Shown: positions 1 to 22,281 of the stretch, piece after piece
How the letters are laid out: each line of letters begins with the position of its first letter
Position numbering within the stretch: position 1 is the stretch's first letter
Origin: a virus
Strand: one strand, 5' to 3'
IMG/VR virus record: IMGVR_UViG_3300030380_004261
Coordinates: 1 to 22,281 of that record
Length of the DNA: 22,281 nucleotides
Notes under the pieces: generated by a model
Databases searched by the model: none
What the model was told of the DNA's origin: nothing
Seen by the model: the letters and a program-made list of their open reading frames with translations, nothing else
Program-made: the position numbers and the translations under genes

Positions 1-1099
1 GATGAATAAGTCCTGTACCATAAAAGCCAAGGCTAGGAAGATATCTATAATGAATAAAATGCTGTCGCTTAGTTTTCTTAGGATCGGTTTCATACCAGTT
101 CTTTCTGATCGATAATATGGCTCGTGATGACTTATCTATCGTAATGACGTAGGGTCTTGCTAACCCATCGCTATCCTCAAAAGGCTCTGGCATATCAATA
201 TCAACGTGCATCTCAAGGATCGTGTATCTCTCATCGTCTTCATAAACGTGTTCAGCCCCATCCATCTCATCATACTTTTCCTGTATTTCTGATTCGTCTT
301 GCTGTGGGTCTGTTAGCTCAACATCACGATAGAAACCATTCACCATAAGTTCTTTGATTTCATTCTCTGTCTTTTTCATGATGTGCGTATACCGTGGGCA
401 AGACATTAGATCACTTGCACCATAAGAAACCACAAAGTCTTCAGCAGGAACAAACATGGAGCATGGTCTTTCCATAATAGGATCGTAATACACCTTCTTA
501 AAGGCAGAGCCTGCTAAGGGTAAACGAAACAGCATTTGTTCCATTTCATCACGATACTCCGTCATGTCTTCTGTTAGAAGATAATTCATCTCATGTTCAA
601 CACGTTGTGACTGTGCTGTTTTTTCTTTTGTGTTTTTGCCAACTATCTTTGTGCGTACAGGTCCTGATGCAGGGAATATCTCTCCCATTGCCTGTGCCTG
701 AAAACGAACAACAGCTTCTGTTAGAAGTGGGTGGAATACACCTGATGCTCCTTGCCACGGCTGAGATCGCTCTTCAATCTTCATGCCCAACAAGTCAAGA
801 CCTTTAATGTAAGAACGTGACCATTCGTTTCGTGATGTTCTATCACTCTCAAAGTCATCAATAAGATCAGAAGCCATCTTCTCCAGATCACCGTCTTCCA
901 GAAACTCAGCTAGGTTTGAGTTGTGATCAGCACCAACTAAATCCTCAGTGGCATCCCCTTCAAAGTCAACAATGACACCACCATCCTCTGTTTCTATCGA
1001 AACAGCCTCTGGATTTACCACTTCAACTTTTAACTCTTGTTCAGAAGGGTTCTTCTCTATATCAACCTCGAAAGGCTCTAATCGTTTATCAACTACCAT
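1..1099 (-). CDS. P22-like portal protein, C-terminus cut by window edge
   Basis: The portal forms the dodecameric ring at one capsid vertex through which DNA is packaged and ejected. Reading leftward from the ATG at 1099, 366 codons are open to the window edge. An acidic N-terminal tail of about 70 residues is followed by segments I recognise from P22-type portals of marine phages: GLDLLG, a stretch around EERSQPWQGASG, then HPLLTEAVVRFQAQ, FRLPLAGSAFKKVYYDP, FVPAEDFVVSYGASDL and, near the edge, YLPGLGFYGTGLI. The start codon lies 1 nt past the stop of the upstream gene, with no strong Shine-Dalgarno, so translation is probably coupled. It is the most downstream visible gene of the leftward packaging block. 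The fold call is firm; the full length is unknown. Confidence 0.92.
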   Translation of the reverse strand, partial: MVVDKRLEPFEVDIEKNPSEQELKVEVVNPEAVSIETEDGGVIVDFEGDATEDLVGADHNSNLAEFLEDGDLEKMASDLIDDFESDRTSRNEWSRSYIKGLDLLGMKIEERSQPWQGASGVFHPLLTEAVVRFQAQAMGEIFPASGPVRTKIVGKNTKEKTAQSQRVEHEMNYLLTEDMTEYRDEMEQMLFRLPLAGSAFKKVYYDPIMERPCSMFVPAEDFVVSYGASDLMSCPRYTHIMKKTENEIKELMVNGFYRDVELTDPQQDESEIQEKYDEMDGAEHVYEDDERYTILEMHVDIDMPEPFEDSDGLARPYVITIDKSSRAILSIRKNWYETDPKKTKRQHFIHYRYLPSLGFYGTGLIH

Positions 1100-1100
1100 G

Positions 1101-1541
1101 TTAAACTATCTTTGTTGGTTTTAATCTATCTCGTGCAATCATACCACCACCACGCATTTTAACCACACCACCTCTTTTTGCTCCTAAATCAAGATTAGCT
1201 CTCTTTTTAAGAGATTCTAAGGCATCTTTTTTCTTGGTTGCTGTATCAACACCAAATGACCTAGCCTTCATAGCATCGGTTCCATAATTAAGAAGAAGAC
1301 TTTTATCTCTATTTAATTCTTTAATTGCATTATCATAAAGAAGTTGATTTTTAGCTCTTATCTCGCTTCTCTTTGTTTTATCTCTAATTCCTTTTGCTTC
1401 AGCAGTTTTTACATTTTTATCTATCTGATTCATAACTTTATTGTATTTATCAGCAGACCTACGAAATACTTTATTTATTTCTTCATCGGTTCCTTTAATG
1501 GATGGTTTTGCATCTCTTACTTTTTTTGAATCATATGCCAT
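1101..1541 (-). CDS. Hypothetical Lys/Asp-rich protein with C-terminal RGGGM motif
   Basis: 146 residues, highly charged and probably largely helical, of unknown function. The last 25 residues switch to a Gly-rich basic segment with KRGGVVKMRGGGMIARD. The same pattern ends the neighbouring small protein at 1548-1766, although the rest of the two proteins is unrelated. No membrane segment or signal peptide is visible. It sits between TerL and portal, in the same leftward operon, with gaps of 6 nt upstream and 1 nt downstream. A virion or head-assembly role is inferred from position only. The RBS is weak. Confidence 0.8.
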   Translation of the reverse strand: MAYDSKKVRDAKPSIKGTDEEINKVFRRSADKYNKVMNQIDKNVKTAEAKGIRDKTKRSEIRAKNQLLYDNAIKELNRDKSLLLNYGTDAMKARSFGVDTATKKKDALESLKKRANLDLGAKRGGVVKMRGGGMIARDRLKPTKIV

Positions 1542-1547
1542 ATTATA

Positions 1548-1766
1548 TTATCTTATGCTAAACTTAGTTCCCTGAGTAGCCATGCCACCACCACGCATCT
1601 TCATTACACCACCTGATTTTTTACCAAGTTTCATTTGCTTCATAATCTTATCCATAAACTTAGGGTCTTTCATGTCTAAGGTTTCGCCTCTACCTTTTCC
1701 TTTAATCGTGTCTATATTTTTTATTAGCTTTCTTACAGCTTTTGCATCTACGAGGTCTTTTGTCAT
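1548..1766 (-). CDS. Small hypothetical protein with C-terminal RGGGM motif
   Basis: 72 residues, basic, with a Met/Lys-rich middle (MDKIMKQMKLGKK) and a C-terminal SGGVMKMRGGGMATQGTKFS tail. I recall similar RGGGMATRGTKF-type tails on many small proteins of marine phages, but know of no assigned function. An AGGAG Shine-Dalgarno 8 nt before the ATG overlaps the TerL stop region, so it is tightly coupled to terminase expression. Its location between terL and portal suggests a packaging or head-completion accessory role; this is inference. Confidence 0.8.
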   Translation of the reverse strand: MTKDLVDAKAVRKLIKNIDTIKGKGRGETLDMKDPKFMDKIMKQMKLGKKSGGVMKMRGGGMATQGTKFSIR

Positions 1767-1777
1767 TGAATTATCTC

Positions 1778-3286
1778 CTAATAGTATTCCACTGGTCTTC
1801 TGTATTTTGGTTCGTCATCCCAGTCATCGCTTTCTGCTCGAACCCATCCACCTTGGCGAAATCTTAACAGAGCCTGTGTGGTACTGTCAACTAAGTCATC
1901 GTGATCGCCAGAGGGAAAAGAGGCACATTCCTCTATAACCTCATCAGCCCACCGTGTGGGTGGATACCAAACAGTGCCACTCGAAAACAAATCCGTTACG
2001 GCATTTACTCTGGCAATCTTATCGTTACCTCTGGTAGGTGTAAACTCCGTGACAGGTATACCCATAGCACGAAGCTCAAACATCAAAGGCGCACCTGATG
2101 CCTTTGCTTCAACAACCATCTGGTCTGGCTCCCATTCCATATATTTGTCATACGCTGCTCGTTTTAATTCTGGAAACTCCAGTTTTGCCTTGAACGAATC
2201 AAGCAGTATCAAGTGTGTCTTTTCTATCCCTGTAGTTTCATCAGGATGATAAAACACACCCCAAGTGGTACACGCACTATAGTCACTACGCTCTGTTTTC
2301 AGAAACGCTGTATCCCAAGACTGTATTATCGCCTCACAGGGGGGTGGGTTATTGCTATCCCACAATCTCCACCATTCTCGTTTTATTAACGCTCCCTCTT
2401 CGGATGTAGGGTTTTGCTGATACTGAGCGTTCCATTTGGCAACTGGCAATTCAGCTTTTAGACTTTCCAACTCCTCTAACTTCCAGAACTCTCCCCACAA
2501 TGCCTTTCCTGACGGCATGATCGCAGGCAACTCAATAACTTCCCAATCGTCAATCCCTGACTTGTTCTCCATGCTTTTTAGTATCTGACCTGTTAAATCT
2601 CTCTTAGCCCATCGTGTCATCACCAAGATAATCGCACCACCTGGTTGTAATCTCTGCCGTGGTCCTGAAGTATACCATTCGTACACCTTGTCATACACCT
2701 CTGGGTTATACTGCCCTAACTGTGCCTCCTGTTCCGAATGCGGATCATCAATCACCAAAACATCAGCACCCTTACCAGTTACAGCACCACCAACACCAAT
2801 AGCAAAGTAATCGCCACCCTTATTCGTACTCCACCGTCCTGCAGCCTTACTATCAGCCGATAAACTAATACCTTTGAATATCTTTTGATAATCTGGTGAC
2901 TGTATCAGGTTTCGCACCTTCCTACCAAAACCAACAGCTAACTCAGCCGTGTGTGCCGTCTGAATAATCTTTTTATCTGGGTATTGCCCAAGAAACCATG
3001 CAGGAAATAAGTAAGAGGCAAACTCCGACTTGGTGTGCCGTGGGGGCATATTAATGATCAATCTCTTCAATTCCCCTCGTGCCACCTTCTCAAATGCCTC
3101 CGCCATAATCTTGTGATGCGATCCACCAATAAATGCCGACCACATCATATGCACAAAAGGCAAGAAACCCTCCTTGGCACTCTCCCTGCCCTTGGCTTCT
3201 TCATACTTCTCCAGTAATTCCAATATCTCCCTCTTTTGATCCAGAGGAAGTAAATCAATCTTATCCTTGAATTGGGATAACTCCAT
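1778..3286 (-). CDS. terL: Terminase large subunit (ATPase-nuclease)
   Basis: Motor that docks on the portal, pumps DNA with ATP and cuts the concatemer. 502 residues, the usual size. N-terminal ATPase: a Walker A-like MPPRHTKSE at residues 80-88 and Walker B VLVIDDPHS at 176-184, followed by the coupling-type segment ILVMTRWAKRDLTG. C-terminal RNase H-like nuclease: QSWDTAF with Asp325, VEAKASG with Glu393, and GDHDDLVDS with Asp463/464/467, matching the TIGR01630-type C-domain. The ATG overlaps the stop of the HNH gene (TAATG), so the two are translationally coupled. All key residues are present and it appears intact. Confidence 0.97.
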   Translation of the reverse strand: MELSQFKDKIDLLPLDQKREILELLEKYEEAKGRESAKEGFLPFVHMMWSAFIGGSHHKIMAEAFEKVARGELKRLIINMPPRHTKSEFASYLFPAWFLGQYPDKKIIQTAHTAELAVGFGRKVRNLIQSPDYQKIFKGISLSADSKAAGRWSTNKGGDYFAIGVGGAVTGKGADVLVIDDPHSEQEAQLGQYNPEVYDKVYEWYTSGPRQRLQPGGAIILVMTRWAKRDLTGQILKSMENKSGIDDWEVIELPAIMPSGKALWGEFWKLEELESLKAELPVAKWNAQYQQNPTSEEGALIKREWWRLWDSNNPPPCEAIIQSWDTAFLKTERSDYSACTTWGVFYHPDETTGIEKTHLILLDSFKAKLEFPELKRAAYDKYMEWEPDQMVVEAKASGAPLMFELRAMGIPVTEFTPTRGNDKIARVNAVTDLFSSGTVWYPPTRWADEVIEECASFPSGDHDDLVDSTTQALLRFRQGGWVRAESDDWDDEPKYRRPVEYY

Positions 3287-3492
3287 TATTGCTTCTTTCG
3301 GTTTTTCTTTGCCGATACCACACGAAGATTCTTTTTCCTATTGTTTTTAGGATTGCCATCCTTGTGATCAATATGTTTCCCATCACCCTTCTTGACTTTC
3401 CCTTGGCGTATCGCTGCCCTACGATTCTTATTGCGTAAAGCCCTCTCCTTCTTCATTTTATCAGAGGAATGATATTTTTTGTATTCAGACAA
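3286..3492 (-). CDS. HNH-family protein next to terminase
   Basis: Small HNH protein whose motif GDGKHIDHKDGNPKNN, followed by LRVVSAKKNRKK, is the compact phage form with paired His and downstream Asn residues. HNH proteins beside terL are known to stimulate terminase cleavage at cos sites, so a packaging role is likelier than homing. I place the start at the TTG at 3492 (68 aa, beginning SEYKKYHSSDKM), preceded by AAAGGG. An upstream GTG at 3540 would add 16 residues unlike known homologues and would lie inside the palindrome array. The ATG at 3456 is another option. Its last base is shared with the TerL start. Confidence 0.82.
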   Translation of the reverse strand: MSEYKKYHSSDKMKKERALRNKNRRAAIRQGKVKKGDGKHIDHKDGNPKNNRKKNLRVVSAKKNRKKQ

Positions 3493-3509
3493 AAGATTTC
3501 CCTTTACAG

Positions 3510-3562
3510 ATATGGTTAACCATATATCATGGTATACCACATACCATGATTAACCAAACATA
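3510..3562. promoter_or_regulatory. Tandem palindromic operator array, 17-bp period (locus 1)
   Basis: Three units begin at 3512, 3529 and 3546, exactly 17 bp apart: ATGGTTAACCAT, ATGGTATACCAC, ATGATTAACCAA. The first lies within a perfect 16-bp palindrome (3510-3525). The array sits just upstream of the HNH-TerL operon. A dimeric DNA-binding protein is the natural reader, either operator- or iteron-like. Function is inferred. Confidence 0.6.
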
Positions 3563-3581
3563 TTATGTAATAATATGTATT

Positions 3582-3617
3582 ATGGTATACCTTGAAAAGA
3601 AACATGGTATACCATGT
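3582..3617. promoter_or_regulatory. Two further ATGGTATACCAT palindromes between divergent genes
   Basis: ATGGTATACCTT at 3582-3593 and the perfect 16-bp palindrome ACATGGTATACCATGT at 3602-3617, 22 bp apart. The latter is identical to 14826-14841. A possible weak plus-strand promoter, TTGAAA (3592-3597) and TGTAAA (3615-3620) with a 17-bp spacer, would have the second palindrome in its spacer, which fits repression of the gene starting at 3639. Confidence 0.5.
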
Positions 3618-3638
3618 AAAACATGAAAGGAGTTTATC

Positions 3639-3869
3639 GTGGTAATTGAACCATTCTTAATGTGGAACCTCTTAATCACCTTAGTGATTGCACCACTGGC
3701 GTGGTACATTAAAACACAGCGTGACGAAATAAAACGTATCGATATACTCCTCAACAAAACCAGAGAGCAATACATGAACAAGGTTGAACACAGAGATGAT
3801 ATCAACCGATTGTTTGAACACCTATCCAGATTAGAAAACAAAATAGACACCTTATTAACGTCAAAGTGA
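3639..3869 (+). CDS. Small membrane-anchored coiled-coil protein
   Basis: 76 residues starting at GTG, with a good AAAGGAG 7 nt upstream. Residues about 5-22 (LMWNLLITLVIAPLAWYI) form one membrane segment. The remainder is a charged heptad-like helix (EIKRIDILLNKTREQ to SRLENKIDTLL), so the protein is probably anchored with a long coiled coil. This layout resembles XhlA-like or spanin-like lysis accessory proteins, but no signature proves it. It is the only plus-strand gene within the leftward packaging block and separates terS from the HNH-terL pair. The opposite-strand ORF here looks like a shadow. Confidence 0.75.
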   Translation: MVIEPFLMWNLLITLVIAPLAWYIKTQRDEIKRIDILLNKTREQYMNKVEHRDDINRLFEHLSRLENKIDTLLTSK

Positions 3870-3907
3870 TATTTGGCATTTTTTACCAAATTATTTGAGC
3901 AGATTAC

Positions 3908-3963
3908 TATATATATATGCGTGTATGTGTGTGCGTATACATGGGGGGTGGGGGTAGGTGGGG
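3908..3963. other. Alternating purine-pyrimidine run followed by G-rich tract
   Basis: From 3908 to 3943 every base alternates pyrimidine and purine (TA steps, then GT/GC steps) for 36 nt. A G-rich tract with runs of six, five and four G at about 3943-3963 follows at once. Such runs can adopt Z-DNA, and the G tract is quadruplex-like, although only three runs have three or more G. TTGGCAT (3873-3879) and its inverse ATGCCAA (3993-3999) flank it. No gene fits here. It lies next to terS, so a packaging or replication site is possible. Confidence 0.5.
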
Positions 3964-4000
3964 TCTATTTTTTATGGTTTTTAGGTGATTTAATGCCAAA

Positions 4001-4025
4001 AAAAAATAACATAATGTAGATTATG
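4001..4025 (-). terminator. Possible terminator downstream of terS
   Basis: Read on the minus strand, a 6-bp stem CATAAT/ATTATG with a 4-nt loop (4010-4025) is followed by TT, A and a run of nine T. The stem is short and AT-only, so it is weak, but the U-tract is long. It lies about 27 nt past the terS stop. Confidence 0.4.
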
Positions 4026-4051
4026 CGCCAAACTATAGCTAAGTTATTGTT

Positions 4052-4525
4052 TTATATGACTTTTAACTTTTCAAGTTTCTCTTTTAGCTTGTTTTCTAGG
4101 CTCTGAAGGTCTGAATCTGCTTCTTCAACTTCCACTTTGTCCACAAATAGTCCAATTGTTTTCCCAATTAAATGCAAACTCTGAACCCTTGCTGAGTCAC
4201 TTTCTGCGTTTTCTGCTTCGAGCCTTAGCCGTTCCAAAACGTAGGCTTCTAATCTTGCCCTCTTAGTTCTGATATCTTCAGCTTTATCTATGGTTAACGC
4301 TTTTATTCTTGCTACGATCTTGCTATTTGCCATTAAGCGACTCGCATTCTCGTGTATTGTCTTGGCTGCTTGATTTCTGCTGTAACCTGATTTTATGTAA
4401 GCTTCGTTCTGAGCCATGCCTTGACTGATATAATGGCAAAACTTCTCTTGCTTATCTGTTAACCCTGAAAGCCTATCTAAAACCACCAACTCAGGTTTAT
4501 TGTTTGATTCGTTTTTTTCTACCAT
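4052..4525 (-). CDS. terS: Terminase small subunit
   Basis: Recognises the packaging site and loads TerL. The core LTDKQEKFCHYISQGM, then NEAYIKSGYSRNQAAKTI, then ASRLMANSKIVARI matches the Terminase_2 (PF03592)-type N-terminal helix-turn-helix, followed by a long charged helical C-terminus (EEADSDLQSLENKLKEKLEKL) suited to oligomerisation. I choose the ATG at 4525 (157 aa) because an AAAAAAGGTG lies 6 nt before it. The longer start at 4564 adds 13 residues and has no Shine-Dalgarno. It is unusual in being separated from terL by a plus-strand gene and about 500 bp of structured DNA. Confidence 0.88.
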   Translation of the reverse strand: MVEKNESNNKPELVVLDRLSGLTDKQEKFCHYISQGMAQNEAYIKSGYSRNQAAKTIHENASRLMANSKIVARIKALTIDKAEDIRTKRARLEAYVLERLRLEAENAESDSARVQSLHLIGKTIGLFVDKVEVEEADSDLQSLENKLKEKLEKLKVI

Positions 4526-4625
4526 TTCAACACCTTTTTTCATGGTTTTTAATCTTTTTAACATAATTTATTAATTTTTTTTTATCAAGCTCATACACCT
4601 TTTTTTATTGGCTATTGGTGTACTT

Positions 4626-4703
4626 TGTTGAACATTGTTGAAACATTATGTTGACGATTGTTGTTGACACTTTTTAAAAACGATTCCATAAGTTGTTTCA
4701 ACA
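4626..4703 (+). promoter_or_regulatory. TGTTGA repeat cluster and inverted repeat around promoter
   Basis: TGTTGA-type repeats occur at 4626 (TGTTGAACA), 4636 (TGTTGAAACA), 4649 (TGTTGACGA) and 4662 (TGTTGACA, which includes the -35). A perfect 10-bp inverted repeat, TGTTGAAACA (4636-4645) and TGTTTCAACA (4694-4703), flanks the promoter. This is the arrangement of an operator pair controlling rightward transcription; the binding protein is unknown. Confidence 0.5.
4664..4692 (+). promoter_or_regulatory. Sigma70-like promoter for the rightward accessory operon
   Basis: TTGACA (4664-4669), a 17-bp spacer and CATAAG (4687-4692). The -35 is perfect and the -10 matches 4 of 6. Transcription would begin near 4699 and run through a non-coding leader into the gene at 5049. 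It lies within TGTTGA repeats. Confidence 0.6.
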
Positions 4704-5048
4704 GCAACAACGAAGGAAACACACACAAACCAGACATCGCAAGTTTCATATCAAAACAGGGGACGCTCAATGGGGAACGTACAAGGGTCGAATTCGCTCT
4801 GCTTCAAACGAAGCATTCTAATCACACCTAACAAGATTAAGCCCAAACTACCTAGAGCCAAGCGTACAAACGATAGCCAGACCTTAACGTGGCGACCATA
4901 ACAACCTAAAAGCACCTAGTCAGTTCAAGGTGTGGCAGAAGCGGTGGCGATAAGTCCTAGGGTTGTGTTTAACACAGTTTACGCTGTGATGATATCTAAG
5001 CAGCTTAGGTATCTTTAGAGCGTAACCAACAGAAAAGGAAAGCAAAAC
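4699..5048 (+). ncRNA. Long structured 5' leader, candidate regulatory RNA
   Basis: About 350 nt between the promoter and the first gene, with no convincing ORF and less AT-rich than its flanks. Visible hairpins: TGCTTC-aaac-GAAGCA (4800-4815); TGTGTT-t-AACACA (4964-4976); CACAG-tttacg-CTGTG (4973-4988), which shares bases with the preceding one so the two are mutually exclusive; and GATATCTAAG-cag-CTTAGGTATC (4991-5013), a 10-bp stem with one wobble just before the first RBS. Mutually exclusive stems fit an attenuator or switch. Segment 4943-4955 matches 13 nt I remember from the ColE1 origin. I find no tRNA in it. Confidence 0.4.
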
Positions 5049-5270
5049 ATGACTAACCCATTTTCAGGACTAGCCAAGATAATACAAGAAGATCACAAGA
5101 AAATTGAGAAGCATACAGTTGAATCATTAAGACACGTTTTAACAACTGATGTCCAAGAGTATGGTTTCGATAACGAAAACATATCAGACCATGATGTTGA
5201 TTTGCTGCTTAGGATAGTTGGTAACATTATCAGCGTTAAGTGTAAGCAAGTCTATAACAACGAAATATAA
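5049..5270 (+). CDS. Hypothetical protein (paralogue of 7669-7872)
   Basis: 73 residues, function unknown. First gene of the rightward operon, behind the long leader, with RBS AAAAGGAAA 10 nt upstream. It aligns with the product of 7669-7872: F..L..I..D near the start, TV.S.R..L in the middle, then YGF and ISD. This suggests an old duplication. Mostly helical, without membrane segments or cysteine motifs. Confidence 0.75.
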   Translation: MTNPFSGLAKIIQEDHKKIEKHTVESLRHVLTTDVQEYGFDNENISDHDVDLLLRIVGNIISVKCKQVYNNEI

Positions 5271-5296
5271 AATTAATAAAACAAGGAAAATCAAAC

Positions 5297-5674
5297 ATGA
5301 CTAAATTACATCACACAGAATACAAGAAGAATTATAAAGAGTACATTTTAGGGAACATTCATGAGGATATTGAAGGCAACCCAATAAGCTCTGAAGCTGA
5401 CAAGATCAATTATATTTTTGATAGGTTTAATAGTGAGTATGGTTGGAGAGTCAACCAAGTTGGAAGGCTTGCAGCCATGACTGAATGGCTACAAGGGTTA
5501 GCTTTGGATATCGAATACACCAACGGCTCAATTTATCAATTAGCAGGGGAAATGGGTTCTATTGAGTATAACCTTTATCCAACAGATAAAGAAATTTTCA
5601 AGATAGTTGATAATTACTGGCGTTTTATGGCGAACATCATTTTAGGATTTGAATCAAGAAAGGTGCAAAAATAA
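5297..5674 (+). CDS. Conserved phage hypothetical protein
   Basis: 125 residues. The order IFDRFNSEYGW, MTEWLQGLALDIEY, LAGEMGS and DNYWRFMANIILG is one I recall from many small phage proteins of unknown function. It is probably helical and soluble. Strong RBS (AAGGAAAATCAAAC-ATG). The stop overlaps the next start by one base (TAATG), so it is coupled to the gene at 5674. Confidence 0.82.
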   Translation: MTKLHHTEYKKNYKEYILGNIHEDIEGNPISSEADKINYIFDRFNSEYGWRVNQVGRLAAMTEWLQGLALDIEYTNGSIYQLAGEMGSIEYNLYPTDKEIFKIVDNYWRFMANIILGFESRKVQK

Positions 5675-5916
5675 TGGAAAACAATATTTCAAAACAAGCG
5701 CAAGAAATTGCAGATAATGCAACACGATTGCCAAACGATATAAACGGAAACCCTAGATATTACGTTTGGTTTTATGCTTTTGAGGGTGAGCGACCACCAT
5801 TTGCAACTATGTATCGTGGCAAGAAATACGGCTCAGGTTGGGTTTTCCAATCTTACTATCTAGCTGACACTGTACAAAGATCACTAGATCAACTTAAAAA
5901 GAAAGGTGACAAATGA
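5674..5916 (+). CDS. Hypothetical protein
   Basis: 80 residues, not recognised. An N-terminal helix precedes an aromatic-rich segment (RYYVWFYAFEGERPP and SGWVFQSYYLAD), suggesting a small alpha/beta fold. Starts on the stop codon of the previous gene and ends in a 4-nt ATGA overlap with the next, so it is part of a tightly coupled trio. Confidence 0.72.
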   Translation: MENNISKQAQEIADNATRLPNDINGNPRYYVWFYAFEGERPPFATMYRGKKYGSGWVFQSYYLADTVQRSLDQLKKKGDK

Positions 5917-6170
5917 GTAAATTAAAAACAGTAAAACACGAATTCCACGCACCATATGTGCAGCCTATATATTTAACAGAATATAAAGGCAGAAAATTTA
6001 AGATACAAAAAAGGGAATTACCTTCCACTGAGTGGGATTTATTAGAGTACCTACCAGATTTTGACGATGTTGGGGACTATGAAGACTACCACTGGCAAGA
6101 AACCTATCCAACAAAAAGACATTGTTTAAATGGTGTCATTAACTTGGTTGATCATAACGCAACTTGGTAA
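5913..6170 (+). CDS. Hypothetical acidic/aromatic protein
   Basis: 85 residues, not recognised. The middle is very acidic and aromatic (EYLPDFDDVGDYEDYHW), which could mimic DNA or bind a basic partner; that is speculation. ATGA overlap with the upstream gene. Followed by an intergenic hairpin at 6185-6210. Confidence 0.7.
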   Translation: MSKLKTVKHEFHAPYVQPIYLTEYKGRKFKIQKRELPSTEWDLLEYLPDFDDVGDYEDYHWQETYPTKRHCLNGVINLVDHNATW

Positions 6171-6184
6171 ATGAAATCAAACAA

Positions 6185-6210
6185 GGAAGGCAGCAATTAA
6201 GCTGCCTTTC
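6185..6210 (+). repeat. Intergenic hairpin family, copy 1 (AAGGCAGC...GCTGCCTT)
   Basis: AAGGCAGC and GCTGCCTT separated by 6 nt (aattaa); the stem extends to 10 bp with one G-T wobble. Copies with the same stem occur at 7390-7411 and 8730-8754, each shortly before a gene's RBS. No long U-tract follows. Confidence 0.65.
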
Positions 6211-6233
6211 AAACTTAATAGAAAGGTGAACTA

Positions 6234-6413
6234 ATGAAATACGATGAATTAATTGAAAAATTAATGGATACTTGTTCCTCTCTTGGAAAAGCTAAATCAG
6301 AAATTAATTTTCTCGAAAACAAAATTAAAAAGTTTGTTGAATTATCAGGCTTAAGTGAGCAGCAAATTGAAGATGAAGTTATAGGAGATCAAATTAATGC
6401 TTCAATCGAATAA
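6234..6413 (+). CDS. Small coiled-coil hypothetical protein
   Basis: 59 residues; ATG preceded by GAAAGGTG. The sequence (YDELIEKLMDTCSSLG, then SEINFLENKIKKFVEL and SEQQIEDEVIGDQI) has heptad spacing typical of a coiled coil, so it probably oligomerises or adapts another protein. It lies directly after hairpin copy 1 and before ardC. Function unknown. Confidence 0.65.
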   Translation: MKYDELIEKLMDTCSSLGKAKSEINFLENKIKKFVELSGLSEQQIEDEVIGDQINASIE

Positions 6414-6462
6414 ATGAACAAACAAAATCAATAATAAAAAACTAATAGAAGGAAAACAAACA

Positions 6463-7401
6463 ATGGTTAAAAGACAGAAAAAAGATGTACACCAAGTAAT
6501 TACTAATCAAGTATTGGCAGCTATTGACTACGCCAAGGCTAACAATAAGAAGTTGAACTGGACTAAATCTTGGAAGTCAGGCAAAGCAATATCTAGACCT
6601 TTGCGATCAGTTCCATTTGGTACGCCTTACAAGGGTATCAATGCCTTGCTGCTTCTTATGTCATCAAGTATGAATGGTTTTGACTCCCCTTACTTCATGA
6701 CGTTTAAACAGGCTCAGGAATTAGGTGGCAAGGTTATTAAAGGTTCTAAAGGAACTATGGTTGTCTTCTATAAGCAGCTCACAAGAGAAGAAAAGACAAC
6801 CGACTCTAATGGTGTTGAAACTGTACAAGAAGTTGGCATTCCTATGCTTAGAACTTTTACAGTGTTTAATGCTTGCCAAGTTGAAGGCTTACCAGAAAAG
6901 TTTTTTCCAAGTAAGCAAGATGAAAAAGAACTAGAGCAAAATCAAGATAGCAAGATTGATTATATTGAAGAGTTCTTTAGCAACCAAGGTGCGAAGGAAT
7001 TTGAGAGTAATGGTGGCGCATTCTATAGACCTTCCGATGACTCAATACATATGCCTAAGTTCTCAAGGTTCTCAAGTTCTTCAGCAGCGTATTCAGTCAG
7101 GTCGCATGAATACTTACACTGGACAGGCTCAGATCATAGGCTCAAGCGCGGTTTAAGCGCATATGATAGACCTTCCTATGCTTTTGAAGAGTTAGTAGCC
7201 GAACTTGGTGCAGCCTTCTTGCTGTCCGATTTTGGACTACTACAAGAGCCAAGTGAAGACACTATCGCTTATCTTGATAGTTGGTCGAAGTGCCTGAAGG
7301 AAAACAAGAAAGCCATATTCAAGGCTTGCACCTTAGCAAGTCAAGGTGTGGACTTCATGCACGATCTAAACGAAAAGGCAAATACTAACAAGGCAGCTTA
7401 A
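6463..7401 (+). CDS. ArdC-like antirestriction protein (ssDNA-binding plus zincin)
   Basis: 312 residues with the two-part ArdC layout. The N-terminal about 145 residues resemble the DUF1738 ssDNA-binding domain (LNWTKSW, GTPYKGINALLL, YFMTFKQAQELGGKVIKGSKG, FNACQVEGLP). The C-terminus is a zinc metalloprotease-like domain with HEYLH at 215-219 and a downstream EELVAELGAAFL helix supplying the third ligand. ArdC of plasmids protects incoming DNA from restriction; here it probably counters host defence early in infection. RBS AAGGAAAAC. Its stop codon lies inside hairpin copy 2. Confidence 0.9.
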   Translation: MVKRQKKDVHQVITNQVLAAIDYAKANNKKLNWTKSWKSGKAISRPLRSVPFGTPYKGINALLLLMSSSMNGFDSPYFMTFKQAQELGGKVIKGSKGTMVVFYKQLTREEKTTDSNGVETVQEVGIPMLRTFTVFNACQVEGLPEKFFPSKQDEKELEQNQDSKIDYIEEFFSNQGAKEFESNGGAFYRPSDDSIHMPKFSRFSSSSAAYSVRSHEYLHWTGSDHRLKRGLSAYDRPSYAFEELVAELGAAFLLSDFGLLQEPSEDTIAYLDSWSKCLKENKKAIFKACTLASQGVDFMHDLNEKANTNKAA

Positions 7402-7411
7402 CGGCTGCCTT
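7390..7411 (+). repeat. Intergenic hairpin family, copy 2
   Basis: Perfect 8-bp stem AAGGCAGC/GCTGCCTT with loop ttaacg. It includes the ardC stop codon (7399-7401) in its loop and ends about 12 nt before the next RBS. Confidence 0.65.
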
Positions 7412-7433
7412 ACAACCAAGAAAGGAAAATGAA

Positions 7434-7652
7434 ATGACTAAACTAGAATTTACAGCAAGGTTGTTAATGATACTTATGGGTGTTGTTAGCTTAATGATTG
7501 TGTTTGTTATGGCAGACTCAATGGATAGCACAGCAATGGAAGGACTTTTCACACTTGATAGATTAAAGGACTCAGTGTGTGCAGTTATGGGAATAATATT
7601 TTTTATTAACTCAGGCTTCTTCTTTTTACTAGCCATTCCAAAAACTAATTAA
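7434..7652 (+). CDS. Two-TM small membrane protein, holin-like in shape
   Basis: 72 residues with two hydrophobic segments, about 9-28 (LLMILMGVVSLMIVFVMA) and 47-68 (CAVMGIIFFINSGFFFLLAI), joined by a short polar, acidic loop. The topology resembles class II holins, but it lies far from the lysin, so another membrane role (superinfection exclusion, envelope modification) is equally possible. RBS AAAGGAAAA. The opposite-strand ORF is a shadow. Confidence 0.72.
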   Translation: MTKLEFTARLLMILMGVVSLMIVFVMADSMDSTAMEGLFTLDRLKDSVCAVMGIIFFINSGFFFLLAIPKTN

Positions 7653-7668
7653 GAAAGGAAAACGAACA

Positions 7669-7872
7669 ATGGAAAAATCAAGATTTGTTAAACTAAATCA
7701 AGCAATAAAAAGAGATTTCGAAACTCTGAGAGAAGCTACTGTATCAAGTATAAGAAAAGAACTTTATCTACATGGAAAATATTATGGGTTTCGTGGCATA
7801 TCTGACGAGCAGCTTTACTCACTCACGACACTATTGCGTAAAACATTTAGAGAAGAACAAGCAAAACTTTAA
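7669..7872 (+). CDS. Hypothetical protein (paralogue of 5049-5270)
   Basis: 67 residues, basic and helical. Shares the F..L..I..D / TV.S.R..L / YGF / ISD pattern with the product of 5049-5270, but is not identical at DNA level. RBS GAAAGGAAAA 7 nt before the start. Function unknown. Confidence 0.72.
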   Translation: MEKSRFVKLNQAIKRDFETLREATVSSIRKELYLHGKYYGFRGISDEQLYSLTTLLRKTFREEQAKL

Positions 7873-7895
7873 TCAATAAAAGAAAGGAAAATCAA

Positions 7896-8063
7896 ATGAA
7901 ATGGAAATATGTAGTTTGGGTTGGTGGTTGTGATGATTATTACACCACCTACGAAAAAGCAAAAGAGCATTATGACGAGTGGATAGCTCAAGGTTATGAT
8001 GACGTTATTTTAGAAAAAATAGATGCTGATCTATCAGTGAATAATAAAACAGAAGGAAAATAA
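7896..8063 (+). CDS. Small hypothetical protein (WVGG-DDYY type)
   Basis: 55 residues. The core WKYVVWVGGCDDYYTTYEKA followed by YDEWIAQGYDDVILE resembles a small phage family I have seen without a function: a beta strand, a DYY turn, a helix and a last strand. It has the perfect shared leader AAGGAAAATCAAATG. The next gene's RBS lies inside its 3' end. Confidence 0.68.
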   Translation: MKWKYVVWVGGCDDYYTTYEKAKEHYDEWIAQGYDDVILEKIDADLSVNNKTEGK

Positions 8064-8066
8064 ACA

Positions 8067-8309
8067 ATGGTTAAAAACATATCAAAAACATTTTTTAAAA
8101 TAGGTGATAGCTACGAAGATTGTAAACAATGTGGCGAGGTTACTTATACAAGTATTGAATATGTAGCCAACTCAAAAGTTGAGTGTATGAGCTATGTTTA
8201 CGATAGAGAGTGCTTTGACTGTGGAGAGCTTGCGTACCCTGAAACTGGTTTCTTCTTTAGAGATGAGTTGTACTGTAGTGATTGTTGTCCTGAAGAGTAT
8301 GGAGAATAA
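8067..8309 (+). CDS. Putative zinc-binding protein with three CxxC pairs
   Basis: 80 residues. CKQC (19-22), CFDC (49-52) and CSDC (70-73), plus Cys40 and Cys74, make eight cysteines, enough for two zinc sites of a rubredoxin- or zinc-ribbon-like fold. Possible nucleic-acid or protein adaptor; the partner is unknown. RBS AAGGAAAATAAACA. It precedes two other small genes, the second of which also has a CxxC. Confidence 0.75.
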   Translation: MVKNISKTFFKIGDSYEDCKQCGEVTYTSIEYVANSKVECMSYVYDRECFDCGELAYPETGFFFRDELYCSDCCPEEYGE

Positions 8310-8313
8310 TCAA

Positions 8314-8442
8314 ATGAATAGAGAAGAATTTTGGGAGTGGCTTGCCACTTGTCCGACTCATAAGTATGAGGCAACTGATGAGTTTGGTTATGTAACTGTA
8401 ACTTTTAAAGTGCAAGAGGAGAGTGAAGATGAAAAAACATAA
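8314..8442 (+). CDS. Small hypothetical protein (FWEWL-CP family)
   Basis: 42 residues. Start set at the ATG at 8314 because GGAG lies 8-12 nt before it; the longer frame back to 8194 only overlaps the zinc protein. The pattern FWEWLATCPTHK, then GYVTVTFKV, resembles part of the product of 10605-10841. It overlaps the next gene by 14 nt. Function unknown. Confidence 0.62.
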   Translation: MNREEFWEWLATCPTHKYEATDEFGYVTVTFKVQEESEDEKT

Positions 8443-8602
8443 CTGTTTAGATCACCTTGAATGGTTTGAAGAAGAGGTTCCAGATAGTGACAACGATATG
8501 TATCTTATCTCTGGATATGTATGTGAAGTTTGTGGAGAATATCCTGACACACATGAGATCAAAAAACATTTTAACAAACAAGTGAAAAATCAACAATGTT
8601 GA
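8429..8602 (+). CDS. Small CxxC hypothetical protein
   Basis: 57 residues. Contains VCEVCG (Cys32, Cys35) between an acidic N-terminal half and a His/Lys-rich tail; additional Cys6, His5, His9 and His42 could complete a metal site. RBS GAGGAG. The stop codon overlaps the -35 hexamer of the promoter at 8599. Last gene of the first accessory sub-operon. Confidence 0.6.
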   Translation: MKKHNCLDHLEWFEEEVPDSDNDMYLISGYVCEVCGEYPDTHEIKKHFNKQVKNQQC

Positions 8603-8626
8603 CATTTGTTCGTTAATCACTATAAT
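8599..8626 (+). promoter_or_regulatory. Consensus sigma70 promoter
   Basis: TTGACA (8599-8604), a 16-bp spacer and TATAAT (8621-8626): both hexamers are perfect consensus. The predicted start is near 8633, on top of TGTTGAACA (8630-8638), a likely operator. It drives the second accessory sub-operon. Confidence 0.75.
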
Positions 8627-8632
8627 AAATGT

Positions 8633-8777
8633 TGAACATAGTTTAACGACTCGTGTTCGTTTGCTTTTTGAAATCGCTATAAATTAGTCGTAGTCATTCA
8701 AGACGATGATCGACATTCACAATTAACAAGAAGGCAGCAATGGTTGTTGCCTTCCTATAACATTGAAGGAAAATCAA
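8633..8777 (+). other. Untranslated leader with hairpin copy 3
   Basis: About 145 nt between the promoter and the next start, with no ORF. It contains the third copy of the intergenic hairpin near its 3' end and a conserved RBS just before 8778. Confidence 0.5.
8730..8754 (+). repeat. Intergenic hairpin family, copy 3
   Basis: GAAGGCAGCAA/TTGTTGCCTTC, an 11-bp stem with one G-T wobble and a 3-nt loop (tgg). It shares the AAGGCAGC arm with copies 1 and 2; the changes on the other arm keep the pairing, which suggests selection on RNA structure. Confidence 0.6.
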
Positions 8778-9050
8778 ATGAGAAAACACAAAATAAAAAC
8801 ACCAAGAAAACAAGGCAGACCTATGGGTAAGAAATGGGATAAAGCCAAGCTATTCCTTATGAGATACTGTCCAGATACTTTGGGAGGTGACTACAGAAGT
8901 ATATGGGTAATCGTAGGACATAAGTGGGTATACTGTTCCACCAAGCAGCTATGCAAGTCTGGTGGCAATGCTAAGGCTACTCTATCTCGACAAGCATGGG
9001 ATAAACTTGTTTCATCGAAAGGTAACAAAGATATAAGGATTTTAGCATGA
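8778..9050 (+). CDS. Hypothetical basic protein
   Basis: 90 residues. The ATG at 8778 has the exact shared leader; an in-frame TTG 15 nt earlier is not needed. The N-terminus is strongly basic (KHKIKTPRKQGRPMGKKW), reminiscent of DNA- or RNA-binding tails, followed by a beta-rich half (SIWVIVGHKWVYCSTKQLC). Not recognised. ATGA-type overlap with the DUF7694-like gene. Confidence 0.72.
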   Translation: MRKHKIKTPRKQGRPMGKKWDKAKLFLMRYCPDTLGGDYRSIWVIVGHKWVYCSTKQLCKSGGNAKATLSRQAWDKLVSSKGNKDIRILA

Positions 9051-9592
9051 AAGGTGGTAACTTCGAATGCTTAGGCAATGTTAAGCTACCTGATGACTTT
9101 GCAGCCAACAGAGTCGAAACCTTAGTCAAGATGTTTCAAGACCAAGGCGAAACTATATCTGATGAAAGACGAGAAATACTTTACAAAGACTCTTTGAGAG
9201 TGGCACATATTGAAGAACAAGCTGAGATATGGAAAAACAGTTTGTTCACTGTGCTGCTTTACAAGGGTAAGTATGCAGATGAAATGGTACACCACCCTGA
9301 TATCCAAGGTAAGTGTGCATGGTTATCTATCAAAAGAAACGACAAGAGCGACAGAATCTTCTGGCATGAAAAGATGAAGATGGTTCAGTTACTTCTTGGC
9401 AGAGATTGGTTGGGGATAGAAATCTATCCACCTTACAAATTCACTGTTGATACAGCTAACCAATATCATATCATTTGTATACCACCTGATTATGTTGATG
9501 GCTTTCCTTTTGGTTGGAAGCATAGAGAGATCAACGACATTGACAGTATAGGTGGCTTTGGAAAGTTAGGTCAGAAGTATAGAGGTAACTAA
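9047..9592 (+). CDS. DUF7694-like conserved phage protein
   Basis: 181 residues. The C-terminal half contains CAWLSIKRNDKSDRIFWHEK, LLGRDWLGIEIYPPYK, then DTANQYHIICIPP and FPFGWKHRE, the order I associate with the DUF7694 family common in phages and prophages, function unknown. The N-terminal 80 residues are helical and charged. Overlaps the previous gene by 4 nt and the next by 1 nt (TAATG). Confidence 0.75.
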   Translation: MKGGNFECLGNVKLPDDFAANRVETLVKMFQDQGETISDERREILYKDSLRVAHIEEQAEIWKNSLFTVLLYKGKYADEMVHHPDIQGKCAWLSIKRNDKSDRIFWHEKMKMVQLLLGRDWLGIEIYPPYKFTVDTANQYHIICIPPDYVDGFPFGWKHREINDIDSIGGFGKLGQKYRGN

Positions 9593-9732
9593 TGAGTAAA
9601 CAGATGGAGTTCATATTTCCTGAAGAGTTTGATACTCTTGGGTTAGATCAAGAAAACTATCTGTTATATTTATGGCTGCTCTTAGATGAAGAAGAAACCA
9701 CTGACAACCAAAGTGATCAACCAAAAACCTGA
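9592..9732 (+). CDS. Very small acidic hypothetical protein
   Basis: 46 residues. Starts on the stop codon of the DUF7694-like gene. Acidic, with a leucine-rich helix (YLLYLWLLLDEEE). Its 3' end and stop fall in an RNA hairpin region (9694-9753). Overlap and codon continuity support translation; nothing indicates function. Confidence 0.5.
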   Translation: MSKQMEFIFPEEFDTLGLDQENYLLYLWLLLDEEETTDNQSDQPKT

Positions 9733-9753
9733 TAACAGGTTGAAGGTGGTTTC
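9694..9753 (+). other. Nested RNA hairpin
   Basis: Outer arms GAAACCAC (9694-9701) and GTGGTTTC (9746-9753) pair perfectly. Inside lies AACCTG-ataa-CAGGTT (9726-9741). No U-tract follows, so it is more like a processing or stability element than a terminator. The 92-nt gap to 9825 otherwise holds only the next RBS. Confidence 0.4.
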
Positions 9754-9824
9754 TAATCAAAAGCTACATAGAGAGTGGCTTATAAAACAAATCAATAAAG
9801 AGCTAAAACAGAAGGAAAACAAGA

Positions 9825-9974
9825 ATGGAAAAACTTGAAATAGTTAAGTGTGAAAATGGAGTAGGTGTTTGGGAAGTTGTTTCAGATAGTGGCTGCTGTG
9901 AAGTATTCGACACTCGTGCTGAAGCTGAGGAAAGATTAAAAGAACTAAAAGAAAAGGAAAATCAAAATGGTTAA
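9825..9974 (+). CDS. Small hypothetical protein
   Basis: 49 residues: a beta-like start (LEIVKCENGVGVWEVVSD), a CC pair, then a helix rich in Glu and Lys (EAEERLKELKEKE). RBS GAAGGAAAAC. It overlaps the next gene by 8 nt, and its 3' end supplies that gene's RBS. Not recognised. Confidence 0.6.
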   Translation: MEKLEIVKCENGVGVWEVVSDSGCCEVFDTRAEAEERLKELKEKENQNG

Positions 9975-10176
9975 AGTTAATATTAATGAAAATGATTTAT
10001 CAAGTGCATTATGCGATATCCAAGACATTAGAAAAATGTCTGAGCTTATCTTTGTCAAAGATGAGTCAGGTAAGGAATGCCAATACAAAGACTTGCCAAA
10101 GGACAACGAAGGCAGCGATATAACTATTGGCGATTGCATAGATGACTTAATAACTTTTTTACAAGGATTAGAATAA
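9967..10176 (+). CDS. Hypothetical protein, first of tandem paralogues
   Basis: 69 residues, acidic. It ends ITIGDCIDDLITFLQGLE, closely matching TSVGESIDNVINFLEGLE in the next gene, and both have a helix then KDLP/KHLP in the middle. This marks a tandem gene duplication. Perfect shared leader. The stop overlaps the next start (TAATG). Function unknown. Confidence 0.75.
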   Translation: MVKVNINENDLSSALCDIQDIRKMSELIFVKDESGKECQYKDLPKDNEGSDITIGDCIDDLITFLQGLE

Positions 10177-10400
10177 TGGAAAAAACATTATCAAAAGATG
10201 CTGCGCTATCCACTATGAAGGATTTAAGAAGGATAGCTGACGCTGTTAAAGTGCAGATATCAGGTGACATGGTAAATGTAAAACTTAAACACTTGCCTAG
10301 CTGCGTAGATGAGGAGTTTCAGATAACCTACAAAAGAGGATACACAAGCGTGGGTGAATCTATCGATAACGTAATTAATTTTTTGGAGGGATTGGAGTAA
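10176..10400 (+). CDS. Hypothetical protein, second of tandem paralogues
   Basis: 74 residues, paralogue of the previous gene, with the same C-terminal G..ID..I.FL.GLE signature and an extra few residues between the KHLP segment and the tail. TAATG overlaps on both sides point to one coupled translation unit of three genes, perhaps a hetero-oligomer made in equal amounts. Confidence 0.75.
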   Translation: MEKTLSKDAALSTMKDLRRIADAVKVQISGDMVNVKLKHLPSCVDEEFQITYKRGYTSVGESIDNVINFLEGLE

Positions 10401-10618
10401 TGCCAAATTCAAAACAACTGTCTTTAATTTTAAATAAAGTCGAGAGATATATAAAAGAACAAATCAAAAAGGAATCTATGCCTAGACTTGGAGTTAACGA
10501 TGACTCCAGTATTCTTGACGCTCAAAAAGATGGCGAGATTATTGGTAGAGCAAATCTTTCCGAAGAGTTACTAGATATGATTTCTGATTTAAGAAAGGAA
10601 TACGATGAAAAATATTAA
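10400..10618 (+). CDS. Hypothetical charged helical protein
   Basis: 72 residues, rich in Lys and Glu, mostly helical (LSLILNKVERYIKEQIKKE and LSEELLDMISDLRKEYDEKY). Coupled to the upstream paralogue pair by TAATG and overlapping the next gene by 14 nt. Not recognised. Confidence 0.7.
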   Translation: MPNSKQLSLILNKVERYIKEQIKKESMPRLGVNDDSSILDAQKDGEIIGRANLSEELLDMISDLRKEYDEKY

Positions 10619-10841
10619 GAAAGATTTCACAGCCGAAACATTGTTTTGGCTGTGGCATAACAAATGTCCATTAAACAAATGGTCAGTTAAAACAGAAGAT
10701 GTAAACGATGATGGCACAAGGATTGTTCGTGTTGAATACGTTATTCCTAAAACTGAGGACTACGTTAAAGACATAAAGAAACAAGTCGATGACAAACTAC
10801 AAGCTATCATGAAAGGTGGGCATTTTTCTGATGATGGCTGA
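10605..10841 (+). CDS. Hypothetical protein (WLW-CP family)
   Basis: 78 residues. LFWLWHNKCPLNKW and a following strand pair (TRIVRVEYVIP) resemble the shorter product of 8314-8442. C-terminal charged helix. It overlaps the lysin gene by up to 11 nt if the lysin starts at 10831. RBS AAAGGAA inside the preceding gene. Confidence 0.7.
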   Translation: MKNIKKDFTAETLFWLWHNKCPLNKWSVKTEDVNDDGTRIVRVEYVIPKTEDYVKDIKKQVDDKLQAIMKGGHFSDDG

Positions 10842-11247
10842 AGCTCTGATGTGTCTTGCTCTTAACGTATATTTCGAAGCTAGGAGCGAGAACATGGCAT
10901 CACAAATGGCAGTATCGTTAGTTGTGATGAATAGAGTTGAAGACCATAGATTTCCTGACACAGTTTGTGGAGTCGTCAAACAAGGACTTAGATATAAGAA
11001 CGACAAAGTTGTGTTGGGGAAATGCCAGTTCAGTTGGTACTGTGATGGCAAGCCTGATAGACCTAAGAATAAACAGGCATGGTTGAAGGCAAAACAAGTA
11101 GCGTCAATAGTATTAGATGGCAGCATGGTTGATTTCACTGAGGGATCAACACACTACCATGCGTACTATGTCTATCCTTCGTGGCGTAAAACAATAACAA
11201 AAGTGGCAAGGATAGATAGCCACATATTTTATCGATGGGAGCAGTGA
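10831..11247 (+). CDS. SleB-type cell wall hydrolase (endolysin)
   Basis: 138 residues of the Hydrolase_2/SleB family, which cleaves peptidoglycan glycan strands. Recognised by LALNVYFEARSE with the probable catalytic Glu16, AVSLVVMNRV, FPDTVCGVV, CQFSWYCDG, AWLKAKQVA, THYHAYYVYPSW and the end RIDSHIFYRW. It lacks a signal peptide, so it needs a holin. Start set at the ATG at 10831 (ATG 10834 is equally possible), with AAAGGTGG upstream; the GTG at 10816 would add VGIFL-type residues and overlap that RBS. A one-TM gene follows immediately. Confidence 0.9.
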   Translation: MMAEALMCLALNVYFEARSENMASQMAVSLVVMNRVEDHRFPDTVCGVVKQGLRYKNDKVVLGKCQFSWYCDGKPDRPKNKQAWLKAKQVASIVLDGSMVDFTEGSTHYHAYYVYPSWRKTITKVARIDSHIFYRWEQ

Positions 11248-11248
11248 T

Positions 11249-11401
11249 ATGTATAGTGAGTGGATAGATTTTGGGTTTACCTTATGGATTGTACTAATGT
11301 TTTTCGTAGGGCTGCCTATCATAATAGAGTGGCTTTGGCTGTTCTATAAAACAATAATAGGAAAGGAAAATCATGAACGAAATACAAGAGAAAATAGATG
11401 A
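11249..11401 (+). CDS. One-TM small protein directly after lysin, holin candidate
   Basis: 50 residues, starting 1 nt after the lysin stop, with GGGAG 8 nt upstream. Residues 10-33 form a single hydrophobic segment (FTLWIVLMFFVGLPIIIEWLWLF), followed by a charged tail (YKTIIGKENHERNTRENR). Position and topology fit a small holin or pinholin that releases or triggers the lysin. It overlaps the next gene by 29 nt; the tail partly reads through that gene's RBS. No sequence family recognised. Confidence 0.65.
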   Translation: MYSEWIDFGFTLWIVLMFFVGLPIIIEWLWLFYKTIIGKENHERNTRENR

Positions 11402-11651
11402 TCTAAATGTCTTGTTAAAACAAATTAATAACAAGGAGAGAGATTATCTTAAGCGATGGAGCGATGTTGATGAAGCAGCTACTATCATTCAGGGTCTTAT
11501 ATCAATGATTAAGCTAGATGTACTAGAGCTAGTTGTGAAGTATAGATTTGATATGAAGAACCTAGACTTAGCTATGGAAGAGCATCACTTATCATCAAGT
11601 AAAAATGTGAACTATATCTTTAACCCAAATATAACAAAAGAAGGAAAGTAA
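11373..11651 (+). CDS. Hypothetical helical protein
   Basis: 92 residues. The N-terminal half is coiled-coil-like (EIQEKIDDLNVLLKQINNKE), followed by a helical region (AATIIQGLISMIKLDVLEL). RBS AAAGGAAAA close to the ATG. Not recognised. Confidence 0.72.
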   Translation: MNEIQEKIDDLNVLLKQINNKERDYLKRWSDVDEAATIIQGLISMIKLDVLELVVKYRFDMKNLDLAMEEHHLSSSKNVNYIFNPNITKEGK

Positions 11652-11654
11652 ATT

Positions 11655-12032
11655 ATGATTATAGATTTTAAAAACCACAAGCCTGCAGTTGTAACACTTA
11701 CAAAAACAATGTTGGACAAGGCTATCATTGACGCAAACACAAGTATCAGAGAGTTTTCTAAACTTGTTGGTGTAGATTTTAACGAGATGAAGTCAGGCGA
11801 TAAGGCACAGATATGTGCTGAGTTTCTTGATGGCACTAAGACACTTCTAAGTTTCTATCGAACACGAAGCGATAGAGGTGATAGACGTTTCTCTATCAAG
11901 GGAATCAAGTCACAAGCAGCCATTGATGACACTATAGCTATAACCTTTAAACATAAGGATAATGGTGACATGGTGTTGGTTGTTAACGTGACTAAAAATC
12001 AAGAATATAAACATCTATTAGAAGGGAAATAA
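11655..12032 (+). CDS. Hypothetical alpha/beta protein
   Basis: 125 residues. N-terminal helical region (TKTMLDKAIIDANTSIREFSKL), then a strand-rich domain (AQICAEFLDGTKTLLSFY, RGDRRFSIKGIK, TIAITFKHKDN, MVLVVNV). Not assigned to a family. RBS GAAGGAAAG. One nt separates it from the next gene. Confidence 0.75.
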   Translation: MIIDFKNHKPAVVTLTKTMLDKAIIDANTSIREFSKLVGVDFNEMKSGDKAQICAEFLDGTKTLLSFYRTRSDRGDRRFSIKGIKSQAAIDDTIAITFKHKDNGDMVLVVNVTKNQEYKHLLEGK

Positions 12033-12033
12033 T

Positions 12034-12354
12034 ATGAAAGTAGATAGCAGCGTAGAGCATATTAAGTTTTTACTGGATAACATGGAGCTAGATGAAACCT
12101 ATATGGAAGACCCTAGACACTATGTGCCAGTATTTGAAAAGATAGTCATTGGTCTTAAACCAATAATTAAGAGCAAAGATGTTAACCCACAGGACTTTGC
12201 TGTGGCTCTAGCCTTGTATTCTATTGAAATGATGTTCATGTATGCACCACAAAAGAACATAGCCTTGTATACCTTATTGGATATGCTCAAGGCTAAGTTG
12301 GATATGGTGCGTATCGAACAAGGCACAGAGAAAGACATTGATGGCGAAGCCTAA
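12034..12354 (+). CDS. Hypothetical helical protein
   Basis: 106 residues, predominantly helical (HIKFLLDNMELDETYM, FEKIVIGLKPIIK, FAVALALYSIEMMF, YTLLDMLKAKLDMV). Not recognised. RBS GAAGGGAAAT. Last gene before the hairpin and terminator at 12368-12442, so it probably ends the sub-operon. Confidence 0.74.
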   Translation: MKVDSSVEHIKFLLDNMELDETYMEDPRHYVPVFEKIVIGLKPIIKSKDVNPQDFAVALALYSIEMMFMYAPQKNIALYTLLDMLKAKLDMVRIEQGTEKDIDGEA

Positions 12355-12367
12355 AGATGTTACTTGT

Positions 12368-12406
12368 GGGAAATCAAATCATGATTACTTCATAGTTTGA
12401 TTTTCC
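12368..12406 (+). other. Hairpin containing a sequence complementary to the shared gene leader
   Basis: GGGAAATCAAA (12368-12378) pairs with TTTGATTTTCC (12396-12406), 11 bp with one wobble. The 3' arm plus TT is the exact reverse complement of AAGGAAAATCAAA, the leader of five genes in this window. A strong terminator follows. It could be an mRNA 3' structure or a small antisense RNA. Confidence 0.45.
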
Positions 12407-12414
12407 TTCAACTT

Positions 12415-12442
12415 GAGGTGGGGAAACTCACCTCTCTTTTTT
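12415..12442 (+). terminator. Rho-independent terminator
   Basis: 8-bp GC-rich stem (GAGGTGGG with CTCACCTC, one wobble) closed by a GAAA tetraloop, then TC and six T. A textbook terminator for the rightward operon ending at 12354; the next gene, at 12453, would then depend on readthrough or its own promoter. Confidence 0.85.
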
Positions 12443-12452
12443 AGGAATAATC

Positions 12453-12698
12453 ATGAAACCATGTATACGATCAGGCTATTGCTGCAAGGTAGCACCATGC
12501 GCATTTGGTGAGGTAACAAGTCTTGATAACCCTTCATGTCGATTTCTAGGTGGGTCTAATCCTGGTGATCACTTCTGTACCAAATACGACCAGATAGTCC
12601 TAGAATCGCCTGAGAATGGAGCTGAGATCAGTCCTGCCTTTGGTTCAGGCTGTTGCAGTCCACTAAACTCTGATAGAATTAATTTGTTAATGGAATAG
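12453..12698 (+). CDS. Cysteine-rich YkgJ-like metal-binding protein
   Basis: 81 residues with eight cysteines (4, 10, 11, 16, 29, 42, 67, 68) in the order C-x5-CC-x4-C, then C, C and CC. GYCCKVAPC, CRFLGG and SPAFGSGCCSPL match the YkgJ zinc/iron-chelate family form seen in phages. Role unknown; metal or Fe-S binding is likely. It stands alone between two terminator regions, with AGGAA before the ATG. Confidence 0.78.
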   Translation: MKPCIRSGYCCKVAPCAFGEVTSLDNPSCRFLGGSNPGDHFCTKYDQIVLESPENGAEISPAFGSGCCSPLNSDRINLLME

Positions 12699-12732
12699 CC
12701 ACTGTTTTTTTCGATATTAGTTTTCACAGTGG
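12699..12732 (+). terminator. Weak hairpin after the Cys-rich gene
   Basis: CCACTGT (12699-12705) and ACAGTGG (12726-12732), starting right after the stop codon, with a 20-nt loop. Only three T follow, so termination is uncertain. From here to 12968 there is no gene; the stretch also holds CCTCTCTA-tatccc-TAGAGAGG (12849-12870). Confidence 0.35.
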
Positions 12733-12878
12733 TTTACCTAAGTAGTGAGAGGGTTTCGTTTCATAACACACGATTAATCCACTACAGCGAGAGCAATCTA
12801 ATCCTTTCTTTTGTGATCTCGTCATTTGAAGGAATGTTAATCTCTAGTCCTCTCTATATCCCTAGAGAGGCACACAAT

Positions 12879-12906
12879 AAAAAAGGGAGGAACAAGTCCT
12901 CCCTTT
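12879..12906 (-). terminator. Rho-independent terminator of the helicase transcript
   Basis: On the minus strand, AAAGGGAGGA-cttgt-TCCTCCCTTT, a 10-bp stem with a 5-nt loop, ends in a run of six T. Two smaller hairpins (around 12944-12958 and 12919-12938) lie between it and the helicase stop at 12969. Confidence 0.8.
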
Positions 12907-12968
12907 AGTAAAGCAAAACAAAGGGCGTGGTAACGCCTTTGGTCTACACTATATGTAGCAGTAGTGAT

Positions 12969-14747
12969 CTAAAAAGGCAAGTCATCGTCATCTTTATATG
13001 GCATTCTGATCTTTTTAGGTTCCACTACTGTAGGTTTGATAATCTTTGGTTCGACATATTCATTGTAATGGCTTGTGTCAGTATCAAAAGATAGCTCTGT
13101 TGAGCCTTGCTTACCTATCCAGTTAAAACGCATCTTCCATATTATTACTTGTGTAACATCATCTAAGTCTGGTCTTGGTCTGTGTACTGTCATTCCGCAG
13201 TCCGACTTACTAAACCATGCTGATGATCCTGATATATCGTATCCTTTTGGTGGTGGTACTTTACCAGAGCTATCACGCATCATCTTAGTTGGGTGAGCAA
13301 CAAACCAAACGTGAACACCATAAGACTGAGCAAACACTCTTAGCCTTGTTAACATATCAGAAATGTAATCTGTCTCTGACATATTGTTAGCTTTAGTTAT
13401 GTAGTTGTATGGATCAATAACCACACCACGAATACCATAACGCATCACGGATACTCGAAGTCTTTCGATAATACTATCAAGGCTAGTCAGGCTGCCATCA
13501 CGTTGATACAAGAAAGAGAAGTGTTCGGATACAAACTCTTTACCTGTTTCAAGTTCGTCTTGGCTCATTCTTGGCTTGTCACCTTCATAGAAAGGCTTGC
13601 CGATATACTTCGATATAAGTTTGGCTATATGCACCTTCGGTTCATTCTCGAAGCTACAAATGGAGAACTTCCAATCAAACTCTCTTGCCATGTTCATCAT
13701 GACGGAATCAATAAACTCAGACTTACCTGATGAGGGGTGTCCTGTAACAATAGTGAGCTGTCCTTCGACAACGCTATAGTATTCATCGACATTAGAATAT
13801 CCTGTGCTTTTTCCCTTACCAAATCCCTTGTCGTATATCTCATTCACTTCATCATAGAAGTCTGATGGGCTATACAAACCTGCCACTGGATAAGGCTGAG
13901 CATTATCGACAATCTTTTTAAGAACATCTTTACCATGCTTAACGATAACATCGTTGGCATCTTTACATTCCTCTGGATACTCTAACTTCCAACATTTATC
14001 TTTGCCAATACGTCTAGCCATTTCTTCAGCCATAGCTATACCTGCCGAATCATTATCAGTGGCTATAATGACCTTCTCTGCGTTCTCTATGATATCCTTG
14101 GCATTCCAGATAAAACGAAACTTATTATCGTCTGATGGATCAATACGACCATCTGTAACCTTCATGATAGCACCATGAGGCACTGAGCATACATTTTCTA
14201 TCGCTGCCTCGACAAAAGCGCAGCAGTCCATTTCACCTTCGCATATTATCAAAGGCTCTTCAGATTTTATGTTATCGATATTAAAGAAGGTTTTAGGTGA
14301 TCCATCACAAGCAAAACCTTTCTCGCTGATAGACCTAATTTTAGACGCATACTTGTGACCATTCGATTGATAAGGAAACGTAATACATTCGGTTCTTGAG
14401 CCTACACTTTGTATGTAATTGTGTGTTGTTTTTATGCCTAACTTCTCTGCTGTTTGTTCTGTTATTCCTCTTGATTTTAACCATTCCAAACCTTTATCAG
14501 ACAATGGTTGCACATCGTTTAACCTCACCAACTCCATACCGAATACCTCTCCTTTATTATCAAATCTTTTTGCACCTGAAGTGCCACAGTGATGACACAT
14601 ATAGACGAATTTATCTGCTGTAATATTAACAGATAATGTCTTTAAATTTTTCTTTTTTCTGTTTTGACAATCGACACTTGGGCAACGCAGTTTATACTGT
14701 CCAATACTATACCCATGTATCGTGTCGAGAATACTTTCTACGTTCAC
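12969..14747 (-). CDS. Twinkle-like primase-helicase
   Basis: Unwinds DNA and probably primes replication. 592 residues, T7 gp4 layout. Zinc-binding domain: Cys22, Cys27, Cys51, Cys54. TOPRIM: ICEGEMD with Glu170, ATDNDSAG with Asp231/Asp233, then KDANDVI. RecA-like helicase: Walker A GHPSSGKS (336-343), Walker B GVVIDPYN (441-448), and WFVAHP with His485. The C-terminus ends in KDDDDLPF, resembling the acidic tip of SSB. GTG start at 14747 with GAGGTG upstream. Promoter and palindrome array lie upstream; terminator downstream. All key motifs are intact. Confidence 0.96.
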   Translation of the reverse strand: MNVESILDTIHGYSIGQYKLRCPSVDCQNRKKKNLKTLSVNITADKFVYMCHHCGTSGAKRFDNKGEVFGMELVRLNDVQPLSDKGLEWLKSRGITEQTAEKLGIKTTHNYIQSVGSRTECITFPYQSNGHKYASKIRSISEKGFACDGSPKTFFNIDNIKSEEPLIICEGEMDCCAFVEAAIENVCSVPHGAIMKVTDGRIDPSDDNKFRFIWNAKDIIENAEKVIIATDNDSAGIAMAEEMARRIGKDKCWKLEYPEECKDANDVIVKHGKDVLKKIVDNAQPYPVAGLYSPSDFYDEVNEIYDKGFGKGKSTGYSNVDEYYSVVEGQLTIVTGHPSSGKSEFIDSVMMNMAREFDWKFSICSFENEPKVHIAKLISKYIGKPFYEGDKPRMSQDELETGKEFVSEHFSFLYQRDGSLTSLDSIIERLRVSVMRYGIRGVVIDPYNYITKANNMSETDYISDMLTRLRVFAQSYGVHVWFVAHPTKMMRDSSGKVPPPKGYDISGSSAWFSKSDCGMTVHRPRPDLDDVTQVIIWKMRFNWIGKQGSTELSFDTDTSHYNEYVEPKIIKPTVVEPKKIRMPYKDDDDLPF

Positions 14748-14775
14748 GATTCACCTCATTTGTTTTGCTAAGACC

Positions 14776-14804
14776 ACAATAGTAAAAAAAATTTTACTGG
14801 TCAA
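14776..14804 (-). promoter_or_regulatory. Leftward promoter for the primase-helicase
   Basis: On the minus strand: TTGACC (14804-14799), 17-bp spacer, TATTGT (14781-14776), about 29 nt before the GTG. The palindrome array lies just upstream of the -35, the usual place for activator sites. Confidence 0.55.
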
Positions 14805-14825
14805 CTCAGAAAAATTCAGTACAAT

Positions 14826-14886
14826 ACATGGTATACCATGTTACATGATATACCTATTATAATGATATATTACTTGGTATACCATG
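14826..14886. promoter_or_regulatory. Tandem palindromic operator array, 17-bp period (locus 2)
   Basis: Units begin at 14828 (ATGGTATACCAT, inside the 16-bp palindrome ACATGGTATACCATGT), 14845 (ATGATATACCTA) and 14862 (ATGATATATTAC, degenerate), again 17 bp apart, plus TTGGTATACCAT at 14874-14885. It overlaps the end of the RusA gene. Same core and spacing as locus 1 at 3512-3562. Confidence 0.6.
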
Positions 14887-15279
14887 ACTATCAAATGGTG
14901 TTAGCCTTATGATAGCTCTAGGGTTTTCCTTGTCTAATCCCCAATAGATTGTTTTCTTTTTGACTTGCCTATCATTCTTGTACACATAATCCTGAAGGCA
15001 ATCCAAGATTAAACTCTCGTCTAAGTCTGGTCTTCTTGAAGCATAGTAGATCATGATTTCTATAGCTACATCACACTCTATTATTGGATCAAGTTGTGGA
15101 CATTGTTTTTTAAATGCACTGACATATGATAATGCCTTTTTAGATTTAATAGGTACTATCCTATTATGTATCTTAACGAGCTTTCTCTGATTAGCTTTAG
15201 ATGCAGGCTCTCCAAGTATCTCAAATTTTATATCAAAATTTTGTTCAACAAAATCTTGACCTTTGTTCAATAAATTCAT
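14857..15279 (-). CDS. rusA: RusA-family Holliday junction resolvase
   Basis: Cuts four-way junctions left by recombination or replication before packaging. 140 residues. ILGEPASKANQRKLVKI opens the fold; the metal site is SRRPDLDESLILDCLQ (Asp85, Asp87) and VYKNDRQVKKK (Asp103), the RusA Asp triad. The ATG at 15279 has GAGG 7 nt upstream, supporting a 16-residue N-terminal extension over typical members. That extension overlaps the promoter of the divergent exonuclease gene, and the C-terminal codons overlap the palindrome array. Confidence 0.9.
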   Translation of the reverse strand: MNLLNKGQDFVEQNFDIKFEILGEPASKANQRKLVKIHNRIVPIKSKKALSYVSAFKKQCPQLDPIIECDVAIEIMIYYASRRPDLDESLILDCLQDYVYKNDRQVKKKTIYWGLDKENPRAIIRLTPFDSHGIPSNISL

Positions 15280-15284
15280 ATATT
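15242..15284 (+). promoter_or_regulatory. Promoter and operator for the recombination operon
   Basis: TTGACC (15256-15261), 17-bp spacer, TATATT (15279-15284). TGTTCAACA (15242-15250, centre of a 17-nt palindrome) lies just upstream and TGTTCAATA (15264-15272) lies in the spacer. The start would fall near 15291, leaving a very short leader. Confidence 0.65.
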
Positions 15285-15305
15285 AACCTCAGAAGGAAAA
15301 TCAAA

Positions 15306-16253
15306 ATGATTACAAACAAGCATAACCTACCAGAGGCGTTTGTCAATTTCGCCCAGAAAGACACCTATTCTAAAGGTGCTGCTGATATATCGGTTACAAG
15401 CCTTATTGATTCGCCACGAGTTCGTATGATGAAGGATCATTATAAGAACGATATATCGTTTGATGTCATCGATAACATATGGGCATTATTCGGTACGGCA
15501 GTGCATCACATCTTAGAAAGTGCCAAATCAGAAACACTGATAAAAGAGGAACGTCTATTTGTCGATATCGATGGTTGGACACTATCAGGTGCTATCGATC
15601 AGCAAGAGATTGATGATGAGGGCATTCATATTATCGATTATAAGGTTACTTCGGTATGGTCAGTGATATACGATAAATCATCATGGCATGAGCAGTTGAA
15701 TTGTTATGCTCACCTTGTTGAAATGAACAAAGACAAGCCTGTGAAAAGCCTAAAGATATGCGCCATACTTAGAGATTGGCAGCAACGTGATGCCAGAAAT
15801 AAGGATAACTATCCACAAGCTCCTATCGTGTTAGTCGATATACCTTTATGGACTTTTGCTGAGAGAGATGTCTATGTTCGATCTCGCATGGCTTTGCATA
15901 GATCAGCAACGGATATGGCAAACTTAACACGACAGACTATAGAGCCTCTTGATAAGAAGTTCACACCTTATGATGTTGAGCTACCAGTTGATGCGTACTT
16001 CCCACAATGCTCTGATGAGGAGCGATGGACGCAACCTGAGAAGTGGGCAATCATGCTGAAGGGTAGAAAAAAAGCAGCCAAGCTATGTGAAACAAAAGAA
16101 GAGGCAGAGCATATTATGGCTACAGAAGAATTCAAACTGAAGCCTTACCTCGAACATAGGAAAGGTGAACCGAAGAGATGTACTGGCAACTATTGCTCAG
16201 TTGCCGACATATGTCATCAATGGAAAGAAGAAAGAGAGGCTGTAAATGGATGA
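15306..16253 (+). CDS. PD-(D/E)XK exonuclease, RecB/Cas4-like
   Basis: 315 residues; probably the 5'-3' exonuclease partner of the annealing protein at 16442. Motifs: GTAVHHILE (His67/68), SGAIDQQ (Asp98), IIDYKVTS (Asp111, Lys113) and EQLNCYAH (Gln130, Tyr134), the RecB-nuclease order. The C-terminus has three close cysteines (RCTGNYCSVADIC, 292, 297, 303) plus an earlier Cys235, possibly an iron-sulphur cluster as in Cas4/AddB; this is inference. The start is the ATG with the exact shared leader, not the frame's upstream extension. Confidence 0.9.
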   Translation: MITNKHNLPEAFVNFAQKDTYSKGAADISVTSLIDSPRVRMMKDHYKNDISFDVIDNIWALFGTAVHHILESAKSETLIKEERLFVDIDGWTLSGAIDQQEIDDEGIHIIDYKVTSVWSVIYDKSSWHEQLNCYAHLVEMNKDKPVKSLKICAILRDWQQRDARNKDNYPQAPIVLVDIPLWTFAERDVYVRSRMALHRSATDMANLTRQTIEPLDKKFTPYDVELPVDAYFPQCSDEERWTQPEKWAIMLKGRKKAAKLCETKEEAEHIMATEEFKLKPYLEHRKGEPKRCTGNYCSVADICHQWKEEREAVNG

Positions 16254-16452
16254 TGACGATAAGGAATTTGAGGAACGATTTGCTTTGAAGGTTAAGCCTG
16301 ATACACGCATAAAGCAAATAAGATATCTCAAGCCAGAGGTTGCACGAAAATTAAAAGCAATCAAAAGGGATATGAAGACGGATATCATATCAGTAGATCA
16401 ATTTAACAATAAAAAAATAAAGCAAAACAAGGAGAAAAAACATGACAGATAA
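16246..16452 (+). CDS. Small charged hypothetical protein
   Basis: 68 residues, starting inside the end of the exonuclease gene (8-nt overlap) and ending 11 nt inside the annealing protein gene. It begins MDDDDKEFEERF and then becomes very basic (RYLKPEVARKLKAIKRDMK). Not recognised; the position suggests a recombination or replication accessory. Confidence 0.66.
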   Translation: MDDDDKEFEERFALKVKPDTRIKQIRYLKPEVARKLKAIKRDMKTDIISVDQFNNKKIKQNKEKKHDR

Positions 16453-17206
16453 TCCTGCATGGAAACAGTTAAAATCTGTAGAAATAAAAGACATGATAGA
16501 AAAGAAAGGTAAGTTTTCTTATATATCATGGGCAATGGCTTGGAGTGCATTATGTGATATCTATCCAGATGCCACTATGGAAAAACATTGTAATGAACAT
16601 GGGTTTCCTGTGTTTAAAGATGAAAATGGTTGGTGCTTTACCAAAGTAACTGTGACTGTAAAAGGCAAATCCGTAACGGAAATGCTGCCTGTTCTTAATA
16701 ACTTTAACAAGCCTATCAAGAATCCAGATAGTATGGATATCAATAGCTCTCTACAGAGATGCTTGGCAAAAGCCATAGCTCTTCATGGTTTAGGTGTTCA
16801 TGTTTATTCTGGCGAGGACATAGCTGATATACCTGATAACCTTGGTGAAGAAGATGCTAAACCTAAAGCAATCCAGAAACCAGAGGTTAAAAAGGTTGAA
16901 GAAGAAGTAAAGAAAGTAGAGGAGAAAGCCTCTACACCAGATACCCTTAAGATAGAAGTTCCTGAAAAGGGTAATTCTACGAAAGTAGATACAAATGTCG
17001 ATATGAAGAAAGTCGGAGAGTATGGTGAGAAAATTGTAGAAGTCTATGAAAAACTTGCCCTACCAAAGATTGAAACAGTTGATGCTCTTAATTCTTATTA
17101 CAAAAGAGAGCAATCGACACTACAGAATCTTAAGCAAAACGCTGAAGATATTTACGACAAAATCATCGATTTGTTCAAACAAAGGAAGGAGCAATTAAAT
17201 GGCTGA
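16442..17206 (+). CDS. DUF1071/Sak3-like single-strand annealing protein
   Basis: 254 residues. The N-terminal 130 residues carry the family pattern FSYISWAMAWSALCDIYPDA, GWCFTKVTVTVKGKSVTE, then INSSLQRCLAKAIALHGLG and VYSGEDI. Sak3 proteins anneal complementary ssDNA during phage recombination. The C-terminal part is a Lys/Glu-rich linker followed by a helix (SYYKREQSTLQNLKQNAEDIYDKI). It works with the adjacent exonuclease and SSB-like protein. RBS AAGGAGAAA; 8-nt overlap with the next gene. Confidence 0.88.
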   Translation: MTDNPAWKQLKSVEIKDMIEKKGKFSYISWAMAWSALCDIYPDATMEKHCNEHGFPVFKDENGWCFTKVTVTVKGKSVTEMLPVLNNFNKPIKNPDSMDINSSLQRCLAKAIALHGLGVHVYSGEDIADIPDNLGEEDAKPKAIQKPEVKKVEEEVKKVEEKASTPDTLKIEVPEKGNSTKVDTNVDMKKVGEYGEKIVEVYEKLALPKIETVDALNSYYKREQSTLQNLKQNAEDIYDKIIDLFKQRKEQLNG

Positions 17207-17501
17207 TTATAAAGGCGTAAGTGGTGGATTATACACCAACAACTACAAGAGTAGTGAGAACCAACCTGACTACACAGGTGACGTAGACCTGTCTGAAGAG
17301 GTTATTGACATTATTCGACAACAAATGGAAAGCAAGGTAAACAGTAAAGGTGATCCTATTGACATGAAAGATGGCACTGGGTTTCCTAAGATTGCTCTTG
17401 CAGCATGGGTTAGAGAGGGCAAGAAAGGTCAGTTCTTTTCTGTCAAGGCAAGTCCTATACTAACCAAGAAGAAGGAAGAAAAAGATGATATCCCCTTCTA
17501 G
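17199..17501 (+). CDS. Putative single-stranded DNA-binding protein
   Basis: 100 residues. KIALAAWVREGKKGQFFSVKAS is preceded by GGLYTNNYKSSENQPDYTGD, a layout I associate with small phage SSB-like OB proteins. The last residues, KDDIPF, match the acidic SSB tip that recruits repair and replication partners. Placed straight after the annealing protein, it would coat ssDNA during recombination. The SSB call rests mainly on the tail and position. Confidence 0.65.
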   Translation: MADYKGVSGGLYTNNYKSSENQPDYTGDVDLSEEVIDIIRQQMESKVNSKGDPIDMKDGTGFPKIALAAWVREGKKGQFFSVKASPILTKKKEEKDDIPF

Positions 17502-17760
17502 TATTATTGAAAGAAATGCAAAAGGATATACTAAGGCTAAATCCTATGATGTGGTTGTTGAGGTTAAGTATAGACGTACTCGAAAGGTGAAGGCTTTTGA
17601 TATAGATCAAGCAAAAGAATTTGCTGTTCAGCGTGAGAGAGACTTTGCTGAGAACCGATACAAGAAACTTAACCACATTGATTACTCTTTGACAAATGCA
17701 AAAGCTGTAAAAGTGGCTCCATCAGAAAAGCGTTCTCATAAATCACATAGAAGGGATTAG
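17485..17760 (+). CDS. Hypothetical basic protein
   Basis: 91 residues; starts 17 nt inside the SSB-like gene with GAAGGAAGAAAAA upstream. The core SYDVVVEVKYRRTRKVKAFDIDQAKEF, then RERDF, is a pattern I have seen on unnamed phage proteins. The C-terminus is strongly basic (EKRSHKSHRRD), suiting nucleic-acid contact. Its stop overlaps the stop of the opposing polyvalent protein gene. Confidence 0.7.
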   Translation: MISPSSIIERNAKGYTKAKSYDVVVEVKYRRTRKVKAFDIDQAKEFAVQRERDFAENRYKKLNHIDYSLTNAKAVKVAPSEKRSHKSHRRD

Positions 17761-20700
17761 TTTAACAAGTCCTCTAGGAACGATACTTCGATATCACGCA
17801 TTACCATATTAGCTCTTGCTACTATGTCTTGTATGCCTTCGTTGTATCGTTCTATTAGTTTTTGTTTGCGGTCTTTATCCATCTTTTCATTCTGCTGCAC
17901 TTGATTACGCTGTCGCATTAATCTGTTTCGAGCATTATCAAGACTCTTAATCTGACCTGCTATACTTAATTCATCTTTAAACTTACCTTGTGCTTTCTTG
18001 TAGCCTTCTCTATCCCCTTGCTTGGCTGTTCTTTTTAGTTCATTCAAGGCTGTAAGAACTCTATCTCTCTTCTTAACAAACGCACCTACATCTTCTCGCT
18101 CTGATACGGAGTATATAAACTTACGAGCTACAGGAAGTCTTCTTACATTATCTTCTGTAAATCCCTTTTGTAGCAATCCATCAGGATCACCAACAACTGC
18201 ACCGACTGCCAAGTCTCCCACGTTGTTTACAAACCTTCCCAAACCACCAACAGTATATTCAATCCAGAAGTCCATGATAGCAGGGTTAACATCGATAACA
18301 CCAGATACACCCTTACTTCCCCCTGTAATCTCATTTAAGAACTCTGTGATGCCCTTTGATAGGTTTGTGGTACTATTCCAGTACAACTGACTATCAGGCT
18401 TTCCTATGCCAAACTGAGATGGCTCCTTAAATATTGGTCTACCTGCATAGTCATAGTTTTGTGCTACACTTATAAACGGATCAGCAACAGTTGGCATAAC
18501 AAAGTTTAAGAAACTCTCAGTGCCACCAAAAGGATTTATGATTTCGTATAGTGTGCCTTCCATACTGTTTGCTGCTTGCCCTGCTGTATACCCACCTCTA
18601 CTCCATCGGCTTATAGAACGACCTGTGTTCATAGCCATGTTAAATCCATAAGGAAATGGAATGCTGATAACTGATCTATCCGTAATCTGAAGAAGGTCAG
18701 GGATTATAAGGTTATGCTCTAGCACATAGTCTGGTATCTTGTCGTATACAAGATTACCATCTTCATCTTCATCGGAGAAAGCAGACATCAACTGGTCTTG
18801 CATTAGACCATAGGCTATAAGCCCTGCCCACATAGTTCTAACTTTCTTTGATCGTGTAGCAGCTTGTAATGCTGCAAATGTGCCTTGTATAGAGGCATTG
18901 TAGAAGAGATAAAAAGAGTTTATAAACCGACCTATCTCACCAGTCTTGGCAAAGTTCACTGTTACGTTTCTAGCTGCCTGTGCTGCTCTTTCTTTTGAAA
19001 AACCTTTCTGTCTTAGTGTTTTAAATGTAGCCACACGCATAGCGTTCTCAGCAACTACGTTTGTGTTTTCCAATAAGCTACCAAGTTTCTTGAAATTATT
19101 TATAACAGGGTTTTTAGATATTTTACCTACAGTATTGCGTATGTCGGACACTTGATCAGCAAGGGTTGTAACCTGATTAAGAATGTTTTGACCGCCTGCT
19201 TCGACAAACTCAAGGTATATCTTGGCATCCTCAGAGGTTGTATCATTGTTAAACACGGCTCTCTTGATGCCTCTCATGGCAGAAGGCACGTTCTTTAGAA
19301 GATCACGTTGTACATTTGGTACATCATACTGAGCTATGTTTATCGATGCTGTAATAAGGTCACGAGAGAAGTTAGGTATAATAAACGCAGGGTTATAGCT
19401 TGTATTCACAGACGCTAGGAATCTGTTTATTCTTGCTGCACCTCTGACTACACCTGCGCTGTTTGTTGGTGAAAACACGCCATCACCTCGTAGAGCCTTT
19501 GCTATCCTTGGGTCTGTAAACTGTATAGCAACTTCTTCCACAACCTTGTTGGCTTCTGTGGACTTCTCTGGATCAAACCTCTTTACAATCAATACACTTG
19601 GATCATTGGCTATCTCTTGTGGTGTCTGTGGTCTGCTGCTTATAACCCCTGTTCGACCATCAACAGCTTTTACAACTGGTGTTCTCTCCATGACCTCAGC
19701 GTATTCCTGTACAGGCACACCACCTTCCTCAATAAGTTTTAGCATGGACAAGCCAATCTTATTATGTTCGGCTCTTCGTATAGCTGACATATTCTGGGAT
19801 ATAAGATTGCCAACAATATCTGTTGCATACTTGCTACGCCCTTTAATTCTTGGGTCTTCTCTTCCTTTTGTTTGTTTTGGCTTTCTGTTGACTATCTCTG
19901 TTGTTTCATCACCTTCATCAAGAGAACCACGGAGAGGAACATAGTTAGGAAATGTTTCTTTCTTTCTTCCAGTTTCAGGGTCTGTTTCTATATCGAATAT
20001 CGGTGACAACTGACCGTCTTGTCGTACTTTATTAGTATTATCGACAATACTTCTTACCTGACTATCAAGCTGTCGAACATTTCTAATGTTTCTATATCCC
20101 TCGAACCAGTTAAGTATGGCTTGTGATTCTTGGTTAGTCATACCAGAGCCATTATCTATAGGATCGATTTTACTTTTCTCGCTGCTTGTCTTCTCTAATA
20201 CATACGCATTTCTTTCTTGAGCGTGTTTAGCGTAGAGATAGCTTTCGAAGAACGCCATCTTCTTGTTCTTGCCTGCTTTTATCTGTTCATCAAGAAAACT
20301 TGTCTTGCTAGGGTTATCTCTTTTCGATGCAGCAATCACATTACTTATGTCAGTGTCGGTAACATCTAGTCCATCTATGCCTATGTTAAGAGGATCAAAC
20401 CTTTGATCTTTGTTATTCTTTATAAGATTACCTGCAATACCATGAGAGTTTACCTCTTTCATGTATGGATCAAAGGCTTCTTTAATTGTTAGACCTTTGG
20501 CTCTTAACTCATCTAACATAATCCCCACAGGTATCATGCTGTCTTGGAATTTTTTGATAAATGATTCAGCTAAATCTCTTGATTTCTTTTTTGATGCAAA
20601 CCCTAGCGTACCACCTCTTATAATCTTTTCGATAAACTGTAGAGAGTCAGTATAAGTGATATCATTCCCTACATTGGTTGTTATATCACCAAATGTAGGC

Positions 20701-22281
20701 TGAGTGCTTGTAGGAACGGCACTGAAGCGTTTTATGCTTCTCTTGGCAGCTTCTTGTGGGAAAGCAGTTCTCACCGTGTACATGGCTCTCCTTGTGTCTG
20801 TAGGAGCCTGATACATCAGTGATAGCTTTATAGGTGGGTACTTCTTAGGTCTATTGTTTGCCCATGTGATATCAAAGTCATTACCTCGTGTTGATGGCTC
20901 TATGACTATAGTACCAGGTTGACCATTACCATACTCTTGCTCAACCAACTTTCTAAGCATGGTGTATATAACTCTATCAGGTTCTTGCTTTGTAGCTTCT
21001 CGAAGCTCTATGTCATGACCACGACTTGTAATGTGCCAAGCACCATAGCCACCCTCACGACCATCTTCTAATACAACATTATCACCTTCCTTGAAGGTAA
21101 TCGGTATAACATCACCATTTGTCTCTCTTACATATCCATAGGCATATCTCAGCATACTCTCACTTAGCTGCCTCTTGTAGGTGTCAGGAGACTTGGTAAA
21201 ATCAATCGGTATCTCTCGCATGATCTCAGGATCAGCAGGTTTAACTGCTCTTCGAGAATATTTAACTCTTGGTGTTACAACCTGTTTCTCCATCTCCTTC
21301 ATCGCATCAAACAGTTTGTTCATGTCCTCCTGTGGAGCAACATCGAACAAAGTCGGAGTATCTGGAACAGTATCTGATTTAATAGCCCTAGCTTTAGCTT
21401 TGGCTTTCTCACTTATTTCTAACAGTTCTTCTCTTGGTGGGGGATCAGGGTCTAAATAAACTTGAGATTCATCAAAAGCAACAAAATCGTTTTTAATAAT
21501 ATTACCTTTTTCATCACGAAAAAATATGTTTAAGCCATCATGTCCTTTTTCTTTTGCCTCTGCTACTTTTACAGCTTCTTTTTCTCTAGTAAAATTAGTA
21601 TCCCTTACATCAACTTCCATAGGGTTCTTAATATCGAATCTTAAATTATAAACCTCACCTTGCCATGTATTAGGATTTAATTGATCTTCTGCGCTTTTAA
21701 CTAATTTCCCTGCAAATTGCTCTGCTGTTTCAACGGAGGTTGTTCCCCAAGAATCTCCAAGAGGATTAAAAAATTTATCAAGACCTCTTGTGGTACGACC
21801 TTGTAAAACTGGTATTGCAGTTAAAGGTATTTCTCTCTTAGAGAGTTTTTTTACTGATTCTTTTGATGGTTGAGCAACAGGTGATTCTTTCGAATCAAAG
21901 GTTTCTTCTTTTACATCATTACTAGGTCTTTTTCTTTCCCCTACTTTACCAGTTCTTATGCCATCAAATATTTCATCAACAGACCTAAAACCATTATCAG
22001 AGTGTGCTTTGAATATAGACTTAAAGAAGTCTTTAAATCGCTGTAGTAATGTCCTTGGCTTCCCTGCAAGTTTAATCTTGCCATCCATAGCATCACGGAA
22101 TAACTCAGCTATAGCTTCTTCCTCTTGACCACTTTGATCTAAATCAGGATATAGCCTCTTGGCTCTATCAAGATAAGTGTAGTTTCTCTTGAGAAGTTTC
22201 TTGCCGTCCTTGAATACATAATTTCTTTCTGTGGCTGCCTTTACAAGAATCTTGTACTCAGAATCAGTGAATAACCCAAGG
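17757..22281 (-). CDS. Giant polyvalent virion protein (ART, nuclease-like, LPD38), N-terminus outside window
   Basis: 1507 codons are open from the window edge to 17757; an internal ATG at 22088 is not a true start because the frame continues (EEEAIAELFRDA precedes it). Counting from that ATG: about 85-215 resembles an ADP-ribosyltransferase of polyvalent proteins (LQGRTTRG, WGTTSVETAEQFAG, GHDGLNIFF, FVAFDESQV). About 300-447 resembles the BECR-type nuclease of phage proteins (GGYGAWHITSRGHDIEL, MYTVRTAFP). About 880-1290 is LPD38-like (NRFLASVNTSYNPAFIIPNFSRD, FINSFYLFYNASIQGTFAAL). The last 110 residues are a charged coiled coil. Such proteins are packaged and ejected to act in the host. 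Confidence 0.8.
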   Translation of the reverse strand, partial: LGLFTDSEYKILVKAATERNYVFKDGKKLLKRNYTYLDRAKRLYPDLDQSGQEEEAIAELFRDAMDGKIKLAGKPRTLLQRFKDFFKSIFKAHSDNGFRSVDEIFDGIRTGKVGERKRPSNDVKEETFDSKESPVAQPSKESVKKLSKREIPLTAIPVLQGRTTRGLDKFFNPLGDSWGTTSVETAEQFAGKLVKSAEDQLNPNTWQGEVYNLRFDIKNPMEVDVRDTNFTREKEAVKVAEAKEKGHDGLNIFFRDEKGNIIKNDFVAFDESQVYLDPDPPPREELLEISEKAKAKARAIKSDTVPDTPTLFDVAPQEDMNKLFDAMKEMEKQVVTPRVKYSRRAVKPADPEIMREIPIDFTKSPDTYKRQLSESMLRYAYGYVRETNGDVIPITFKEGDNVVLEDGREGGYGAWHITSRGHDIELREATKQEPDRVIYTMLRKLVEQEYGNGQPGTIVIEPSTRGNDFDITWANNRPKKYPPIKLSLMYQAPTDTRRAMYTVRTAFPQEAAKRSIKRFSAVPTSTQPTFGDITTNVGNDITYTDSLQFIEKIIRGGTLGFASKKKSRDLAESFIKKFQDSMIPVGIMLDELRAKGLTIKEAFDPYMKEVNSHGIAGNLIKNNKDQRFDPLNIGIDGLDVTDTDISNVIAASKRDNPSKTSFLDEQIKAGKNKKMAFFESYLYAKHAQERNAYVLEKTSSEKSKIDPIDNGSGMTNQESQAILNWFEGYRNIRNVRQLDSQVRSIVDNTNKVRQDGQLSPIFDIETDPETGRKKETFPNYVPLRGSLDEGDETTEIVNRKPKQTKGREDPRIKGRSKYATDIVGNLISQNMSAIRRAEHNKIGLSMLKLIEEGGVPVQEYAEVMERTPVVKAVDGRTGVISSRPQTPQEIANDPSVLIVKRFDPEKSTEANKVVEEVAIQFTDPRIAKALRGDGVFSPTNSAGVVRGAARINRFLASVNTSYNPAFIIPNFSRDLITASINIAQYDVPNVQRDLLKNVPSAMRGIKRAVFNNDTTSEDAKIYLEFVEAGGQNILNQVTTLADQVSDIRNTVGKISKNPVINNFKKLGSLLENTNVVAENAMRVATFKTLRQKGFSKERAAQAARNVTVNFAKTGEIGRFINSFYLFYNASIQGTFAALQAATRSKKVRTMWAGLIAYGLMQDQLMSAFSDEDEDGNLVYDKIPDYVLEHNLIIPDLLQITDRSVISIPFPYGFNMAMNTGRSISRWSRGGYTAGQAANSMEGTLYEIINPFGGTESFLNFVMPTVADPFISVAQNYDYAGRPIFKEPSQFGIGKPDSQLYWNSTTNLSKGITEFLNEITGGSKGVSGVIDVNPAIMDFWIEYTVGGLGRFVNNVGDLAVGAVVGDPDGLLQKGFTEDNVRRLPVARKFIYSVSEREDVGAFVKKRDRVLTALNELKRTAKQGDREGYKKAQGKFKDELSIAGQIKSLDNARNRLMRQRNQVQQNEKMDKDRKQKLIERYNEGIQDIVARANMVMRDIEVSFLEDLLN

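Follow-up and report, generated by a model that had tools for sequence, protein, structure and literature searches.

A bipartite element upstream of terL in a largely uncultured tailed-phage lineage is a candidate site for the start of DNA packaging

The window, by which we mean the whole stretch of DNA analysed, is a 22,281-base virus record from IMG/VR that also enters our locus set as L001. Its terminase genes lie on the minus strand. The small subunit, the proposed reader of the element described here, is encoded by terS (4052-4564, 170 aa; phrog_51, 3e-18), and the large subunit, the proposed nuclease and motor, by terL (1778-3286, 502 aa; phrog_38, 2.5e-103). PHROGs also identified a minus-strand HNH endonuclease gene (3286-3540, 84 aa) between the element and terL. 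The element occupies part of a gap, 3870-4051, bounded by orf76 (plus strand, 3639-3869) and terS. A reading made from the sequence alone had described a non-coding gap beside terS and an HNH protein near terL, and both are confirmed. Elsewhere in the window, several palindromes (GGTATACC three times, and GGTTAACC) occupy 3500-3620, where the HNH gene and orf76 diverge, and look operator-like. Two adjacent small proteins encoded on the minus strand (1101-1541 and 1548-1766) carry a near-identical motif toward the C-terminus (KRGGVVKMRGGGM and KSGGVMKMRGGGM) and have no PHROG match. When TerL was compared with solved structures there was no match at 1e-5, with weak matches at 1e-4 and above.

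The composition of the gap is as far from background as the sequence-only reading had claimed. Purines and pyrimidines alternate without a break for 36 nt (3908-3943), while the runner-up run in the window is 12 nt and the maximum in 200 dinucleotide-preserving shuffles was 19. The alternating run continues directly into GGGGGGTGGGGGTAGGTGGGG, with the runs of six, five and four G that had been noticed: G6 at 3943-3948, whose first G is the final base of the alternating run, G5 at 3950-3954, then GG, and G4 at 3960-3963. There are 17 G within 23 nt here, and shuffled sequences (n=50) reached at most 14. The flanking inverted pair TTGGCAT/ATGCCAA is also present, within TTTGGCATT (3872-3880) and AATGCCAAA (3992-4000), but it is not conserved. 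A check of 12 close relatives showed the left arm in L002 and L003 alone, so the inverted repeat is no conserved part of the element and looks incidental.

Read on the minus strand, the strand of terS and terL, the order is ACCCCACCTACCCCCACCCCCC, alternating spacer, ATATATATAGTAATCTGCTCAAATAATT. The C-box, ACCCCACCTACCCCCACCCCCC, matches the profile at 3943-3964 and is the G-rich tract of the plus strand. It is followed by a spacer of near-fixed length with register-free purine-pyrimidine alternation (3917-3942) and by the right box, ATATATATAGTAATCTGCTCAAATAATT (3889-3916), which co-varies with TerS. The 36-nt run reaches beyond the spacer into the right box. Across relatives the architecture is a C-box ACCCCACCYACCCCCACCCCCC, a spacer of near-fixed length and a right box resembling ATACATAGTATTYTGCACACAAAATT. 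The unusual composition of the window is thus explained as a C-box plus a flexible spacer.

The sequence-only reading had named unrelated sequence in the gap of relatives as grounds for abandoning it; instead, relatives carry the same element. The gap is 95-100% identical in close relatives, with the 36-nt alternation present at all 12 loci checked. Where TerL is about 70-85% identical, both boxes are retained and the intervening sequence differs. A free-gap pattern, in which the boxes could lie anywhere from 12 to 42 nt apart, matched 41 viral contigs, and every span was 56 or 57 nt. Run first on 270 loci plus the window, an iterated profile matched 206 of these 271 sequences, with a single copy per sequence among the matches listed, and in all 202 listed loci holding both element and terL the element was upstream, on the terL strand. 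We then enlarged the locus set by scanning for the C-box and the right box and by searching contigs of bacterial genomes for TerL, and left aside 33 remote loci from bacteria or archaea (L315-L350 except L317, L322 and L334). The profile matched 329 of these 469 sequences, again with one copy each among the matches listed, and the element was upstream of terL on the same strand in 297/297 listed loci that hold both. Reversed sequences searched with the same profile as a control gave 0 matches. The loci are partly redundant, the 329 copies being 196 distinct 90-mers. The pattern scans are biased toward the C-box or the right box, other relatives having been found by TerL or TerS, and the TerL and C-box scans give counts of at least this size, as more relatives exist.

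Whole records gave a similar picture. Each of 21 IMG/VR records had exactly one match, in one case the right half only, located at base 1 of its contig. Of a further 25 records 24 gave matches, with two apiece in G034 and G042 and one at chance level only in G031. Both second matches are partial, and the one in G034 (locus L487) lies beside the first. L031, L214 and L219 form a clade in which an additional, incomplete C-box, ACCCCACCTACCC and then ATATATG, lies about 100 nt past the right box; this clade's partial C-box is near the second match of G042.

Clustering the copies at 85% identity left 67 nonredundant versions. In these, C-box positions 1-8 are 94-98% conserved, and T53, A56, C67, C69, A70 and A75 of the right box are 86-98% conserved. 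Copies become weaker in relatives whose TerL is near 55-67% identical to the query, and the profile matched 0/6 named phage records with TerL 35-57% identical. Synechococcus phage MinM2 and Planktothrix phage Pag-Yong1 have a common look-alike directly after terS, which we spotted by eye against L070. Among terL loci with more than 2 kb of upstream sequence, a few (L033, L061, L087 and L180) have no element or a weak one. BLAST searches for isolates with the window copy and three variants returned short chance-level matches or none. The phage records OQ594354, OL906435 and PP438419, from different cyanobacteria, are each 65,014 bases long with the same TerL match and different starts, and are probably one phage. 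The exact C-box strings appeared in no paper of the literature searched, which excludes most subscription journals, and a title-level look at papers on pac or C-rich, intergenic and alternating-DNA topics, with subscription journals again mostly outside it, found none announcing such an element. This is a real and widespread bipartite element without a description in the literature searched.

The spacer is conserved in a different way from the boxes. Counted in alignment columns, it measures 26-30 nt across 66 of the 67 nonredundant copies, the remaining one, with a spacer shorter than 20 nt, having been set aside. The sequence-only reading had proposed looking for the alternation in relatives, and it is conserved there: 69.7% of spacer steps alternate, compared with 50.9% after shuffling each spacer, and 62 of the 66 exceed expectation, although the copies are related by descent and p-values for alternation therefore overstate their independence. 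The 28-nt flanks on either side fall slightly below expectation (-0.05 and -0.04). Alternation is kept without conservation of sequence. In the left half of the spacer, 22 versions less than 65% identical to one another have a mean pairwise identity of 0.29, and their alternation is 0.73, which is 0.21 above shuffles. Early in the spacer, most columns are close to half purine, so no register is common to the copies there.

The sequence-only reading had taken this DNA to be Z-prone. The steps favour TA (1.7 times expectation) and CA/TG (1.34-1.46), not the CG expected for Z-DNA (1.0-1.25), with AA/TT at 0.2-0.4. Enrichment of TA and CA together with depletion of AA/TT points to flexibility and the avoidance of A-tracts rather than to Z-DNA. 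The longest strict run has a median of 9 in the 67 copies, which makes the 36 nt of the window an extreme. L081 has a 34-nt run of different sequence, while L010 and L098 reach at most 12, so the strict 36-nt run is dispensable for the element.

A profile of the TerS relatives matches the small terminases of SF6 (3zqp, 3e-11) and Pam5 (21di, 2e-13). In 70 representatives whose TerL differ by more than 5%, right-box distance follows TerS distance once TerL is controlled for (partial rho 0.24, p 0.005), and does not correlate with TerL when TerS is controlled (-0.05, p 0.82). At four levels of redundancy the right box tracks TerS given TerL with a partial rho of 0.17-0.28 (p 0.003-0.01); these correlations are modest, and the sequences are related and hence not independent. 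The spacer shows the reverse, its distance following TerL given TerS and not TerS given TerL, a pattern that resembles what drift along the lineage would produce. One locus counts against tracking by TerS: L010, with a TerL 98% identical to that of the window and a TerS only 39% identical, has nearly the same right box.

The surrounding genes are less constant than the element. Among the matches listed, terS precedes the element in 284 loci and does not in 16, most of which have the order element-terS-terL; in two of the 16, L422 and L400, open frames overlap the element. Gene order thus shifts around a retained element. It lies anywhere from about 57 to 2993 nt from the terL frame, and its linkage to terL persists while terS and the HNH gene vary. 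HNH-type nucleases are known to cluster near terminase genes (PMC10448857), and the sequence-only reading had offered the HNH protein as a clue to packaging. Counting the position between element and terL alone, an HNH gene is present in only 62 of 297 listed loci, so it is a clade-specific neighbour and probably lies outside the packaging mechanism. One MAG contig of 61,206 bases, NYWC01000010.1 (loci L308 and L309), has terL at both ends, within 3,667-base end repeats that are 99.6% identical.

The conservation of the element, its single copy, its fixed orientation upstream of terL and the co-variation of its right box with TerS make it a pac-like candidate. Judged from comparative sequence evidence, it is probably a site of terminase recognition and packaging initiation in a large, almost entirely uncultured lineage of tailed phages. 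The packaging half of the earlier suggestion of a pac or cos site is thus well supported, and the cos half is not. More tentatively, the element may represent a new class of packaging site that is read partly by shape: two boxes at a near-fixed distance and a spacer selected for register-free alternation, that is for flexibility, and not for sequence, common to an uncultured lineage in which TerS and gene order change. We regard this further step as possible rather than probable.

We infer the following sequence of events. A ring-forming small terminase of the SF6/SPP1 class would bind the right box and the C-box, which are about five helical turns apart. The alternating spacer, rich in TA and CA and poor in A-tracts, would let the DNA bend or kink between them. 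TerS would thereby position TerL to make its initial cut within or close to the spacer and to thread the terL side into the procapsid, presumably in headful mode.

The main alternative is a cos site, where every genome unit would receive staggered nicks from the terminase, possibly helped by the HNH protein in the manner of HK97, leaving fixed cohesive ends. The element adjoins the terminase genes, as a cos site would, and the HNH gene adjoins terL in the clade of the window. The ends of assembled metagenome contigs, a weak test for genome termini, show no sharp pile-up at any position. In 96 element loci whose left side is a contig end, five starts fall 0-100 nt upstream and 11 at 200-300 nt, and every other 100-nt interval as far as 1.6 kb has 1-7; these 96 exclude starts not known to be contig ends, loci from the TerS search and the free-gap pattern, and duplicates. 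Starts spread over about 1.5 kb argue against a cos site. So does the fact that most contigs cross the element, only two of 76 right-box contigs beginning within 30 nt upstream of the box. About seven contigs do begin inside the element, at differing positions, and a few right ends stop there, also scattered. With starts spread and stops scattered, assembled contig ends mark no cut. The right end of L379 and the left end of G016/L441 meet within about 2 nt in the right box, as cohesive ends might, but by a rough count of the possible pairs this is unremarkable.

Long records are consistent with this. In two of ten, of 59.5 and 60.9 kb, the ends overlap exactly, by 52 and 77 nt, as in circular assemblies; in three others the ends share sequence at an offset, and in the remaining five they have none in common. 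Both of the exactly overlapping records carry the element internally, an arrangement consistent with permuted or concatemeric DNA and mild evidence against a dominant cos end. The similarity of TerS to that of SF6, of the pac-type SPP1 group, also counts against cos, as does the lack of an HNH gene between element and terL in 235 of 297 listed loci. An HNH-linked cos of the HK97 kind was rejected because the gene is mostly absent from that position. Overall we consider a cos site unlikely. Contigs that run through the element fit a headful pac site, where later headful cuts give permuted ends.

The sequence-only reading had also suggested a replication origin or a nucleosome-free landmark, and nothing pointed to either. 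An origin, or another replication element present once per genome, could use the alternating A+T-rich part as an unwinding region; there is one copy per genome, and TA-rich alternation unwinds easily. We think this very unlikely, since orientation relative to terL is constant wherever both are present, the primase/helicase gene of the window is 9 kb away in the same record, and the co-variation is with TerS, in a comparison that covered TerS and TerL only. A transcription element of the terminase operon (a promoter, an antitermination signal or an RNA signal) seems slightly less likely again. The element is always co-directional with terL, some right boxes (L391 and L393) contain TATAAT, and SPP1 pac is likewise described as overlapping promoters (PMC6316719). 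Set against this, we found no consensus RNA structure, no Rfam match in the window and no sigma-70-like site in the window element, and the distance to the terL frame varies as given above. We know of no counterpart of the C-box and its fixed spacing among promoters. The least likely proposal, to which we give almost no weight, is that Z-DNA or a G-quadruplex is itself the function: perfect alternation does lie beside G-runs in the window copy and the canonical G3+ pattern (four runs of at least three G with short loops) is found in 33 of the 67 nonredundant copies, but the window copy lacks it, for all that it had been called quadruplex-prone, the spacer steps favour TA and CA/TG over CG, and the boxes are conserved letter by letter.

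If the element is a pac-like start site, its signature marks the predicted start of packaging in hundreds of sequences from uncultured phages, a prediction testable with existing virion reads. It would also offer a comparative example of a terminase site where selection acts on the flexibility of the DNA itself and not on its letters alone, with a bearing on how small terminases single out viral DNA.

Known packaging sites share parts of this design. The lambda-type cos, with its parts arranged cosQ-cosN-cosB, is likewise a multipartite terminase site with defined spacing. It is given as about 200 bp (PMC4669245). The cos of HK97 is also a terminase signal beside terS and terL, and HNH adjoins the terminase in the clade of the window. 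PMC10370121 describes DNA bending as central to recognition by HK97 TerS, which binds, 15-29 bp downstream from the cut, a 15-bp site dependent on an A-tract. In contrast, the spacer of the element avoids A-tract steps, HNH is mostly absent and a fixed end is not seen in contigs.

The closest parallel is the headful pac of SPP1 and SF6 (pacL-pacC-pacR), which also lies beside terS and terL and is read by a TerS of the same sequence class. In SPP1, gp1 binds pacL and pacR, gp2 cuts pacC, which lies between the two, and the majority of pac sites in a concatemer escape cutting (PMC6316719). There are thus two recognition parts in both systems, with the cut between them in SPP1. Flexibility of pac DNA has also been proposed to matter, SF6 TerS being argued to rely on it (PMC4737164). 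SPP1 pac differs in overlapping the start of terS and its promoter (PMC6316719), whereas the element usually follows terS. It differs also in form, the element being a compact bipartite unit of about 80 nt with a C-box and an alternating spacer, in or near which the cut would fall. Two boxes with a flexible stretch between them, beside terS and terL, fit the logic of SPP1/SF6 pac.

Follow-up and report, generated by a model that had tools for sequence, protein, structure and literature searches.

The DNA analyzed here, referred to as the window, is a virus record of 22,281 bases from a marine phage, and the overlapping relatives G029 and G003, whose sequences are near-identical, complete the species to a composite of ~57.7 kb. 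In this composite the gene of the large terminase subunit (terL) starts a long same-strand run of genes, with a giant gene at its end. The genes around the two regions of interest are the following:

12969-14747, minus strand: primase-helicase (Toprim + DnaB_C)
14857-15279, minus strand: RusA-like Holliday junction resolvase (rusA), whose 3′ end overlaps array A
1778-3286, minus strand: terminase large subunit (terL)
4052-4564, minus strand: terminase small subunit (terS)
3286-3492, minus strand: small HNH protein, the first gene past array B, with a TTG start near 3492 inferred from relatives (MSEYRKYH)
3639-3869, plus strand: small gene divergent from array B, with a hydrophobic start and coiled-coil-like, homologous to a gene in L225, L227 and L228

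Array A is located between rusA and the primase-helicase gene, and array B between the small plus-strand gene (3639-3869) and the HNH-terL operon. Since terL leads a same-strand run in the composite, array B heads, by position, the late operon (HNH, terL and structural genes). At the listed starts rusA (minus strand) overlaps an exonuclease gene (plus strand) at 15201-15279, and homology suggests later starts for both genes. In addition, two products were recognized in a plus-strand run with small genes, at 6463-7401 and 10816-11247: an ArdC-like antirestriction protein that contains a zincin domain, and a hydrolase of the cell wall (Hydrolase_2). No integrase, repressor or RNA polymerase was recognized in the ORFs examined of the window and of the composite, part of whose ORFs were scanned, and among these ORFs of the window species a sigma factor was not recognized either. 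The region gave no blastn match among named phages, and our literature search returned nothing on these arrays and no transcript data for this group.

The units of the two arrays, given without strand, and the promoter-like sequence of the primase-helicase gene are these:

3512-3523: array B, unit ATGGTTAACCAT
3528-3541: array B, unit CATGGTATACCACA
3546-3557: array B, degenerate unit ATGATTAACCAA
3581-3594: array B, unit TATGGTATACCTTG, in the spacer of the minus-strand promoter-like sequence TTTTCA-17-TATTAT (3598-3570)
3603-3616: array B, perfect unit CATGGTATACCATG, just 5′ of the ribosome binding site of the plus-strand gene
14776-14804, minus strand: promoter-like TTGACC-17-TATTGT of the primase-helicase gene, 9/12 match
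14827-14840: array A, unit 1, intergenic; the palindrome CATGGTATACCATG is perfect here and stands 22 nt upstream of the -35 box of the primase promoter
14845-14856: array A, unit 2, degenerate copy ATGATATACCTA with 3 mismatches, 17 bp from unit 1
14862-14873: array A, claimed unit ATGATATATTAC, 4/12 positions mismatched
14873-14886: array A, outermost unit CTTGGTATACCATG, located in the 3′ end of rusA and translated there as G-I-P-S

The palindromes are real and far above chance. In the window, GGTATACC was the sole strongly clustered palindromic 8-mer, with 6 copies against 0.27 expected and 5 of the 6 in two clusters, and a search with TGGTATACCA at ≤2 mismatches yielded 30 matches against 9.6 ± 2.9 expected, a number reached by no shuffle. 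In the 57.7-kb composite, arrays A and B were the only GGTATACC-type clusters (3512-3616 and 14827-14886). The array A units at 14827-14840 and 14873-14886 match those at 3603-3616 (exactly), 3528-3541 and 3581-3594 of array B. The earlier note had described one palindrome in two clusters 11 kb apart, and both the motif matches and the clustering counts bear this out. The 17-bp pitch that it saw holds for 3512/3529/3546 and for 14828/14845, but not beyond: the starts in array B (3512, 3529, 3546, 3582 and 3604) give spacings of 17, 17, 36 and 22, array A has that one 17-bp pair, with the 14874 unit 29 bp from 14845, and the arrays of related phages are irregular, with spacings of 15, 17, 18, 29 and 33. 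The unit placed at 14862 is probably not a site, because it carries four mismatches and is not kept in L008/L009, where a 3-bp deletion between units strikes it. The sequence of the fourth copy, at 14874, is indeed present, but it lies inside the 3′ end of rusA; since IPS at the RusA C-terminus is also found in some lineages lacking a CTTGGTATACCATG-type motif, this copy may partly reflect a coding constraint.

Just downstream of terS (3900-3990), the window carries a G-rich block (GGGGGGTGGGGGTAGGTGGGG) and TG/CA-rich sequence, which may be a cos/pac site or a G-quadruplex; in the other lineages that were read, terS likewise has a comparable C-rich/CA-rich block after it. In the G018 group (L218:14950-15200), strong inverted repeats of GC-rich sequence with a T run (GGTGGGG...CCCCCACCGTCATTTTTT) lie between array B and the first gene, just before the latter, and resemble a terminator or leader RNA element.

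As for the promoters, the minus-strand match that had been proposed at 14804-14776 was found, and most relatives have a TTGAC-type box at the corresponding position, with a spacer of 16-18 nt. The distance from array A to the -35 box ranges from about 22 to 110 nt across lineages, which would fit poorly with an activator of fixed geometry and would leave modulation from upstream or a contact between A and B. In L225, L227 and L228 a TTGACA-type primase promoter is present and array A is absent; together with the variable distance, this argues against a strict activator at the primase gene. The overlap of the packaging-side array with a promoter region, also claimed previously, was upheld in so far as promoter-like sequence occurs there, at the head of the late operon, but the matches in array B (5 versus 3.5 ± 1.9 expected) are weak and near the chance number. 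In both promoter-like matches that overlap array B the palindrome is within the spacer. Promoter-like sequence that adjoins A and overlaps B favors the reading of the two as operator arrays for the late operon and the primase gene.

Among close relatives the arrays did not diverge freely, whereas free divergence is the outcome that the earlier note had named as contrary to its proposal. At 92-95% primase identity the main units of array A are kept, with unit 1 unchanged in all close relatives and unit 2 being a full GGTATACC in L008/L009, and the close relatives found also retain array B. In L136, array B has lost a 22-bp piece with one whole unit, yet the remaining palindrome is still 5 nt from TATTAT, a spacing that counts in favor of operators. 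The L136 sequence also looked like evidence of strong purifying selection on array B; however, one flank of the terL upstream region in L136 has diverged strongly and the other has hardly changed, so that recombination, possibly with a junction at the array, may explain the pattern, and we discarded this argument.

Beyond what the earlier note had noticed, the comparison points to a family-wide pattern, in which the two places stay put while the sequence common to them is replaced as a pair. In distant relatives, with primases 44-59% and TerL proteins 71-79% identical, the primase-rusA-exo and terS-terL orders are kept and the palindromes have changed. Both A and B carry TGTACTATATAGTACA-type sites in G018, G019 and G020, TACTAGTTATAACTAGTA in G042, CTAATTATTAG in G044, AAGGGACT inverted repeats in G036 and ATCGAAAGC-type sites in G053; in G008 and G015 the sharing of motifs between A and B is weak. 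When the k-mer sharing between A and B, summed within genomes, was compared with that of re-paired genomes (200,000 permutations), the value observed with 8 genomes was reached by 7 permutations (9- and 10-mers) or 17 (8-mers) and that with 11 genomes by 0 or 1. To control for base composition, we also searched every contig for the 300-nt segment that has the most 9-mers in common with the array A of that contig, and for six of the eight lineages (the window, L218, L226, L229, L230 and L232) this segment lay no more than 500 nt 5′ of terL. The figures of both tests come from few (8) related lineages and from statistics that ignore the tree. Of 57 regions upstream of terL in viral contigs, 46 had repeats clustered more strongly than in any of 60 dinucleotide shuffles, and the motifs are many and diverse. 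Some of these clusters are simple repeats, tandem or AT-rich, and a small number are within coding sequence. The strongest cluster among the 57 loci, a dense tandem of TTAAATACTATTTAGACT-like units, was found in L214, ~220 nt upstream of terL.

The pattern is not uniform in the group. L225, L227, L228 and G046 have an array B with a GGTATACC-type core and no visible array A, which suggests that B is the element common to the group and A an addition. In the stretches examined of 023Pt_psg01, HTVC027P, DSL-LC04 and HTVC023P, the clustering of palindromic 8-mers revealed no such paired arrays. HTVC027P is a distant relative (TerL 56% identical), and RNA-seq of this phage indicated that there is no phage RNA polymerase, that the host enzyme is used, and that the early genes are all of unknown function (PMC12753301). 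In HTVC023P, a repeat of 33-bp spacing with AAAATTTT is found just downstream of terS (L224:12494-12593).

The joint change of A and B is best explained by one sequence-specific factor. The new motifs at A and B of diverged relatives match within each genome, which makes the proposal that a single factor serves both arrays very likely and suggests that one DNA-binding protein reads them. Motif turnover between related phages would make a phage-encoded factor more likely than a host one. In the window species no binding protein was found, and the Pfam and PHROG scans gave no match of regulator type. An AlpA/HTH_17 protein is encoded in the recombination operon, at the end of exo-sak-ssb, of G008, G011, G018, G042 and G044, and its coordinates in G018, G042 and G044 are as follows:

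L242:1098-1301: AlpA/HTH_17 protein
L243:15119-15376: AlpA/HTH_17 protein
L251:1002-1238: AlpA/HTH_17 protein

G018 and G011 have the array motif in common and a similar putative recognition helix, and G008, G042 and G044 differ in both. This agreement between helix and motif is suggestive only, and is confounded by relatedness. Furthermore, the protein was undetected by HMM in the window species, G036 and G053, so it is no general answer as a universal binder. The product of a ~100-aa (102-aa) gene that lies between rusA and the primase gene, beside array A, in G008, G011, G018, G042, G044 and G046 (L218:2566-2874) was likewise rejected: the gene is absent from the window, and two members scanned gave no Pfam or PHROG match.

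The alternatives to a common regulator differ in how much of the pattern they account for. If the arrays were two replication origins, or an origin plus a late origin or fork barrier, served by one initiator as in phage SPP1, replication would begin at A, next to the primase-helicase gene, and B, which is near the terminase genes, would arrest forks and thereby promote the formation of concatemers and their packaging. Iterated sites surround AT-rich centers at both places in several lineages, array A adjoins the primase-helicase and rusA genes, and SPP1 is a case of a lytic phage in which paired origin sites are reported (PMC3485210). A detrended GC-skew minimum, at B or within ~1.3 kb of it in five genomes, was striking, but it follows the coding strand: early-region genes on either strand have a similar coding-strand skew in most genomes, so that gene orientation explains the minimum, and no switch in strand composition attributable to replication was seen. 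We consequently rejected skew as a sign of an origin. Moreover, array A is absent in L225, L227, L228 and G046, the center of array B in G036 is a GC-rich hairpin instead of an AT-rich unwinding region, and no initiator was recognized, all of which make the two origins unlikely in our judgment. Still less probable is a host DNA-binding protein as the reader of the arrays, with motifs that differ as the hosts do. The base composition varies by lineage, so the hosts probably differ, and GGTATACC-type cores are found in lineages with rather different genes (the window species, L225, L227, L228 and G046). Against this, phages whose TerL proteins are 77-79% identical have very different motifs, and a host regulon with spaced GGTATACC was rejected, since the spaced pairs among the bacterial-genome matches listed are scattered over unrelated taxa, with no taxonomic pattern and in a number compatible with chance.

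Array B is located between terS and terL, beside a conserved G-rich block, and TerS diverges fast (28-41% identity where TerL has 77-79%), as might be expected if B were part of the packaging site, namely a cos/pac element bound by TerS, and A were a secondary copy or unrelated. We regard this as very improbable: the terS-side G-rich block, a better candidate, persists in lineages whose arrays have changed, and G008 and G018 differ in array motif although the putative recognition helices of their TerS proteins are almost the same, on which grounds TerS was rejected as the array binder, and the matching array at A is left unexplained. Finally, AT-rich sequence yields many short palindromes and the outermost unit of array A is partly coding, so that chance clustering in AT-rich intergenic DNA, aided by the coding constraint at the rusA end, has to be weighed too; the motif counts, the re-pairing permutations, the per-contig scans, in which random intergenic pairs did not show like statistics, and the 46 of 57 terL-upstream clusters above shuffles render it extremely unlikely.

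The reading that we favor, with a confidence slightly above even, is that A and B are operator arrays of one sequence-specific, probably dimeric and most likely phage-encoded DNA-binding protein, which would set or couple both modules. What we observed are sites that cluster, that occur at two places only and that diversify together across lineages; from these we infer the binding of a protein and its regulation of transcription, in one direction or the other. The protein would most likely occupy the late promoter region at array B, and may act on the sigma70-type primase promoter from upstream at array A, locally or through an A-B contact, so that the expression of the replication and the late/packaging modules would be set or coupled by one protein. 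Against the operator reading speak the lack of a regulator match in the window species, the near-chance number of promoter matches at B and the absence of A in several lineages. A broader version, which we advance tentatively and think rather doubtful, is that a group of marine phages without recognized lysogeny genes keeps its replication and late/packaging modules under a private two-site code, read by one fast-changing DNA-binding protein of an unrecognized kind, with arrays that are replaced as a pair between lineages and an immunity-like specificity as the outcome. In practical terms, the paired arrays offer a concrete handle on late-gene control, because they are a defined DNA bait for the regulator, and the change of the bait sequence between lineages is a natural experiment. 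If selection keeps re-writing the pair, the question would be why operator codes are private, e.g., whether they avoid interference during co-infection.

Several known systems resemble the paired arrays in part. In the lytic phage SPP1, G38P is reported to bind oriL and oriR, and there too two separated site clusters exist, one of them tied to the replication region, and replication is linked to packaging-ready DNA (PMC3485210). Here, in contrast, no initiator was recognized, the skew is explained by gene orientation, and A is missing in some lineages. In the satellite phage P4, ori and crr are bound by the alpha primase-helicase. The likeness consists of repeats at two distant places and the involvement of a primase-helicase gene; however, the primases studied here retain 44-59% identity across a complete change of motif, and the 592-aa primase-helicase showed no origin-binding domain. 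The temperate Cluster A mycobacteriophages have 13-bp asymmetric operators and stoperators throughout the genome (up to about 30), with a known repressor, and their site motif shifts with phage relatedness, each genome having its own version, as in the arrays (PMC6550527). The sites described here differ in being palindromes and in being confined to two places. In phage lambda, the paired operator regions OL and OR are served by one repressor. No repressor, cro or integrase was recognized here in the ORFs scanned, the clusters are in front of the primase gene and the late operon, and the spacing is irregular, but the arrays resemble OL and OR in that palindromic sites form small groups at two positions far apart in the genome, with promoters, here putative ones, overlapping or beside them and with sequences that vary between related phages.
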